Shown piece by piece: positions 1 to 64,000 of a DNA stretch of 64,000 nucleotides. The stretch lies in NCBI RefSeq assembly GCF_000271405.2, contig NC_018081.1, positions 1,358,301 to 1,422,300 on the forward strand, given 5' to 3'. Both the position numbers and the translations under genes were made by a program. The DNA is from Enterococcus hirae ATCC 9790 (GTDB lineage Bacteria > Bacillota > Bacilli > Lactobacillales > Enterococcaceae). Below the pieces are notes generated by a model. It was not told where the DNA came from. It ran no database searches and saw only the letters and a program-made list of their open reading frames with translations. Each line of letters starts with the position of its first letter. The stretch's first letter is position 1.

Positions 1-82
1 GCTGATTTTAGAGGCTTATTCATTTTTCTATTTTCAATATGAATTAGAAAAAAAGAGTGAAAACAATAAAGGAGTGTATGAA

Positions 83-1897
83 ATGAGTGAAACGACCCAA
101 TTACCAAAACGAGAAGAATTGCCTGAAGAACTGACTTGGGATCTCACCAAAATCTTTTCTAGCGATCAAGAATTTGATGAAAAATACCAAGAATTAACAG
201 AAGAATTAAAAAATTCCGATCAATATAAAGGAACATTAGCAAAGGGTGCGACAGAATTTCTGAATGCGCTTGAATTTGTTTTAGATGTTTACCGAAAAGT
301 GGAACTCATTTATGTCTATGCTCATTTAAAAAATGACCAAGATACAGCAAATACGACTTATCAAGCGTTATATGCGAGAGCAGGAAGTTTATTTTCTAAA
401 GTAAGTGAAGCAGTCTCTTGGTATGAACCAGAAGTCCTTCAACTTTCGGATGAGCAGATTTGGCAGTATTTTGAGCAAGAGCCGAAGTTAGAACTGTATC
501 GTCATTACGTAAAACAAATGGTGGATAATCGTGCGCATATATTATCTGCAGAACAAGAATCATTACTAGCTGGAGCAGGAGAAATTTTTGGCGCTTCCAG
601 TGATACATTTGCTGTTTTAAACAATGCCGATCTAGAGTTTCCTACGATCGTGGGAGAAGATGGGAAAAAAATCCAGCTTTCTCATGGTGTCTATGGTCAA
701 TTGATGGAAAGCACAGATCGTACAGTTAGAGAAGCTGCATTCAAAGGGCTTTATCGTGTCTATGATCAATTTAAAAATACGTTTGCTTCAACATTGAGTA
801 CCCATATCAAAGGGCACAATTACAAAGCAAAAATTCGCCATTATCATTCTGCTAGAGAAGCTTCTTTGAGCAACAATCATATCCCAGAAAGTGTTTATGA
901 TACATTGATTGAAGTAGTCAATAAAAATCTTCCGCTATTGCATCGCTATATGGAATTACGCAAACGTCTTTTAAATGTAGAAAAACTGCATATGTATGAT
1001 CTATATACACCAGTATTAGGAGAAGCTCCTATCAAGTTCACTTACGAAGAAGCGAAACAGAAAGCTTTGGAAGCTTTGGCACCAATGGGGGAAGAATATC
1101 TGTCAGTGGTAGAAAAAGCTTTTGCTGACCGTTGGATCGATGTGATCGAAAATAAAGGGAAACGAAGTGGCGCTTATTCTTCAGGAAGCTATGATACCAA
1201 TCCTTATATTTTAATGAACTGGCATGATACGTTGGATCAATTATTTACGCTCGTACATGAAATGGGACATAGTGTGCATAGTTACTTTACTCGTTCAAAT
1301 CAACCGTTTGTTTACGGTGATTATTCCATTTTCTTAGCAGAGATTGCTTCAACAACTAATGAAAATATTTTGACAGAATACTTGCTTGAAACTGAACAAG
1401 ATCCACGTGTTCGTGCATATGTCTTGAATCATTATCTTGATGGATTCAAAGGAACGATTTTCAGACAAACACAATTTGCAGAATTTGAGCATTTCATGCA
1501 TGAAGAAGATGCCAAAGGTGTACCTTTGACCAGTGAATATCTAAGCGACAGTTATGGGGAATTGAATGCCAAATATTATGGATCAGCGGTAGAAAAAGAT
1601 CCGGAAATCAAATATGAATGGTCTCGTATCCCACATTTCTACTATAATTATTATGTTTATCAATATGCAACAGGCTTTTCAGCTGCCTCTGCTTTGGCGC
1701 ATAAAATTTGGGGTCAAGAGCCAGATGCTCTAGAAAAATACCTTACTTATTTGAAATCAGGAAATAGTGATTACCCAGTTGAAGTCATGAAAAAAGCAGG
1801 CGTCGACATGACAAAAGCTGATTATATCGAATCAGCTATGACTAAGTTTGAACAACGATTAAATGAATTAGAGGAACTAGTTGAAAAATTGTCATAA
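83..1897 (+). CDS. pepF: Oligoendopeptidase F (M3B metallopeptidase)
   Basis: This is a cytoplasmic zinc peptidase that cleaves short oligopeptides, and the 604 residues match the family length. The zinc site HEMGH is at residues 392-396, and the downstream EIASTTNE segment supplies the third ligand. I chose ATG 83 because GGAG lies at 71-74, 8 bases upstream; an in-frame GTG at 74 overlaps that ribosome site. The same frame stays open to the window edge, so an upstream boundary cannot be seen. In related bacteria this gene often follows the competence gene coiA, but no coiA is recognisable in the 82 bases present. A terminator hairpin follows. The identification is firm. Confidence 0.95.
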   Translation: MSETTQLPKREELPEELTWDLTKIFSSDQEFDEKYQELTEELKNSDQYKGTLAKGATEFLNALEFVLDVYRKVELIYVYAHLKNDQDTANTTYQALYARAGSLFSKVSEAVSWYEPEVLQLSDEQIWQYFEQEPKLELYRHYVKQMVDNRAHILSAEQESLLAGAGEIFGASSDTFAVLNNADLEFPTIVGEDGKKIQLSHGVYGQLMESTDRTVREAAFKGLYRVYDQFKNTFASTLSTHIKGHNYKAKIRHYHSAREASLSNNHIPESVYDTLIEVVNKNLPLLHRYMELRKRLLNVEKLHMYDLYTPVLGEAPIKFTYEEAKQKALEALAPMGEEYLSVVEKAFADRWIDVIENKGKRSGAYSSGSYDTNPYILMNWHDTLDQLFTLVHEMGHSVHSYFTRSNQPFVYGDYSIFLAEIASTTNENILTEYLLETEQDPRVRAYVLNHYLDGFKGTIFRQTQFAEFEHFMHEEDAKGVPLTSEYLSDSYGELNAKYYGSAVEKDPEIKYEWSRIPHFYYNYYVYQYATGFSAASALAHKIWGQEPDALEKYLTYLKSGNSDYPVEVMKKAGVDMTKADYIESAMTKFEQRLNELEELVEKLS

Positions 1898-1967
1898 GTG
1901 TTCGAGACAAGAATGCGTTGATTATCAAGAGATAGCTTCTGTTTCTTTTATCTGATCTAAATAGCTG

Positions 1968-2010
1968 AAACCCACAAAAGTCCTATGTGGATTTCTGTGG
2001 GTTTTAGTTA
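1968..2010 (+). terminator. Rho-independent terminator after pepF
   Basis: The arms AAACCCACA (1968-1976) and TGTGGGTTT (1996-2004) pair perfectly and run into TTTTAGTTA. It closes the pepF transcript. Confidence 0.8.
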
Positions 2011-2273
2011 TTTACCTCATAATTAAAATAAATAAGAGCATTTTATTTTTTTATAGTTGCTTGTTTATATTGACGTAAATTTTATTTTTTCTTATGCTAT
2101 AGAAAATAATTTGTCTGATAGATGTTGGGGATGCCTATCAATACTTCTAAAAATACATAGATGGTATTCAAGTGTCAACTCTATGAAATAAGCCAAAATT
2201 TTTCTTATTTGTCAGAGAAGTTGCACAATATTTTTGTACCATACACATTCAAAAAAGAAATGGAAGGATGAAT
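2011..2273. other. AT-rich intergenic stretch
   Basis: Between the pepF terminator and the next small gene I see AT-rich DNA with no open frame worth calling. It presumably holds the promoter of the two small genes that follow, but no clear -35/-10 pair stands out. Confidence 0.4.
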
Positions 2274-2444
2274 ATGTCTTTTTGGGGATTTGAACAAGAG
2301 TCAGATGAAGTAGTGTTAACTTATGTCAATTGTCATGTACGTTGTCTGCGAGAAGCTGCTCGCTTGGAAATGAAGAAAAGAAGAGCAAAGAACGCGAAGA
2401 ATAAAAAACAGAGCTATAATAGGAAGAAGGTGAGCCAGAAATGA
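2274..2444 (+). CDS. Small basic protein, unknown
   Basis: This is a 56-residue open frame with two cysteines in YVNCHVRCL (residues about 18-25) and a very basic lysine/arginine-rich C-terminal half. ATG 2274 is preferred over ATG 2268 because GGAAGG (2262-2267) then sits at a normal spacing. Its stop TGA overlaps the start of the next gene in an ATGA arrangement, which supports translational coupling and suggests a two-gene unit. I do not recognise the family. The basic tail could bind nucleic acid, but that is a guess. Confidence 0.55.
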   Translation: MSFWGFEQESDEVVLTYVNCHVRCLREAARLEMKKRRAKNAKNKKQSYNRKKVSQK

Positions 2445-2908
2445 TGGAAGTACAAATCACTAGAAAAAGTGAGTTAACAGAAGGTGGTTGTAATGCCTGT
2501 GGTATCGTAGATGCTGCGATCTATTCTCTGCAATTAGGAACGAAAACAGCAATCATTGCTGATTTGACTGTGAGTTCGTTAGTTGACAGTCTAGCACTAC
2601 TAGAAGGATATGAAGGTGAGGACATCTATGAAATGTTAGGAGAAGTTCGCCAGTTGAGTAGAGCGGGCAAGACGATCAATGTTTCTGAAGAATTAGGGAA
2701 TGTGACTTTTTGTACAGCTGATCAGCAACTGACCGTCAAAAATAGGATGGAGCGTCCAGCTTTATTTGAGCAAGTGAGTCAGATCCTTCAACAGTTTTTT
2801 GAATTAGGACCATACAAATTTAAAGAAATAGCCACTGTACCAAAACATGATCCTGAATGGCAAAAACGAATCGAAGATCAAACGGATTATGCGTATTTAT
2901 TTCAATAA
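2441..2908 (+). CDS. Hypothetical protein with GGCNACG motif
   Basis: This is a 155-residue soluble protein with no signal peptide or membrane span. It has a CxxC pair near the N-terminus (GGCNACG, about residues 17-23) and further acidic helical sequence. It overlaps the preceding 56-residue gene by four bases, so both are probably made from one mRNA. An ATG at codon 2 (2444) is an alternative start. The CxxC could bind metal or be redox active, but I recognise no family and assign no function. A strong hairpin follows the gene. Confidence 0.65.
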   Translation: MMEVQITRKSELTEGGCNACGIVDAAIYSLQLGTKTAIIADLTVSSLVDSLALLEGYEGEDIYEMLGEVRQLSRAGKTINVSEELGNVTFCTADQQLTVKNRMERPALFEQVSQILQQFFELGPYKFKEIATVPKHDPEWQKRIEDQTDYAYLFQ

Positions 2909-2955
2909 TAGTAGATGTTTTATTGAAATGGATAAGGTGAGAAAATTAGCTGCAA

Positions 2956-3007
2956 AAAGACCGACCGCCAAAAGTTGTTTAAATGAACTTTTGGTGGTCG
3001 GTCTTTG
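2956..3007. terminator. Strong hairpin terminator, probably bidirectional
   Basis: Long arms (AAAGACCGACCGCCAAAAGTT from about 2957 and its near-complement ending about 3006) flank a short loop. A-rich and T-rich ends lie on the two sides. It separates the small plus-strand genes from the convergent galactose operon. Confidence 0.8.
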
Positions 3008-3125
3008 TTTTGACACTTCAGGTAGCATTTCATGATTATTTGTTTTTTTTGAAAAGTGACGATCATAATTTTGCTTTATTCTTTTGAAACGTAACGTTGA
3101 ACTACCTTACATTTCTTTCATTGGA

Positions 3126-4313
3126 TTAAGCTGAAACACTTTCTTCCATAATCTTTGTAGTACCATTGCCGATGTGTGCCACATAAAATTCTGGGGCGTA
3201 GCCAACGACGTCTAAGTATTCATCATAGACCTTGTTTTTAAAGTTAGGGATATTTTCTTCTTTGACTAATGCGATCGCACAGCCACCGAAGCCAGCTCCT
3301 GTCATACGGGCGCCTAGGACACCTTCTTGTTTTTGAGCTGCATCGACTAATGTATCAAGCTCGATACCAGTTACTTCATAATCATGTCTCAACGAATCGT
3401 GTGAAGCATTTAATAATTGACCAAAAGCAGCCAAGTTTCCTTGTACCAGTTCAGCTTTAGCTTCTAATGTTCGTTGGTTTTCAGTAACTGCATGACGAGC
3501 ACGACGAATCAATGTGTCATCACCAATCAAATCAATGTTTGCTTCAAATGTTTCTTCGTCTAAATCACCTAATGCTTGAATAGCTAATTTTTGTTGGAGA
3601 CGTTTTAGTGCTTCTTCACATTCACTACGTCGTTCATTATATTTAGAATCAGCTAATTCACGACGTTTATTTGTATTCATGATTACTACTGCATAGCCAT
3701 CTAATTTTACTGGAACCATTTCATATTTTAACGTATTTGTATCAAGTAGAATAGCTTTGTCTAATTCGCCAAAGCCAATCGCAAATTGGTCCATGATCCC
3801 CGAGTTGACACCGATAAATTCATTTTCTACTTTTTTACCAATTTGAACTAATTCAAGTCGATCAATGGATAAATGGAATAAGTCTTCTAAGGCAACACCG
3901 ACTAACAATTCTAAGGAAGCGCTACTTGAAAGTCCTGCACCGTTCGGGATCGTCCCTTCAACTAAGAGTTCAAAACCATGTTCAATTGGGTAGCCTGCTT
4001 CGTTTAGTTTAACGATCATACCTTTGACATAGTTTGCCCATCCTGCTTGTTTGTCGTAATCAAGTTGGTCTAAAGTAAAGCTGATGACACCGTCGTCTTC
4101 AAAGTTTGTTGAGTAGACCAATACTTTATTATCCTCACGAGGTGCGGCAACTCCTTGTGTGCCATAAGTGATGGAGGCAGGGAAAACATGACCACCATTA
4201 TAATCTGTATGTTCACCAATCAAGTTGATTCTGCCTGGAGAAAAATATTGTGTGGTTTTTTTAGGTCCAAAGATTTCTGCGAATTTTGTATTTAAACTGC
4301 GTTTGATTTCCAT
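3126..4313 (-). CDS. galK: Galactokinase
   Basis: The enzyme phosphorylates galactose to galactose-1-phosphate with ATP, the first committed Leloir step, in the cytoplasm. The 395 residues have the usual GHMP-kinase layout: the galactokinase signature GRINLIGEHTDYNGG (residues 27-41), the ATP-binding loop NGAGLSSSAS (about 124-133) and the C-terminal TGAGFGGCA loop. The gene starts 2 bases after the galM stop, and its ribosome site (AGAGAGG) lies inside the end of galM, so the two are coupled. It is the last gene of the minus-strand operon transporter-galM-galK. The usual partners galE and galT are not in this window. Confidence 0.96.
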   Translation of the reverse strand: MEIKRSLNTKFAEIFGPKKTTQYFSPGRINLIGEHTDYNGGHVFPASITYGTQGVAAPREDNKVLVYSTNFEDDGVISFTLDQLDYDKQAGWANYVKGMIVKLNEAGYPIEHGFELLVEGTIPNGAGLSSSASLELLVGVALEDLFHLSIDRLELVQIGKKVENEFIGVNSGIMDQFAIGFGELDKAILLDTNTLKYEMVPVKLDGYAVVIMNTNKRRELADSKYNERRSECEEALKRLQQKLAIQALGDLDEETFEANIDLIGDDTLIRRARHAVTENQRTLEAKAELVQGNLAAFGQLLNASHDSLRHDYEVTGIELDTLVDAAQKQEGVLGARMTGAGFGGCAIALVKEENIPNFKNKVYDEYLDVVGYAPEFYVAHIGNGTTKIMEESVSA

Positions 4314-4315
4314 AG

Positions 4316-5350
4316 TTAGATACCCTCTCTTGTGTCGATTTTAAATTCTGTAGTTGTTTCAAATGGTGTGTGTGCTGCTAAATGAATATTTCCAAAAGCT
4401 GGATACTGTTCTGCTCCGGGAGCGATTTGAGTCTCAAACGTGATACCACCGTGGTTGGCTAGTTTCTTTCCATGCATTTCTGGGGTATCTTGCCCAAAGT
4501 TAGCAGTGAAGATCACAACACTAGGTGAATCGGTCATGATGCTTACTTTGATTTGTTCATCGGGACTTAATAAATAAGCCGATACATGATTCATACCTGG
4601 GTTATTTAAAAAGAAAGGATGATCGATCCCATCAACAAGTTGTTTTTGTTCAAATTGACTAGTAAAGACGGTGGCTAGTTTTTGAGGTGTTTGAAAATCA
4701 AAAGCTGTTTGAGCAACACTCGCTTTTTCGCCAGTTGGTATACTATCAGGTCGTAATGGAGCGAAAGACTCACTGTCTAGCCAAAGTGTATGCTGATCAA
4801 TTGATTCTTCTACATCGCCACTTAAATTGAAATACACGTGGTTGGTCGGATTGAAAAGCGTATCCTGATCACTGATTGCTTGCGTTCTAACACGCCAAAT
4901 GTTGTCTTCTGTCAAAGTATAACAAACTTCTACGGATAGATTTCCAGGAAAACCATGTTCTCCGTCGGGACTGGTAGTAGTAAATGTGACTGAACTTTCT
5001 TTGTCTGTTTCACTTAGTTGATACGTCCATTTTTTCTGTTCAAATCCTGGTGTACCTCCATGAAGTGAATGCCCTGTCTGAGGATCGACACTCAATTGAT
5101 AGGTTTGATCATTCAAAGAAAATTGGCCTTTTTCAATCCTACCTGCTGTTCGTCCAATCGTTGCTCCGATATAAGCATCTTTTGTCAAATATTCTTGTGC
5201 GGAGTCAAACCCTAAAATTAATTCCCGATCATTAGCAGTTAGTTGAACGATCCGTGCACCTAAGTCAGTGACGGCTAATTTAAGTCCGTGAGTATTGGAT
5301 AATGTGATCAAATGGTACCCCTGACCAAAGTCTTTTTCTGTAATCGTCAT
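4316..5350 (-). CDS. galM: Aldose 1-epimerase (galactose mutarotase)
   Basis: It interconverts the alpha and beta anomers of galactose so that galactokinase receives the alpha form. The 344 residues carry family motifs: the GRTAGRIEKG segment, HSLHGG (about residues 93-98), the NPTNHVYFNLSG segment with catalytic histidine, and an acidic residue near the C-terminus (GGITFETQIAPGAEQYP). It lies between the GPH transporter (15-base gap) and galK (2-base gap). It has a normal ribosome site (AAGGAA) and no sign of decay. Confidence 0.95.
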   Translation of the reverse strand: MTITEKDFGQGYHLITLSNTHGLKLAVTDLGARIVQLTANDRELILGFDSAQEYLTKDAYIGATIGRTAGRIEKGQFSLNDQTYQLSVDPQTGHSLHGGTPGFEQKKWTYQLSETDKESSVTFTTTSPDGEHGFPGNLSVEVCYTLTEDNIWRVRTQAISDQDTLFNPTNHVYFNLSGDVEESIDQHTLWLDSESFAPLRPDSIPTGEKASVAQTAFDFQTPQKLATVFTSQFEQKQLVDGIDHPFFLNNPGMNHVSAYLLSPDEQIKVSIMTDSPSVVIFTANFGQDTPEMHGKKLANHGGITFETQIAPGAEQYPAFGNIHLAAHTPFETTTEFKIDTREGI

Positions 5351-5365
5351 AATATAATTCCTTTC

Positions 5366-6823
5366 TTAATGTTGTGGAATGATAAAGTCATCTTCTAATT
5401 CAGATGCGAGTTCTTCATGTGAAGCTAATTTATTTTCTAGTTCTTTGACGATTTGCGCATGTTTTTTCTCTGTCAAAGTGATCTTCCAAGCAAAAATGAT
5501 GGCAGAAAAGAACATCAATGCTGCAGGAACATAAAATGCATACGCTTTAAAAGTCATGATCCCATGATTGGTAATATCAGCAGCAGAAGCATTTCCAGTC
5601 ATACCAGCTGCGATTGCGACAAACCCAACGATCCCATTAGATAAAGCACCTGCAATTTTATCGAGCAGTGGGCGAATCGATAAAGTCACAGCTTCGTTAC
5701 GAATCCCATTTTTCCATTGTCCATATTCTACAGAATCAGTGATCGTCATCAAGGCAGATAAAAAGATCAACTGTTGTGGGAAGTAAAATAAAACAAGTCC
5801 AACGATCACGATCGGTAAGCTAGTGCCTGCGATAGAGAAGAAGAAGTAAGAACTGATCATCATCGCAATACCGCCGATATAGACATAGCGTCTAGAAATC
5901 AATCGTGTCAAAGCAGGGAATAAAGGCACAGCGACTAGTCCAAGTAAAGCTGCTACTAAACCGACAATCCAGAATTGAGTTGGTTGACCTAAGACATATT
6001 TGAAAAAGTAGAATAAAACGGCAGTTGTTGCTACATTGGCAATAGCATAAGCAATGTAAGAAAGTGCTAACCACATTAATTGGTCATTTTGGGCAATTGC
6101 TTTAAAGACATCTTTGATGCTTGCTTTTTCATTTTGTTGACGAATCGCCGTGTCGACTTCTTTTGTTCCTAAAGCTGTAATAATTGCAGTTCCTCCAGAG
6201 ATCACAGCGGTAATCACACCGAACCAGAACCAACCTGAAGCGCCTTCAACATGATGAGCAGTGACTAAATAAGTGAAAAATGTGACGATTGGTACGACGA
6301 CCAAAGTGGTCCCGTTTGCTCCTAAGGAAGAACCGAATCGAGCAAAAGTCGCGAATTTTTCTCTTTCTTTGGTTTCAGTACTTAAAGCTGGAATCATTGA
6401 CCAAAAAGCAATATCTTTAAATGAATAAAAACTATCTAATAATACAAAAACAATGGTAAAAAGGATGATAAACAAAGTTGTATTGTGAGTAGCAAGGCCA
6501 AAGAAATTAGTAAAAAGAAAAATCAAAAGGAATGAACTAACTAAACCACCAATGACCAGCCATGGTTTAAATTTTCCATATTTTGTTCGAGTATTATCAA
6601 TAATCCCGCCAATCAATGGATCGAAAACGATTTCAAATAAACGAATACCAACGACTAAACTGGTCACCGTAGCGATCATTCGAGCAGTAGTTGCTTTATC
6701 TGTACCTGCAAACATCTCGCTTGTTACAAAAACCATAAAATAAGTGCTGAGAGTAACATAAAAAGTATCATGACCGAATGCGCCTAAAGCATAAGAAACC
6801 CGTTGTATCATTTTGTTCTTCAT
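5366..6823 (-). CDS. GPH-family sugar:cation symporter
   Basis: This is a 12-span membrane transporter of the glycoside-pentoside-hexuronide family (MelB/LacS/GalP type), 485 residues. The N-terminal GAFGHDTFYV and the GKFKPW loop are typical. It lacks the C-terminal IIA domain of LacS, so it is not controlled by HPr phosphorylation in that way. As first gene of the galM-galK operon it probably imports galactose or a galactoside. No galactosidase gene is adjacent, so the substrate remains open. The intergenic region upstream holds a palindrome and a cre-like site. Confidence 0.9.
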   Translation of the reverse strand: MKNKMIQRVSYALGAFGHDTFYVTLSTYFMVFVTSEMFAGTDKATTARMIATVTSLVVGIRLFEIVFDPLIGGIIDNTRTKYGKFKPWLVIGGLVSSFLLIFLFTNFFGLATHNTTLFIILFTIVFVLLDSFYSFKDIAFWSMIPALSTETKEREKFATFARFGSSLGANGTTLVVVPIVTFFTYLVTAHHVEGASGWFWFGVITAVISGGTAIITALGTKEVDTAIRQQNEKASIKDVFKAIAQNDQLMWLALSYIAYAIANVATTAVLFYFFKYVLGQPTQFWIVGLVAALLGLVAVPLFPALTRLISRRYVYIGGIAMMISSYFFFSIAGTSLPIVIVGLVLFYFPQQLIFLSALMTITDSVEYGQWKNGIRNEAVTLSIRPLLDKIAGALSNGIVGFVAIAAGMTGNASAADITNHGIMTFKAYAFYVPAALMFFSAIIFAWKITLTEKKHAQIVKELENKLASHEELASELEDDFIIPQH

Positions 6824-6863
6824 AGTATCTAATCCCTTCTTTGTTAAATATACAATAAAAAGT

Positions 6864-6873
6864 TAACCGGTTA
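6864..6873. promoter_or_regulatory. Palindromic operator candidate in the GPH/AraC gap
   Basis: TAACCGGTTA is a perfect 10-bp palindrome about 40 bp upstream of the GPH start. CCGG-centred palindromes of this kind are typical of LacI-family or similar sugar regulators. No LacI gene is present in the window, so the binding protein is unknown. Confidence 0.4.
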
Positions 6874-6915
6874 CAATAAATAAATAAAGTTCTTTTTCTA
6901 CTATTGACTTTATCA

Positions 6916-6929
6916 AGAAAACGCTTCCT
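6916..6929. promoter_or_regulatory. cre-like catabolite site
   Basis: AGAAAACGCTTCCT matches the CcpA consensus TGNAANCGNTNNCA with two mismatches at the outer positions. It lies between the divergent GPH transporter and the AraC-type regulator, where catabolite repression of a sugar operon would be expected. Confidence 0.45.
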
Positions 6930-7017
6930 GATGAATATATTTTTGTGACTAATATTTAACTTTTTGTTGCACGTTGTAGAACAAGAAGAGTAAAGTAAAA
7001 ACAAAGGAGTGAGAGCG

Positions 7018-7923
7018 ATGGAGCAAGCAATATTTTTAAAAAAAGAACGTCAAGAATTAGCTAAAGGGTGTTATTTTGACTTTTGTGGATTTTCAAAAAC
7101 TTTGCCATATCATTCTTTCGGTCCAGCAATCAGACAAGATTATGTGTTACATGTCGTGATGGAAGGTAAAGGAACTTACCATGTGAAAGAACAGCAATAT
7201 CAATTGCAAAAAGGGGATCTGTTTTTGATCCGGCCAGGGGATTCTACTTTTTATTTAGCAGATGGTGAAGAGCCTTGGGTCTACTGTTGGTTGTCTTTTG
7301 GTGGGCCATTAGCGAAAGAGATCATTGAACGTTCCTTATTCAAAGAAGATCAGTATACAATGGTTTCTGCAGGTATTTCGGCATATATAGATATTATTTT
7401 GGACTGTCTTCATTATTCACAAGACGGTTTAGCAGATGAATTAGAATTGACGGCTTTGACTTATCGCTTTTTATCCGTATTACTAAAAGATGGCGGGAAA
7501 ATCGGTTTGGGAAATCAAAAAGTCTCTTCGCCACTAGCAATCGAAGCGGTGAAGTATATTGAAGAACACTATCCAGAAAATTTAACAGTAGAGGAAATTG
7601 CTCGACAACTGTCAGTCAACCGGAGTCATCTATCAAGAGTCTTTAAAAATCAATTAGGAACGAGTATCAAAGAATATTTGATTGGCGTGCGAATCAACCG
7701 AGCAGCATTTTTATTATCGTTGACTGATGATTCAGTAGAGAGTATCGCTTATCAAGTTGGTTTTAATAGTTTAGTTGTATTTAGCCGAATGTTCAAAAAG
7801 ACAACTGGAGAAACAGCAACAAATTATCGGAAACGGATGAAAAATGAAGCGTCCAAAAACCTTTCATTAGGTGCTTTGAAGAAAGAATTAGAAGAACAAG
7901 AGATTGTTTCCTGGTCTACTTAA
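7018..7923 (+). CDS. AraC-family transcriptional regulator
   Basis: This is a 301-residue regulator with an N-terminal cupin-like sugar-binding domain (about residues 20-150, with the QYQLQKGDLFLIRPGD segment) and a C-terminal double helix-turn-helix (about 180-280, with the VESIAYQVGF motif). ATG 7018 is preferred to an in-frame GTG at 7009 because AAAGGAG (7003-7009) then has 8-base spacing. It is transcribed divergently from the GPH-galM-galK operon. By the precedent of MsmR/RafR-type regulators it probably activates that operon in response to its sugar. That role is inferred from position. Confidence 0.9.
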   Translation: MEQAIFLKKERQELAKGCYFDFCGFSKTLPYHSFGPAIRQDYVLHVVMEGKGTYHVKEQQYQLQKGDLFLIRPGDSTFYLADGEEPWVYCWLSFGGPLAKEIIERSLFKEDQYTMVSAGISAYIDIILDCLHYSQDGLADELELTALTYRFLSVLLKDGGKIGLGNQKVSSPLAIEAVKYIEEHYPENLTVEEIARQLSVNRSHLSRVFKNQLGTSIKEYLIGVRINRAAFLLSLTDDSVESIAYQVGFNSLVVFSRMFKKTTGETATNYRKRMKNEASKNLSLGALKKELEEQEIVSWST

Positions 7924-8000
7924 CCATAAGGCAGGAGACTAATGACATTTTGTGTTCTGTGCTAAACTAGGAAATAGCAAGAATGAAGAGGAGTCAAGAA

Positions 8001-8672
8001 ATGAGAACTTTGATTATCGTTAGTCATCCTACGATTGAGACATCATTGAACCAACAGTTTTTCAAAGAAGCAACTGAAAATTTAACGGTTACTTGGCATC
8101 ATTTGGAAAAACATTACCCAGATTGGACGATTGATCGTGATACAGAACTTGAATTATTAAAAACACATGACCGGATCATCTTCCAATTCCCTTTGTATTG
8201 GTATAGTGCGCCAGCTCATTTAAAACTATGGGAGGACACTGTATTGGAACACGCTGACGAATTTCTTAAAGGCAAAGAATTAGGGATTGTCGTAACAACT
8301 GGCGTTTCTGAAAAAGAATATCAAGCAGGCGGGAAAGAAGAATATACCATTTCTGAATTTTTAAGACCGTATCAGCGGATTGCCCACAAGTTTGAAATGA
8401 CTTTTTTACCTCCATTTGTGATGGCGCAATTCATGTATCAAACAGAAGAAAAGCGTTGGGAGCGTTTAGTGGCGTATCAACAATACCTGACATTAGTAGG
8501 CAAACCGACCTTGATCCAGCGAATAAACTGGTTTATTGAGCGACTAAGCAGCAATCATTCTTTACAACAACTAGATCAGACCAAGCAAGCATTCTTAATC
8601 GACTATTTAGAGAATGAAAAAGAAGAGATTGAAGACCTCACATTTATCTTACAAGAATTAAAGGAGCAATAA
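8001..8672 (+). CDS. Flavodoxin-like NAD(P)H oxidoreductase (KefF/YwrO type)
   Basis: This is a 223-residue cytoplasmic protein with the flavodoxin_2 fold. The N-terminal TLIIVSHPTIETSLN is the FMN-phosphate loop, and QFPLYWYSAPAHLKLWEDTVL is the conserved quinone-reductase segment. The family reduces quinones or activates potassium efflux systems using NAD(P)H. ATG 8001 is chosen because AGAGGAG (7987-7993) precedes it; an upstream in-frame ATG at 7983 lacks a site. The next small gene starts one base after the stop, so they form a unit. The physiological substrate is not evident. Confidence 0.85.
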   Translation: MRTLIIVSHPTIETSLNQQFFKEATENLTVTWHHLEKHYPDWTIDRDTELELLKTHDRIIFQFPLYWYSAPAHLKLWEDTVLEHADEFLKGKELGIVVTTGVSEKEYQAGGKEEYTISEFLRPYQRIAHKFEMTFLPPFVMAQFMYQTEEKRWERLVAYQQYLTLVGKPTLIQRINWFIERLSSNHSLQQLDQTKQAFLIDYLENEKEEIEDLTFILQELKEQ

Positions 8673-8673
8673 A

Positions 8674-8844
8674 ATGGTGGAAGAATGGTTTGTACGACAA
8701 TTGGAAGAATTAAGTACATCGGTAGATTATGAAACAAAAGCTGTGTTGCATGAAACAAAAAAACTTTTACTGGAAATTTCAGAACGAAAAGTCCAATTAC
8801 AAGGAGAAATCGATGGAGAATCCTGGAATCATCAAAAATGGTGA
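8674..8844 (+). CDS. Small hypothetical protein downstream of the oxidoreductase
   Basis: This is a 56-residue acidic, helical open frame starting one base after the oxidoreductase stop. Its ribosome site AAGGAG (8661-8666) lies inside that gene. It has no cysteines, membrane span or recognisable motif. The spacing and ribosome site are the main evidence that it is translated. Function unknown. Confidence 0.55.
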   Translation: MVEEWFVRQLEELSTSVDYETKAVLHETKKLLLEISERKVQLQGEIDGESWNHQKW

Positions 8845-8957
8845 GTTTTGTTTATAAATAACACAGTTTAAAATGTTCAGAATGATGATTATTTGCTACA
8901 ATGGGATTAAAGTAGGATTGAGAACGCTATTTTATATACTAATGGGTGGTGAAAGAA

Positions 8958-9848
8958 ATGAACGAAGAAAACGAGCAAAGAGTCAATGTCCGAATGGCTC
9001 GTAGACAACAACAGAAAAAAGAAACGCAACGCCGATTGATCAAAATTGGTTCGGCTGTTGCTGTTTGCTTAGTCCTTATAGGTGCTGTTACAGCTCTTTA
9101 TTTTCATGGAAAGAATAGTTCGAGTGCAGAAAGCTCGGTCGCAAAAACAAGCGAAACTACCACAAAAAAAGCTTCTTCCACAACGAAACCAAAAAATAAA
9201 GAAACTGCAAGTTCGACTCAAGAATCGAAAACAGGCACACTGACGGATCAGTTACAAACGATTATGACAGATTATACAAAGAAATTGGAAGAACAAACGC
9301 CTCGTTTGATCGAAGAATACCAAGCTGAGATTCAGAACAATCAAAACGGTGTGATGGGGTTGTCTGCGATTGCTAATCAAAAGGCTCGAGCGCTACAAGC
9401 TATTTCTGATGAAGGGATCAGCAAACTACAAGCAACGTATCAAGCAGCGCCAACCAAAGAAGGTGTAGATCTTGCAAATTGGATCAACCAACTTTCAGCA
9501 GATTATACGGAACAAGTAGCTAAAATTTCTGATATCTATCTCCGAACAAGTGCTTCGGTACAAGCAGAAACGTCAAGCAGTCAAACAACTAGTGAAACGG
9601 AAACTAGTGTTTCTCAGACGACTGACTCAACGACACAATCTTCCAGTCAAGCTACCCAAGGAACCGAAGGACAGACAGCAAGCGCTACTTCAAATGAACA
9701 AGCTGCTACTACTGTCGTTCAACAAGGAGAAGGTCCCAACCAGATTGCGGAACGTACAGGGATACCAGTTGATAAGCTTTTATCATTGAATGGGATGACG
9801 ATGGACAGCTATTTCTTCAGTCCTGGAGAAGTATTGAAATTGAATTAA
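8958..9848 (+). CDS. Membrane-anchored LysM protein
   Basis: This is a 296-residue type II membrane protein. It has a short basic cytoplasmic N-terminus, one span (about residues 30-50, KIGSAVAVCLVLIGAV), a long Ser/Thr-rich wall-spanning linker, a helical middle and a C-terminal LysM-like module (about 253-296, with IAERTGIPVDKLLSLNG). LysM modules bind peptidoglycan, so the protein probably links membrane and wall. ATG 8958 follows GGGTGGTGAAAG; in-frame GTGs at 8946 and 8949 are within that site. A second Ser/Thr-rich stretch (about 196-245) is low complexity. The exact role is unknown. Confidence 0.8.
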   Translation: MNEENEQRVNVRMARRQQQKKETQRRLIKIGSAVAVCLVLIGAVTALYFHGKNSSSAESSVAKTSETTTKKASSTTKPKNKETASSTQESKTGTLTDQLQTIMTDYTKKLEEQTPRLIEEYQAEIQNNQNGVMGLSAIANQKARALQAISDEGISKLQATYQAAPTKEGVDLANWINQLSADYTEQVAKISDIYLRTSASVQAETSSSQTTSETETSVSQTTDSTTQSSSQATQGTEGQTASATSNEQAATTVVQQGEGPNQIAERTGIPVDKLLSLNGMTMDSYFFSPGEVLKLN

Positions 9849-9875
9849 GCCACTGACAAGATGCCTTGATCAGCA

Positions 9876-9925
9876 AAAATAAGCTAGCGACCAATCAATT
9901 GATTGGACACTAGCTTATTTTTTTG
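9876..9925 (+). terminator. Rho-independent terminator after the LysM gene
   Basis: AAAATAAGCTAG (from about 9877) pairs with CTAGCTTATTTT (to about 9920) and runs into a T tract. The loop contains an additional small palindrome, CAATCAATTGATTG. Confidence 0.8.
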
Positions 9926-10293
9926 AATTGAAATGGTTTATTTACGTATATCGTAGTTTGGAGTAAGCCATTGACACAGAAATCATTGGGAGCATTATTC
10001 GATGAGAAATTTTCTTAATTTTAGAAAGTCGTAAACATTGAAAAAAGTCCGTCTAGCGCCTCTTAGTTTTCAAAAAAACGACTAAGTGGTTAGCTATTAC
10101 AATGAACTTCTATCAATGCGTATATCAATCATTTGTCTTGCTTATTTTAAGTATGTTGAAAATCACTTATCTAATTGCTTCGCTTAAATTTCCTCGAAGT
10201 TGAACGTATAGGAAATTTAATGAAAAAAACGGAAAAATTGCTTGATTAGAAAGCTTTCTCGTTATAAAGTAATTTTATAAAAATAACAAGAAG
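9926..10293. other. Intergenic region upstream of the secreted-protein cluster
   Basis: No convincing gene is present. Two symmetric elements stand out. TAAATTTCCT (10185-10194) and AGGAAATTTA (10210-10219) form perfect 10-bp arms with a 15-base gap. AGAAAGCTTTCT (10248-10259) is a perfect 12-bp palindrome located between a possible -35 (TTGCTT, about 10239) and a possible -10 (TTATAA, about 10263). These may control the cluster that starts at 10294. Confidence 0.4.
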
Positions 10294-10838
10294 ATGATAG
10301 TCGTGTTTAAAAAAAGTAATTTTATTTGTTGCATAGCTATTTTGTTGTTGGGATTAACTCCACTAGTTACTTTTGGAACTAATGTTTATGCAAGTGGAAT
10401 AGTAGATAATAGGTCGGATCCAATCGAGTTTTATAAAGAAAATTCGGATTATTTCGATGTTCAAGTAGAAGAGGACAGCACAATCGTAACGATAACAGAC
10501 AATAATTTAAAAGCGTTTCTTGAAATGAAAGGATTGGATTCTTCATTTCTTTCTAAAAAGCAGCTCACACCAAGAAGTAATGGTGTCACTAAGATTGTGT
10601 GGCATGGACAAGCTAGAAAGGGGAATGTTGATATATATATATTAGTAAAACTTGGTTGAATAATATAAGTAAAGCCGGTATTGGAGCAATTATAGGAGCT
10701 CTAGGCAGTTTACTCTCAGGCGCTGGTTGGGGTTCCGCCATAGGTGGGATATCAGGTGTTATAACTGGTGGTAATTTTAAACATGGTAGAGTTTTTGTAG
10801 TAAGAGGATTTGTATATCAATACTATTATTTACAATGA
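10294..10838 (+). pseudogene. Secreted glycine-rich protein, frameshifted in an (AT)6 tract
   Basis: The first frame (10294-10659, 121 residues) has a signal peptide (hydrophobic CCIAILLLGLTPLVTFG, cleavage near VYAS) and ends at a TGA just after GNVDIYILVKLG. The frame 10632-10838 continues as ISKTWLNNISKAGIGAIIG and then a glycine-rich hydrophobic hairpin-like stretch and GRVFVVRGFVYQYYYLQ. Removing one AT from the repeat at 10631-10642 joins the two frames into a continuous secreted protein of about 180 residues. The joined C-terminal part resembles bacteriocin-like or pore-forming small proteins in composition only. It could be a decayed gene, a phase-variable gene or a sequencing error. 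Confidence 0.65.
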
Positions 10839-10876
10839 TATCTGAGTAGATATTATTTTTTAGGAAGTGTTTATGT

Positions 10877-11071
10877 ATGAAGAAAAATCAGCATGAAGTT
10901 TTAAATATATTATCAGCTTTTATAGGCTATATAATTGTCGGCACAATAAAGGCATTGATTGATGGAACACTGAATTTTTTATCATTTTTTAATGATATAT
11001 TTCTTTCAGGTCTACTTTTTATTGTATTTTATTCAATTAGTTATCTTCTAATCATGAGATTAAAAAAATGA
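10877..11071 (+). CDS. Small two-span membrane protein
   Basis: This 64-residue protein has two hydrophobic spans (about residues 9-27 and 38-60) and basic ends. A ribosome site (TAGGAAG, 10861-10867) precedes it. It lies between two genes for secreted small proteins, the position where an immunity or accessory membrane protein would be found in a bacteriocin cluster. That reading is inference from context. I do not recognise the family. Confidence 0.6.
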   Translation: MKKNQHEVLNILSAFIGYIIVGTIKALIDGTLNFLSFFNDIFLSGLLFIVFYSISYLLIMRLKK

Positions 11072-11096
11072 TTATTAAAAATGGGAGGCAATTAGG

Positions 11097-11513
11097 ATGA
11101 AGAGTTTTGGATTAGGAATTCCACTTATTTTTATATTTTGTTTAGTTGGATTAGCTGTTCCAGTTGCAGCAGAACAAAATACAACGACAGATCATTTATT
11201 TATATACCTAGATGAAACGGAAAGTGAAATTGCAACAGATGTATATGTAGTTGAGAACAATGATAATATTGTAGAAATTACTAAATCTAATCATTTAGTG
11301 AGAGTTAGTCCAATCTTTTCAGCCCAAGTTTGGATGAAAGTAGGATCGACTTGGGGTGGGAAACCTGCACAAAGTAAATATTGGTATGTTGAATATGTAA
11401 GTGGTCGAAAGTATCAAGGGTATGTTTATTGGACAGGAGACAAAAGAGTAGCAAATTGGGGACCACCACCACAAATGGAATTTAAATTCCAAGGAACTTT
11501 AGATTTAGTATAG
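11097..11513 (+). CDS. Small secreted protein, unknown
   Basis: This is a 138-residue protein with a clear signal peptide (about residues 1-26, cleavage near VAAEQ), followed by an acidic segment and an aromatic, beta-rich C-terminal half (YWYVEYVSGRKYQGYVYW). GGGAGG lies about 9 bases before the ATG. It is third in the 10.3-11.5 kb cluster of secreted and membrane proteins. The mature part has no cysteines and no recognised catalytic motif. It could be a secreted antimicrobial, an inhibitor or a wall-associated factor; the sequence does not decide. Confidence 0.65.
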   Translation: MKSFGLGIPLIFIFCLVGLAVPVAAEQNTTTDHLFIYLDETESEIATDVYVVENNDNIVEITKSNHLVRVSPIFSAQVWMKVGSTWGGKPAQSKYWYVEYVSGRKYQGYVYWTGDKRVANWGPPPQMEFKFQGTLDLV

Positions 11514-11573
11514 AAAAATTTCTATTTGTTTCAAACAATAAAAAACGCTATTTGTGCATTTAACTAAAAAAGA

Positions 11574-11617
11574 GTAAAAAAGCAGGGTCCCACTTGATGG
11601 GAAGCCCTGCTTTTTTG
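11574..11617. terminator. Bidirectional terminator
   Basis: AAAAAGCAGGG and CCCTGCTTTTTT form a strong hairpin with A and T runs on both sides. It serves the secreted-protein cluster on the plus strand and the amino acid permease on the minus strand. Confidence 0.85.
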
Positions 11618-11624
11618 ATGAAGA

Positions 11625-12998
11625 TTAGCGACTTTTCAGTCTTCGTTCACGTAGAAAATAATGAATCGTCATGTAGCACAAAAACACGAGACCAATAATC
11701 AATGGAATTCTTGTTTCTTGATTGATAAACATAAAAATCAAGACAATGGCTAAAAATAATAAAGTAAGATAATTGGTATAAGGTGATAATGGCATTTTAA
11801 ATGGATGATCTCTCATTTCTTCTGGGTGTTGTTTTTTAAATTGGATCTCACTAAGTAAGATAACCACCCAAGGAACCATCCCCGGTAAAATACTGGAACT
11901 ATAGACAAAAACGAAAATATTTTCTGCATGATTCACAAACAAAGGTAACAGGTAATTTAAAACTAGGCCAATCAATATCCCGCTAGAAATCGCTACGACT
12001 GGATAAAAAGGTACGCCATGACGGGTTAGTTTTAAAAATTTCCTCGACATTTTTCCATTGATTGCTAAGGTGTAGATCATTCGACTGGCACTGAAAATAC
12101 CCGAATTACACCCAGATAAGGCAGCCGTCAAGACGACGAAATTGATCAATCCGGCAGCAAATGTGATCCCGATTTTAGAAAATGTTTGAACAAATGGGGA
12201 ACCTATTGTGCCTAATTGATTCCATGGATAGATACTAACGATAATAAAAATAGCACCAATGTAAAAAATCAAGATTCGTCCAATAGTTGATTGAACAGCT
12301 TCAACGATCGTTTTTTTCGGATTTGCAGCTTCTCCAGCGGCCATTCCGATCAGCTCGATTCCTTGATAAGATGCAACAACAATGGATAGCGCAAAAAAGA
12401 AACCTTTTACTCCGCCGGTAAAGAAACCGCCGTTTTTCCAAAGATTAGAGATCCCGACTGCTTGGCCTTGATTTCCTAAGCCAAATAAGATGACACCTAG
12501 CCCTACCAGAATCATCAAAACGATCGTGCCGACTTTAATCATTGAAAACCAAAATTCTAGTTCACCAAAAGCTTTAACAGAAGCTAAGTTGGCAAGCATC
12601 AAAAAGAGGATGACGACAATCCCAGGAATGATTGTTGGCAGATGAGGCCACCAATAATTCATATATTCACCGACTGCAATGACTTCACTGATCCCGACAA
12701 CAATAAACTGAAAGATGTTACTCCAAGCAGTTAAATAACCAGCGACAGGATGAAGATAATTACTAGCATAATTCGCAAAAGAACCCGTTGAAGGATCGAC
12801 ATAAAGCATTTCGCCAAGTGCTCGCATGATCAAATAAAGAAAGAGACCTGCGACAGCATAGGCAACCATTACTGAGGGACCTGTCCAACGAATGGTTGAG
12901 GAAGCACCCATAAACAATCCTACGCCGATCGTTCCTCCTAGTGCAATCATCTGAATGTGACGGGCACTAAGGCTTCGAGTTAATTTTTCTTCTTCCAT
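11625..12998 (-). CDS. Amino acid permease (AAT/APC family)
   Basis: This is a 457-residue, 12-span importer of the amino acid transporter family. The N-terminal RHIQMIALGGTIGVGLFMG is the family signature, and the conserved FEFWF-like and GxExIG-like segments (LEFWFSMIK, GIELIGMAAGEA) follow. Start ATG 12998 is supported by AAAGGAG 7 bases upstream on the minus strand; an upstream in-frame ATG at 13085 would add a hydrophobic leader not usual for the family. Substrate specificity cannot be read from sequence alone. It stands alone between a shared terminator and the manganese operon. Confidence 0.9.
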   Translation of the reverse strand: MEEEKLTRSLSARHIQMIALGGTIGVGLFMGASSTIRWTGPSVMVAYAVAGLFLYLIMRALGEMLYVDPSTGSFANYASNYLHPVAGYLTAWSNIFQFIVVGISEVIAVGEYMNYWWPHLPTIIPGIVVILFLMLANLASVKAFGELEFWFSMIKVGTIVLMILVGLGVILFGLGNQGQAVGISNLWKNGGFFTGGVKGFFFALSIVVASYQGIELIGMAAGEAANPKKTIVEAVQSTIGRILIFYIGAIFIIVSIYPWNQLGTIGSPFVQTFSKIGITFAAGLINFVVLTAALSGCNSGIFSASRMIYTLAINGKMSRKFLKLTRHGVPFYPVVAISSGILIGLVLNYLLPLFVNHAENIFVFVYSSSILPGMVPWVVILLSEIQFKKQHPEEMRDHPFKMPLSPYTNYLTLLFLAIVLIFMFINQETRIPLIIGLVFLCYMTIHYFLRERRLKSR

Positions 12999-13170
12999 AC
13001 TAAAACTCCTTTCATTTTTGAGTAAAACAAGCAAATACGAATAAATGATAGACATTAATAACAAATAAATGATCAATAAAGACAATTTGCTTTTAAAACT
13101 CTTGATGTGATTTTACAGAAAGTTCTCACAAATTGCGAGCCTTTCTTGTAAAAAAAATCATGCGGGATAC

Positions 13171-13199
13171 TTGAAAATACTTTCGTCTTTAGTTAAACT
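13171..13199 (+). promoter_or_regulatory. Putative promoter of efaCBA
   Basis: TTGAAA (13171-13176) and TAAACT (13194-13199) have a 17-base spacer. The -10 overlaps a DtxR-type half-palindrome, as expected for metal repression. Confidence 0.5.
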
Positions 13200-13229
13200 A
13201 TAGTTAAATAAAAAGTTAGGTAAACCTAA
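13190..13229. promoter_or_regulatory. Two DtxR/MntR-type metal boxes
   Basis: TTAGGTAAACCTAA (13216-13229) is a near-perfect inverted repeat of the DtxR type. TAGTTAAACTA (13190-13200) is a weaker copy overlapping the -10. In E. faecalis the DtxR-family regulator EfaR represses efaCBA with manganese; these sites are the expected targets here. Confidence 0.65.
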
Positions 13230-13243
13230 AAGGAGTGGAGAAT

Positions 13244-13990
13244 GTGTCAGAAGCGATCATTAATATCCAGCAATTAACCGTTGCTTATCAAGGAAAGTTA
13301 GCGTTAAACGAAGTTGATGTAATGATCCAACCCAAAAAAATCACTGGGATCATCGGTCCAAATGGTGCGGGAAAATCAACTTTTATGAAAGCTATACTGG
13401 CTTTGATTCCCAAAGTATCTGGAGAAATTTCTTTTGGCGGTTCATTGCTAAAAGAAGCACGTAAAAAAATCGCTTATGTTGAACAACGAAATGAATTGGA
13501 TCTCTCTTTTCCAATTGATGTGTTAGGTGTGGTCTTATTGGGGACTTATCCATCATTAAGGTTGGGACAACGTCCGGGAAAAAAAGAAAAAGAACGAGCA
13601 CAGCAAGCATTAGAAAAAGTCGGTATGGCTTCGTATGGGAAGCGACAAATAAGCGAATTGTCGGGTGGACAGTTACAACGTGTTTTTATTGCCCGCGCAT
13701 TGGCGCAACAAGCAGAATGGATTTTTCTTGATGAGCCATTTGTAGGGATTGATGCCGTAAGTGAGAAAAAAATTTTTTCAATATTGAAAGAATTAAAAGC
13801 AGCAGGTAAAACGATCATCATTGTTCATCACGACTTGCACAAAGTAACAGAATATTTTGATGAAGTGATTTTATTGAATCAGCAATTGATCGCTGCCGGA
13901 CCTGTTGCAACGACATTTACTTCAGAAAATCTGAAGATTGCTTATGGTGAAGTGATCGGGCAATTAGTGAAAGGGGCAAAAGAAAAATGA
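13244..13990 (+). CDS. efaC: Manganese ABC transporter, ATP-binding protein
   Basis: This 248-residue ABC ATPase energises Mn(II)/Zn(II) import with the permease and lipoprotein that follow. The Walker A GPNGAGKST, the signature LSGGQLQR, the Walker B IFLDEP and the switch histidine (IIIVHHD) are all intact. I prefer GTG 13244, with AAGGAG at 13230-13235; an in-frame GTG at 13235 overlaps that site. The stop overlaps the permease start by four bases. It is the first gene of efaC-efaB-efaA behind metal-responsive boxes. Confidence 0.92.
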   Translation: MSEAIINIQQLTVAYQGKLALNEVDVMIQPKKITGIIGPNGAGKSTFMKAILALIPKVSGEISFGGSLLKEARKKIAYVEQRNELDLSFPIDVLGVVLLGTYPSLRLGQRPGKKEKERAQQALEKVGMASYGKRQISELSGGQLQRVFIARALAQQAEWIFLDEPFVGIDAVSEKKIFSILKELKAAGKTIIIVHHDLHKVTEYFDEVILLNQQLIAAGPVATTFTSENLKIAYGEVIGQLVKGAKEK

Positions 13991-14838
13991 TCCAATCGTT
14001 TATTGAAGGAATGATGAACTACCAGTTTTTACAATATGCATTGTTCACATCAATGCTCGTTGGTTTGGCTTCCGGGGTGATCGGATCTTTTATCATCTTA
14101 CGAGGGATGTCGTTGATGGGAGATGCTATTTCACATGCGGTCTTACCAGGAGTAGCAATTTCCTACATGTTTGGCTTTAGTTATATTTTAGGTGCCACGG
14201 TCTTCGGCATGTTGACGGCAGGACTCATTGGTTTTGTTACCCAACGAAGTCGATTAAAGAATGATACAGCAATCGGTATCGTCTTTAGTTCATTCTTTGC
14301 ATTAGGAGTCATTTTGATTTCTTTTGCCCAAAGTGCTACGGATCTGTACCATATATTATTTGGAAATGTGTTAGCGGTGAGAGAAAGCGACCTGCAGATG
14401 ACGGCGATCGTTAGCGGTATTGTGTTATTGTTTGTGTTCATTTTCTATAAAGAACTCAAAATTACTTCTTTTGATCCGATGATGGCTAAAGCTTATGGGC
14501 TAAATATTACCTTGATCCACTATTTGCTCATGTTTTTCCTGACGTTAGTCGCAGTGGTTAGTTTACAGACAGTAGGGACGATCTTAGTGATTGCGATGTT
14601 GATCACACCAGCTGCTACAGCTTATCTATTAACGAATAGTTTAGTGAAAATGATTGCTATCTCATCAACAGTTGGTGTATTAAGTGCAATCTTGGGGGTA
14701 TTTTTTAGTTATAGCTATAACTGGCCTTCCGGTGCAACCATCGTTTTAGCTTGCGCGCTATTCTTTCTGTTGGCATTTTGCTTTTCACCTTCTAAGGGAA
14801 TCTTTTTTGCTCATAAACGGCTCATAAAAAGCGAGTAA
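13987..14838 (+). CDS. efaB: Manganese ABC transporter, permease
   Basis: This 283-residue membrane subunit of the ABC-3 family has about eight to nine spans. The N-terminal RGMSLMGDAISHAVLPGVA segment is the conserved metal-transporter permease motif. It overlaps efaC by ATGA, so the two are co-translated, and precedes the solute-binding lipoprotein by 47 bases. Confidence 0.93.
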   Translation: MIQSFIEGMMNYQFLQYALFTSMLVGLASGVIGSFIILRGMSLMGDAISHAVLPGVAISYMFGFSYILGATVFGMLTAGLIGFVTQRSRLKNDTAIGIVFSSFFALGVILISFAQSATDLYHILFGNVLAVRESDLQMTAIVSGIVLLFVFIFYKELKITSFDPMMAKAYGLNITLIHYLLMFFLTLVAVVSLQTVGTILVIAMLITPAATAYLLTNSLVKMIAISSTVGVLSAILGVFFSYSYNWPSGATIVLACALFFLLAFCFSPSKGIFFAHKRLIKSE

Positions 14839-14885
14839 AAAGAATGATCATGTAAAAAAAATCATTTGAAAAAAGGAGTAATGAG

Positions 14886-15836
14886 ATGAAAACCAATAAC
14901 TATCGGATTTTTTGGGTAATGTTCGCAAGTTTCTTTTTGTTAGTGGGCTGTGGCAGTCAAGAAAAGCAGGAAGCTAATAAAGAAACGACTAAAGAAACAT
15001 TGAATGTTGTAGCAACCAACTCTATCTTAGCGGATATGGCAAAAGAAGTAGGAAAGGAACATGTAGCTGTTCATAGTATCGTGCCTGTAGGAACAGATCC
15101 TCATGAATATGAAGTGTTACCAGAAGATATCAAAAAAGCGAGTGATGCCGATGTGATTTTATATAATGGGCTAAATCTAGAAACTGGTAATGGCTGGTTT
15201 ACGAATTTAATGGAAACCACACATAAAAAAGAAGAGAAAGATTATTTTGCAGTGAGTAAAAAAGTAACACCCATTTATTTATCAGGTGGGAGTTCCAAGA
15301 GTAAAGCTGACCCTCATGCCTGGTTAGATTTATCGAATGGGATGAAGTATGTAGAAGAAATTACCCGTATTTTTTCAGAAAAAGATGCTGAAAATAAAGC
15401 AGTCTATGAAGAAAACGCAAAAAAATATATTGAAAAGTTGAGCGAATTGGATGAAAAAGCTAAAACAAACTTTCAAACAATTCCTGAAGATAAAAGATTA
15501 TTAGTAACGAGTGAAGGAGCTTTCAAATATTTTTCCAAAGCTTATGGAATCCCAGCAAGTTATATTTGGGAAATCAATACAGAAAGTCAGGGAACACCTG
15601 AACAAATGAAACAAATCATCAATCAAGTAAGAGACTCTGCAGTACCCGCTTTGTTTGTCGAAACAAGTGTTGATCCTAGAAGCATGGAACGTGTAGCGAA
15701 AGAAACGGGAGTAGCTATCTATGATCGATTATATACAGACTCTATCGATAAGGAAGGCAAACCAGGAGATTCTTATTATAAGATGATGGACTGGAATATC
15801 CGAACGATCCATGATGGGTTGACTCAAGAAAAATAA
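14886..15836 (+). CDS. efaA: Manganese-binding lipoprotein (EfaA/PsaA type)
   Basis: This is a 316-residue cluster A-I solute-binding protein anchored by lipidation at Cys22 (lipobox LLVGC). The metal ligands of the PsaA/EfaA group are visible: His73 (GTDPHEYE), His144 (ADPHAW), Glu210 (TSEGAF) and Asp285 (YTDSID). It delivers Mn(II) to EfaBC at the outer face of the membrane. In E. faecalis the orthologue is also an endocarditis-associated antigen. It has a good ribosome site and a terminator after it. Confidence 0.94.
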   Translation: MKTNNYRIFWVMFASFFLLVGCGSQEKQEANKETTKETLNVVATNSILADMAKEVGKEHVAVHSIVPVGTDPHEYEVLPEDIKKASDADVILYNGLNLETGNGWFTNLMETTHKKEEKDYFAVSKKVTPIYLSGGSSKSKADPHAWLDLSNGMKYVEEITRIFSEKDAENKAVYEENAKKYIEKLSELDEKAKTNFQTIPEDKRLLVTSEGAFKYFSKAYGIPASYIWEINTESQGTPEQMKQIINQVRDSAVPALFVETSVDPRSMERVAKETGVAIYDRLYTDSIDKEGKPGDSYYKMMDWNIRTIHDGLTQEK

Positions 15837-15892
15837 ATGGTACAAAATAACTTTCATTCAAAAAAACTAGAAAAGAATGCGTGCTAAATAGC

Positions 15893-15945
15893 CAGCCGAA
15901 GAGATCAAAATCAGTTCGTTAGATTTTGGTTTCTTCGGCTTATTT
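15893..15945 (+). terminator. Terminator of efaCBA
   Basis: AGCCGAAGAGATCAAAATC and GATTTTGGTTTCTTCGGCT form a long stem followed by TATTT. The remaining gap up to 16138 contains no gene that I can support. Confidence 0.75.
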
Positions 15946-16138
15946 ATGCTAAAAATCAAGATTCAAAAAACAAGAAGCAGGAGGATTCATTTACCCTGAT
16001 TTATATGGAAAGGAGATCAAGCGAAGGCTCACTTATTTTGCAAGTAAAAAAATAAAAAAACGTCTGCTTTTTGTTAGTTTCGGATACCTTTTTTGTTGTT
16101 TTCCGTTATAGTTAAAGATAAGAAAGGAAGGTAAAGCT

Positions 16139-16885
16139 ATGAATTTTACGCGTAAAGATAAACAACTAATCAAAGAAGAAATCCTTAAAGTGATCGAACA
16201 ACAGGATAGCTCTGATAAAGATCAAGACCTTCAATTTCTTGAAACAGAAATGGCTAAATTATTCATAGCAAGTCCAAGTGAATCGGATGTAGAAGAACGT
16301 TATCCGGGGAAATGGCTTTTTGATGAATTTCAGCCATTAGATGAACAGACTGGAATTGGTTATTTTGTCTCGATTTCTTCTGTTGGATTTATTCCAGGAG
16401 TATTAGTGAAACAAAATAATGAAATCAATATCAAGGCATGGCCAGCATTATTTTCCACAATGGGGACAGAAGGGGTCATTGAAAAAATTCAATCGGCTTA
16501 TTATAAAAGTTCGTTTATTGCAAATAGTAAACTAATGAATACATTCTATAATCGTTTGGTTTTGATTGCCCGCCCAGGAGATATTCCACAAACATTTACC
16601 TACTCGCAGCAAAAGAATCTCTACGAAGAAACATTATATTCCAGAGATTTATCCACTTTTTCCGCAGTAGAACAGGTTCGATTGCATGAATTGTTGCATA
16701 CTAAGCCAGTATCGCTCAACTTTTTTCAAGCGCTAGATAACCAAAGAAAATGGTTGTCTCTCAACTATTGGGAAATCTTTGCTACTAGAAAAAGATGGAT
16801 GGAAGAACGAAAGATCGCAGATCAACAGATCCAATTTGTCCAGCTAAAAAGAGATCGGCTTTATTACGGAATTTATAGTCGCTAG
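16139..16885 (+). CDS. Hypothetical soluble protein
   Basis: This 248-residue protein has no signal peptide or membrane span. Its N-terminal third is helical and charged; the middle (YFVSISSVGFIPGVLVKQNN) is beta-rich; the C-terminus is basic and helical. AGAAAGGAAGG precedes the ATG. It sits 24 bases upstream of queG and is probably co-transcribed with it. I do not recognise the family and see no catalytic motif. Confidence 0.7.
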   Translation: MNFTRKDKQLIKEEILKVIEQQDSSDKDQDLQFLETEMAKLFIASPSESDVEERYPGKWLFDEFQPLDEQTGIGYFVSISSVGFIPGVLVKQNNEINIKAWPALFSTMGTEGVIEKIQSAYYKSSFIANSKLMNTFYNRLVLIARPGDIPQTFTYSQQKNLYEETLYSRDLSTFSAVEQVRLHELLHTKPVSLNFFQALDNQRKWLSLNYWEIFATRKRWMEERKIADQQIQFVQLKRDRLYYGIYSR

Positions 16886-16909
16886 CAATTATTTGAATAG
16901 GTGGAAAAG

Positions 16910-18082
16910 ATGACAAAAACCTTAAAAGAAGAAATCATTGAAGAAAGCAAACGTTTAGGTATTGATAAAATCGGATTTACGACGGCAGAACCCTTTGATT
17001 ATTTAAAAGAGTCTTTAGAAGAACAAAAAGCCGCTGGACATACTTCGGGATTTGAACATCCAGTAATTGAAGAACGTTTATATTTAGAAAAAACTTTTGA
17101 TCGCCCACAATCGATTATCGCTATTGCTTTAGCTTATCCAACCAAGATCCATGAAGAGGTCCCAAAAGATGAAAAAAGAGGACAATTTGCACGGGCATCT
17201 TGGGGAATCGATTACCATGATATTTTACGTGACCGTCTCAATCAATTGATTACTTTTATCCAAAGCAGAGCAAGTGTCTGGCAACAAGAAGAAGCTTGGC
17301 GGTTTGCCCCACAAGTGGATACTGGAGAATTAGTAGATGTGGCTGTTGCACAAAGAGCAGGACTAGGATTTATTGGTCGAAATGGGTTGCTGATCACAGA
17401 AGAATACGGTTCATTCGTGTATCTTGGAGAAATTGTCACCAATATCGTATTTGAACCTGATGAACCAGGTGTTTTTGGCTGTGGTGATTGTACTCGTTGT
17501 GTGACAGCTTGTCCGACAAAAGCTTTGTTAGGCGATGGCAGGATGAATGCACAAAGATGTTTATCTTATCAGACCCAAACCAAAGGGCTAATGCCAAATG
17601 AGTATCGGAAAAAAATGCGAAATGTCATTTACGGGTGCGATATCTGTCAGTTAGTCTGTCCTTATAATCAAGGGAAAGATTTCCATTTCCATGAAGAAAT
17701 GGAACCAAAAGTAGAAGAAGTCTATCCGAAATTAAAACCAATGCTTTCTTTATCAAATAAAGAGTTTAAACAACAGTTTGGGCATTTAGCTGGTTCATGG
17801 CGAGGGAAAAAACCATTGCAAAGAAATGCTTTGATTGCTTTAGCAAACCTTGGGGATACTTCGGCTTTACCTGAGATCGAAAGTTGCTTAAGTGATGTTC
17901 GACCGGTTATTCGAGCAACCGCTGCTTGGTCGATTGGGCGTTTAGGTAGAAAAGAACCAGAAAAATGGTTGGAAACTTTAGAGCAAATGAAACAACGCGA
18001 AGAAGACCAAGAAGTGATCACAGAAATTATAGAAGCGCAAGAAATGTTAGCCAAGAAAACGAAGCGAAAAAAGAGGACATGA
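16910..18082 (+). CDS. queG: Epoxyqueuosine reductase
   Basis: This cobalamin- and iron-sulfur-dependent enzyme makes the last step of tRNA queuosine synthesis, reducing epoxyqueuosine to queuosine. In the 390 residues two ferredoxin-type clusters are complete (Cys191, 194, 197, 201 and Cys243, 246, 250 with a fourth cysteine at 217). The VDTGELVD segment carries the catalytic aspartate region, and a C-terminal HEAT-like repeat (about 305-375) recognises tRNA. ATG 16910 follows AGGTGG; an in-frame GTG at 16901 is in that site. The last bases run directly into a copy of an intergenic repeat. Confidence 0.93.
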
Positions 18083-18123
18083 AAGAAGCGGTCAGCTCCG
18101 AGCGAATAAGAGAAAATTTTATG
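18081..18123 (+). repeat. Isolated copy of the intergenic repeat
   Basis: Bases 18081-18120 match 42885-42924 of the 42.4-43.15 kb repeat cluster at 36 of 40 positions, including AGCTCCGAGCGAATAAGAGA. The copy begins at the queG stop codon and is truncated after about 40 bases. Confidence 0.6.
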
Positions 18124-18192
18124 TACAAGATTCCTTTCACTTCTATAATAAGAAAAAAATAGAGTATTATGCTAAAACAAGCGTAGTACGAC

Positions 18193-18229
18193 AAAGAGAC
18201 TAGGACAGTTAGTTTGTTCTAGTCTTTTT
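18193..18229 (+). terminator. Terminator after queG
   Basis: AAAGAGACTAGGACA pairs with TGTTCTAGTCTTTTT around a short loop and ends in a T run. Confidence 0.8.
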
Positions 18230-18783
18230 ATTGATTAAAGTAAAATAATGGATCATAACTAAATAATAAAAAGAATCTGTATTAGAAAATTTCAATACTT
18301 AGAGTAGTATAATCCACTGAATGTTCGACTTGTTTATAATTGAAGCAGTTCAAAAAATAGAATACTATCGGTTTTTTAGCAAAAAATCTAGAAATACCAG
18401 AAATTTCAAAAGTATTAAAAAACTTATCCTAAAATTTTTTAGTAAAGGTTGTAATAATTACTCAATTTTTTGTCGTTTTGACACATAATTACTAAAAAAA
18501 AGGATAAATTAAATAAAAAAATCAAAAAAGTTAAAAAAAATACTAGAAATATTACAAAATATAAGATTTTCTAAACTTTATAAGAAAATGTTAAAAAACG
18601 GTTTCTTTCTTATGATATAAGGGTTCTAGGACTTTAGTCGTACTTTTTTGTCCAGAGTTATGTTACAAATGTTAAAAATTAGGATATTTTGTCATTAAAT
18701 GTCATATTTCTTTTACCTATGAAATATTTCTAGATGATAAAGTTAATGACGTTGATAAATACATGGAAAAAAAGGAGATAAAC
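18230..18783. other. Long AT-rich leader of the Apf-like gene
   Basis: About 550 bases without a gene separate the queG terminator from the LysM gene at 18784. The DNA is very rich in A and T. TGTTACAAATGTTAAAA (from 18661) and TGTCATTAAATGTCAT (from about 18691) are spaced direct repeats loosely like WalR boxes, but the spacing is not the canonical 11 bases. A long untranslated leader or distant promoter is likely; no known riboswitch is recognisable. Confidence 0.35.
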
Positions 18784-19383
18784 ATGAATTCAATTAAGAA
18801 GATCGTTTTAGGAACAACTTTTGCTGCTGGTGCAACTGCAATGTTTGTAGGAACAACTGCTCATGCTGACGAAGTCTATACAATTAAATCAGGTGATTCA
18901 CTATCAAAAATCTCACAAAAATTTGTTGGAGATAACTCATTGATCGATGCAATCGCTGAAAAAAATGGTATCAAAGACATCAACCGCATCTACGTTGGCG
19001 AAGAATTAACGATCCCGACTTCAAGTGATGCTTCAGCAAAAACAGTCGAAGCACCAAAAACAACTGAAACAGTAACGGAAGAACATACATATGTTGCTCC
19101 AGTTAAAACAGTTGAAGTAACACCTGCTGCTCCAGCTGCTCAAACAGCAACAGCTCCAAGCAATTCAAGTTCTGCAAAAGAATGGATTGCGAATAAAGAA
19201 TCAGGCGGTTCTTACACAGCAACTAACGGCCGTTACATCGGACGTTACCAATTAGATGCATCATACTTAAATGGTGACTATTCTGCTGCAAACCAAGAAC
19301 GCGTAGCTGATCAATATGTATCATCACGTTATGGCTCATGGGATGCTGCTCAAGCATTCTGGTTAGCAAACGGCTGGTACTAA
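18784..19383 (+). CDS. Secreted LysM protein with Apf-like lytic domain
   Basis: This 199-residue exported wall protein has a signal peptide (residues 1-28, cleavage TAHA-DE), one LysM module (about 31-76, YTIKSGDSLSKISQKFVG), a Thr/Pro/Ala-rich linker and a C-terminal transglycosylase-like domain (about 130-199, WIANKESGGSYTA and YIGRYQLD), as in Lactobacillus Apf and staphylococcal SceD/IsaA-like proteins. The glutamate in ESGG is the probable catalytic residue. An AAAAAGGAGA site gives start ATG 18784. Codon choice suggests high expression. The role is cell-wall remodelling, inferred from the family. Confidence 0.88.
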   Translation: MNSIKKIVLGTTFAAGATAMFVGTTAHADEVYTIKSGDSLSKISQKFVGDNSLIDAIAEKNGIKDINRIYVGEELTIPTSSDASAKTVEAPKTTETVTEEHTYVAPVKTVEVTPAAPAAQTATAPSNSSSAKEWIANKESGGSYTATNGRYIGRYQLDASYLNGDYSAANQERVADQYVSSRYGSWDAAQAFWLANGWY

Positions 19384-19409
19384 GTCGATTATTGAATACT
19401 AATAAAAAG

Positions 19410-19451
19410 ACAAAACCAAGAAATCGTGTCATTCGATTTCTTGGTTTTTTT
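19410..19451 (+). terminator. Terminator after the Apf-like gene
   Basis: AAAACCAAGAAATCG and CGATTTCTTGGTTTTTTT form a strong stem with a T tail. Confidence 0.85.
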
Positions 19452-19517
19452 GCTGTTTAGGGATGAGACGGTAATGACGAAAAATAAATGAATGAAATAG
19501 TTATCTCTTTGTTCATC

Positions 19518-20624
19518 TTAGGTTTTCTTGATGTAGTTATGGAGATCTTTTTGATAGTCCGTTCCATGCCACTTACCAGTGTTTATAAATTCAGCTAAGA
19601 GATAACCGATATAAGGACCAGTCGTTAAACCAGAAGAACCGAGTCCACTTGCGACGATCAGATTTGGTTCATCGAATAAAGGACCAAAAAACGGAGCAAA
19701 ATCAGACGTATATGCCCTCGTTCCTACTTGTAACTGATAAGGCTGTGAAAGTAATTTTTCTGGTTGTACAAAAAAAGCTTTTGTCTGTTCAGCCAACTGT
19801 AAAAATGCTTCATTAGTAGGAGTCAGATCCCATCCTTGCTCATTTTCATGTGTAGCGCCCAATAAGATTTTTCCGTCATTGAAGGGAATGAGGTCTGCTT
19901 CTCCATCTAGCATGGCAACAGGCCATTTTTGGCTTTGGAACTGATGAGTAGTAAAAGCGATCAACTGCCCTTTTTGAGGACGAAGATCGACCTGATAGCC
20001 TAATGGTTCCAATAAAGGCTTCAAGGAAGGACCAGGAGTCAAAATGACCCGGTCAAACGGTTCTTCACCAAATTCTCCGAGGATCAGCCAATCATCACTC
20101 CTTTTTTGTAGGCGAATCTTATCGTTTATTACTGTTACACCAGCCCTTTTCAAGCGTGCCGTTAAATAATGAAGGTAAGCTTTTCCGTCTAAACGGCCAC
20201 CACCAGTGATGAATAAAGAGGGGGTCGGTTTTAATAAAGGAAGTAAATCAGCTGTTTGATCCGCTTTTAATAAATGGATTTCTCCGATCTCAGGTGCCTC
20301 TTTTTTTCGTTCTTCTGCAAGATCAAGTAATTCTGCTAATTGTTCTTTTTGTCGAAGCAAGAGTGTACCGGAACGAGCATAAATGGTCGGATCAAGTGCG
20401 AAATCTTGCACTAATTTTGGGAAAAATGCCGCACCGTCTTTGGCTAAACGATACCATGTTTTATTTCTTCTTTTGGATAACCATGGAGAAATGATTCCCG
20501 CACTTGCTTTGGTTGCCTGACCGATTCCATGGTCAAATAAGGTGATGCTGTATTTTGTGGTATCTACATAATTGGCTAATGTCATACCGATGATTCCACC
20601 ACCGATAATGGCGATTTTTTCCAT
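19518..20624 (-). CDS. FAD-dependent amino acid oxidase-like protein (DAO family)
   Basis: This is a 368-residue flavoprotein of the glycine/D-amino-acid oxidase fold. The Rossmann motif IAIIGGGIIGMTLANY is at the N-terminus and the second FAD segment GLGSSGLTTGPYIGYLLAE near the C-terminus. The substrate site cannot be specified. Members oxidise secondary or D-amino acids or act as dehydrogenases. The ribosome site is a full AAAGGAGGA. It lies downstream of the MFS exporter on the same strand but is separated from it by a terminator, so it is likely a separate unit. Confidence 0.85.
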   Translation of the reverse strand: MEKIAIIGGGIIGMTLANYVDTTKYSITLFDHGIGQATKASAGIISPWLSKRRNKTWYRLAKDGAAFFPKLVQDFALDPTIYARSGTLLLRQKEQLAELLDLAEERKKEAPEIGEIHLLKADQTADLLPLLKPTPSLFITGGGRLDGKAYLHYLTARLKRAGVTVINDKIRLQKRSDDWLILGEFGEEPFDRVILTPGPSLKPLLEPLGYQVDLRPQKGQLIAFTTHQFQSQKWPVAMLDGEADLIPFNDGKILLGATHENEQGWDLTPTNEAFLQLAEQTKAFFVQPEKLLSQPYQLQVGTRAYTSDFAPFFGPLFDEPNLIVASGLGSSGLTTGPYIGYLLAEFINTGKWHGTDYQKDLHNYIKKT

Positions 20625-20662
20625 GTTTGATTCCTCCTTTACTTACAAATTGTATTTTTGCA

Positions 20663-20698
20663 CAAAAAAACGGCAGTTGCAAACGACTGCCGTTTCAA
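20663..20698 (-). terminator. Terminator of the MFS exporter gene
   Basis: AACGGCAGT and ACTGCCGTT form a perfect stem. On the minus strand it is followed by TTTTTTTGTG, so it terminates transcription from the exporter gene. Confidence 0.85.
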
Positions 20699-20702
20699 TC
20701 AA

Positions 20703-22076
20703 TCATGAATGTTTTGTAGTTAAACTATAACGAATAAATAAGATAAAGCTGATAACTAATAGAAGAAGTAATACACCTAAAGCAACTTGTGAACCGAATG
20801 TCGTGGCGACTTTATAGCTCAAATCAGCATGCGCTTGAATAAGGTTGATAATGATTGCCACTAATGAAGTAGCAACGGCACCAGAAAATTGTTGTAAGGT
20901 ATTAAAAACAGCATTGCCATCACTTTGATAGTCATCCGTTAAAGCATTCATCCCAGTGGTCATCATATTGCTATAAGACAAACCAATCCCTATCATATAG
21001 ATCACGTGGCAAGTAATCAACAATAGCAATGAAACATGTCCTAGAAGAAAGACTAGTGCGGACCAACCAACAAGAGCAAGGAGTAATCCGGCAAAAATCG
21101 GTTTTTTGGGACCGTGTTGATCAAGCAGTTTTCCAGAAAACGGCGATAATACAGCGCCAATCGTAGCTCCTGGCAACATGGCGATTCCAGCGATGAAAGG
21201 ACTGTTTCCTTGAACAATCTGAACAAAATTTGGTAAGACAAAAGAAACGCCTAGCAATAAGAACTGGTAGATTAAAAAGCTAAATAAGAACAAGCGAAAT
21301 GTTTTATTAGAAAAAATGGTTAGTTGTATCAATGGATAATCGGCTTTTTTTGTTCGTTGGTAAAAAAGGATCCCACCAATAATCGCTATTAGTAACGCAA
21401 ACCAACTAAGCGGTTGTCCTAGCATACTCAAAAACGTTAAGCTACCGCTAAATAATAAACACAAACTAAATACACTCAACACATCCAAACGTCCACTTTT
21501 TTGAACGGGCATTGAAGGAATAGCAACCAAGCCGATGCCAAGAGAAAGAATCAAAATAGGAATCAAGAAAAGAAAGATATGATTCCAAGTGAAATTTGAA
21601 GTTAAGATTCCCCCATATGTTGGCCCGATAGCCGGAGCAATTGCTGTGGTCAGTGTTCCCACCCCCATCATCGCGCCGCGGCGGTTCATAGGCGCAAAGG
21701 TCAAAATAATATGGAACATTAGTGGTAAAGCAATCCCGGTAGCTGCCCCTTGTAAAAGCCGACCAAGTAATAAAATGAAGAAAGTCGGAGAAAAGAAGTC
21801 AACAATGATTCCTGCTAAAAAAAGCAGGTTTGAAAGTAAAAAGAGACTTCTAAGGCTGAAATTTCGTGTTAAATAAGTTGATAATGGTACGATGATCGAG
21901 ATCATCAGCAGGTAAATCGTTGTCACCCATTGAACTTGTGCAGTCGTTAATTGAAACTGGTTGATCAACGTTGGAAATGTGACGTTCATTGCTGTTTCGA
22001 TCAACACTCCCGCAAAAGACATCATGCCGGTTGCGATGACTGCAGGTACTAAGAGTAATTGTTTTTGTTTTGTCAT
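20703..22076 (-). CDS. MFS multidrug exporter (DHA2/LmrB-like)
   Basis: This is a 457-residue proton-driven exporter with about 12-14 spans. The motif-A-like loop GRLLQGAATGIALPL and the motif-C-like segment GAMMGVGTLTTAIAPAIGPTYGG (antiporter signature) mark it as a drug:H+ antiporter. The closest functional guess is the LmrB/EmrB group. It is preceded by a strong promoter and a leader with an overlapping small ORF and intrinsic terminator, an arrangement known for antibiotic-inducible genes. The drug is unknown. A GyrI-like protein is encoded divergently. Confidence 0.88.
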   Translation of the reverse strand: MTKQKQLLLVPAVIATGMMSFAGVLIETAMNVTFPTLINQFQLTTAQVQWVTTIYLLMISIIVPLSTYLTRNFSLRSLFLLSNLLFLAGIIVDFFSPTFFILLLGRLLQGAATGIALPLMFHIILTFAPMNRRGAMMGVGTLTTAIAPAIGPTYGGILTSNFTWNHIFLFLIPILILSLGIGLVAIPSMPVQKSGRLDVLSVFSLCLLFSGSLTFLSMLGQPLSWFALLIAIIGGILFYQRTKKADYPLIQLTIFSNKTFRLFLFSFLIYQFLLLGVSFVLPNFVQIVQGNSPFIAGIAMLPGATIGAVLSPFSGKLLDQHGPKKPIFAGLLLALVGWSALVFLLGHVSLLLLITCHVIYMIGIGLSYSNMMTTGMNALTDDYQSDGNAVFNTLQQFSGAVATSLVAIIINLIQAHADLSYKVATTFGSQVALGVLLLLLVISFILFIRYSLTTKHS

Positions 22077-22080
22077 GTCC

Positions 22081-22188
22081 TCACCTCAAAAAATTTCGTA
22101 AAAAAAGAGAGTGATTTCTATTATAAAAATAGAAACCGCCTCTCTCTCGACACGTAATATACGTGTTATCTGTACGATTTATTTCCAT
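22081..22188 (-). CDS. Leader peptide of the MFS exporter (uORF)
   Basis: A 35-codon frame starts at ATG 22188, almost at the predicted transcription start, so it would be leaderless or nearly so. It reads MEINRTDNTY, ITCRERGGFY and on through the whole terminator hairpin. It stops at TGA 22083-22081, four bases before the exporter ATG and overlapping its ribosome site (GAGGTGAGG). Such an overlap between a leader ORF, a terminator and the downstream ribosome site is the layout of ribosome-mediated attenuation by translation-inhibiting drugs. Translation of this frame is not proven. Confidence 0.55.
   Translation of the reverse strand: MEINRTDNTYITCRERGGFYFYNRNHSLFLRNFLR
22101..22146 (-). 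promoter_or_regulatory. Attenuator terminator in the MFS leader
   Basis: On the minus strand GAGAG...GTTTCTAT pairs with ATAGAAAT...CTCTC and is followed by TTTTTT, an intrinsic terminator lying inside the 5' leader before the exporter start. Upstream, ACACGTAATATACGTGT (22150-22166) is a near-perfect palindrome that can form a competing hairpin in the RNA. Confidence 0.65.
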
Positions 22189-22193
22189 CGCTT

Positions 22194-22223
22194 ATTCTAG
22201 CATAGAGGTAAAAAAAGTGTCAA
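22194..22223 (-). promoter_or_regulatory. Promoter of the MFS exporter leader
   Basis: On the minus strand TTGACA (22223-22218) and TAGAAT (22199-22194) are separated by 18 bases. The expected transcription start is about 22187, next to the leader ATG. Confidence 0.7.
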
Positions 22224-22289
22224 CCAGGTTAGCCAAGTCTTTTGAAAAGAGTTATGATAGTAGAGAATAAATCATCGCAGGAGGAAAAA

Positions 22290-22928
22290 ATGGCTACGAT
22301 TGATTGGAAAAAAACGGAACCAGGTTATAGTAGTAAAAAAAAGCCACAGATCTTAACGTTATCCCCACAGAATTTTTTTAGCATAAAAGGAGTAGGGGAT
22401 CCAAATGAAGACGATTTTCAGCGACGAGTGGCAGCTTTATATGCTGTTAGTTATGCGATCCGAATGGCCCCAAAGAAAAATTGGCAGATTCCTAACTATC
22501 TTCCCTACACTGTTTATCCATTAGAAGGACATTGGGGATTACAAGAAGCTTATTTGCAAGAAAAAGTAATGAAGAAGAGTCATTTTGCTTATCAGATTAT
22601 GATCAAACAACCTGGATTTGTGACGAAAGAAGTTGCACATGAGGCTCTACTACGTGTAGCGGACAAAATTCCCAATGATTTGTTCGACCAAGTAGTATTT
22701 AGTAGCATGGATGAAGGATTAGTCGCTCAGATGCTTCACGTGGGACCATATGAGGATGAGCCACAAACCTTTGAAAAATTAACAACGTTTATCGAAGAGC
22801 AGGGGTATCAACGGATAGCTAAAGAACATAAAGAAATTTATTTAGGGGATCCGCGCAGAGCCAACCCAGAAAAACTGAGAACGATTTTGCGTGTCAAGAT
22901 TGCGCCAAAAAATCAACTAAAAAAATAA
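22290..22928 (+). CDS. GyrI-like small-molecule-binding protein
   Basis: This is a 212-residue cytoplasmic protein of the GyrI-like (SHS2/effector-binding) superfamily, with the N-terminal FFSIKGVGDPNEDDFQRRV and C-terminal HVGPYEDEPQTFEKL segments typical of it. Members bind drugs or other small hydrophobic molecules. It lacks a DNA-binding domain. ATG 22290 follows GGAGG. Divergent placement from a drug exporter fits a role in drug handling, but this is contextual inference. Confidence 0.8.
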   Translation: MATIDWKKTEPGYSSKKKPQILTLSPQNFFSIKGVGDPNEDDFQRRVAALYAVSYAIRMAPKKNWQIPNYLPYTVYPLEGHWGLQEAYLQEKVMKKSHFAYQIMIKQPGFVTKEVAHEALLRVADKIPNDLFDQVVFSSMDEGLVAQMLHVGPYEDEPQTFEKLTTFIEEQGYQRIAKEHKEIYLGDPRRANPEKLRTILRVKIAPKNQLKK

Positions 22929-22999
22929 AAGTAAAAAATACCAAAAAAGGCAGAAAAACGATTATTTTTTGCTATAATCAAAGACAAGAGGTGTCCGCT

Positions 23000-23455
23000 A
23001 TGAAAAAAATCCAACGACAAGCATTGATTCGTCAAATCATCACAGAAAAACCAATCAGCACACAAGAAGAACTATTGCTTTGTCTTCAAGACGCAGGGGT
23101 GACAGCCACTCAAGCAACTATTTCTCGTGATATCCGTGAGCTGAAGTTAGTGAAGTCTACGGATGAAAATAAGCAAGTTCGTTACAATCTGTTCAGTCAG
23201 CCTGCTGAAACGTTACATGAAGAACGACTACAAGCAGCTGTTAAAAGAGAAGTTTTGAAAATACAAGTTGTTCAATTTATGATCGTGGTGCTAACAGAAA
23301 AAGATGGGGCGGATGTCGTAACCAATTGGTTAGATGAAGTCGCTTATCCAGAAGTTGTTGCAACGATTGCTGGAGTGGATACATTCATTGTGATTTGCCG
23401 TTCGGAAGAAGAAGCACAAGATTTTGCAGAAAAATTAGAAAGAATGAGGGAATAA
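23000..23455 (+). CDS. argR: ArgR-family regulator
   Basis: This is a 151-residue regulator with the ArgR winged helix (about residues 1-70, with the TQATISRDIRELKL recognition helix) and the C-terminal oligomerisation/arginine-binding domain. The arginine motif normally reads GDDT; here it is TIAGVDTF, so the first aspartate is replaced by valine. In Lactococcus the paralogue ArgR has also lost arginine-binding aspartates and works together with AhrC. ATG 23000 follows AGAGGTG. It precedes a phosphohexomutase gene by 18 bases; no arginine genes are adjacent. Confidence 0.88.
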   Translation: MKKIQRQALIRQIITEKPISTQEELLLCLQDAGVTATQATISRDIRELKLVKSTDENKQVRYNLFSQPAETLHEERLQAAVKREVLKIQVVQFMIVVLTEKDGADVVTNWLDEVAYPEVVATIAGVDTFIVICRSEEEAQDFAEKLERMRE

Positions 23456-23473
23456 AAGAAGGGAGAATGATTT

Positions 23474-25009
23474 ATGTCTTTGTTGAAAGCGCTACAAAAC
23501 GGATCTGATATTCGAGGGATTGCCATGACGACGGAAACACATTCAGCTAATTTGACACCAGCTGAAATCCAAAAAATAAGTTGTGGCTTGGTTAATTGGT
23601 TAAAAAGGGATCATCCACGCAAATATCAAGAAGGTAAATTAACGGTAGGAGTGGGGCGGGATAGTCGAATCAGTGGTCCAACGTTAGAAAAAGCGCTGAT
23701 TGACGGATTAATCGAACAAGGCATAAATGTTCTTGATTTTGAGTTAGCTACGACACCGGCGATGTTTATGGCTACTCAGTTTTCTCAATTCCAGTGTGAT
23801 GCAAGTGTGATGCTAACAGCTAGTCATTTGCCGTTTTACTTTAACGGCATGAAGTTTTTTACAGCTAATGGCGGCGCAGAAAAAGAAGATATCGCATTTA
23901 TTTTATCAGAAACAACACCAAATAAAACCAATCATAAGGGGACAGTCCAAAAAGCCGATCTGTTAACACCTTATGCAGAAGACTTAGTTCAAAAAATCAA
24001 AAATGGTATTAGAAAGAAAGGAATGTCTGACACAAAACCGTTAGCTGGCTGGCGGATCATCGTAGATGCAGGAAATGGCTCCGGTGGTTTTTTTGCTGAA
24101 AAAGTACTACAACGATTAGGGGCAGATACGACAGGTTCGCAATTTTTAGACCCCGATGGTCATTTTCCGAACCATATCCCGAATCCAGATAATGCTGAAG
24201 CCATGGCAAGTATCAAGCAAGCTGTTTTGGAAAATCAAGCCGATTTAGGAGTGATCTTTGATACGGATGTTGACCGTTCGGCAGTAGTCAGTGCAAGTGG
24301 TCAAGTGATCAATCGTAACAATTTGATCGCCTTATTAAGTACGATCGTGTTAAAAGAATACCCTGGAGCGACGATCGTAACTAATTCACCAACGTCTAAT
24401 CACCTAGAAACGTTTATTGAAGAAAAAGGTGGCAGACAAGATCGTTACATTTCAGGTTATCGTAATGTCATCAATCGTGCAATTGCATGCAATAAAGAAG
24501 GGATCGATGTTCCGTTAGCGATTGAAACAAGTGGACATGCAGCATTCAAGGAAAATTATTTTTTAGATGATGGTGCCTATGTCATTGCAAAAATTTTGAT
24601 GCTTTTGCCAGAACTGAAACAAACAGAACAAACGTTGGAAGAGATTATCCACGACTTAAAACAGCCACAAGAAGTACAAGAAATTAGGTTAAGGCTTAGT
24701 GGAGAGGATCCGAAAAAACAAGGGGCAACAATTATTCAAGGGCTAGCGAACGAATTGAACGAAGAGGGACTGGTATTTCATCCGGAAAATGAAGAAGGAA
24801 TTCGTTACGATCTAAAAGAACCATATGGGAATGGCTGGTTTTTATTACGAGCAAGTTTGCATGAGCCATTACTGGTGCTCCAGATCGAAAATGATGAAGT
24901 TGGAAAAAATCAACACGTTTTACAGCTACTTGCGGAACATTTAAAGAAATACTCAAATGTTGAACCACTGATAGTGGATACTAAGGAAGCGAAGGGAAAT
25001 GAAAAGTAA
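23474..25009 (+). CDS. Phosphomannomutase/phosphoglucomutase family protein
   Basis: This 511-residue alpha-D-phosphohexomutase moves phosphate between C1 and C6 of a hexose via a phosphoserine. It has the catalytic loop TASHLP with Ser117, the metal-binding DTDVDR (residues 263-268) and the sugar-recognition loop IETSGHAAF. The specificity (mannose or glucose) is not evident. It is the second gene after the ArgR-type regulator, with ribosome site AAGGGAGAA. The N-terminal SDIRGIA is normal for the family. Confidence 0.88.
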   Translation: MSLLKALQNGSDIRGIAMTTETHSANLTPAEIQKISCGLVNWLKRDHPRKYQEGKLTVGVGRDSRISGPTLEKALIDGLIEQGINVLDFELATTPAMFMATQFSQFQCDASVMLTASHLPFYFNGMKFFTANGGAEKEDIAFILSETTPNKTNHKGTVQKADLLTPYAEDLVQKIKNGIRKKGMSDTKPLAGWRIIVDAGNGSGGFFAEKVLQRLGADTTGSQFLDPDGHFPNHIPNPDNAEAMASIKQAVLENQADLGVIFDTDVDRSAVVSASGQVINRNNLIALLSTIVLKEYPGATIVTNSPTSNHLETFIEEKGGRQDRYISGYRNVINRAIACNKEGIDVPLAIETSGHAAFKENYFLDDGAYVIAKILMLLPELKQTEQTLEEIIHDLKQPQEVQEIRLRLSGEDPKKQGATIIQGLANELNEEGLVFHPENEEGIRYDLKEPYGNGWFLLRASLHEPLLVLQIENDEVGKNQHVLQLLAEHLKKYSNVEPLIVDTKEAKGNEK

Positions 25010-25011
25010 AA

Positions 25012-25218
25012 ATGGTTGCGAACATAGTAATTTTTTTGACTGTATTAGTTTATGGTGTTAATTTTTTAGTTTTTCTTTATCTTAGAATCAATCATATCAA
25101 AAATTGTGTAGAGAAATTAGCTATTTATTTGGGAACAAACATGACTTTATTATTTACGAGTGGTATTTTTCTCTTTTTTGGAAAAATCATTGAAGATGGC
25201 ATCCTTGTTTTTGAATAA
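25012..25218 (+). CDS. Small two-span membrane protein
   Basis: This 68-residue frame starts 3 bases after the mutase stop. It has two hydrophobic spans (about residues 3-26 and 42-58) around a basic loop. The ribosome site is poor, with GGGAA about 16 bases upstream, so translation would depend on coupling. Function unknown and moderate support only. Confidence 0.4.
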   Translation: MVANIVIFLTVLVYGVNFLVFLYLRINHIKNCVEKLAIYLGTNMTLLFTSGIFLFFGKIIEDGILVFE

Positions 25219-25371
25219 GTAACTTTCATGAGAAAATAAACTAAAATTCTCATGTTAATCAAGAAGTCCTCAATCGTTGCAGTATGAATCTAGGAGCAGA
25301 ATTTTTGAACAAATTGCTAGATATGCTTACACTGGTAATAGACGAAGTGTCATATCGAAAGGAGCAGTACA

Positions 25372-25773
25372 ATGAAAAAATTATACGAAACAGCGATGAT
25401 TAATCATGGCGGACGAGAAGGCGAAGTAGCAGCACCAAATGGTTCGATGCAAATGAAGATCACTCCTCCAGGCATCCATGCTGAAGGAACAAATCCGGAA
25501 CAACTATTTGCTGCGGGCTATGCCTCATGTTTCAATGGTGCACTGCAACATATGATCAAAGAAGCTAATTTGTCCGTAGACTCCACAGTTAAAGCACGGG
25601 TTTCACTTTACACACTTGATGAGGGTGGTTATAAAATCGGTGTGGTCTTAGAAGTACATGTTGACGATGTGAGCGAGGAACAAGCCAAGCAATTAGCGGA
25701 AGATGCCCATGATTACTGCCCTTATTCAAAAGCGACAAGAGGAAATATTGATGTTGAGGTAGTGACAGTTTAA
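25372..25773 (+). CDS. ohr: Organic hydroperoxide resistance protein
   Basis: This is a 133-residue OsmC/Ohr-fold thiol peroxidase that reduces organic hydroperoxides in the cytoplasm. The catalytic cysteine pair is present: Cys53 in AGYASCFNGAL and Cys116 in HDYCPYSKAT. The Ohr-type length and spacing distinguish it from OsmC. It has a strong ribosome site (AAAGGAG). No OhrR regulator is adjacent. Confidence 0.92.
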   Translation: MKKLYETAMINHGGREGEVAAPNGSMQMKITPPGIHAEGTNPEQLFAAGYASCFNGALQHMIKEANLSVDSTVKARVSLYTLDEGGYKIGVVLEVHVDDVSEEQAKQLAEDAHDYCPYSKATRGNIDVEVVTV

Positions 25774-25796
25774 ACGATTTTTCTATCTGAGGAAGA

Positions 25797-25864
25797 AGTA
25801 AGTACCTTTAGATAAGTACTTTTTTATAAAAAACAGGACCGGTAGAATTTTCTATCGGTCCTAA
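25797..25864 (+). terminator. Two consecutive hairpins after ohr
   Basis: GTAAGTACC...AAGTACTTTTTT (about 25797-25826) and AGGACCGGTAGAA...TCTATCGGTCCT (25834-25862) are two separate stems. The first has the T run of a terminator; the second has A runs on both sides. Confidence 0.7.
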
Positions 25865-25922
25865 AAATGATGGTGACGAGTCTCAAACTATTCTTGGCTT
25901 ATAAATGCCAATAGAAGCTAAA

Positions 25923-25990
25923 AAATGATCGACCAGCAAGCATTTCTACTGTCTTTAGTAGGACAGCAATGGCTTGCAGGTCGATCATTC
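25923..25990 (-). terminator. Terminator of the manganese catalase gene
   Basis: AATGATCGACC and GGTCGATCATT bracket a larger, partly paired loop. On the minus strand the stem is followed by TTTTT. Confidence 0.75.
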
Positions 25991-25996
25991 TTATTT

Positions 25997-26884
25997 TTAT
26001 TCTGTTGAGTGGTAAGGACCCAAAGGATGTTGGACATAACCACTTTTGCATGTTTTATTTTTACTTGGCGGTGTTCCATACATTTTTGGTGTAACCCGTT
26101 GTAATTTTGGTTTATCACCTTCAATTTTTGGTTCTGCTAACCATTGGTATTCGCCTTCACCATCTAAGGCTTCGCCACTTGCCCAAGAGCCTTTACTACT
26201 TTCATCACCTTCTGAGAAATTATAAAAGTCATAGGCGATATCTTTTCGTTCGTTTTCACGATTGAACGTACTTGGTACAAGAATGGAGCCTTCATTTTCT
26301 TCCAATTCTTTCACGGCACTTGCCCATAAGTTTTGATGATAACTATCTCTTGCAAGCAAGACTGCCAGTAAATCTTTGACGCCACGGTCATCGATCATTT
26401 CATAGATACGAGCAACTTGTAACCGTCCTTGAGATTCAGCATTTAGATTGGCACGGAAATCAGCTAACAAGTTTCCACTTGCAACGATATAACCTCCACT
26501 CCAAGGGTTGCCAACACTATCAGCAGGGCGTGGTCCTAAGCCAGCGACAATTGCATGCTGAGGATTCATACCAGAGATGATTGCACCGATCGTAGGATCT
26601 TTTTTCATTGCTTCTTCTTGGTCTTCAACTGGCGCATCTTCTAATAATCGTGCGACCATCGTTGCTAACATTTCGACATGTCCAAGTTCTTCTGTTGCGA
26701 TATCCATTAACATGTCTTTATATTTTTCTTCTCCTCGGCAGCTCCAACCTTGAAACAAGTATTGCATTGCCACACTCATTTCTCCGTATTGTCCACCGAT
26801 AAGCTCTTGTAAATATTTTGCGATTAACGGATTCGGACGATCTGGTTTTGCTTCAAACTGTAATTCCTTTTGGTGTCTGAACAT
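25997..26884 (-). CDS. Manganese (non-heme) catalase
   Basis: This 295-residue dimanganese catalase breaks down hydrogen peroxide. The ligands of the Lactobacillus plantarum enzyme are conserved: Glu35, Glu66, His69 (TEELGH), Glu150 (NLNAES) and His183 (DSYHQN). It is about 30 residues longer than that enzyme at the C-terminus. ATG 26884 follows AGGAGG on the minus strand. It gives a normally heme-limited organism catalase activity without heme and depends on manganese, consistent with the efa transporter elsewhere in the window. Confidence 0.93.
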   Translation of the reverse strand: MFRHQKELQFEAKPDRPNPLIAKYLQELIGGQYGEMSVAMQYLFQGWSCRGEEKYKDMLMDIATEELGHVEMLATMVARLLEDAPVEDQEEAMKKDPTIGAIISGMNPQHAIVAGLGPRPADSVGNPWSGGYIVASGNLLADFRANLNAESQGRLQVARIYEMIDDRGVKDLLAVLLARDSYHQNLWASAVKELEENEGSILVPSTFNRENERKDIAYDFYNFSEGDESSKGSWASGEALDGEGEYQWLAEPKIEGDKPKLQRVTPKMYGTPPSKNKTCKSGYVQHPLGPYHSTE

Positions 26885-27054
26885 CAAAAATTCCTCCTAA
26901 TCTTTTATTAATACATTTACATTCTGCACTTTAAAATGAGAAAATACAAAGGAAATGCTTAGAAAAAATATAGTGGTAGATTTAATCTGATATATGAGTA
27001 GACACGCCTAATAAATTGTTATTTTCTGATTAAAATGATATCGTTATATTAAAA

Positions 27055-27068
27055 TGTTATCGGTTGCA
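27055..27068. promoter_or_regulatory. cre-like site upstream of the ABC sugar operon
   Basis: TGTTATCGGTTGCA fits TGNAANCGNTNNCA with a single mismatch. It lies about 45 bases before the binding-protein start, as expected for catabolite repression by CcpA. Confidence 0.5.
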
Positions 27069-27111
27069 AATGACAAAAGATAACCTTTTTATTAAAAAAC
27101 GGAGGGATAAA

Positions 27112-28437
27112 ATGAAAAAGTTGTTAGTTACTGGGGTGCTGGCAAGTACAGCATTATTTTTGTTGGGAGGTTGTGGTTCAAGTAGTGCAAAGTCAAACGC
27201 AGCTAGTTCATCTGAAAAAACAAGTGACGGGAAGAAAACTATTGATTTCTGGTCATTTTGGGGATCAGGAGCACGTAAAGAAGTGATCGAAGAGATCATT
27301 GACGAGTACAATCAATCACAAGATAAGATCCAAGTAAATTATAAATACCAACCGTGGGGGGATATTTGGACCAAATCATTGTCAGCGATTACAGCGGGGA
27401 ATGCACCAGACGTGATTGTTCAAGATATCAATTCAGTTGCTCAAAGAGCTGAAGCGCAACAGGCCACAAACTTATCTAAATATGTAGATGAAGAGACCTC
27501 AAAAGATTTTTATCCACAATTATGGGATACAGTGGAGTACAAAGGTGATCCCTATGCGATTCCGTTCAACACAGATACTCAAGTTATTTTTTATAATAAA
27601 AAATTATTTAAAGAAGCAGGAATCGCTGAAAAAGATTTACCAACTACATGGGATGAATTAGAAAAAAACGCCCATCAATTGGATAAAAAAGATAAAAAAG
27701 AATTCACACGAATTGGATTTTATCCTTTATGGAATTTAGGGGCAGATGTCTGGGCATTAAATGCAGATAATGGGACAAGCTGGTTTGATCAAGACGACAA
27801 AATCAAAATCGATACGAAGAATAAAGTTGAAGCATTAGAGTGGATCCAAGATTGGCAAGAATATTATGGGAAAGATACGATCAATAAATTAGAGGCAGAA
27901 TTTGGCTCAGGTGTTTCTGATCCATTCATCTCAGGTTTAGTCGCAATGCGTGCCCAAAATATCAATTATTATTCGAGCTTGATGGAAAATGCTCCAGAAG
28001 ATTTTGATTTTGGTGTCATTCCGCTTCCAGAAAAAGAAAAAGGTTCTGGTCATTGGTCATGGGGCGGCGGCTTTGTACTCGAAGTACCTTATGGGGCAAA
28101 AGATCCAGAAGCTTCTTATGACTTTATCAAGTACCTTTCTTCACCAGAAGTTCAAGAAAAATTTGGCGAAAAGAGTTTTGATATCATGGCAAGTAAAACA
28201 GCCAATGAGAACTTAGTGAAGAATGAACAGCTAAGTGACAAGGGACGAATGATCTATCAAATGGCTGATGAGAATTTCAAAAATACGGTCATTACACCTG
28301 TCCCATTAGCAGCACCAGATTATACGACACTAGTGAACGAACAAATCGATCAAATTCTCTTAGGAACAAAAACACCGAAAGAAGGTTTAGCTGATGCTCA
28401 AAAAGCGGTGGAGAATCTAGTAAAACAAAATAACTAA
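27112..28437 (+). CDS. Carbohydrate ABC transporter, binding lipoprotein
   Basis: This 441-residue cluster-B extracellular solute-binding protein is lipidated at the cysteine of LLGGC in the signal peptide (about residue 20). The KKTIDFWSFWGSG start of the mature domain and the conserved PDVIVQDINS, YAIPFNTDTQVIFYN and WGGGFVLEVP segments are typical for oligosaccharide binders. ATG 27112 follows GGAGGG. First gene of a four-gene operon with two permeases and a YesL-like protein. No ATPase is encoded here; such systems often share the MsmK ATPase. Substrate unknown. Confidence 0.9.
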   Translation: MKKLLVTGVLASTALFLLGGCGSSSAKSNAASSSEKTSDGKKTIDFWSFWGSGARKEVIEEIIDEYNQSQDKIQVNYKYQPWGDIWTKSLSAITAGNAPDVIVQDINSVAQRAEAQQATNLSKYVDEETSKDFYPQLWDTVEYKGDPYAIPFNTDTQVIFYNKKLFKEAGIAEKDLPTTWDELEKNAHQLDKKDKKEFTRIGFYPLWNLGADVWALNADNGTSWFDQDDKIKIDTKNKVEALEWIQDWQEYYGKDTINKLEAEFGSGVSDPFISGLVAMRAQNINYYSSLMENAPEDFDFGVIPLPEKEKGSGHWSWGGGFVLEVPYGAKDPEASYDFIKYLSSPEVQEKFGEKSFDIMASKTANENLVKNEQLSDKGRMIYQMADENFKNTVITPVPLAAPDYTTLVNEQIDQILLGTKTPKEGLADAQKAVENLVKQNN

Positions 28438-28477
28438 TCAACTGTTGACTAATTGAAAGAAAAAAGGAGGCAAGAAA

Positions 28478-29389
28478 ATGAAGCGTTTATCAATCCGAAA
28501 GAAAAAAGAGGCAAGATGGGCCTATTTATTTATCTCGCCTTTTATTATTGGCTTTGTCGTCTTTATGTTAGGGCCCATGCTTTTTTCTGTTATCGGAAGT
28601 TTCACTGATTATAATTTGACTTCTAAAATGAATTTCATTGGATTAGCTAATTTTAGACGGATGTTTCTACACGATGATCTTTTTTGGAAATCATTATACA
28701 ATACAGTGTATTTCGTCCTATTCAATGTTCCTTTAACCACAATGTTTAGCGTATTTCTAGCAACGATTTTAAACCAAAAGATCAGAGGTATCAGTATTTT
28801 CCGAACGATGTTTTATTTACCTGCAGTCCTATCTGGTGTTGCTGTTTATATTTTATGGATGCAGCTGCTTTCACCTTCTGCCGGGTTGATCAATACGTTT
28901 CTAGGTTGGTTCAATATTTCTGGACCAGCCTGGTTGTTTGATCCTAACTGGACAAAGCCAGCTTTGATTTTAATGAAAATCTGGAGTTCTGGCGGAGCAA
29001 TGTTGCTTTATTTAGCGACTTTGCAAAACGTTCCACGCTCTTTATACGAATCAGCAGCGATTGATGGTGCTGGCGTATGGGGGAAATTTAAAAATATCAC
29101 GTTGCCATTGATCACACCGATTATCTTTTACGATGTGATTACTTCAACGATTGGTTCTTTTCAAATTTTTCAAGAGGCTTATGTGATGACTAAAAATGGA
29201 ACAGGTGGACCAGCTAACTCTTTACTATTTTATAATCTTCACATGTGGAATAAAGCTTTTGTCGCATTCGACATGGGGTACGCAATGGCGATGTCAATGA
29301 TCCTATTTTTGATCGTGTTAGTATTGACTTTTATTAATTTGAAACTGGCACCTAGATGGGTCTATTACTCTGGAGGTGATGGCAAATGA
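28478..29389 (+). CDS. Carbohydrate ABC transporter permease (MalF type)
   Basis: This is a 303-residue inner-membrane subunit with six spans. The EAA loop ESAAIDGAGVWGKFKNITLPL, which contacts the ATPase, is intact (about residues 189-209). GGAGG precedes the ATG. Its stop overlaps the start of the next permease (ATGA at 29386-29389). It forms the pore together with the second permease. Confidence 0.92.
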   Translation: MKRLSIRKKKEARWAYLFISPFIIGFVVFMLGPMLFSVIGSFTDYNLTSKMNFIGLANFRRMFLHDDLFWKSLYNTVYFVLFNVPLTTMFSVFLATILNQKIRGISIFRTMFYLPAVLSGVAVYILWMQLLSPSAGLINTFLGWFNISGPAWLFDPNWTKPALILMKIWSSGGAMLLYLATLQNVPRSLYESAAIDGAGVWGKFKNITLPLITPIIFYDVITSTIGSFQIFQEAYVMTKNGTGGPANSLLFYNLHMWNKAFVAFDMGYAMAMSMILFLIVLVLTFINLKLAPRWVYYSGGDGK

Positions 29390-30239
29390 TGGAATATTTC
29401 AAAAGAACAAGTGTTAACCGCCAAACAAAAAAATCGTTAGTTATCTCCTCATGACGGCTATCGGGCTCGTATTGATCACACCATTATTGTGGATGGTATT
29501 TACTTCTTTAAAACCAATGGAAGAGATCGTACGTTATCCTCCAACTTTTTTTCCAGAAAAAATTGTTTGGCAAAACTATCTGGATACAATTACTGCTTTC
29601 CCCTTCTGGCGTTATGCAAGGAATACTTTATTGATCACAGTCTTAGTGGTATTTGGCAATGTTCTCTCGAATTCCTTCATTGCTTATGGGTTTGCGAAAT
29701 TAGATTTTCCAGGAAAAAAGCTAATGTTTGCTTTAGTCCTTTCTACGATGATGATTCCAGGTTTTGTGACCATGATCCCCCAATATGTTCTATTCTCAAA
29801 AATAGGCTGGGTAGGAACTTATTTACCATTGATCGTTCCATCATTCTTCGGCAATGCATTTAATATATTTTTGATGCGTCAATTTTATTTATCCATCAAT
29901 GATGAATTAATTGAAGCGGCAGAAATCGATGGAGCAAATCATTTCTATATTTGGAGCCGTCTGATGCTGCCGCTGACTAAACCAGCGTTAATCACGATTG
30001 CGATCAATTCATTCAATGCGGCTTGGAACGATTTTTTAGGGCCGTTATTATACATCCAAGATCAAGAGAAGTATACTTTACAGATTGGGTTGCAAGTTTT
30101 CCAAAATCAGGCGACGACTCAATGGAATTATTTGATGGCAGGAGCCACACTTGTTTTGATCCCAACGATTTTGATGTTCTTCTTTGCGCAACGTTACTTT
30201 ATTGAAGGAATGGATTTGACAGGAGGGTCAAAAGGCTAA
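29386..30239 (+). pseudogene. Carbohydrate ABC permease (MalG type) with N-terminal frameshift
   Basis: The natural start is ATG 29386, overlapping the preceding stop and preceded by GGAGG. That frame reads MMEYFKRTSVNRQTKKS and stops at TGA 29452. From 29451 another frame reads MTAIGLVLITPLLWMVFTSL through to 30239, with the EAA loop EAAEIDGANHFYIWSRLMLPL intact. Adding one A to the A7 run at 29427-29433 joins them as QTKKIVSYLLMTAIG, a normal start for this family. The 262-residue internal frame keeps all spans but has no ribosome site. Slippage on the A-tract, decay or sequencing error are all possible. Confidence 0.75.
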
Positions 30240-30854
30240 ATGAATAAAATTCATAGTGAAAAAATCAATCAGCATTTTTTGACAGTCATTGAATGGATTC
30301 CGTCATTGCTTATTTTGCAATTCTTATGGCTATTAACTAGCTTACCGCTGTTGACAATCGGCAGTGCTAGTCGTACGGTTATGTCTACCATTTATCACTA
30401 CCACAAAAACGAAGAGAAAAAGATCCATACGTTGTTTTGGCAAGAACTTCGTCATAATTTTTTGACCTATCGTAAGCAAGACCTCATAGTCAGTTTCTAT
30501 TTATTGCTTTTACTAATTGATAGTCGTATTTTTCTTTACTGGGGCGGAGCATGGGGATTGATATTGATGTATGCTTCGTTAAGTGTCCTTTTTTTAAGTA
30601 TCGTGATGGTTAGCTACCGTATGTTGCTCCAACTAGAGAGAGCAAACGAAGTCCCTCTTTTTACTGCTTTTATTTTATTTTTTTATCAATGGAAAAACGC
30701 TCTCTTACATTTAGGGGGAACACTGCTACTACTGCTTTTTTTATTCTTCCTGGGACCTATTTATGTGGTTTTAGTCGGAGGAAGTTCCTTGCTTTATTTA
30801 CAAACTTTTTTGTTTTTTGGACGGAAAGAAATAAAGAGCCCTTCAAAAGTTTAA
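30240..30854 (+). CDS. YesL-like membrane protein (DUF624)
   Basis: This 204-residue membrane protein with about five spans belongs to the YesL/DUF624 group, which regularly accompanies carbohydrate ABC transporters. The TSLPLLTIGSASRT segment near residues 34-47 is the conserved family core. It starts directly after the permease stop, with GGAGGG inside that gene. The molecular role of the family is not established. No glycosidase or regulator follows, so the operon looks incomplete. Confidence 0.8.
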   Translation: MNKIHSEKINQHFLTVIEWIPSLLILQFLWLLTSLPLLTIGSASRTVMSTIYHYHKNEEKKIHTLFWQELRHNFLTYRKQDLIVSFYLLLLLIDSRIFLYWGGAWGLILMYASLSVLFLSIVMVSYRMLLQLERANEVPLFTAFILFFYQWKNALLHLGGTLLLLLFLFFLGPIYVVLVGGSSLLYLQTFLFFGRKEIKSPSKV

Positions 30855-31030
30855 GAATAGTCAAAATATTTGCGATGAAAGAATCAACTACGTGACTAAA
30901 TATTGAGGAATAAACCCATCGTTTCAGATGTAAGGCGTATGGAGAGGGAAATAGTTGAAAATATGGTTACTTGTCACGTTCGGCCTTCTTTGTTATGGTT
31001 ATAGCAAGAAAGAAGTAGGAGGACAACAAG

Positions 31031-31705
31031 ATGGCAAAAATTATGGTTGTAGAAGATGAAGAAATCATCCGCCAACTCATCATGGAAGAACTGGAAAAGT
31101 GGCAGTTTGAAACGTTCGGTACCTCTGATTTTAATCAAGTATTTGCAGACTTTGAAAAAGAAGAACCTCAACTTGTTTTATTAGATATCAATCTTCCGGT
31201 CTTTGATGGCTACTACTGGTGTCAAAAAATTCGAGAAGTCTCCAAAGTGCCGATTATTTTCATCTCCAGTCGAAATACCAATATGGATATGATCATGGCG
31301 ATGAATATGGGCGCAGATGATTTTGTCACCAAGCCTTTTCAAATTGATGTGCTGATTGCCAAAATCAATGCTTTATTGCGACGTTCATACAATTATGGGG
31401 AACTGTCGAGTGAAGTCATGAGTCATAATGGGATCACGTTGAATGTTGATAATGGGAGTATGGAAATCAACGGTGAAATCATCGATTTAAGTAAGAACGA
31501 ATACCGATTATTATTTATCTTGATGAAGCAACATGGGAAAATCCTTAGCAGAGAAAAGTTATTGAGAGCATTATGGGATGATGAGCGGTTTGTTGATGAC
31601 AATACATTGACAGTCAATATCAATCGTTTACGTCGGAAAATCGAACAAGCAGGGATCAAAGGATATATCGAAACAAAAGTCGGGCAGGGCTATATTGTTC
31701 CCTGA
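31031..31705 (+). CDS. OmpR-family response regulator (BceR-like)
   Basis: This 224-residue regulator has a receiver domain (phospho-acceptor Asp52 in LLDINLP, the KPF switch lysine near residue 101) and an OmpR winged helix (about 130-222). The AMNMGADDFVTKPFQIDVLIAKI segment matches BceR/YxdJ regulators of antimicrobial-peptide responses. It is followed 17 bases later by its intramembrane-sensing kinase. In this family the partner is normally a BceAB-type ABC transporter, which is absent here. Confidence 0.9.
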   Translation: MAKIMVVEDEEIIRQLIMEELEKWQFETFGTSDFNQVFADFEKEEPQLVLLDINLPVFDGYYWCQKIREVSKVPIIFISSRNTNMDMIMAMNMGADDFVTKPFQIDVLIAKINALLRRSYNYGELSSEVMSHNGITLNVDNGSMEINGEIIDLSKNEYRLLFILMKQHGKILSREKLLRALWDDERFVDDNTLTVNINRLRRKIEQAGIKGYIETKVGQGYIVP

Positions 31706-31722
31706 AAGGATGAAAATAAATA

Positions 31723-32748
31723 ATGAATTTCTTTAAATACTTAAAGGATCAATGGTCGTTGCTCTTAGGCTGGCTCTTTTTTGTCTTGCTAACGATTTTT
31801 GTCATGTGGTTAGCACCTAATATTTTAGTCGACTGGACGATGGTTGGCTATCTGGCGCTTATTCAAGCCGTATTTTTGTTTTTTTATTTACTTGTCCGTT
31901 ATTTAAGTAAACGTCATTGGTGGGAAAAACTTGCCGATCTCAAACAAATATCTCCGCTACAAAGTTATTTGAGTGGCGGTCATACAGAAGAAGAAAAATT
32001 AGTCGAAGATTATATCAATCAATTGATCCGTGAGCACCAAGAAGTCATGCAAGAGGCGATTAGTAACCAACAGGATCAAAAAGATTACATTGATTCGTGG
32101 GTCCATGAAATCAAGGTGCCTTTAGCAGCCTCTGAACTCTTGGTGCGTTCGATTGAATTTGATATTGATGATCAAAAATATACCCTACTAGAAAACGAAC
32201 TAGCCAAAATCGATGAATATGTAGAACAAGTTCTTTATTATGCACGGTTGGATAGTTTTTCGAGAGATTATTTAATCCAAGAGTATGAATTAAAAAGCAT
32301 CATTCAGCCAGTGATTCGCAGTCAGGCGAATTACTTTATTCAAAAAAATCTTCGGTATGAGATTATTGGGGAAGATCAAAGAGTTTTAACAGATGCCAAG
32401 TGGGTAGCTTTTATATTCAAACAAATTTTGAGCAATGCGATTAAATATACACCTGACCATCGAGAAATCATCATTTCGATCGAAAAGAACCAACAAGGGA
32501 TCTCTTTAGCCATCAAAGACTCGGGCATCGGTATTCCTAAAGAAGACTTGTCGCGGATTTTTGACAAAGGATTCACAGGTTCTAATGGACGATTGAGTAA
32601 AACACATTCTACTGGTTTAGGGCTTTATTTGGCTAAATCCTTAGCTGAAAAACTTGGGATCCAACTACTTGCTGAATCAATTGTAGGAGAGGGAACAACG
32701 ATGACCCTGTTTTTTCCAATCTTAAATTTCTATAATGAGAAACGTTAG
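31723..32748 (+). CDS. Intramembrane-sensing histidine kinase (BceS-like)
   Basis: This 341-residue kinase has two closely spaced spans (about residues 12-31 and 40-60), almost no extracellular loop, the phosphorylated His128 in SWVHEIKVPLA and an intact HATPase domain (NAIKYTP, DSGIGIPKEDL, GLGLYLAKSL). Kinases of this design do not sense ligands directly; they are driven by a BceAB-type transporter, of which there is none in the window. It is co-transcribed with the regulator. Confidence 0.9.
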   Translation: MNFFKYLKDQWSLLLGWLFFVLLTIFVMWLAPNILVDWTMVGYLALIQAVFLFFYLLVRYLSKRHWWEKLADLKQISPLQSYLSGGHTEEEKLVEDYINQLIREHQEVMQEAISNQQDQKDYIDSWVHEIKVPLAASELLVRSIEFDIDDQKYTLLENELAKIDEYVEQVLYYARLDSFSRDYLIQEYELKSIIQPVIRSQANYFIQKNLRYEIIGEDQRVLTDAKWVAFIFKQILSNAIKYTPDHREIIISIEKNQQGISLAIKDSGIGIPKEDLSRIFDKGFTGSNGRLSKTHSTGLGLYLAKSLAEKLGIQLLAESIVGEGTTMTLFFPILNFYNEKR

Positions 32749-32781
32749 AAAATAGTTAGAATCGAAAAAAACTTCTTGTGT

Positions 32782-32795
32782 TGTGAACGTTTTCG
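32782..32795. promoter_or_regulatory. cre-like site upstream of the GRP sugar permease
   Basis: TGTGAACGTTTTCG resembles the CcpA consensus with two mismatches and lies about 42 bases before the permease start. The GRP permease is a sugar importer, which fits catabolite control. Confidence 0.35.
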
Positions 32796-32836
32796 CTGAT
32801 AAGTTTCATATCATGTGAAATAAAAGGAGATTAGTT

Positions 32837-33703
32837 ATGGAAATTTTAATAGCATTAATCCCTATGGTAGCATGGGGAAGTATTGGTTTAGTAAGCGGGA
32901 AAATTGGTGGCGATGCCAATCAACAGACATTAGGGATGACGATTGGTGCATTTATCTTTTCATTAGTTGTCTTTTTCATCGTTAGCCCAACAATCACACC
33001 ATGGATTTTCTTGATTGGATTCCTCTCTGGGTTAGCTTGGAGTGTTGGTCAAAACGGACAGTTCCATGGAATGAAATTTATGGGCGTTTCTGTTGGTTTG
33101 CCTTTATCGACTGGTTTTCAATTAATTTTGAATACGATTGCGGGAGCCGTTTTCTTTCATGAATGGACACAAACGAAAGATTATGTATACGGTATCCTAG
33201 CTTTAGCACTTCTTGTTAGCGGTGCCTATTTAACAGCACGCCAAGATGATGAAGGAAAAGTTGATACTGACAATAAAATGCTTGATTTTGGTAAAGGGTT
33301 TAGAGCATTGATCTATTCAACGATTGGTTATGGTGTTTATACGATCATTGTGAACTGGGCTAACTTGGATGCGATGTCAATCATCTTACCTCAAAGTATC
33401 GGAATGATCTTAGGTGCAAGTTTCTTTGCCTTTCGTAAAGTGAAAGTGGATCAATTTGTTTGGAAGAACATGATTTGTGGTTTGCTATGGGGAATTGGGA
33501 ACGTGTGCATGCTCTTAACTGTTAAATCACTTGGTTTAGCTGTTGGATTTTCATTATCACAGATGGGGATTATCATCTCAACTTTAGGTGGTATTTTCAT
33601 TTTGGGAGAAAAGAAAACGAAAAAAGAACTTGTTTACGTTATTGTCGGTTGCCTTTTAGTCATTTTAGGTGGTATCATTTTAGGGTATATGAAAACGGCT
33701 TAA
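32837..33703 (+). CDS. GRP-family glucose/ribose permease (GlcU/RbsU type)
   Basis: This 288-residue, ten-span permease of the drug/metabolite superfamily, sugar branch, imports glucose or ribose by proton symport. The N-terminal ALIPMVAWGSIGLVSGKIGG and FHGMKFMGVSVGLPLSTG segments are family signatures. AAAGGAG precedes the ATG. The gene stands alone, without ribokinase, so glucose versus ribose cannot be decided. Confidence 0.88.
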   Translation: MEILIALIPMVAWGSIGLVSGKIGGDANQQTLGMTIGAFIFSLVVFFIVSPTITPWIFLIGFLSGLAWSVGQNGQFHGMKFMGVSVGLPLSTGFQLILNTIAGAVFFHEWTQTKDYVYGILALALLVSGAYLTARQDDEGKVDTDNKMLDFGKGFRALIYSTIGYGVYTIIVNWANLDAMSIILPQSIGMILGASFFAFRKVKVDQFVWKNMICGLLWGIGNVCMLLTVKSLGLAVGFSLSQMGIIISTLGGIFILGEKKTKKELVYVIVGCLLVILGGIILGYMKTA

Positions 33704-33739
33704 TGGCCGTTTTCCAACCTAAAATAGGGAGGTACTGCC

Positions 33740-35119
33740 ATGGATTTGTTTCGTAAGAAAGAAATCAATCTCAACCACACAAGTGGGATGAAGAAAGATC
33801 TGAAAACGTCCGATTTAATTATGCTTGGAATTGGCGCAATTATCGGCACAGGAATATTTGTAGTGACAGGGGTTGCGGCCAATCAAAATGCGGGTCCAGC
33901 ACTGTCACTTTCATTCGTTTTAGCTGCAATCGTTGTCATTTTATCGGGGTTAAGCTTTGCTGAGTTTGCCTCACGTGTGCCAGTCATTGGTGGCCCGTAT
34001 GCGTATCTTTATGTTGTTTTTGGTGAATTTGCCGCCTGGTTAACAGGTTGGTTGTTGATTGGCGAATTTCTATTAGCAGTTTCGTCGGTTGCTTCCGGCT
34101 GGTCTGGTTATGTTCAAGGGTTCTTGGAAGGTTTTGGAGTCCATTTGCCACAAGCCTTGACCAGTGGTTATAATCCTGACAATGGCACCTATGTCGATTT
34201 GATCGCAGTGTTCGTTGTCATATTTGTGACATACATCGTTTCTTTAGAAGCCAAAAAAGCATTAAGATTGAATAATATCATGGTTTTTGTGAAATTCGGT
34301 ATTATTGCATTATTTATCGTTGTAGGGATTTTCTTTGTAAAACCTGAAAACTGGCAACCATTTACACCATTTGGTTTTTCAGGCGTTTTAGATGGAGCAT
34401 CTCTAGTCTTCTTCGCTTTCTTGGGATTTGATTCAGTTGCAATGGCAGCCGAAGAAGTGAAAGAGCCACAAAAAGACGTTCCTCGAGGGATCATTGGTTC
34501 GATCTTGATTGCCACAGCTTTATACATCGTAGTTACCTTGATTTTAACGGGGATTGTTCCGTTTACTGAATTAGGGGTCAGTGACCCAGTTGCCTTTGCG
34601 ATGCGTTACGTTGGTCATGGAACAATCGGAGCTGTGATTGCAGTCGGTGCCATTTTGACGCTCTTGACCGTAACGATTTCTATGATGTATTCGCTAGCTC
34701 GGTTATTGTTTGCTGTAAGTAAAGACGGTCTTTTACCTAAATTTATGACAGAGATCGATGAAAAGCATCGGACGCCTAGAAAGGCGACTTTTGTAGCTGG
34801 GGTAGCGGCTTTATTTTTCGCTGGTTTCTTCCCATTGAATATTCTCGCTGAACTAACAAACATCATGGCGTTGACCTATTTGATGTTAGTCAGCTTAGGA
34901 TTACTTAAACTAAGAAAAATGTTTGGTAAACCAAAAGCCGGTGAATTTAAAGTGCCATTTGTACCGATATTACCGATTATATCTATCGGTACATGCTTGG
35001 TATTGATGCTTCGTTTACAACCAGTCACATGGATCGTCTTCGGTATCGTGACGGCGATTGGATTAGTGATTTACTTTGGTTATGGGTACCAACATAGTAA
35101 AATGAATCAACAAAATTGA
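33740..35119 (+). CDS. APC-family amino acid permease (YfnA/CAT type)
   Basis: This 459-residue, 12-span amino acid importer resembles the cationic amino acid transporter branch. The conserved LIMLGIGAIIGTGIFVVTG start, PVIGGPYAYLYVVFGE and FLGFDSVAMAAEEVKEPQKDVPRGI are visible. GGGAGG lies before the ATG, 36 bases downstream of the GRP permease. Substrate not determined. Confidence 0.9.
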   Translation: MDLFRKKEINLNHTSGMKKDLKTSDLIMLGIGAIIGTGIFVVTGVAANQNAGPALSLSFVLAAIVVILSGLSFAEFASRVPVIGGPYAYLYVVFGEFAAWLTGWLLIGEFLLAVSSVASGWSGYVQGFLEGFGVHLPQALTSGYNPDNGTYVDLIAVFVVIFVTYIVSLEAKKALRLNNIMVFVKFGIIALFIVVGIFFVKPENWQPFTPFGFSGVLDGASLVFFAFLGFDSVAMAAEEVKEPQKDVPRGIIGSILIATALYIVVTLILTGIVPFTELGVSDPVAFAMRYVGHGTIGAVIAVGAILTLLTVTISMMYSLARLLFAVSKDGLLPKFMTEIDEKHRTPRKATFVAGVAALFFAGFFPLNILAELTNIMALTYLMLVSLGLLKLRKMFGKPKAGEFKVPFVPILPIISIGTCLVLMLRLQPVTWIVFGIVTAIGLVIYFGYGYQHSKMNQQN

Positions 35120-35272
35120 TGCTTCGTTCTATTCGATTAACCTAAGCTTAAAATAGTTAAAATATCTTTGATAAGACGAGTGTAAGACATCTTGAGTCCT
35201 TCGATGAATTGGTTAGCCAAATTCATTTTGAAGGATTTCGGGGTGTCTTTTCTATCCTTTTAAAGCATAAAA

Positions 35273-35301
35273 AAGATGTTGGCGAATTTCACCAACATCA
35301 A
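35273..35301 (-). terminator. Terminator of telA
   Basis: GATGTTGG (35275-35282) and CCAACATC (35292-35299) form a stem that on the minus strand is followed by TTTTTTATG. Confidence 0.8.
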
Positions 35302-35340
35302 AAATCTAGAGCTTTTTTGATTGATCCATATAGATCATTC

Positions 35341-36528
35341 TTATTGTGTTAAATCGAGTAATTTTTGTTTCAAGTCGTCTTCCATATGACCAAGTTCGAC
35401 TTCTGCATGACGACGTTTTTCTTTTCCTTCTTTTTGGATGCGTAATGTTTCTTGGATCGTTTCGATCAAATCATTTTGAGTTGTTTGTAAGGTTTCAATA
35501 TCAACGATCCCACGTTCATTTTCTTTTGCTGTTTCAATAGCAGAGATTTTCAACATTTCTGAATTTTTCTTCAAAAGGTCATTAGTTGTCTCAGAAACTT
35601 GACGTTGGGCAGTTACCGCATCTTTTTGGCGAAGTAACGTCAAGGCGATCACTACTTGATTTTTCCATAGAGGGATCGCTGTTGCGATTGATGCTTGGAT
35701 TTTTTCTGCTAACGCTTGGTTAGTATTTTGGATTAAACGGATCTGTGGTGCTTGCTGGATAGTGATCTGTCTTGCCAAACGTAAATCATGGGTTCGTTTG
35801 TCTAAACGATCTAGAAATTGAGTATAATCATTTGCAATTTGAACATCCATTTGATCGCCTGTTTCTTCGGCTTTTTTCATTGCTTTAGGAATGATCGTTG
35901 TTTGAAGTTCTTCCATCTTCAATTCGCCAGCTGCGATATAAATATTCAGTGCATCAAAATAATCTTTGTTTTTTTGATAGAGTTGTTCGAGCATCAAATT
36001 ATCTTTTAAAAGCCCGTCTTTTTCTTTTTCTAGTTTAACAGAGATTTTATCGATTTGGGCACCGATCTTTTGATATTTTGCAGTCACTTCATAGATCGAT
36101 TGTTTTACTTTGCCAAACATCCGTTGGAAAATATTGCCTTCGCCAGCTCGCAATTCATCAGGATTTGCTTCTTGCAGACGATACATCAATTCAGTCAATG
36201 AATCTCCGACAGGACCAATATCTTGTGCCTGTACATGATTTAACATGGATTGTGAAAATTCACTTAACTTCGTTTGAGCAGCAGAACCGTAGCTGATCAC
36301 CGACTGTGCATCTGAAACATCGATTTTAGCTGCTAGCTCTTTGGCTTGCTCTTGTCGTTCAGCAGGTAGTTTATCAATCAAGCGTGCAGCGGTTTGTTGT
36401 TCTTGCAAAGCATTGATTTCTGACTGTTGTGTTTGGGTTAATTTATCTGTTGGGGTAGAGAACGGATTATTTAACAAATCATCTAACGTGTCATTTACAG
36501 GTGTTACCTCTTTAGGTTTATTATCCAT
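35341..36528 (-). CDS. telA: TelA-family toxic anion resistance protein
   Basis: This 395-residue cytoplasmic, largely coiled-coil protein of the TelA/YaaN family is linked by family members to tellurite and cell-envelope antibiotic resistance. The central [26 protein letters not shown] segment and the acidic start are typical. GGAGG precedes the ATG on the minus strand. It lies downstream of xpaC on the same strand, a conserved pairing, but a terminator and a small tandem repeat separate them here. Confidence 0.88.
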
Positions 36529-36620
36529 TTAAAACTCCTCCTCGTGGTTCAATGTGATGCGATAGGTTCAATGTTATCATTTTTGTAAAAAAACAGTTGT
36601 TCATCTTATTCATCTATTAT

Positions 36621-36668
36621 AAAGGATAAACAAAAGAAAGGATAAGCAAAAGAAAGGATAAGCAAAAG
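36621..36668. repeat. Three tandem copies of a 16-bp unit
   Basis: AAAGGATAAGCAAAAG is repeated at 36621-36636 (one substitution), 36637-36652 and 36653-36668. It lies between the xpaC terminator and telA and partly overlaps the terminator arm. Confidence 0.7.
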
Positions 36669-36696
36669 GAGTGTCTAAGAAACAAAACACTCCTTT
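36665..36696 (-). terminator. Terminator of xpaC
   Basis: AAAGGAGTGT and ACACTCCTTT pair around a 12-base loop. On the minus strand it is followed by TTTTGC, giving modest termination. Confidence 0.65.
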
Positions 36697-36713
36697 ATGA
36701 TTCTATTAACCGA

Positions 36714-37379
36714 TCATTGAGATTGATTGTTATCATCAGATAGATTCTCTCGTTTTAAGCTTTGTTTCGCAACTGATATTTCTACATCTAGATCATCTAA
36801 ATCTTCAGAGACAAATTGTTGATAGTCTTGAGCAATCAGATGTGCTAGTTGATCAATGATTTGTGAACTTTCTTCGAGCTTTTCGTAAGTCTGTTTGTTT
36901 TTGATTTCATGGTCGTTGATCTCAATATATTTATTGGTCAAATCGACTAAGTTTGGTAAGTGAGTATAAAGAAATTGACTTGCTTCGTGTAATCGGTTGG
37001 GCTCTTTCACCAATGCTTTGAAGAGTGCTTTGGCCGCCTTCACTGTATCGTGACGAAGATCGACAGCTTTTAGTTTGGCTGTTTGTTGCATGTTTTGTTG
37101 CAATTGTTCAATTTCGACTTTCGTTTGATTCATTGTCTGTCTAAAGAAAGTAATCTCACTAGGTGTCATCCCGCTTTTTGTATAATGTGATTCAAGTTCA
37201 TCAGATAAATCGGGCATTTCATTTTTTGCTGATTTTTTCTTGCCAGAGCCAAAGATTCCCCAAATCACTAAAGCTGCACCGATAATCAAAATGACTGTTA
37301 CTAAAGAAAAGTGACCTTGACGAATCAAAAGAAACACCAACAATAGACCTAAGATCCATCGCCAATTTAATTTTCGCAT
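36714..37379 (-). CDS. xpaC: XpaC-like membrane protein
   Basis: This 221-residue protein has one or two N-terminal spans (about residues 8-42) and a cytoplasmic helical domain of the XpaC family, named for 5-bromo-4-chloroindolyl phosphate hydrolysis. The real activity of the family is unclear. It is regularly encoded next to telA, as here. GGAGGG precedes the ATG on the minus strand. Confidence 0.8.
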   Translation of the reverse strand: MRKLNWRWILGLLLVFLLIRQGHFSLVTVILIIGAALVIWGIFGSGKKKSAKNEMPDLSDELESHYTKSGMTPSEITFFRQTMNQTKVEIEQLQQNMQQTAKLKAVDLRHDTVKAAKALFKALVKEPNRLHEASQFLYTHLPNLVDLTNKYIEINDHEIKNKQTYEKLEESSQIIDQLAHLIAQDYQQFVSEDLDDLDVEISVAKQSLKRENLSDDNNQSQ

Positions 37380-37604
37380 AATAAGCCCTCCATATATATT
37401 CCATCCATTTTAAGTAATGAAGCGTTGTTCTCATTTCCACCCTTATTTTAGCACACTCAACCTAAGAAAGAGTATGGGACTAAAGGAGGATTTTGTAGAT
37501 TTAGAGAATTTCTAAGGTTTAGTTATGGTAAACTAAAAGAAAACTCTAGAAAAATTGAAAAGTAAACGAAAAGCGGGTATTATTACAAAGAAAGTGGGAG
37601 AAAG

Positions 37605-38168
37605 ATGCTTGAATATGAGCAATTTGAAGAAAAAACGATCGAACGAAAGGAAATCTATCACGGAGCAATCATCGATGTTGCAGTAGATGACGTCCGCCTG
37701 CCAGATGGAAAACTTGCCAAACGTGAATTAGTGTTTCATCCGGGTGGTGTAGGGATCATCGCATTTGATGATCAGAATCGTTTATTATTAGTGAAACAGT
37801 TTCGGAAACCATTAGAAAAAGTGATTTTGGAGATCCCTGCTGGGAAAATCGATCCAGAAGAAAGCCAAACACCGGAACGTACCGCTGCAAGAGAACTGGA
37901 AGAAGAGACTGGGTATCGGGCAAGAAAGCTCAAACATGTTTCATCTATGTATCTTTCACCAGGATTTGCAAATGAGATCATGCATATTTATCATGCGATT
38001 GATTTACAGAAAGTAGAGAATCCGTTGGCTCAAGATGAAGATGAGGTGCTTGAATTATATGCACTGACTTTCGCAGAAGCTAAACAAGCAATAGATGATC
38101 AACTGATCTGTGATGCGAAAACCATGTATGCGATCCAATATTGGGAGCTATTGATTAAAGGAAAGTAG
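37605..38168 (+). CDS. nudF: ADP-ribose pyrophosphatase (Nudix)
   Basis: This 187-residue Nudix hydrolase splits ADP-ribose to AMP and ribose 5-phosphate. The Nudix box at residues 80-104 (GKIDPEESQTPERTAARELE followed by EETGY) fits GX5EX7REUXEEXGU. First gene of a run nudF, small membrane protein, mtnN, pncA with short gaps, a conserved order in enterococci and lactobacilli. The ribosome site is GGGAGAAAG. Confidence 0.92.
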   Translation: MLEYEQFEEKTIERKEIYHGAIIDVAVDDVRLPDGKLAKRELVFHPGGVGIIAFDDQNRLLLVKQFRKPLEKVILEIPAGKIDPEESQTPERTAARELEEETGYRARKLKHVSSMYLSPGFANEIMHIYHAIDLQKVENPLAQDEDEVLELYALTFAEAKQAIDDQLICDAKTMYAIQYWELLIKGK

Positions 38169-38180
38169 AGGGATCGGCTG

Positions 38181-38465
38181 ATGGCCAAAGGACCGCTGAT
38201 TACGAGAAGTGAATTACGTAAACGACAGCAGGCGCAAGCCCAAGAGTCATTAAAACGGCAAAGAAAAGAAGAGGCTGCTTATCAGCAAGAAGAAAAGAAA
38301 ATTGCTAGTTTTTATCGAAAGGAACAAAAACGGAACAAACCTATCACAAAAACAAGAATCGGTGAACGTGAAAAAACGACGAAGTGGAATTCATTTTTGA
38401 TGAAATCCTTGATTATTGTTATTCTATTATTGTGTGTCGTATTTTTTGCGGTCGCATTTATTTAG
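38181..38465 (+). CDS. Small tail-anchored membrane protein
   Basis: This 94-residue protein has a long, highly charged, helical N-terminal two thirds (KR and Q/E rich) and a single C-terminal span (about residues 72-93). The gene is 12 bases after nudF and 16 before mtnN. The layout is typical for the conserved small protein of this operon, whose function is unknown. Confidence 0.75.
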   Translation: MAKGPLITRSELRKRQQAQAQESLKRQRKEEAAYQQEEKKIASFYRKEQKRNKPITKTRIGEREKTTKWNSFLMKSLIIVILLLCVVFFAVAFI

Positions 38466-38481
38466 AAAGAAGGAAAAAGCT

Positions 38482-39174
38482 ATGAAAATCGGTATTATCG
38501 GTGCAATGGAAGAAGAAATCAAAATTTTAAGAGAAAAGCTAAGTGAACCCTTGTCATGGGAACGAGCAGGAGCATTGTTCATTTCAGGCTCTTTAGGAAG
38601 ACATGAAGTAATTGTGGTTCGTTCAGGGATCGGTAAAGTTTTGGCATCAGTCACTACTAGTTTATTGATCCAACAATATGGTGTGAATATGGTCATCAAT
38701 ACAGGTTCAGCGGGTGGTATCGGACAAGGGCTACAAGTAGGCGATATCGTAATCTCTGATAAAGTAGCTTATTTCGATGCAGATGCAACCGGATTTGGCT
38801 ATAAGCCAGGACAAATACCAGGGATGCCGCTTTATTATGAAGCAAGTACGTATCTTCGCACAGAGATGGCAAGAGCAGCCAAAGCGATAGATCTGAATGT
38901 GAAAGAAGGCTTGATCGTTACTGGAGATACGTTTGTTGATTCTTCCGAAAAAGTAGAAGAGATTTTAACAAACTTTCCAGATGCGTTGGCTTGTGAAATG
39001 GAAGGAGCGGCTGTTGGACAAACGGCTCGTCAGTTCAATATTCCTTTCTTGATCGTTCGTGCGATGAGTGATACTGCTGATCATGCAGCGACACAAACCT
39101 TTGATGAGTTTATTGAAGATGCAGGGAAACGTTCTGCTGAGATGGTAATCGAATTTGTCAAACATCTTGTATAA
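38482..39174 (+). CDS. mtnN: 5'-methylthioadenosine/S-adenosylhomocysteine nucleosidase
   Basis: This 230-residue enzyme cleaves methylthioadenosine and S-adenosylhomocysteine to adenine and thioribose compounds, recycling methionine and feeding the LuxS pathway. The GIIGAMEEEI start, STGSAGG-like NTGSAGGIG and the catalytic AMSDTADH segment are present. ATG 38482 follows AGAAGGA; upstream in-frame starts overlap the previous gene and lack a ribosome site. Confidence 0.95.
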   Translation: MKIGIIGAMEEEIKILREKLSEPLSWERAGALFISGSLGRHEVIVVRSGIGKVLASVTTSLLIQQYGVNMVINTGSAGGIGQGLQVGDIVISDKVAYFDADATGFGYKPGQIPGMPLYYEASTYLRTEMARAAKAIDLNVKEGLIVTGDTFVDSSEKVEEILTNFPDALACEMEGAAVGQTARQFNIPFLIVRAMSDTADHAATQTFDEFIEDAGKRSAEMVIEFVKHLV

Positions 39175-39185
39175 GGAGCCCATTA

Positions 39186-39734
39186 ATGAAAGCATTGATC
39201 TCGATTGATTACACGTATGATTTTGTGGCAGATGACGGGAAATTAACGACAGGTAAAGCTGGTCAAGTGATTGAACAAGCAGTGACGACTCACACGAAAA
39301 AGTTTATCGAAGAGGGAGACTTTGTGGTGTTTGCGATTGATGCGCATGACCCATCGGATAACTTCCATCCTGAAAATAAACTATTTCCTCCGCATAACGT
39401 GATTGGCACCAATGGTCGTGCCCTTTATGGTTCGCTACAAGCTGTTTACGAAAGAGCTCAAGAACAAGCCAATGTCTATTGGATTGATAAGCGGCATTAC
39501 TCTGCTTTTAGTGGAACAGATCTAGATATTCGGCTCCGTGAGCGGGGGATCACTGAACTCTATTTGACTGGCGTATGTACGGACATTTGTGTGTTGCACA
39601 CAGCTATTGATGCATATAATTTAGGCTATCAACTGTTTATTTTTGAAGATGCTGTAGCTAGCTTTGATCCAGTCGGTCATGACTGGGCACTACGTCATTT
39701 TGAAACAGTCCTCGGGGCAACGTTGATCAAGTAA
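39186..39734 (+). CDS. pncA: Nicotinamidase (isochorismatase family)
   Basis: This 182-residue enzyme hydrolyses nicotinamide to nicotinate for NAD salvage. The catalytic triad Asp8, Lys102 (DKRHYSAF) and Cys135 (GVCTDICVL), and the metal-binding DAHD (52-55) with a following histidine, are all visible. It lies 11 bases after mtnN with site AAGGAG. A terminator follows. Confidence 0.92.
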   Translation: MKALISIDYTYDFVADDGKLTTGKAGQVIEQAVTTHTKKFIEEGDFVVFAIDAHDPSDNFHPENKLFPPHNVIGTNGRALYGSLQAVYERAQEQANVYWIDKRHYSAFSGTDLDIRLRERGITELYLTGVCTDICVLHTAIDAYNLGYQLFIFEDAVASFDPVGHDWALRHFETVLGATLIK

Positions 39735-39837
39735 ATATATAATAAGCTTGTTAATGATTTGTGGGCCTAACTGGTTCATGAAGTAACCAGATCATTCTGT
39801 TGTACATTCTGTCGTACGATAGAGTAAGTCAATACGG

Positions 39838-39898
39838 AAAAATAAACCGAAGGGGGACTGGGACAAAGTTGTCTCAACCTCTTCTTCGGTTTATTTTC
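39838..39898 (+). terminator. Terminator after pncA
   Basis: AAATAAACCGAAG and CTTCGGTTTATTTT form a long stem with an inner GGGACAAAGTTGTCTC part. The inner sequence resembles the GAGACAAC hairpin at 43019-43043. Confidence 0.8.
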
Positions 39899-39994
39899 TT
39901 TCATAATTTTGTAAGATTTTTTAAGTCAATCAATCAGTATCCATTTTAAGCCGATGGTTCGATTCTTTTCCAATCGCTGAAATAGCGGCTTTTA

Positions 39995-40579
39995 TTAGGA
40001 GATAAAGAGTTGGTTTGCTAGTTTGTGCTTATGAATGAGTGGCAATAACTTATAGGTAAGCAAACTAGCTACGAACACAAGTAAGATATCGCAACTTAAA
40101 TCAATCAATGTCGAAACTGCTAGCACACTGTAAAGAACATTCGTTTCTTTAAGGTAAAAGAATAAAATCAAGCATTTATACAACAGACCGATTAAATAGA
40201 GATAAAGTAATCCTGAATAGTTAATGATCAGGATTTTTTTTAATGGGAGCCATTTTCTGCGCCAGAACAATTTTGACAGTGTAGCTTGAATCAGTGGGAA
40301 AGTTGCAAAAGATAGTAGAAAGCCAAAACTAGGTTTAAAAATATAAAAAATACCTCCGCCACTAGCAAAAATCGGTAATCCAATGAGCCCTAGGATCAAA
40401 TAACTGAATGTGACAATGAGCCCGTATTTTGTTCCTAATAAAGGATAAATCAGATAAATCGTTATAATTTGTAAAGATAAATAATCGAATAGTGGTAACG
40501 GAATCACTAGTTTTGCTGTGATGATCAATAATGCCATCATCATCGCCATCATGGTGATATCTCGCCTATTTGTATACAT
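39995..40579 (-). CDS. bioY: Biotin transporter, substrate-specific component
   Basis: This 194-residue, six-span S-component of an ECF transporter has the conserved PLPLFDYLSLQ and YLILGLIGLPIFASGGG segments of BioY. It captures biotin, and possibly precursors, with the shared EcfAA'T module, which is not in the window. It overlaps bioD by 14 bases and has ribosome site AAGGAGTGG. It is the last gene of the bioB-bioD-bioY operon. Confidence 0.9.
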   Translation of the reverse strand: MYTNRRDITMMAMMMALLIITAKLVIPLPLFDYLSLQIITIYLIYPLLGTKYGLIVTFSYLILGLIGLPIFASGGGIFYIFKPSFGFLLSFATFPLIQATLSKLFWRRKWLPLKKILIINYSGLLYLYLIGLLYKCLILFFYLKETNVLYSVLAVSTLIDLSCDILLVFVASLLTYKLLPLIHKHKLANQLFIS

Positions 40580-41243
40580 TTAAATGCCACTCCTTACTAA
40601 GTTCTCTTTTTTTTGTTCTCGATTTTAACCAATGAGTTAAATCCTCTAAATAGGGTAATTTGCCAATTTGTGTGATTCCTGTCTTATCTGTCATCCATTG
40701 GCTTAAATCTTCCATGTCATTCTTTTCATTTGCTTTACTTGAATTAAAAACCAGACCTGCTATTGGAATGCTTTCGCTTTGTAATAAACTAGTCGTTAGC
40801 AACGTATGATTGATTGCACCTAAATAATTATCCGCAACGAGAATAACCGGTAATTGCAAAAGTTTGATCATGTCTAACATGGTTTGCGAGTCATTAATGG
40901 GAGAAAGCAGACCACCTGCTAATTCAAAAATCGTGGGTCGATTTTTTTTCAAGACAACATTTGCTTTTTCCTTCAAGACAAGTAGATCGATCCATTGATG
41001 TTCTTTTCTGCTAGCGATATGTGGAGAAGCTTCTAATGACATTGAATAGAAATGAACAATATTTTGTTTCTCAATATGGCAGGCTTGATAAAAATCTGTA
41101 TCAGGAAACGGTCCTGTTTGGATCGGTTTCACGAGTAACGGTTCCTGATTTGTCAGATCACGTAAATATTCATAGAGTAAGACACTGATCACTGATTTTC
41201 CACAATCGGTATGAATCCCGCAAATAATATAATTATTCTTCAT
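40566..41243 (-). CDS. bioD: Dethiobiotin synthetase
   Basis: This 225-residue enzyme uses ATP and CO2 to close the ureido ring of 7,8-diaminopelargonate. The P-loop reads GIHTDCGKS instead of the common GTDTxVGKT, but the lysine and glycines are kept. KPIQTGP and the EGAGG-equivalent ELAGGLLSP are in place. ATG 41243 overlaps the bioB end by 11 bases. BioA and BioF, which make its substrate, are not encoded here. Confidence 0.87.
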   Translation of the reverse strand: MKNNYIICGIHTDCGKSVISVLLYEYLRDLTNQEPLLVKPIQTGPFPDTDFYQACHIEKQNIVHFYSMSLEASPHIASRKEHQWIDLLVLKEKANVVLKKNRPTIFELAGGLLSPINDSQTMLDMIKLLQLPVILVADNYLGAINHTLLTTSLLQSESIPIAGLVFNSSKANEKNDMEDLSQWMTDKTGITQIGKLPYLEDLTHWLKSRTKKRELSKEWHLNVYK

Positions 41244-42198
41244 CACAGACACCAGCCACAACTAAACCTAAACGATCAAGCATTTTTTGATCTTCAGAAA
41301 TAGGTGCTCCTTTCTCTGTCAAATAGTTGCCTAAAAAAATAGAATCCACGATCAATAAAGCAAATGGTTGGAGTTCTCCTAAATGAAACTCTCTTCCGGC
41401 ACTTACCCTAAGTTCTGTAGCAGGGAATAGTAACCTCAGCATGGTTAAGATTTTTAAACATTTCATAGGGGTTAATTCATTGTGTTCCTCAAACATTGTT
41501 CCAGCAATTGGAAGTAAAAAATTGACTGGAACGGAATAAGGCTCTTGATCTTTTAAGTCAAAAGCCAGATCGACTAATTGTTCATCTGTTTCTCCCATGC
41601 CACAAATAAAACCAGAGCAAATATTCATTTCGTGCTGACGAAGTTTGTTTAATGTTTCTAACCGATCATCATAGGAATGGGTTGTTGTGATGTTTGGGTA
41701 ATTATCTCGACTAGTATTAAGATTATGATTCAACCGATCTACTCCACACGATTTTAAATAATCAATTTGTTCCTCAGTAACTAAGCCAATGGATAAACAA
41801 ATCTCAATCGACATTATGCTTTTGATCGTTTGAATTGCCTCACCTAAAAGGTGGATTTCTTTTTTTGATGGGCGTGTTCCGCTTAACGCAATGCAAAACA
41901 CACTGGAATGATTCTTTTTAGCAATCAACGCTTTACGAATGATTTCTTTTTTGGGTAATAATCCATATGTTTCAATCGTTGCAGAACTTTTTTTTGATTG
42001 CGCACAATAACCACAATCTTCTCTACACAAGCCGCTCTTAGCATTCAGCAATGTATTCAGACGGATGATATTTTGTGACTTGTTTGTTTTGAGCTGAAGG
42101 GCTTGTGCATAATACCCCCATAAATTAGTTTTGTCTTTTAGTATCTCCAGACATGTTGTTTTTGTTAGCGGAACACAAGGTTCGAATAGATTTTCCAT
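41233..42198 (-). CDS. bioB: Biotin synthase
   Basis: This 321-residue radical SAM enzyme inserts sulfur into dethiobiotin. The cluster motif is complete: Cys58, Cys62 and Cys65 in CREDCGYC. Other conserved segments are YNHNLNTS-like LNHNLNTS, GETDEQ and the arginine of RVSAGRE that binds the second cluster. GAGGTG precedes the ATG. First gene of the operon behind a BirA-type operator. Confidence 0.93.
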   Translation of the reverse strand: MENLFEPCVPLTKTTCLEILKDKTNLWGYYAQALQLKTNKSQNIIRLNTLLNAKSGLCREDCGYCAQSKKSSATIETYGLLPKKEIIRKALIAKKNHSSVFCIALSGTRPSKKEIHLLGEAIQTIKSIMSIEICLSIGLVTEEQIDYLKSCGVDRLNHNLNTSRDNYPNITTTHSYDDRLETLNKLRQHEMNICSGFICGMGETDEQLVDLAFDLKDQEPYSVPVNFLLPIAGTMFEEHNELTPMKCLKILTMLRLLFPATELRVSAGREFHLGELQPFALLIVDSIFLGNYLTEKGAPISEDQKMLDRLGLVVAGVCDEE

Positions 42199-42204
42199 AA
42201 AAAC

Positions 42205-42260
42205 ACCTCTTTACTTTCGTTAACTAATTTTATTACAAAGGTTAACGAAAATAAAGAGGT
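42205..42260. promoter_or_regulatory. BirA-type operator within a long inverted repeat
   Basis: GTTAAC half-sites (TTTCGTTAAC at 42215-42224 and GTTAACGAAA at 42241-42250) separated by 16 bases are the expected BirA biotin-repressor box. The symmetry continues outward: 20-base arms at 42205-42224 and 42241-42260 match at 19 of 20 positions and include the bioB ribosome site. Confidence 0.75.
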
Positions 42261-42425
42261 AAATGAAAAGATGTAGTTTTATGACTATTTATGGTCGGAA
42301 AGAGTAGATAACAGTAGAGAACAGTGAAGGAAGATGGAAGAATTTATTTTTCTTTATTAAGTGGAGTTGGTTTGTGGGTAGTCAAAATGAGCTTGGTAGA
42401 AAAGTAAAGGATAATATTAAGAGAG

Positions 42426-43152
42426 GTTGAGAAAAAAGTGTTCAGCATCAAGAAATAAGAAGGAATTTCCGAAAATTGACAAGAAACACAAAAACTCGTT
42501 TTTGATGTTGATTGTTACCTACTTGGTGCTTCTCAAATTTTTGGTAAATTTCGGCAAATTTTCCGAAGATGCTACTTTTGTCTCACCGTGAACAAGAGGT
42601 CGTGAAAAGAGTGTTTTGACCTGAGCGCTCACCAAGTAAAAACTGCGACGAGTAATCGCAGGAGCATTAAGGATGGAAATCTCGAAACAGCTTCCCATGT
42701 TTTGAGATTTTTTGACTTATCGCCGAAGGTCAGCTCTTTGAACACCGTGAATTAGAGGTCGTGAAAACATCGGGTAGCTCTGATGACAATAAGAAAGAAT
42801 TTTTTGAAACAGCTCCTCATGTTTTGAAAAATTCAGGCTTATTTCAAGGAGCTGATGTTTGAACACCGTTTAGCAAGAGGCTGTGAAAGAAGCGTTTAGC
42901 TCCGAGCGAATAAGAGAGGATTTTTTAAAATAGCTCCTCATATTTTAGAAAATCATCGCTTATTGTTGAGGAGTTGCTTCTTGAACGCCGTTTATTCGCT
43001 TTTAGAGATACTAGAAAAGACTGAGACAACTTTTGTCTCAGTCCCTCGTAAAGAGAAAATAGTGTTCAAACAACCGCTCCTTGAAATAAGTCAATTTTTT
43101 TATATGAGAGGTTGTTTCAAAAAATTTTCTTATTGCCATTGGAGCGTTTTTT
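42426..43152. repeat. Cluster of diverged intergenic repeat units
   Basis: Units begin near 42584, 42743, 42864 and 42986 (markers CACCG/CGCCG), giving periods of 159, 121 and 122 bases. Each has the order GAACACCG, AGAGGTCGTGAAA, TAGCTC(C/T)GA, AATAAGA, TTTTTTGAAACAGCTCCTCAT and CTTATT...GAGGAG. An older, weaker unit precedes them (42426-42580). A copy in the opposite orientation occupies 43062-43150. AGCTCCTCA can pair with TGAGGAGTT within a unit, so each could fold as RNA. No transposase or coding frame is associated. Confidence 0.7.
43019..43043. terminator. Hairpin inside the repeat cluster
   Basis: GACTGAGACA and TGTCTCAGTC form a perfect 10-bp stem with a 5-base loop. It lies between the direct and the inverted repeat copies and may terminate the pepO transcript. 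Confidence 0.5.
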
Positions 43153-43159
43153 AACTGTA

Positions 43160-45067
43160 TTACCAGATATGCACTCGTTTTTCAGGTGGAAGATACATCG
43201 CGTCTTTTTCAGTGATCGCAAATGTTTCATAAAATTCCATCAAGTTTTGGGGTTGGATATTGGCACGTAATTTAGCAGGGGCATGAACGTCGATTTGTAA
43301 CAACAATTGTTGGTATTCTTTTTTTGCTTTTGTCCGCCAAATCGTCGCCCAGCTGACGAAAAAGTCTGCTAGTGAGTGATCTGCTTCGGTTTTTGCTGCT
43401 TCTAAAGCACAACTTAGACCGCCCGCATCTGCGATATTTTCTGAAACAGTAAGCTTACCATTAACAGTACCATCAGCAAATGATAAGCCATCAAATTCTT
43501 CGATCATTGCTTGGGCTTTTTCTTGGAAGTGCGCTAGATCTTCTTCCGTCCACCAGTTATTTAAATTACCATATTCATCGAATAAGGCACCATTATTATC
43601 GAAGGCATGAGAGATTTCATGGGCGATGACAGCGCCGATCCCACCGTAGTTTGCTGAACTTGATTGTTCTAAACTGTAAAATGGTGCTTGTAAAATAGCA
43701 GCTGGAAAAACAATGACATTTCTGAAAGGGTGGTAATAGGCGTTGACTGTATCAGCGCTCATTTCCCATTCCGTCCGATCAACAGGTTGATTCCAGCGAC
43801 CAAAACGTTCTTTCAATTCGATTTTGCTGAAGGCTAAAGCGTTGGAAAGCAGGGTTCCGCCTTCTTCTTGTGTCACTGTGTGGTACTTCGTATATAAAGC
43901 AGGGATTTGGTCTGGATAGCCGACCTGAACTCCTAGTTTATCTAATTTGATGATCGCTTTTTTTCGAGTAGTATCGCTTAACCAGTTGTTTTTTTCTAAA
44001 CGATCTTTATAGACAGAGATCATTTTTTCGATCATATGCTCAACATCTTTTTTGGCCGCTTCACCAAAGTATTTTTTGCCATAATAATCGCCAACGACTT
44101 GGTCAAATTGACCTGAAGCTAAGTAATAGGCAGCTTTTTTCTGCGGCATGGCTTCATCTGTGCCTGAGAGTGTCCGTGAGAAGATTCCGCTGATTTGTCT
44201 AAAGTCTTCTGATAGATAGCTACTCAACGAACGAATCGTTCGGACGATCATCCAGCTTTTGATCAATTGAAAATGTTCTGTGGTTAGTAGTTCGCCTAAC
44301 TGTTCAAAATAAACAGGATCCGTCACGATTACTTTATCCGGTGTGGTACCAATCAATCCCACTGTCAACTTTTCTAGATCCAGTTTATCGGTATAGTGGA
44401 TGAAGGTGTCAAATGACCGGGGATTGTACATTTTGCTGTAATCCGCTTTTTCTTCCGCACTTTTAACATGAGGCGCAACCAATCGATCAAATTGGATAGC
44501 TTGTTCAACGATTGCCTCTGCTTGGCTTTTTTCTTTTCCGGTTAATTCAACGAGTTGGACCATCATATCAAAGAAAACGCCTAATAGTTGCGCACCATTT
44601 GGATGTTCTGCAGTATAGTAAGTTTTGTCAGGTAAAAATAATGAAGGGGGATAAGCAAATAATGCGTTTGTTTGTGCATTTTTCATATCCGCATCGACAT
44701 CTAAGCTAAACGGTAAAGGTAAACTATCCAATGTCCAAGTAGGAAATTGTTGGTTCAAGTCTTCAAAAGAATCGATTTTTTCAATTCGTTCAATTAAAGG
44801 AAGCAATGGTTTAGCAGCTAACTGATTTCTTCGATCATAATCATTAGCTAATTGATAAAAATGAAGAAAGTGACGCATCATATCTGATTGGACTTTATCA
44901 GGTTCAGCCAGCATATGATCAATGTCTGTCATCAAAAGATCATCGATACCGTCAACTAAGTCCTGGAAACCGCCAGTGGCTGGTTTATCAGCGGGGATCT
45001 TGGCTGTTTTTAGCCATTCTTCATTCACAGCTTCAAAAAAGTCTTGCTTTATAAGTTCTTTGTTCAT
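43160..45067 (-). CDS. pepO: Neutral endopeptidase PepO (M13 family)
   Basis: This 635-residue zinc endopeptidase cleaves oligopeptides up to about 30 residues. The zinc motif HEISH is at residues 483-487 and the third ligand lies in ENIADAGG further on; the NAYYHPFRN segment that binds the peptide backbone is present. There is no signal peptide, so it is cytoplasmic. The ribosome site is AAAGGAG. Its 3' end lies only a few bases from the inverted repeat copy. Confidence 0.95.
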   Translation of the reverse strand: MNKELIKQDFFEAVNEEWLKTAKIPADKPATGGFQDLVDGIDDLLMTDIDHMLAEPDKVQSDMMRHFLHFYQLANDYDRRNQLAAKPLLPLIERIEKIDSFEDLNQQFPTWTLDSLPLPFSLDVDADMKNAQTNALFAYPPSLFLPDKTYYTAEHPNGAQLLGVFFDMMVQLVELTGKEKSQAEAIVEQAIQFDRLVAPHVKSAEEKADYSKMYNPRSFDTFIHYTDKLDLEKLTVGLIGTTPDKVIVTDPVYFEQLGELLTTEHFQLIKSWMIVRTIRSLSSYLSEDFRQISGIFSRTLSGTDEAMPQKKAAYYLASGQFDQVVGDYYGKKYFGEAAKKDVEHMIEKMISVYKDRLEKNNWLSDTTRKKAIIKLDKLGVQVGYPDQIPALYTKYHTVTQEEGGTLLSNALAFSKIELKERFGRWNQPVDRTEWEMSADTVNAYYHPFRNVIVFPAAILQAPFYSLEQSSSANYGGIGAVIAHEISHAFDNNGALFDEYGNLNNWWTEEDLAHFQEKAQAMIEEFDGLSFADGTVNGKLTVSENIADAGGLSCALEAAKTEADHSLADFFVSWATIWRTKAKKEYQQLLLQIDVHAPAKLRANIQPQNLMEFYETFAITEKDAMYLPPEKRVHIW

Positions 45068-45193
45068 TCGGTTATCGCTCCTTTTTATCTAATGTTCCTA
45101 TTATCATATAAAAACAGCGAATAAACAAATAGAAAGAGGAAAGAAGCACTTGTGGGGTCTTGCCGTAGTCACAGCAGAACTAGTCTATCTGAT

Positions 45194-45221
45194 TTGTTTT
45201 TCTCCTTATTTCACTTATAAT
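45194..45221 (+). promoter_or_regulatory. Promoter of the C39-like peptidase gene
   Basis: TTGTTT (45194-45199) and a perfect TATAAT (45216-45221) are 16 bases apart. The start of transcription would be about 45228, just before GGAGGTGATT at 45231. This places the promoter inside the longer possible reading frame and argues for the downstream TTG start. Confidence 0.65.
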
Positions 45222-45245
45222 AAAAAAGACGGAGGTGATTCGTTC

Positions 45246-46094
45246 TTGAAAACTGTATTTGAACAATCAATCGAATGGAATCTCGATGGTATCAAGAAAC
45301 GGTTAAGCGCTGTGGAACAGTTGGCGATGAAGGATGAAGAAAAGGGTTACGCTTTAATTTTTGAAGATGGTAGTTATGTCATCCTAGATCAAAACAAACA
45401 ACCAATAGAATACGGTCCTGCGAGCCACTCCTACCCAGATGCAAGAAAAGCTTATCAACTCGTACCGATGACTGAAGCAGAAGTCACCAATATTTCTCGT
45501 TGGCTTGCAGATGATCGTGAAAAAGCTTTGATTGCGCCAAAGGAAAACGGACAAGAACTTTTGGATTGTTGGGTGGGATTGCCTGAACAACGGTTTTTAA
45601 ACTATAAAAATTGGCGGACACCGTCTGGCTATCTTTGTGGGACCTATGCTGCAACTGTCCTTATTGCTTATTACCAAGATTTTCAAAACGAATTGTTTTT
45701 CTCTCCAACGTTACGTGAAAAAGGAACGAAAGACCATGTGCAACTAAGTGAAGCATTACGCCAAGCGATCCAGCCGCTAGGACTTCCGACGGTTCCCGGT
45801 CAAGTCAGTCATGGTATCACGAAGTTTTTAAAACATACAGGAAATCGAGTGTCTGCTAGAAGTACGATGCTTGGTTCTTGGCAGCGAGCGACTAAACGGA
45901 TTCGCCAAGGAAAACCTGTGATCTTAGGGGTGTTGAAAGTATTAGGGAGCACCTATGGCAATCATTGGGTCACTGCATATGCATATTATCAATCCTCTTC
46001 TGGAGAACGCTTTTACAAAGTTCATGACAACTGGGGCAACACGGATCAATTGATTCCTGCTAGTTGGTGTAATGGAACTGTTTCGCTGCCTTAA
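45246..46094 (+). CDS. C39-like cysteine peptidase family protein
   Basis: This 282-residue protein has a papain-like C39_2 domain in the C-terminal half: Cys131 (SGYLCGTYAATV), His240 (GNHWVTAYAYY) and the DNWGN segment (261-265). The N-terminal 110 residues are an unassigned alpha/beta domain. Start TTG 45246 is chosen because an ideal GGAGGTGATT sits upstream at 45231-45240. A longer frame from TTG 45150 would add a hydrophobic leader but contains a promoter. Without that leader the protein is cytoplasmic. Substrate unknown. Confidence 0.75.
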   Translation: MKTVFEQSIEWNLDGIKKRLSAVEQLAMKDEEKGYALIFEDGSYVILDQNKQPIEYGPASHSYPDARKAYQLVPMTEAEVTNISRWLADDREKALIAPKENGQELLDCWVGLPEQRFLNYKNWRTPSGYLCGTYAATVLIAYYQDFQNELFFSPTLREKGTKDHVQLSEALRQAIQPLGLPTVPGQVSHGITKFLKHTGNRVSARSTMLGSWQRATKRIRQGKPVILGVLKVLGSTYGNHWVTAYAYYQSSSGERFYKVHDNWGNTDQLIPASWCNGTVSLP

Positions 46095-46175
46095 AAATTA
46101 TTTACAGAAATTACCAGAAAAACTGGAAAAAATATGTTAAACTATCGAAGAAGAGAGAACAATAGGGAGGACAAC

Positions 46176-47150
46176 ATGAGTAAAAAGTATCAGGATGACA
46201 CATTGAAAATCTTTAGCTTGAATGGAAATCGACCACTGGCAGAAAAAATTGCCAAGGTGTTTGGAACGGAGCTAGGAAAAAGTGTCGTAAAACAATTTAG
46301 TGATGGAGAGATCTCGATCAATATCGAAGAAAGTATTCGTGGGGATCATGTTTATATCGTGCAATCAACCAATCAGCCAGTTAATGATTATTATATGGAA
46401 TTATTGATCATGATCGATGCGATGAAACGTGCCAGTGCAAAAACGATCAATGTTGTGTTACCTTATTACGGTTATGCCAGACAAGACCGTACAGCAAAAC
46501 CACATGAACCGATCACAGCTAAATTGATTGCTAATTTGATCCAAGAAGCTGGCGCAACTCGTGTGCTGACATTGGATTTGCATACAGTTCAAGTCCAAGG
46601 ATTCTTTGATATCCCTGTAGATAACTTATTCACAATGCCATTGTTTGCTCACTATTACCGAGAACTTGGTTTAACAGGTGACGATATTGTTGTCGTTTCA
46701 CCAAAAAATAGTGGTGTCCAACGTGCAAGAAGTCTTTCTGAATATTTGAATAGTACATTGGCGATCGTGGATCACGCCGATGATGCAGATGAAAATAGTG
46801 GATATGTGATTGGTGATGTCCAAGGAAAAACATGTATCATGGTCGATGACATCTTGAATACTGGTGCAACGCTTGCTCGAGCTGCTAATGTTTTGAAAGA
46901 AAACGGAGCAAAAGAGGTTTATGCTTGTGCTTCACACGGCTTGTTGTCTGTTCCTGCAAAACAAATTTTAGATGATGCACCGATTAAAGATATCTGCATC
47001 ACTGATTCTGTATTTACTCAAGAAGAACGTCATCCTAACAATTTAACGATTGTTACTTGTTCAGAGCTGATGGGAGAAGCGGTTAAACGAATTCATGAAA
47101 ATACACCAATGAGTCCATTGTTCCGTCTAGAAGAAAAAGTATTTGATTAA
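46176..47150 (+). CDS. prs: Ribose-phosphate pyrophosphokinase
   Basis: This 324-residue enzyme makes PRPP from ribose 5-phosphate and ATP for nucleotide, histidine and NAD synthesis. The PRPP-binding loop [14 protein letters not shown], the YGYARQDR loop and the [10 protein letters not shown] segment are intact. ATG 46176 follows GGGAGGA; an in-frame upstream start at 46134 lacks a ribosome site. This copy precedes the cysteine desulfurase, a position seen for a second prs gene in enterococci. Confidence 0.95.
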
Positions 47151-47174
47151 TCATTTTTTGTTAAGTGATGAAAT

Positions 47175-47224
47175 AAAATTCGTTCGACAATCGTGGTAGC
47201 ACGAATTGTCGAACGAATTTTTTT
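47175..47224 (+). terminator. Terminator after prs
   Basis: AAATTCGTTCGACAAT and ATTGTCGAACGAATTT form a perfect stem followed by TTTTTC. Confidence 0.85.
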
Positions 47225-47264
47225 CTAAAAGTTGGGAAACTATCCTGGTTTAGTGATTGTTTCT

Positions 47265-47293
47265 TTGGTAACTTGCTTATTTTATGCTAGAAT
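47265..47293 (+). promoter_or_regulatory. Promoter of the cysteine desulfurase gene
   Basis: TTGGTA (47265-47270) and TAGAAT (47288-47293) have a 17-base spacer and lie about 35 bases before the TTG start. Confidence 0.6.
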
Positions 47294-47326
47294 GTGCCTA
47301 GTTCTATTTGGAAGGGATGAAAGAAG

Positions 47327-48457
47327 TTGGAAAAAATCTATTTGGATCATGCAGCGACGACGCCCATGCATCCCTACGTCATTCAAGAAATGACCACAAT
47401 GATGCAAGAAACCTTTGGGAATCCTTCGAGTATCCATGGCTTCGGCCGAATTGCTCATGAAAAGTTAGAAACAGCAAGACAACTTATTGCTGATAGTTTA
47501 CAAGTCAATGATCATGAAATCATTTTTAATAGTGGAGGGACAGAAGGCGATAATACAGCGATCCTTGAAACGGCTTTTTCACGAAAAAAAGACGGGAATC
47601 ATTTGATCACTACCGCTATCGAACATCCTGCTGTCTTGAATACAATGAAATATCTGGAAACACAAGGCTTTGAAGTCACGTATTTACCAGTAGATGAAAA
47701 AGGCAATATCTCACTAACTGACTTTGATGAAGCATTAAGTGATGAAACGATTTTAGTCTCGATCATGTTTGGGAATAATGAAATCGGGAATTTGATGCCA
47801 ATCAAAGAAATCGGCGAACGGTTGCGGGAACACCCTGCTTATTTTCATACCGATGCGGTTCAAGCTTATGGGAATCAGACGATTCATCCAAGGGAGTTAG
47901 GTGTTGATTTACTTAGCATCTCTGCCCATAAAATCAATGGACCAAAAGGCGTAGGATTTTTATATAAAAAAGATGGCATAAATATTCCTTCACTACTTTT
48001 AGGTGGAGAACAGGAAGAGAAGCGGCGAGCAGGTACTGAAAATCTCGCAGGTATCTGGGGAATGGCGCAAGCGGTCAAGCTTCTAACCGCTGAAGAACGT
48101 GAAGCTCGAAGTGAAAAATATGCTGGATTCCAAGAGTTGATTTTGAATACCTTGGAAAAAGAAGGAATTTCTTATCAAGTCAATGGTGATTTAAACAACA
48201 AATTACCACATGTGTTAAACCTTCGATTACCTGGTGTTGCGAATGACTTACTTTTGATGAAGTTGGATCTTAATGGGATTGCGATATCTACTGGGTCAGC
48301 ATGTACAGCTGGTAATATCGAACCTTCGCATGTGCTGGAGGCAATGTATGGGGAAGAGACACCAATCCTTAAAGAATCCATACGAATCAGTTTTGGTTAC
48401 GGCAATACCAAAGAAGAAGTCCAACGTTTTCTTGATGTATTGATCCAATCAATCTAA
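47327..48457 (+). CDS. Cysteine desulfurase (NifS/IscS-like)
   Basis: This 376-residue PLP enzyme takes sulfur from cysteine. The PLP lysine is in ISAHKINGPKG, and the catalytic cysteine is in STGSACTAGNI. The short loop around that cysteine resembles class I (IscS/NifZ-type) enzymes. The TTG start follows AAGGG at a spacing of 10. In related bacteria this gene and mnmA are neighbours because it supplies sulfur for tRNA 2-thiouridine; here 8.4 kb of other DNA separates them. Confidence 0.92.
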   Translation: MEKIYLDHAATTPMHPYVIQEMTTMMQETFGNPSSIHGFGRIAHEKLETARQLIADSLQVNDHEIIFNSGGTEGDNTAILETAFSRKKDGNHLITTAIEHPAVLNTMKYLETQGFEVTYLPVDEKGNISLTDFDEALSDETILVSIMFGNNEIGNLMPIKEIGERLREHPAYFHTDAVQAYGNQTIHPRELGVDLLSISAHKINGPKGVGFLYKKDGINIPSLLLGGEQEEKRRAGTENLAGIWGMAQAVKLLTAEEREARSEKYAGFQELILNTLEKEGISYQVNGDLNNKLPHVLNLRLPGVANDLLLMKLDLNGIAISTGSACTAGNIEPSHVLEAMYGEETPILKESIRISFGYGNTKEEVQRFLDVLIQSI

Positions 48458-48532
48458 GTTGGAAAAAACCTAGTAAATGATGCAAGAAACTTTTATAATA
48501 AAAGTAGAAATCAATTTACCGAGGTGAAAATC

Positions 48533-48874
48533 ATGGCATTTGAAAAAACAGCCACAGTTTTAGGAGCAAAAACAAGTTATCGTTTACATCCAGATGCAAA
48601 ACGTTACACTTTGAGAGACAATGGGTTTACCGAAACAAATGGCGGCAACTATCAGTTGATTCGTCCGCTAGATGCAACCCCACAAAGCAAAGAAGGGTTT
48701 AAACTAAAAATCACTGTTTCAAAGGATATCCAAACACTAAAAATGTCTATTACGACAGCTAACGGATTGAAAGCAGTCAATATTTTTAAAGACGACCGGC
48801 AAAAAATGAGTCAAGATAAATTTTATTTTTTGATGGATGGTATGATCAGCCGAGGATTATTTGAAAAAGTCTAA
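48533..48874 (+). CDS. DUF1831 family protein
   Basis: This 113-residue small cytoplasmic protein is of the DUF1831 group, regularly encoded between a cysteine desulfurase and mnmA in Lactobacillales. Its ribosome site is GAGGTG. No catalytic residues stand out. It may help sulfur relay or thiouridine synthesis, inferred only from neighbourhood. Confidence 0.8.
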   Translation: MAFEKTATVLGAKTSYRLHPDAKRYTLRDNGFTETNGGNYQLIRPLDATPQSKEGFKLKITVSKDIQTLKMSITTANGLKAVNIFKDDRQKMSQDKFYFLMDGMISRGLFEKV

Positions 48875-48904
48875 GGAAGTCGAACGTATCTATCATTGTT
48901 GCCA

Positions 48905-48955
48905 GTAAAAAAAGCAAAGAGAACAGCTAGTAAAGCTGATTTCTTTGCTTTTTTA
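48905..48955. terminator. Terminator after DUF1831
   Basis: AAAAAAGCAAAGAGA pairs with TTTCTTTGCTTTTTT around a loop with a smaller AGCT stem. A and T runs on both sides make it probably bidirectional. Confidence 0.85.
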
Positions 48956-48998
48956 CTATCTATTGAAACGGGACAATCGCTAGAGAATAACCATTACT

Positions 48999-49781
48999 CT
49001 ATTCTACTTTTGTCCACTCATCTAAGGATTTACCATTTTCATCAATGATTTCTAACCAGCTGTTTGTTCCACCGAAGTAGAGTAACAGACTTGCTTCATT
49101 GACGCTTTTGACGATAATATCTTTGCTCGTTTTATTTCCTACAATGCTATCTTTATAATCATCACGTAATTTATCCCCATATTTTGCCGCATAACTGACG
49201 GAACCGTCTTTATTTAAAGGAGCTTCCGCTAATAGTATAGCCCCCTTTTTGATCAATAATTCATTTCGACTGATCCAATAAAGCGTTGCCTGACTGTTTC
49301 TAAAATTAACGGTAAAAGGGATCTCACTAACTTCCTTTGTCCAACGATGTCTTGCTTTTGCCGGCTTTTTCTTTTGAGGACTGCTTTTTTCTAAAGAGTA
49401 ACCAAATACTGCCAAGATTTTTGTGATTTCTTCGACTGGTTCCGCTAACTTTTTGACTTGTACTTGAGGGATCGTTTCTTTTGCGGAATCATCGATTTCT
49501 ACTGTCAATCCCGTTGATTCTGCCTGTTCTTGAAGTAGGTAGCTTAGATGACTGGCTTCAAGATCCCAAGGAAGTTGAACCAATACGATGTGATCCCAAC
49601 TTTTAGGTACCACGGTTTGACCGATTGCGATACATTGTTTGTTTTTGAAAAATAGATAAAGTGAATGATCAGGTAGAGCTGGTTTTTCTTTTGTGATAGT
49701 CATCTTCCCATGTTCATTTGGTAACGTAATCTCGATTGCTGAAGGAGTCAGAGTAGTATGAAAGCTGATAGGCATAATCAA
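48999..49781 (-). CDS. Hypothetical protein, possible nuclease-like N-terminus
   Basis: This is a 260-residue soluble protein. LYLFFKNKQCIAIGQTV in the N-terminal half has the look of a GIY-YIG-like strand, and the C-terminal half (KKGAILLAEAPLNKDGSVSY) resembles DUF4357-type modules, but neither is certain and the GIY-YIG catalytic residues are not identifiable. A lysine-rich linker (about residues 134-148) joins the halves. Ribosome site AGGAGG. It begins the accessory stretch between DUF1831 and mnmA. Confidence 0.6.
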   Translation of the reverse strand: MIMPISFHTTLTPSAIEITLPNEHGKMTITKEKPALPDHSLYLFFKNKQCIAIGQTVVPKSWDHIVLVQLPWDLEASHLSYLLQEQAESTGLTVEIDDSAKETIPQVQVKKLAEPVEEITKILAVFGYSLEKSSPQKKKPAKARHRWTKEVSEIPFTVNFRNSQATLYWISRNELLIKKGAILLAEAPLNKDGSVSYAAKYGDKLRDDYKDSIVGNKTSKDIIVKSVNEASLLLYFGGTNSWLEIIDENGKSLDEWTKVE

Positions 49782-49981
49782 TACCTCCTGTTTTTCCTTA
49801 AGTTTACCATGATTTACTTGTGATTACTTTTTTCTAGCATTGTACACAATAGGCAATGAGAACAATGAATAACCGCTTTTTAGTTAAACAGACAATCACT
49901 TTTGCTAGAAAAAGAGCTAACATTTGTTTAATTCTTTGATGTTGTTTATTCTAAAAGAAAAAGACGTAAGAAGGGGTCAAT

Positions 49982-50593
49982 ATGAATTTTTTTATTAGTG
50001 ATATGCACTTTTTTCATAAAAACTTATTAGGCAAAAATGATTTTGCCCCTCGTTTATTTGCTAGTGTGGAAGAAATGAATCAGCAACTAATCAATAGCTG
50101 GAATAAAGTTGTCAAAGAAACCGATCATGTGTATCACTTAGGCGATCTGGCGATGCACCCACAATATGAAAAAGGTAGCCAAGACATACTGGAGTTGGTG
50201 CAACAACTCAATGGGACAATCCATTTGATCAAGGGGAACCATGACAGCCGTGCTTTTTTCAGGTATTTAGAAAAACATGATCCAGGAAACAAGGTTGGTT
50301 CAAAAAAGTTTTATTTTTATGATGTCGGAACTATCATCAAATTCAATCATCAGCAATACTATTTGACTCATTATCCAATGTTGCTGGGATCAAACGATAG
50401 TATCTGTAATCTTCATGGACATATCCATCATTATAGTGTACCGATCGGTAATGATGTGAATGTCGGTGTAGATGCGCCAGAAAGAGAACTGTTGAAAGTG
50501 CAACAACCCTTTGGCACACCGTTATCAGAAGATGACATTGAAGAAATTTACGAAGCCAAACAACAAGAATTAGCACGTCTTCAACAAAAATAA
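49982..50593 (+). CDS. Metallophosphoesterase
   Basis: This 203-residue calcineurin-like phosphoesterase has all metal-binding motifs: ISDMHFFH (Asp7, His9), YHLGDLAMH, KGNHD, LTHYPM and LHGHIHH. The short form resembles phage-type and YfcE-like enzymes that cleave phosphomonoesters or diesters. Substrate unknown. AAGGGG precedes the ATG. A strong terminator follows. Confidence 0.88.
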   Translation: MNFFISDMHFFHKNLLGKNDFAPRLFASVEEMNQQLINSWNKVVKETDHVYHLGDLAMHPQYEKGSQDILELVQQLNGTIHLIKGNHDSRAFFRYLEKHDPGNKVGSKKFYFYDVGTIIKFNHQQYYLTHYPMLLGSNDSICNLHGHIHHYSVPIGNDVNVGVDAPERELLKVQQPFGTPLSEDDIEEIYEAKQQELARLQQK

Positions 50594-50624
50594 GGACGTA
50601 AAACATTTCTGCTAGTCTAGAAAA

Positions 50625-50674
50625 AATAATCCTCTTAAGTTCGCTGTTAAAGCGAACTTAAGAGGATTTTTAAT
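50625..50674. terminator. Strong terminator after the phosphoesterase
   Basis: AATCCTCTTAAGTTCGCT and AGCGAACTTAAGAGGATT form an 18-bp perfect stem with A and T flanks. It can serve both converging genes. Confidence 0.9.
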
Positions 50675-50712
50675 CATATGATGGATAGTGATTTTTTTGT
50701 TCAGTCTAGTCC

Positions 50713-52656
50713 TTATAAAATGCAATAGACATATTGACCATTGTCATTATACCCTTTAGCGACTGTGGCGGTACCTTGATTTAGTTTGCTCACGTCTTGC
50801 GCGATATCTTTTGAATAAACGATCAAAGTTTTTTCTGTCGTATGTTGATTCAACCAATCGATCCCGTAATCAACAGTTTGGTTCTTGATGATATTGTTGT
50901 AATATTTGCCATATTTTTCTTTAGCTTCTGCGGTCATATGGTAATCATAATTCAGACCGTAGCCATTTCGGTAAGCGACGGCGGTTGAAAAAGAACCATG
51001 GAATCGCAAATACGTCGCATAACGATAGGTGCCATTTTCTAGTTTAACTAAGGCGTAAAAATGATTGTAGAAATAATACCAGCCACCCGCCATTTTATTA
51101 TGAGCAACATCGGCATTTAAAGGATTGGGGTTGCTCAAGTTATATAGTTCATAGATCGACAAGTTCTCCGTATAATCAAATCGTTGTTGAGTAAAAGCCG
51201 GTGGCGTATGAATGATTTGATTGACTTGATACCCTTTGATTGGGTGGGCTTTTTTATCGATCTTCGTATAACTCGGATTGTAACTTAAGTGATTGAAATC
51301 AGTCGTGATATCTGAAGAATAGACGATCTCGAAGGAACAGTGTGTGTAGGTATTGATCCAGTTCATCACATAGTTTGGGATGTCTTCGGTCGCAATCATT
51401 TTTGGAATCACCGGGATTTTGGGATCTGCATATTTTTGTTCGGCTTCTTTAGTTAACTGGAAGTTGGCAAAAGCATTTAATTGCGCCACCACTTTCCCAA
51501 AAACATTACGACCTAAAGTTAATTCCGTGCTTCGGTAAGGTTTCTGGGTGTTTTGGTCGATGGCGATGAAGTAATAGTCATTTCTTAGGTTGTATATATT
51601 TGAATTGGATCTGAAAGTAAAGTCGGCTACTTTTTCATCGGGTCCTCCGATTGGTGAGCTAATAACATTTTGCAAGTAATATTGATAATCTACAAAGGAA
51701 GGGCTGGTTTTTTCAACTTTATCCGAACGTAAGATATCATTTGGTGTTACACCAGGTTCATTAAGTAAATCATCAGTTTCTAAATCAATCCCTTGAAAAT
51801 TAGGATAATATTCTGGGGTTCTATCATCAATTCTACCATCTGGGGTCGCATTCATGTAAGCAGCCCAAACAAGTGTGGAACAATACCAATTTTCTCTGGA
51901 AGATAAACGATTCTTATGTTGAAGAAAATCTATTGATATATGATAAGGCTTGCCTAATTGACTGCGCATAAATTGAATGGCTGCATTTTTTTGCAAAGCA
52001 GTAGCTTCCGGGACTCGTAAAATTGTTGCTTCAGTATAATCAAATCGTTGATCATCTAATACTCCATAGACCACTCCACCTGCCTTATCTGGAAGATCAT
52101 CACTTTTACTAGTCGCTTCGATAGTTCTAATATATCGGGAAGTTTCTGCTTTCCCATTAATCATATGGGTTTCTTCATAAATTCCTTCGACAATCATCAC
52201 ATGATGAAGAAAGTAGGGAGTTGCTGGGACTTCAGCCCGATTTTTCTCAAAAATAATGTCCCCTGGTTGCACGGTATTCAATAAATCATAGGTTCCGTAA
52301 GTTGGCTTTTCTTCAAAAGTAATATTGTCTAATGAATTGCCGATATTAAAGGACCACAACGGAGCAATTTTCGCTAAACGTTCTGCTTCTGCTGGTAAAT
52401 ATTGGTCGTTGACGGATTGCAGATACTCTTTTAATTGGTCTTCGTCTGACAAGGTATCTTTCAAGGTGGTTTGCTGATAATAATTAGCGGTGAATTCTTC
52501 AAAGGTTTGATCAAAGGAAGCGTATTCATTTTTGAAAAAATCATAGTATTCAGTCAGTTGTTCATCAGTTGTGGTATCGCCATGGGCGTCGGTGACAGGA
52601 ACAGCAAACAAAAGTGTCCATAAAAAGGTGACAATAAAAAATAATTTAAATTTCAC
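50713..52656 (-). CDS. Secreted protein with permuted papain-like (YiiX-type) domain
   Basis: This 647-residue exported protein has a signal peptide (about 1-24) and a domain (about 125-270) with the permuted NlpC/P60 order: VQPGDIIF (131-136), His151/152 in FLHHVMIVEG, Glu180 in RTIEAT and Cys259 in WYCSTLVWAAY. The C-terminal 250 residues contain two related repeats (NYVMNWINTYT...IVYSSDITTD and DYGIDWLNQHT...IVYSKDIAQD). Family members are thiol hydrolases acting on peptides or lipids. No wall anchor is seen. It is divergent from the membrane-protein array. Confidence 0.75.
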   Translation of the reverse strand: MKFKLFFIVTFLWTLLFAVPVTDAHGDTTTDEQLTEYYDFFKNEYASFDQTFEEFTANYYQQTTLKDTLSDEDQLKEYLQSVNDQYLPAEAERLAKIAPLWSFNIGNSLDNITFEEKPTYGTYDLLNTVQPGDIIFEKNRAEVPATPYFLHHVMIVEGIYEETHMINGKAETSRYIRTIEATSKSDDLPDKAGGVVYGVLDDQRFDYTEATILRVPEATALQKNAAIQFMRSQLGKPYHISIDFLQHKNRLSSRENWYCSTLVWAAYMNATPDGRIDDRTPEYYPNFQGIDLETDDLLNEPGVTPNDILRSDKVEKTSPSFVDYQYYLQNVISSPIGGPDEKVADFTFRSNSNIYNLRNDYYFIAIDQNTQKPYRSTELTLGRNVFGKVVAQLNAFANFQLTKEAEQKYADPKIPVIPKMIATEDIPNYVMNWINTYTHCSFEIVYSSDITTDFNHLSYNPSYTKIDKKAHPIKGYQVNQIIHTPPAFTQQRFDYTENLSIYELYNLSNPNPLNADVAHNKMAGGWYYFYNHFYALVKLENGTYRYATYLRFHGSFSTAVAYRNGYGLNYDYHMTAEAKEKYGKYYNNIIKNQTVDYGIDWLNQHTTEKTLIVYSKDIAQDVSKLNQGTATVAKGYNDNGQYVYCIL

Positions 52657-53127
52657 GGGTATTCCTCCTAATTTTTATGATAAAATAATAACATATGAAA
52701 AATAATCTAGCATCTATAAAAACTTGTTATTTTTGTTTTTTATTGACGTGAAATACGAAGACATAACAGCTAGAATGGAATAAATTAAAATAAGATTGTA
52801 AGCGTTGTTATTTTGTTTTTATGATAAATACAGAGTATTTTTGTTGTTTTTTTAGCTTTTATTTAGGGTTTTATAGAAGGGGGTAATAAAAAAAGTGTAA
52901 CCTAGTTAATGTGTATAATGATTATTTGTTATTAAATTTTAGGTTTTATTTAATTTAAGATAACATTTTTTAAACAAATAAGTTTAACCTTTTTGCTGAA
53001 TCTAGATTTTGTAATCGATTATTTCTAGAAAAAATGGTAAAAGGGTAGTTTTTTAATAAATGTTTTTTTCACAGATTATGATAATTCTATTTTACTTTGT
53101 TCATTAATATAAAAGGAGAAGATGAGA
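52657..53127. other. AT-rich divergent intergenic region
   Basis: About 470 bases with many T tracts and no credible gene. It must contain promoters for both the secreted hydrolase and the membrane-protein array. I see no clear operator or -35/-10 pair that I would defend. Confidence 0.4.
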
Positions 53128-53292
53128 ATGAAGGCTTATCTAGTTGGTTTGGTGCTATCCATGTCAGTGTCTCTTGGGTGTGTGATAGCGCTTTACATGT
53201 ATTATCTTGTTCTTAAAACTTTGGTTCCGTTCTTTCTTATCATGGTGTCAGGATTGATCGGTCTATTTTTTGCTACATTTTTAAAAAATTAG
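53128..53292 (+). CDS. Short C-module membrane protein of the array
   Basis: This 54-residue protein has two spans. Its sequence (YLVGLVLSMSVSLGCVIALY and FFLIMVSGLIGLFFATFLKN) parallels the C-module of the longer array proteins but ends before the LLGINYFFATYFH segment. ATG 53128 has AAGGAG at 53113-53118; an earlier in-frame ATG at 53122 is too close to it. It is the first gene of the array. Function unknown. Confidence 0.55.
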   Translation: MKAYLVGLVLSMSVSLGCVIALYMYYLVLKTLVPFFLIMVSGLIGLFFATFLKN

Positions 53293-53320
53293 TTAGGAAA
53301 ATAAAAAAGGAGTGGTACAA

Positions 53321-53941
53321 ATGCTATCGCTAGACAGTAAAACGTGTATAAAGGTTTCAAGAAATTTCTTAATCGGTAGTTTTTTCTTAATGATGTTGAT
53401 GATTGTTGGTTTGCTTGGTAAAGTTAATGGATTTATTCCGTTAAGTGATCTTCCAGAAGGAAGTCTGATGATTTTCTATTATCTTAGCTGTTTGCTCAGT
53501 GGTCTCAGTTTGATTTTTTCTACAGGTACGCATTCAAAAATTTTAAAACGGACAGCGGCGATTATTCATTTTAGTAGTGTTTATTGGTTTTCTCTCTTTA
53601 TTTTTGCTTTTCTTTTCCATGTACTTTTTTTAATCGTTCTTTATTTGTTCCTAGCTATCGTTTTACTGACAGCAAGCAAGCAGAAATGGCTAGCGATCAC
53701 TTTCTTCGGGATACCGATGATTATTTCAATTGGCTTTTTTATCAAGCTCAATTACGAACTAATCCTTTATGGGGGGGAATGGTCATGGGACACCATTGGA
53801 TACATAGTCATTCTTCATTTATCAGGTTTAAGTGGTCTGATTCTTTCAACGCAACTCGATAAGGGAAAAGCCAAGTGGATACTTTTGGGTATTAATTATT
53901 TATTTGCAACTTATTACCATATCTACATCTTTCTTCAGTGA
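53321..53941 (+). CDS. Array membrane protein, fused N- and C-modules
   Basis: This 206-residue protein has about six spans. Order: the SLDSKTC start, the N-module segment CLLSGLSLIFSTGTHSKILKR, a central hydrophobic pair, then the C-module FFGIPMIISIGFF, GLSGLILSTQL, and the end WILLGINYLFATYYH. AAAAGGAG precedes ATG 53321; the GTG at 53312 is within that site. It is the clearest undivided member of the family. No charged catalytic residues are apparent, and I assign no function. Confidence 0.7.
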   Translation: MLSLDSKTCIKVSRNFLIGSFFLMMLMIVGLLGKVNGFIPLSDLPEGSLMIFYYLSCLLSGLSLIFSTGTHSKILKRTAAIIHFSSVYWFSLFIFAFLFHVLFLIVLYLFLAIVLLTASKQKWLAITFFGIPMIISIGFFIKLNYELILYGGEWSWDTIGYIVILHLSGLSGLILSTQLDKGKAKWILLGINYLFATYYHIYIFLQ

Positions 53942-54027
53942 GACGTCTTACATACATATCGAGTACTGGAAAGGGAAGTGGCTTGCTAGAATATAAAAAG
54001 GTTTTTTGTTAGAAAGGAGTAGTGTGG

Positions 54028-54951
54028 ATGTTGTCGCTAACAAGTAAGACCTGTACGAAGTATTCCATGATTTTCTTCGTCTGTAGCATTTTTCTAGGTA
54101 CATTATTAGTAATGAGGGGCTCTGTTGGGATAATTGTGAAATCTTTTCACAATCTTTCAGAAGTAAGTTTAGTGTTAATCTATTGTCTTTGCTTTTTACT
54201 CAGTGGACTTAGTTTGTTGTTTTCTACCGGAGTGTATGCCACCCCTTTAAAAAAATGGACAGCTATCGTTCATTTTGGCTGTCTTTATTGGGTTTTATAT
54301 ATTTTTATCGGTTTTATTGGCATTCAAAGATATGATTTAATTGCCTATTTGCTACTAACAATTTGGCTACTGAAAAAAAAGGATGAGAAACGCGAGGCGA
54401 TCATTTGTTTGGGATTGCCAATGGCTTTGTCAGTCGGACTTTTTATAGAGATCAGTCTTGTGTTCATCTATTATCTTTGTTGTTTACTCAGTGGACTCAG
54501 TTTGCTTTTTTCTACTGGTGTACATTCAAAACTTTTAAAAAGATGGGCAGCTTTCATTCATTTTGCTTGTATTTTTGGAGTCGTATTTATTTTTATCGGC
54601 TTTGTTAGTATTGCAAGATTTGATTGGCTTATTGCGCTAATTGTTTATTTGCTACTATCTATCTGGTTACTGAAAACAAAAGATCAGAAACGAGTAGCGA
54701 TCATTTGTTTAGGATTACCAATGATCTTGTCAGCTGGCTTTTTTATCAGGGTCCACTACAGTTATCTTACCTCTGGGGATTATTTGCGTACGCTTGGATT
54801 TTTGATTTTACTAAGTTTGTCTGGGGTGGTTGGTCTTATTCTTGCGGCGAACCTCAAGAACGAGAATAGAAAAGTCAAGTGGGTTCTCTTAGGGATCAAT
54901 TATTTTTTTGCAACCTATTTCCATATCGTCGTTTGGATTTTTGGTCTATAA
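54028..54951 (+). CDS. Array membrane protein with internal 96-residue duplication
   Basis: This 307-residue protein has about nine spans. It has the same layout as the preceding gene (SLTSKTC start, LLGINYFFATYFH end) but its central part is present twice: residues 47-142 (54166-54453) and 143-238 (54454-54741), in exact register. Paired segments include LLSGLSLLFSTGVYA and LLSGLSLLFSTGVHS, and AIICLGLPMALSVG and AIICLGLPMILSAG. Its ribosome site AAAGGAG fits ATG 54028. The duplication looks recent, since the DNA copies are still similar. Function unknown. Confidence 0.7.
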   Translation: MLSLTSKTCTKYSMIFFVCSIFLGTLLVMRGSVGIIVKSFHNLSEVSLVLIYCLCFLLSGLSLLFSTGVYATPLKKWTAIVHFGCLYWVLYIFIGFIGIQRYDLIAYLLLTIWLLKKKDEKREAIICLGLPMALSVGLFIEISLVFIYYLCCLLSGLSLLFSTGVHSKLLKRWAAFIHFACIFGVVFIFIGFVSIARFDWLIALIVYLLLSIWLLKTKDQKRVAIICLGLPMILSAGFFIRVHYSYLTSGDYLRTLGFLILLSLSGVVGLILAANLKNENRKVKWVLLGINYFFATYFHIVVWIFGL

Positions 54952-55049
54952 CTATCAGGTATTTGACAAAGGCAAGTGTTTAGGAGAGATGAGTATTCTT
55001 ATTAAAAATACTAAAAAATGTGTTTGAAGAATGAAAAGGAGAGAAGAAA

Positions 55050-55334
55050 ATGATCCCATTAAAAAGTAAAACCTGTACCATCATTTCATTTGTTTTGTTA
55101 GCGTTATCTTTTAGTGTTGCTTATGTTGGCTATATCCAAACAGATGAGCTTAATTTTCTATTGTTAGTGAGGATTACGTGTTGGTTATTAGGTGGCGCTA
55201 GCCTTTTCTTTGCTACCAAGATCAAATCTAATTATCTAAAAATAGTAGTGATCCTTCTAAATTTTATCAGTCTCTATAATTGGCTGTATAGCTGGCTTGA
55301 TAACTGGTTTGATATTTGGCGAAGATTTAATTGA
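55050..55334 (+). CDS. Array membrane protein, N-module only
   Basis: This 94-residue protein has two to three spans. It keeps the KSKTC start and CWLLGGASLFFATKIKSNYLK but ends with RRFN before any C-module. The following gene supplies a C-module, so the two together correspond to one 206-residue member split in two. A good AAAAGGAG site. Function unknown. Confidence 0.65.
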   Translation: MIPLKSKTCTIISFVLLALSFSVAYVGYIQTDELNFLLLVRITCWLLGGASLFFATKIKSNYLKIVVILLNFISLYNWLYSWLDNWFDIWRRFN

Positions 55335-55373
55335 ATCGGTTTGGCATTTTTAAAAATTATTGAAGGAGAAAAG

Positions 55374-55643
55374 ATGAAAAAAATAGTTGACCATAAAGGG
55401 CTATGTCTTGCTATGATTCTATCGACTAGTTGTTTCCTAACGCTGTACCATATTTATGATTTTTACTTAGATATCGAAGGGTTATTTTTAGAATTATTGA
55501 TGATTATTCTTGGTATTACAGGAATTTACTTATCAATGAAGATCCGACAGACACGTTGGCGATGGTTCTTATTAGGGATCAATTACTTCTTTGCTACTTA
55601 TTTTCACGTGGTCTTTCTGCTCTACATAATTTTTGATTTATAA
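55374..55643 (+). CDS. Array membrane protein, C-module only
   Basis: This 89-residue protein has about three spans. It contains LCLAMILSTSCFL, a LGITGIYLS segment and the family end FLLGINYFFATYFHVV. ATG 55374 follows GAAGGAG. It lies 39 bases after the N-module gene and is probably its partner subunit. Confidence 0.65.
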   Translation: MKKIVDHKGLCLAMILSTSCFLTLYHIYDFYLDIEGLFLELLMIILGITGIYLSMKIRQTRWRWFLLGINYFFATYFHVVFLLYIIFDL

Positions 55644-55753
55644 GGATAAATTGACGAATGAAAACGGTTGAAATGGATCAACTGTTTGTATAAAAAGTGA
55701 GAAAAATAAATGTAAACGAAAAAAGTCTAGACGATAAAAAAGGAGATGTATGA

Positions 55754-55986
55754 ATGTTTCTAGAAAAAAGTAAAACCTGTATGATTGTTTCGTTAAGTTT
55801 ATTAGGCATTTGTATTATTTTAATTGCTATGCCCGTCGTTAGAAAAGAACAAGCAATATGGTTGGTCTTATTCTTGTTGCACAACTCGAGGATGGAAAAA
55901 TCAAGTGTGCATTAGTAGGCATTAGTTACTTCTTTGCTACTTATTTTCACGTGGTTCTTTTGATTAACGAAATTTTTTGGCTATAA
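55754..55986 (+). pseudogene. Internally deleted array member
   Basis: The frame from ATG 55754 has the EKSKTC N-module start and stops at 55915 after about 53 residues. A second frame overlapping it ends at 55986 with IKCALVGISYFFATYFHVV. The N-terminal start and the C-terminal end are therefore joined across a deletion of the middle with loss of frame. A ribosome site (AAAGGAG) remains. Confidence 0.65.
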
Positions 55987-56000
55987 GGAATAAGTTAGGA

Positions 56001-56078
56001 GTGGGGAAAAAGCAAAAAATTAATTGGCTAACAGGTAGTAATTAGTTCTTCACCACCTACTTTAAGCAATTTATTAAT
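56001..56078 (+). pseudogene. C-module remnant with in-frame stop
   Basis: The frame from 56001 reads KKQKINWLTGSN, a TAG at 56043-56045, then FFTTYF, aligning with the RKVKWVLLGINYFFATYF end of the family. No start codon or upstream part is present. Confidence 0.5.
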
Positions 56079-56301
56079 AGAAGGCTATATTTTTTAGGAA
56101 TATTCCTTGGTTTTATTATGCTTATTGTACAAGATACAACGTTGATTTTCTTATGCGATCGATTGTTGCTTGTTGGAGATGGAGTAGAGGGAGCTTGCTT
56201 TTTTTGAAAGTATTGCTTCTCAAGGATTAAAAAGATTAGTGATTATACTTAATCTTATTTGTATCTATGGTTGGATTTGGCTTTATTGTCATAGCGGATG
56301 A
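56079..56301 (+). pseudogene. N-module remnant with T7 frameshift
   Basis: LGIFLGFIMLIVQDTTLIFL followed by a stop at a T7 run (about 56199), then in another frame SIASQGLKRLVIILNLICIY. This aligns with the N-module proteins at 55050 and 56640. No start codon is evident. The end overlaps the ribosome site of the next gene. Confidence 0.5.
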
Positions 56302-56314
56302 AAGGAGGAAAAAA

Positions 56315-56602
56315 GTGAATAAAAAATTTTATTTAATATGTCTAGGTTTGTCTATGTTTTGGTCAATTAGTAGCTTAGTATGTGTGCATTTTTATTATGG
56401 AGTAAATAGCCCCCAAGGACTGTTTTTAATCATGAGTATGATTATACCTGGAATAATTGGGCTCTACTGCTCCACCAAGGTTAGCCATCAAAAAATAAGA
56501 GGGATCTTACTTTTTACCAACTATCTATTTTTTACATATTTCAATTTTATGCAACTTATGGAAATTATAGGTTATTTACTTAACTTTTTACAAAACAAAT
56601 AA
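56315..56602 (+). CDS. Array membrane protein, C-module only (GTG start)
   Basis: This 95-residue protein has three spans with LICLGLSMFWSISSL, IPGIIGLYCSTKV and LLFTNYLFFTYFNF, a diverged copy of the LLGINYFFATYFH end. GTG 56315 is preceded by AAAGGAGG (56301-56308). Upstream in-frame sequence belongs to the decayed N-module. Function unknown. Confidence 0.6.
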   Translation: MNKKFYLICLGLSMFWSISSLVCVHFYYGVNSPQGLFLIMSMIIPGIIGLYCSTKVSHQKIRGILLFTNYLFFTYFNFMQLMEIIGYLLNFLQNK

Positions 56603-56639
56603 ACAAAAAACATCACTTTTATTTCAAAGGAGAAAAAAG

Positions 56640-56918
56640 ATGCCATCATTAAAATTAAAAAAAGCTACAATGCTAACATCGTTTTTGTTACTTAGTCCGA
56701 TTGTTTTGACTAGTTTGTACTTCATTCCACGTATCAACAACTATCATTACGTCTTTTTTATATTCGTGATGATGAGTTGTTGGATCATCGGAGGGGTTAA
56801 CTTGTTTTTATCCACAAAAATTGAATCCAAATTCTTAAAAAGAATCATTATTTTCCTTAACCTAATCTGTATTTTGGGCTGGCTTTTTTTGGGGGGTGAA
56901 AAAAATGATACAAATTGA
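56640..56918 (+). CDS. Array membrane protein, N-module only
   Basis: This 92-residue protein has three spans: SLKLKKATMLTSF start (the Ser-Lys-Thr-Cys motif has changed), CWIIGGVNLFLSTKIESKFLK and a LNLICILGWLFLGG end. The ribosome site is AAAGGAG. The C-module expected after it is decayed. Confidence 0.6.
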   Translation: MPSLKLKKATMLTSFLLLSPIVLTSLYFIPRINNYHYVFFIFVMMSCWIIGGVNLFLSTKIESKFLKRIIIFLNLICILGWLFLGGEKNDTN

Positions 56919-56929
56919 AAAGAAGAAAA

Positions 56930-57044
56930 ATCATTTTATTTAACGTATCAGGTATATCTTTTAACAAAGATGGTGCTATTAATCCTCAATTATTTGTTTG
57001 CTACTTATATTCTTTCCTTACGCTTATTTTCTTCATGTGGATAG
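56930..57044 (+). pseudogene. C-module remnant at the end of the array
   Basis: KMVLLILNYLFATYILSL (from 56967) aligns with KWVLLGINYFFATYFHIV, and FNVSGISFN in another frame aligns with the preceding LSLSGLIGLIL part, so a frameshift separates them. An overlapping 69-residue frame (56915-57124) in the second phase is therefore unlikely to be a real gene. Confidence 0.5.
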
Positions 57045-57243
57045 TCTTTAACTATGATCAATCGACTGAACAAAAGCAAATGATAGAAAGACGATTCCAA
57101 TTTTCTTTTTTTAAAAGTGATTAAAAGGCTATACTGATACTTTGATAAATAAGGGATGAAATTTTCAAGAATATATCGTATAATGTAAAGCACTGAAAAG
57201 TTGCGACCTTCAACTCGTAGATGATTTCAGAAAATCTAATTGA

Positions 57244-58380
<1,137 letters not shown>

Positions 58381-58463
58381 ATCTTGCTTGCGAACAGCTC
58401 TTTGAACAACTTTCTTTTGTTAGAAGAACAAGAAAAGAGTTAAGACAAGTTTAGTTCTGAGAA

Positions 58464-58519
58464 ATAAGCCGAAGAATCCGAAAATAGTTTCGCCTATTTT
58501 TGGTATTCCTCGGTTTTTT
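58464..58519 (+). terminator. Terminator after mnmA
   Basis: AAGCCGAAGAATCCGAAAATAG and CTATTTTTGGTATTCCTCGG form an imperfect long stem followed by TTTTTTTT. Confidence 0.8.
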
Positions 58520-58812
58520 TTGCTAGAGTGTCTTCTGAAATATCAGTAAGGGGTTTTTGAAGCAAAGAGTTTTCAGATTTTTGTCTAATAATTTTTTCTG
58601 AAGAAAACAGTGTCAGGCGACTTTTTCAACAGGCGGTTCTATCTATTTGAAAGCGTTATTTTTAAAAAGAGAGTATAATAAAATCGGAAACCGACCGTTT
58701 ATCTCATTTACATGGCATCTAGGAGCGACGAGTGTTTCTTGGTTTGTTTGAGTATCGATGAATAGAAAGTAGTGAATCAAAAATATTGAAGAAAGCAAAA
58801 GGAGCGAAAAAG
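58520..58812. promoter_or_regulatory. Upstream region of the aminotransferase gene
   Basis: A TATAAT (58674-58679) is a good -10, though no well-spaced -35 is visible. TGAAAGCGTTATTT (58648-58661) resembles a cre site with mismatches at its last two bases. No gene is seen here. Confidence 0.35.
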
Positions 58813-59940
58813 ATGGAAATCACACATTTTGGACTGGAAGAATGGTTGAATAAGTGGGAAAAAGAAGCAGTATATGACCTTGCACAAAGTTCCATCGAAG
58901 CACTGACGTTAGAAGAACTGATTGGGTTAGACGGAACGACAGTTACTGATTTTTTTCAATCTTTGAGTAAAACGTCGTTGGATTATGGGTGGAGCGAGGG
59001 GACGGCAACTTTCAAAAAAGAAGTCGCTTCTTTGTATCAATCGCTTTCTTCAGAAAACATTATTCAAACCAATGGGGCGACTGGGGCGAACCTTTTGGCG
59101 CTGTATGGATTGATTGAACCAGGAGATCATGTGGTCTCCATGTTGCCAACCTATCAGCAATTGTATGACTTACCCAAATCTTTAGGTGCAACTGTTGATT
59201 TCGTACCACTCACAGAAGAAGAGGAATGGCGTTTTGATAGTGTGAAATTAGTTGATGTGATCCAACCAAATACTAAAATGATTTGTTTAAACAGTGCCAA
59301 TAATCCAACAGGTACATTGTTGGATCGCCAAACATTGGAAGAAATTATCGAAATTGCCGAAAAAGTCGATGCGTATATTTTGATGGATGAGGTGTATGCC
59401 CCATTAGCAGGGGGAGATTTTGTCTCAATCGTGGATCTGTATGACAAGGGGATCACGACTAATTCATTGTCAAAGACTTATTCTGTTCCTGGTATACGCA
59501 TCGGCTGGGTAGCAGCGAATCAAGAAATCATTGAGCGTTTAAGAAAATACCATACCTATTTAGTACTTAGCGGTGGTGTTTTGTCAGATGCATTAGCGGT
59601 TCACGCACTGAGGAATAAAGAAAAGATCCTTGCACGAAATAAAAAAATCGTTTCGGAGAATTTAGCCATCGTTGAAAAATGGCTGGCTGATGAACCAAAT
59701 GTCCAATTAGTGTTACCGAATCACGTGTCAACGTCATTCATTCGCTTGAACATAACAGAAGATGATGAGCAATTTTGTATTGATCTTCTGAGAGAAACTG
59801 GTGTCTTACTGGTCCCAGGTAGTGCCTATGGGGTGCCTCAGCATGCGCGCTTAGGGTATTGTTGCAAGAAAGAAACATTAGAAAAAGGGTTAGCGTTACT
59901 TTCAGAATATCTAAAAGAATGTGGAAAAAACAAAGTATGA
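58813..59940 (+). CDS. Fold-type I aminotransferase (class I/II)
   Basis: This 375-residue PLP enzyme has PLP lysine Lys221 (SLSKTYSVPG), Asp192 and Tyr195 (MDEVYAP), and Asn163/164-Pro (ANNPTG). The short N-terminus and overall pattern are like MalY/aspartate-type enzymes. Substrate cannot be read. ATG 58813 follows AAAGGAG; an upstream in-frame TTG is not supported. It stands alone between terminators. Confidence 0.85.
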   Translation: MEITHFGLEEWLNKWEKEAVYDLAQSSIEALTLEELIGLDGTTVTDFFQSLSKTSLDYGWSEGTATFKKEVASLYQSLSSENIIQTNGATGANLLALYGLIEPGDHVVSMLPTYQQLYDLPKSLGATVDFVPLTEEEEWRFDSVKLVDVIQPNTKMICLNSANNPTGTLLDRQTLEEIIEIAEKVDAYILMDEVYAPLAGGDFVSIVDLYDKGITTNSLSKTYSVPGIRIGWVAANQEIIERLRKYHTYLVLSGGVLSDALAVHALRNKEKILARNKKIVSENLAIVEKWLADEPNVQLVLPNHVSTSFIRLNITEDDEQFCIDLLRETGVLLVPGSAYGVPQHARLGYCCKKETLEKGLALLSEYLKECGKNKV

Positions 59941-59950
59941 GAAATTTAAG

Positions 59951-59996
59951 AGACCCCCAAAAGCTAGACTGAAAAATCTAACTTTTGGGGGCCTCT
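59951..59996. terminator. Terminator between the aminotransferase and MFS genes
   Basis: ACCCCCAAAAGCTAGA and TCTAACTTTTGGGGG form a strong stem; both converging genes can use it. Confidence 0.8.
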
Positions 59997-60052
59997 TCAA
60001 TCTTAAATATGACGATAGTTCTTGTTTATTCAGATTGACTATTATTAAGCGA

Positions 60053-61354
60053 TCAATGTCCATGAGGTTGTGTGTGTTTGTCTGAAGAAAGGACAGGTGT
60101 ATCGGATGTTTCTGATGAGTCAACAAGCTCATTGTCATGGATTTCTTGTGTGTTACGACGTACTAGTAAGAAGTTCACTAAAACAAGTAAAGAAGTGGAA
60201 AGAAAGACTCCTCGGTAACCAAACACGCTTGAAACGCTCGAACCAATCATTGGACCAACGACATTCCCAGTTGCTTGGAAGGATTGATTGTAGCTAAAAA
60301 TCCGACCGGCGGCGTGATGTGGGGAATATTTGGTGATCAAAGCTTGGACAGCTGGAAGCAAACAAGCATCTGAAATACCGATCAAAAAACGCAACGCAGC
60401 CAGTTCCCAGACATTCGTGACAAAGGCCATTGGGATATAAACTAAAATTGCAAATCCTAAGCCAATAGCTAAAATACGTTCACTCCCGATTTTATCGCCT
60501 AAGCGACCAAAACGAGGAGCGGCGATCAATGTGGCAATTCCTGGGATCGAAGCAATGATCCCACTAATCAGTGTGACACTTCCATGTCCATTTAGTAACT
60601 GACGAATATATAAACTAATGATTGGGCTAATAGAATTATTCGAAGCTTGAATAATCATTGTTGTGACGAACATACCAATCACGACATGAGGATATTTCAA
60701 TTCTTTGAATATTTGTTTGGCAGAAGCCATATTTTCCTTTTTAATAGGTACAAATGTTTCATGAACAAAGAAAAGACTTAATAAAAAGACGAAAAATAAA
60801 ATGATTCCTGTGATGAAGAAAGTTGGACGATAACCAAATGCTGAGGCTGAAATCCCCCCAAGTAAAGGACCAAGCAATGTTCCTGTGACGGAACCAGTAG
60901 CCAATGTTCCTAAGACTTGACCACTTTTTTCTTTCGGCGTACCAGTAGCGACAAGGGCAGTGGCATTACTGATGTAACCAGAAAAGATCCCTTGTAACAA
61001 CCGCAGTGCAACGAGTTGATACACACTGGTCACACAACCCATCAAGGCAATAACGACAGCCATCCCTAAGGAAGCACGCAAGAGCATCAATTTTCTGCCT
61101 TTCTGATCGGCTAATTTGCCCCACCAAGGAGAAATCAATGTGGTGACGAAAAACGTAGAAGAAAAGGTCAACCCACTCCAAAAATTCAATTGCGACGTAC
61201 TATAGTTACCTAACGTATCTATGTATAGTGACATAAACGGCATGACTAAGCTAAACCCAATCCCTGCCATAAAAGTCCCAAACCATAAGACAAATAAGTT
61301 TTGTTCCCAAGTTTCTCTTTTCCTAAATAATTTTTCTTTGATGCGTGTGGTCAC
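60053..61354 (-). CDS. MFS multidrug exporter (PmrA/MdtG-like)
   Basis: This 433-residue 12-span exporter is close in pattern to Streptococcus pneumoniae PmrA, a fluoroquinolone and dye pump. WWGKLADQKGRKLMLL is motif A and the LGTLATGSVTGTLLGPLLGG stretch is motif C of antiporters. GTG 61354 is chosen because AGAAGGA precedes it; an in-frame ATG 61384 has no ribosome site. A TetR-type repressor is divergent with a perfect palindrome between them, so expression is probably drug-inducible. The substrate is unknown. Confidence 0.88.
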   Translation of the reverse strand: MTTRIKEKLFRKRETWEQNLFVLWFGTFMAGIGFSLVMPFMSLYIDTLGNYSTSQLNFWSGLTFSSTFFVTTLISPWWGKLADQKGRKLMLLRASLGMAVVIALMGCVTSVYQLVALRLLQGIFSGYISNATALVATGTPKEKSGQVLGTLATGSVTGTLLGPLLGGISASAFGYRPTFFITGIILFFVFLLSLFFVHETFVPIKKENMASAKQIFKELKYPHVVIGMFVTTMIIQASNNSISPIISLYIRQLLNGHGSVTLISGIIASIPGIATLIAAPRFGRLGDKIGSERILAIGLGFAILVYIPMAFVTNVWELAALRFLIGISDACLLPAVQALITKYSPHHAAGRIFSYNQSFQATGNVVGPMIGSSVSSVFGYRGVFLSTSLLVLVNFLLVRRNTQEIHDNELVDSSETSDTPVLSSDKHTQPHGH

Positions 61355-61399
61355 TGTTATGTCCTTCTTTCTGAAAATTTTCATTTACATTCATTTATT

Positions 61400-61422
61400 A
61401 TAAACTACAATGTGTAGTTTAT
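61400..61422. promoter_or_regulatory. Perfect palindromic TetR-type operator
   Basis: ATAAACTACA-ATG-TGTAGTTTAT has perfect 10-bp arms with a 3-base centre. It lies between the divergent MFS pump and TetR-family gene, where a repressor would block both. Confidence 0.75.
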
Positions 61423-61503
61423 CAATGGAAGCCTCTTTTTTAAGTTCGTTTTTCATGGTAAACTAAAGTTGTTAAGTAGTTAACATACGAGAGGAACAAC
61501 GAA

Positions 61504-62070
61504 ATGAAAAAAAGAAATCTATCTCAAGAAAAAATCATCGCTTGCTTTCGTGGACTAGCGGAAGAGATGGATGTTCAACAAGTCACTTTTCAACACCTGG
61601 CTAAGGCGCTAGACGTCAAGTCTCCTTCCCTCTATAATCATTTTAAAAATATGCGTGATGTAAAGACCGCATTGACTGCAAAATTATTACAAGAGTTAAA
61701 CGAAGCGTTGCGTCGTTCTTTGGTTGGAAAAAGTGGGGCAGAGGCGCTGCGTGTCTATGCACAAGTCTATCAGTCTTTTGCTTTTGCGAACCAGGCCGTT
61801 TACGAGTTGCTGATCAGTGTCCCTCACACCAATGAGGAGATTTTGTTAGAAGGAATCTATGAAACGAATCAGATCATTCTACAATTATTTGATGCCTTTG
61901 ATTTGACCCGAAAAGAAAAAACGCATCGCAGCAGAGAATTGCGAAGTATCATCCATGGCTATTTGTCTTTACGATTTTTAGGCTATTTCACAAAGGAAGC
62001 AACTGTGTCTCCTGAAGAGAGTTATTCTTGGATGATCAATGACTTTATTGCCACTTTACCAAGTAAATAA
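61504..62070 (+). CDS. TetR-family repressor (WHG domain)
   Basis: This 188-residue regulator has an N-terminal helix-turn-helix (about residues 8-52, with VTFQHLAKALDVKSPSLYNHF) and a C-terminal ligand domain of the WHG type (IHGYLSLRFLGYF). Divergent from the PmrA-like pump and next to a perfect palindrome, it very likely represses the pump and itself. Inducer unknown. AGAGGAA precedes the ATG. Confidence 0.88.
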   Translation: MKKRNLSQEKIIACFRGLAEEMDVQQVTFQHLAKALDVKSPSLYNHFKNMRDVKTALTAKLLQELNEALRRSLVGKSGAEALRVYAQVYQSFAFANQAVYELLISVPHTNEEILLEGIYETNQIILQLFDAFDLTRKEKTHRSRELRSIIHGYLSLRFLGYFTKEATVSPEESYSWMINDFIATLPSK

Positions 62071-62193
62071 GTAGTACGTTTCTTTAAAATAGACAAATTC
62101 ATAAAATGTCCCTTTTATAAGAGAAATTTCTTGCAACTTTCTTGAAAAGTGTCTAAGATGAGTCTAGTAAAATCGTAGAGAAGGAGCACGAGT

Positions 62194-62571
62194 ATGTATC
62201 AAGTAGTGACAATGTTCGGAGATAATGAGCCTTGGTGGTTCTTTGAGAATTGGGAAGAGGATATCGAAGTAGAAGAAACATTTGATTCTTTTGAAGAAGC
62301 ACAGGTTAATTATGAACAAAAATGGCTTGCAATCAAAAATAAATACGAATATATCCATGCAAAAAGCAACTTTCTAAGTGCCTTCTGGAATGACGGAGAC
62401 GAGCGCTGGTGTGAAGAATGTGATGATGATCTTCAACAATATAAAGGGTTAGCCTTATTGAAAAATCATCAGCCAATCACTTTAGAAAGCAGAAAGGAAT
62501 TTTATGAAACAACTAATTCTAGCGGAAAAACCAAGCGTTGCGAAAGACCTAAGCAAGGTGCTTGGTGCTAA
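62194..62571 (+). CDS. DUF1033 family protein
   Basis: This 125-residue acidic, aromatic-rich protein has a MYQVVTMFGDNEPWWFFENW start typical of DUF1033, found in Lactobacillales. Its last 22 codons overlap the start of topB in another phase, which may mean a genuine overlap or a recently lost earlier stop. AGAAGGAG precedes the ATG. Function unknown. Confidence 0.8.
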   Translation: MYQVVTMFGDNEPWWFFENWEEDIEVEETFDSFEEAQVNYEQKWLAIKNKYEYIHAKSNFLSAFWNDGDERWCEECDDDLQQYKGLALLKNHQPITLESRKEFYETTNSSGKTKRCERPKQGAWC

Positions 62572-64000
62572 TCAAAAACACAAAAATTATTACGAAGGAC
62601 CCAAGGTGATCGTTACTTGGGCCCTTGGTCATTTGTTAGGGCTGAAAATGCCTGAAGACCTCAATAAAGAATGGCAAAGTTGGCAAATGGAAACGTTGCC
62701 GATGATTCCTAAAAATTTAGGAATCAAACCACTGCCTAAAACAGGTCACCAATTAAAAACAATCAAGCAATTGGCGCAACGTAAAGATGTGTCAGAGGCT
62801 GTGATCGCTACGGATGCCGGAAGAGAAGGGGAATTGGTTGCTCGGTGGATCTTGGAATATGTCCGCTTCAATAAACCAGTGAAACGTCTTTGGATTTCTT
62901 CCCAAACAGATAAAGCAATCAAGACAGGATTCAAACAATTGAAGCCCGCAAAAGACTATGATGCACTTTACTATTCGGCGCTAGCTAGAGCAAAGGCTGA
63001 CTGGTTAGTAGGATTGAACGTGACACGGGCGCTGACTGTGAAGTATCAAGATAATCTATCCGCTGGTCGAGTTCAAACTCCAACACTCGCCTTGGTTAGA
63101 ACACAAGAACGGAAAATTGAAACATTTAGACCACAAACCTATTTTTCAATTTTATTAGATGTACAAAAACAACAAGCAAAGATGGTTCAAAAAAATCAAT
63201 TCGCATTGAAATCTCATGAAGAAGCTCAATCATTAGTGAAAGAGTTAGCTAAAAATAAAGGGACTGTGACAGCCATCCAAGAAAAAGTAAAAGTGGAGCC
63301 GGCACCATTGCCTTATGATCTAACGGAAATCCAGCGAGAAGCAAACCAACGTTATGGCTACTCTGCTAAAAAAACTTTGGGACTGGTCCAAAGTTTATAT
63401 GAAACGCATAAAATCGTGACGTACCCTCGTACAGATAGCAAATATCTGACGAGTGATATGAAAAGTACGATGAAAGAGCGTTTACAGGCGGTCAGCGATT
63501 TTTCTCCAGAAGTGAAACAGTATTTAAAAAATGGGGCAGTTGTTCGACAAACAAAAGTCTTCCAAGACAGTAAAGTTACTGATCACCATGCGTTATTACC
63601 AACTGAAAATCGTCCACGCTATGAGAAACTTAGCAACGAAGAACAAAAAATCTATCAAATGATTGTTACTCGATTCTTAGGATTATTCGCTGAGCCACAC
63701 AAAATCAGTCAAACAAAAGTGACTGTGACATTTGGCAAGGAACAATTTGTGTTCCATCAAAATCAAGTCCTTCAAGCTGGTTGGAAAGATGTCAGTCAAA
63801 AGGAGAGCAATGAAGTGGACTGGGTGGAGGGAATGCGTATCCAACCAGAATTTACGATCAAGAAAGAACTATCGGCACCGCCTAAGCCTTTGACAGAGGC
63901 GAGTTTACTAGGACTTATGGAAAAACATAGTTTAGGAACACCGGCAACTCGCGCCGAAATCATTGAAAAGTTGATCAAATCGGAATTGATGGAACGAACA
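62504..64000 (+). CDS. topB: DNA topoisomerase III (partial, runs off the window)
   Basis: This is a type IA topoisomerase that relaxes and decatenates DNA through a tyrosine bridge. The 499 codons present start with LILAEKPSVAKDLSKVL (Toprim). ATDAGREGELVARWIL holds the metal-binding acids. The catalytic Tyr307 is in VTYPRTDS, and SAGRVQTPTLALV is conserved. AAAGGAA lies before ATG 62504. The frame is open to the window end, so the C-terminus is missing. It overlaps the DUF1033 gene by 68 bases. Its length and type indicate the accessory TopB rather than TopA. Confidence 0.93.
   Translation, partial: MKQLILAEKPSVAKDLSKVLGANQKHKNYYEGPKVIVTWALGHLLGLKMPEDLNKEWQSWQMETLPMIPKNLGIKPLPKTGHQLKTIKQLAQRKDVSEAVIATDAGREGELVARWILEYVRFNKPVKRLWISSQTDKAIKTGFKQLKPAKDYDALYYSALARAKADWLVGLNVTRALTVKYQDNLSAGRVQTPTLALVRTQERKIETFRPQTYFSILLDVQKQQAKMVQKNQFALKSHEEAQSLVKELAKNKGTVTAIQEKVKVEPAPLPYDLTEIQREANQRYGYSAKKTLGLVQSLYETHKIVTYPRTDSKYLTSDMKSTMKERLQAVSDFSPEVKQYLKNGAVVRQTKVFQDSKVTDHHALLPTENRPRYEKLSNEEQKIYQMIVTRFLGLFAEPHKISQTKVTVTFGKEQFVFHQNQVLQAGWKDVSQKESNEVDWVEGMRIQPEFTIKKELSAPPKPLTEASLLGLMEKHSLGTPATRAEIIEKLIKSELMERT

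Follow-up and report, generated by a model that had tools for sequence, protein, structure and literature searches.

Gene content and setting of the array

A string of small genes for predicted membrane proteins stands beside mnmA in Enterococcus hirae ATCC 9790, and it raises the question of what these proteins are and what the array may do for the cell. The array occupies positions 53122-57124 of the window (the whole 64,000-nucleotide stretch that was analysed), between the divergent gene of a secreted C92-type hydrolase and mnmA. The latter (57259..58380, + strand) is a conserved right flank, present in all 15 genomes of one Enterococcus genus-level group, the other 14 copies being 94-97% identical to that of the window. 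An earlier note, made from the letters alone, had placed the array between a DUF1831 gene and mnmA. The mnmA side of that placement stands, but the gene on the left that we take to be DUF1831 does not adjoin the array, as three genes intervene: a metallophosphatase gene (49982-50593), a 260-aa gene on the opposite strand and the C92-type gene (50713..52656, - strand), whose 647-aa secreted product has a YaeF/YiiX-type permuted papain-like domain (PF05708, E 2.8e-9). A scan for promoters and terminators gave 19 promoter-like sites versus 21.7 in shuffled sequence, and found no terminator.

Two module types, N and C, occur in the array in fused, split, single or broken genes, all on the + strand. 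The array opens with a truncated C-module of 56 aa (53122..53292), followed by gene B (53321..53941; 206 aa), a fused N-linker-C gene read as 3+1+3 helices, and by the fused gene C (54028..54951; 307 aa), which comprises an N-module, a first C helix, a second N core and a full C-module; some 100 of its codons are duplicated internally, in frame. The two units of gene C share DNA repeats of 77% identity over 179 nt (D1) and 81% over 109 nt (D2), against 61-63% between these units and the 206-aa gene. A single N-module (55050..55334; 94 aa) then adjoins a single C-module (55374..55643; 89 aa). Further along lie a decayed pair (55754..55986), with an N start and a C end in differing frames, an N-module remnant from the third-helix region (56188..56298), a single C-module with a GTG start (56315..56602; 95 aa), a single N-module (56640..56918; 92 aa) and a C-module remnant, again from the third-helix region (56919..57041).

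With a threshold of 20 bits, single-module profiles recovered six N and six C matches in the window, including three truncated genes or remnants; iterated profiles added two pieces, one of an N at 55754 (E 5e-6) and one of a C at 56919 (E 2.7e-5), and repeat D2 exposes a further first C helix within the 307-aa gene. The array thus holds about seven N and eight C modules when decayed pieces are counted, in line with the earlier note's "at least six" and "eight". Open reading frames, translations and lengths also agree with the fused, split, single and decayed forms that it described, and the ribosome sites it attributed to each intact gene are visible as AAGGAG or GGAG runs.

Relationship and predicted topology of the two modules

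Comparison of the N and C profiles gave a score of 40.3, whereas the control with reversed columns scored 15.3 and none of 20 column shuffles scored above 12.5, so that the similarity of the two types, which might have been that of any random membrane helices, exceeds the level of random columns. The part of the alignment that hhalign trusts is 36 columns long and lies in the region of helix 2 and its loop; direct comparison of the halves of the fused genes scored 16.3, at control level. Conserved small-residue motifs differ between the types (SGxS in N, PGxxG in C), and an Asn in helix 3 is invariant in the single-N and single-C sets alike. The two modules appear to be old duplicates of one three-helix module of about 85 aa.

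Lys and Arg residues precede helix 1 and occupy the loop between helices 2 and 3 in both types; this charge pattern, together with hydropathy, suggests that each module lies N-in/C-out in the membrane. In split N genes, 18-30 residues follow an invariant Lys (11 of 11), while 55-60 residues separate this Lys from the Pro of the C-module in fused rows (24 of 24, some of them near-identical). The extra 20-25 or so residues of the fused genes are read as a linker helix that would hold the two halves parallel. Every one of the ten arrays found has at least one N-module adjoining a C-module, and the types mainly alternate; hydropathy and this gene order point to three-helix modules that may work in N/C pairs. 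Partner distances do not single out N-then-C as the pair unit, as C-then-N neighbours correlate nearly as well as N-then-C neighbours (r 0.74 against 0.70).

Searches for known families

Profile scans covered seven window proteins (Pfam and NCBIfam), 11 C singles (Pfam and PHROGs) and 24 fused rows (Pfam and PADLOC), while the C-single and fused profiles were compared with PDB sequences; N singles of other genomes lay outside this set. No match in these libraries reached a curated cut-off and no PDB chain was matched at E up to 10. Sub-threshold matches were scattered and give a known family no support: they include DUF4405 (one of 11 C singles, 17.8 bits versus a cut-off of 26.7), MFS_1 (window proteins; E 0.0042, 16.5 bits versus 33.4), MalF_N_TM (one of 11 C singles, E 0.019), FTSW, DUF7520 (3 of 24), TadE (2 of 24) and others. 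DUF443, the family of TsaI, was not matched by the seven window proteins at E up to 10, nor, at E up to 1, by the 11 C singles and 24 fused rows; DUF5079 and DUF5080 (ExiC and ExiD) likewise had no match in these three sets, and none of the 24 fused rows matched a PADLOC anti-phage defence family at E up to 1. One villorum homologue (P0109) bears the source label 'Hemolysin III'. A literature search returned no publication on the array; it was mostly aimed elsewhere, so that absence is not proven.

SWEET transporters consist of two parallel three-helix modules joined by a linker helix (3+1+3), and single modules of this kind are SemiSWEETs, in which a positive loop lies between helices 1 and 2. 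Because the fused proteins would share this architecture, the paired and fused modules could form a carrier or channel for some small solute, whose dosage or substrate range would be tuned by the array. The layout (judged from hydropathy and lengths), the N-C similarity, modules that occur singly or linker-joined, the invariant helix 3 Asn in both single sets and the scattered sub-threshold matches to transporter pieces (MFS_1, MalF_N_TM) are consistent with such a role. We nevertheless regard it as improbable, since no transporter profile exceeded its cut-off and MtN3/PQ-loop (SWEET/SemiSWEET) was not matched by the window proteins, the 11 C singles or the 24 fused rows, the positive loop of the array modules sits between helices 2 and 3, no metabolic operon accompanies the array, and an array with such copy number and decay is unusual for a carrier.

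Distribution, copy number and genomic associations

Strong matches are confined to the one Enterococcus genus-level group, where 10 of the 15 genomes carry an array near mnmA and five have none; copy number ranges from one pair (G014) to 16 modules (G006, G007). Weak in-genus matches elsewhere (G009:C52, E 0.006; G011:C1:2070539, E 0.007) were not counted as members, nor were those outside the genus, namely one intact (G094, E 7e-8) and one frame-broken (G089, E 5e-4) match to the C profile and eight matches to the N profile (E 0.002-0.01), seven of them with internal stops. The 206-aa protein had no tblastn match in plasmid or phage collections, and cargo of mobile elements was rejected as a reading.

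EssC of a T7SSb is encoded by eight of the ten array-bearing genomes versus one of the five array-free genomes of the genus (one-sided Fisher p 0.047, relatedness ignored). G002 and G003 have an array and lack EssC, while G008 has EssC and lacks an array, and the co-occurrence is only suggestive of a T7SS link. By eye, no effector was seen beside EssC at the T7SS locus of the E. hirae genome, where the LXG profile had no match at E 1e-5, and no toxin gene was recognised, again by eye, beside the array; the lack of a linked toxin counts against an immunity role.

One candidate partner is the C92-type hydrolase, which the array might protect its producer from or help to deploy, a role that tipC genes, in variable sets, play for TelC, a lipid II phosphatase that is secreted. 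A C92 gene was detected at E 1e-20 in eight of 105 family genomes, all eight array-bearing and with the gene at the same site (one-sided Fisher p 0.007 within the genus). Physical linkage alone would produce such co-occurrence, however, and the array-bearing G003 and G006 have no C92 match, while G002, G009 and G014 retain pieces only. The protein also has no variable toxin tip (the lowest regional identity outside the signal peptide, 45%, is in the middle region), and its reading as a polymorphic toxin was rejected. Overall, we consider the partnership an unlikely explanation of the array.

Recombination and selection

A database protein, P0107, is a crossover of array genes: its residues 1-64 equal residues 1-64 of gene B, and its residues 57-212 equal residues 152-307 of gene C save one. 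This allele, the range of copy number and the broken copies in the window, G009, G011 and G013 bear out the repeated local duplication and decay postulated in the earlier note.

The arrays of G006 and G007 resemble each other most; between them, 14 same-position genes that are open in both (a start-truncated N gene being omitted) gave a pooled pN/pS of 0.27, compared with 0.008 for mnmA. The ratio exceeded 1 in one of the 14, on 5 changes. The array genes are thus mostly under purifying selection, about 30 times laxer than that on mnmA. Between G006 and G011, four array ORFs gave a pooled 0.46, although identity was as low as 58-61% in two and another was a broken gene. A C gene among the four, distinct from the gene above 1 between G006 and G007, had a ratio of 1.91 (2 silent and 14 replacement changes), and single C genes may therefore be under positive selection. 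Diversifying selection is not established; the earlier note had regarded repeated duplication with decay as typical of immunity, surface or host-interaction proteins under such selection. Surface and host-interaction roles received no specific support, and immunity is kept, by analogy, as the best inference.

Alternatively, the array could have arisen by tandem duplication of a small protein of the envelope or of stress response at a recombination-prone spot, its copies being mostly without adaptive value and in slow decay. The broken copies named above and the five genomes of the genus that live without an array fit this account, but the 14 genes kept open in both G006 and G007, their low pooled ratio and the retention of both module types in alternation argue against it, and we give it little credence.

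Discussion

The array is best explained as a set of paired three-helix membrane modules whose family is specific to this lineage. Our tentative proposal for its function, which we hold at somewhat below even chances, is that the paired proteins confer immunity to antibacterial toxins that act on membranes. One N-type and one C-type module would be neighbours in the cytoplasmic membrane and oriented alike, supplied by two adjacent genes or joined by the extra linker helix. Each pair would block a toxin of related strains (a type VII effector or a bacteriocin) at the membrane, and might do so by masking helix faces of small residues on which toxins of this kind depend. The conserved block of the second helix and its loop would be the site of unequal crossing-over, by which pairs are added, deleted and recombined, so that the array would store a changing set of immunity proteins. 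More speculatively, and with low probability, modules of both types from a single array might form mixed pairs, some 8 N and 8 C genes yielding many dimers as a combinatorial shield; linker fusion would then freeze a successful pair, and the lineage would display side by side the steps by which a 3+1+3 protein is built, from split and fused genes to internal duplication and crossover.

This family, for which the libraries scanned gave no match, occurs in a common enterococcal group, where the forms at one chromosomal site range from a lone pair to proteins that are fused or carry an internal duplication. If its role is immunity, the array implies that there are toxins directed at enterococcal membranes and offers an experimental way to approach them; whatever the function, it is a natural series for the origin of parallel internal repeats with a linker helix in membrane proteins.

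Among known systems, a mode of action like that of TsaI or ExiCD, by proteins that are non-homologous to these in the profile tests made, would best account for the array. TsaI (DUF443), which confers T7SS immunity in Staphylococcus aureus, is likewise a polytopic membrane protein encoded in tandem clusters that vary in size, with 2 to 16 copies each (PMC9484751); it differs in having five predicted helices, an N-out/C-in topology and a position downstream of tspA, the gene of the membrane-depolarising toxin that it neutralises, and no N/C pair is described for it (PMC7456083, PMC9484751). ExiC and ExiD (DUF5079, DUF5080) are polytopic membrane proteins that are both required for immunity to EsxX (PMC12744356). 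They resemble the array in that two different membrane proteins are found together, in being known from one bacterial family only and in occurring also as orphans in antitoxin islands that lack the toxin, but each has six predicted helices, and the corresponding portions of PMC12744356 describe neither arrays nor fusions. In esaG and tipC arrays, EsaG binds a nuclease domain and TipC is membrane-bound and outward-facing, neither being a polytopic N/C pair; recombination between tandem paralogues has been reported for both, whereas no clear evidence of it was found for tsaI, and it is in the shifting of copy number and alleles by such recombination, via conserved blocks, that they resemble the array described here (PMC9484751).

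Organization and distribution of the array

The array lies on one strand of the E. hirae genome (2.86 Mb, two contigs), with mnmA on one side and a divergent gene for a 647-aa hydrolase on the other. Gene lengths given in the earlier note agree with the ORFs, and the runs resembling ribosome sites are as it described. Two types of ~85-aa modules with three predicted helices (N and C) are encoded, either singly in split genes or joined by a putative linker in fused genes. The 307-aa fused gene (gene C) has an in-frame internal duplication of ~100 codons and contains a pair of N cores, a single full C and, at the joint, a first C helix; its protein, searched against the whole genome up to E 10, gives 7 matches, each inside the array. 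Database proteins with 91-100% identity to the 206-aa fused protein (gene B) and a source name are mostly labelled E. hirae.

The C profile matches 12 of 105 family genomes (E 0.001). Ten of these belong to the genus-level Enterococcus group of 15; the other two matches are a single protein in G094, from another genus, and a broken one in G089. The G094 protein, a 98-aa small membrane protein encoded after a PTS IIA-like gene (locus L073, 1453-1749), is the only intact C-profile match outside the genus (E 7e-8) and could be a distant relative. The N profile matches 17 of 395 sampled order genomes at 0.01, 9 within the genus and 8 outside (E 0.002-0.01), with stops inside 7 of the latter. Matched genomes with names are E. 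lactis, E. durans, Enterococcus sp. ZJ1622 and a strain labelled E. faecalis 13-SD-W-01; E. mundtii, E. villorum and E. faecium are known from source names. The 206-aa protein has no tblastn match in the plasmid and phage collections.

All 15 genus genomes have mnmA, and 9 of the 10 carriers have the array on its upstream side. In G003 mnmA is followed closely by one fused gene, and a split pair sits ~3 kb upstream of mnmA, on the far side of a metallophosphatase gene. Module orders, counted at ≥20 bits, are CNCNNCNCCNCN in E. hirae, CCNCNCNNCNCNCNNC in G006 and G007, CNCNCNCNC in G011, NCNCNCNCNCC in G013, CNNCNC in G002, NCNC in G003 and G005, NNC in G009 and NC in G014. Of the 5 array-free genomes, G001, G010 and G012 have the metallophosphatase gene immediately before mnmA, G004 has it on the other strand, and G008 has DUF1831 in that place.

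Near the G014 array (L060), an 85-aa gene followed by a 105-aa gene, presumably AbrB/MazE-like and RelE/ParE-like, respectively, forms an apparent toxin-antitoxin pair 2.0-2.6 kb upstream of mnmA, with the lone N/C pair following ~1 kb downstream. A 56-aa frame that precedes these genes recurs closer to mnmA. The mundtii-like G006 and G007 encode a 228-aa secreted acidic protein near the array (~6.3-7 kb and 7.8-8.5 kb upstream of mnmA; L052 and L053), with three similar repeats by eye.

Module relationships and topology

When single modules are aligned, 11 each of N and C, the motifs are CW..(S/G)G.SLFFST.I....LK......N and PG..G.YFSTKI.....KW.LL..NY.FAT, respectively. In profile-profile comparison the two sets score 40.3 (probability 93%) over 68 columns (36 once realigned), compared with 15.3 when the C columns are reversed and ≤12.5 over 20 column shuffles. 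Fused halves match singles of their own type strongly (108 and 120). Cross-type scores with fused halves are lower (N singles vs. fused C, 25.7; C singles vs. fused N, 19.8, and fused N vs. fused C, 16.3, both near control level), and a shared origin is thus seen via the single modules. N and C are probably two types of one origin.

In both types Lys/Arg precede helix 1 and occur in the helix 2-3 loop. Acidic residues cluster between helices 1 and 2; this is clear in C and weak in N, whose helix 1-2 loop also holds some Lys/Arg. By the positive-inside rule this suggests that both modules are N-in, C-out, an orientation in which direct joining of two halves would be impossible. In all 24 fused rows (some near-identical), the invariant N-loop Lys and the invariant Pro of C lie 55-60 residues apart, and the stretch between them is hydrophobic. 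Split N proteins end 18-30 residues past the Lys (11/11) and split C proteins begin 11-13 residues ahead of the conserved helix-1 Met (11/11), leaving a fused surplus of ~20-25 residues relative to typical split genes, and a smaller one relative to the longest. A layout of 3+1+3 helices is predicted for the fused proteins from their sequence.

Turnover and selection

Midpoint-rooted trees, read without support values, were built for 39 N and for 40 C modules; the nearest neighbor comes from the same genome for 7 N and 5 C modules, as G006, G007 and G011 hold near-identical orthologues. Fused copies of E. hirae, G013 and G002 cluster together. P0107, a database protein present in 5 contigs, equals gene B over residues 1-64 and, bar one residue, gene C 152-307 over residues 57-212, as a crossover between the two in the helix-2 block would yield.

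Between G006 and G007, pooled pN/pS is 0.27 over 14 same-position genes (C, 0.46; N, 0.21; fused, 0.10) vs. 0.008 for mnmA. One C gene exceeds 1 in this pair, resting on five changes, and another reaches 1.91 between G006 and G011 (14 replacement changes against 2 silent ones); individual C genes may be under positive selection. Among 99 gene B sequences (98 database proteins at 91-100% identity and that of the window), no site in helix 2 or the helix 6-7 loop has minor residues at ≥2%, and mean variation is highest in the N-terminal stretch (5/13 sites) and the C-half outer loop (4/18). Most array genes are therefore kept, while evolving fast.

Neighboring C92-type gene

At E 1e-20 the 647-aa C92-type protein matches 8 of the 105 family genomes; each of these carries the array, with the C92 gene at the array site. 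The gene is open over nearly its full length in 5 genomes and is in pieces in G002, G009 and G014, while G003 and G006, which kept the array, have no C92-type match in the same search. The array and the C92-type gene therefore look like one island, eroding independently. In G002 (E. durans; L048, ~2.8-4.4 kb upstream of mnmA) the C92 pieces stop beside genes of 138 and 381 aa, which we take to encode TnpA and TnpB of an IS200/IS605-type element.

Possible function

Of the 10 carriers 8 have EssC, vs. 1 of the 5 non-carriers (one-sided p = 0.047, uncorrected for relatedness). LXG matches at E 1e-5 are present in 4 of 15 genus genomes, all carriers; the E. hirae genome has no LXG match at this threshold. 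It does encode a compact T7SSb core including EssC (L117, 5421-11698), whose other members we take to be a small WXG-like protein, a YukD-like and an EssB-like protein; no effector or immunity gene was recognized by eye beside it.

Immunity is our best reading of the array proteins, held at less than even confidence because no toxin partner was identified. Profile scans did not support membership in the T7SS immunity or ExiCD families. ExiCD is a precedent for a two-protein membrane immunity unit (PMC12744356). The array resembles described T7SS immunity arrays (PMC9484751; PMC7456083) in its variable tandem strings of membrane proteins outside an operon context, its strong matches confined to close relatives, and its signs of paralogue recombination.
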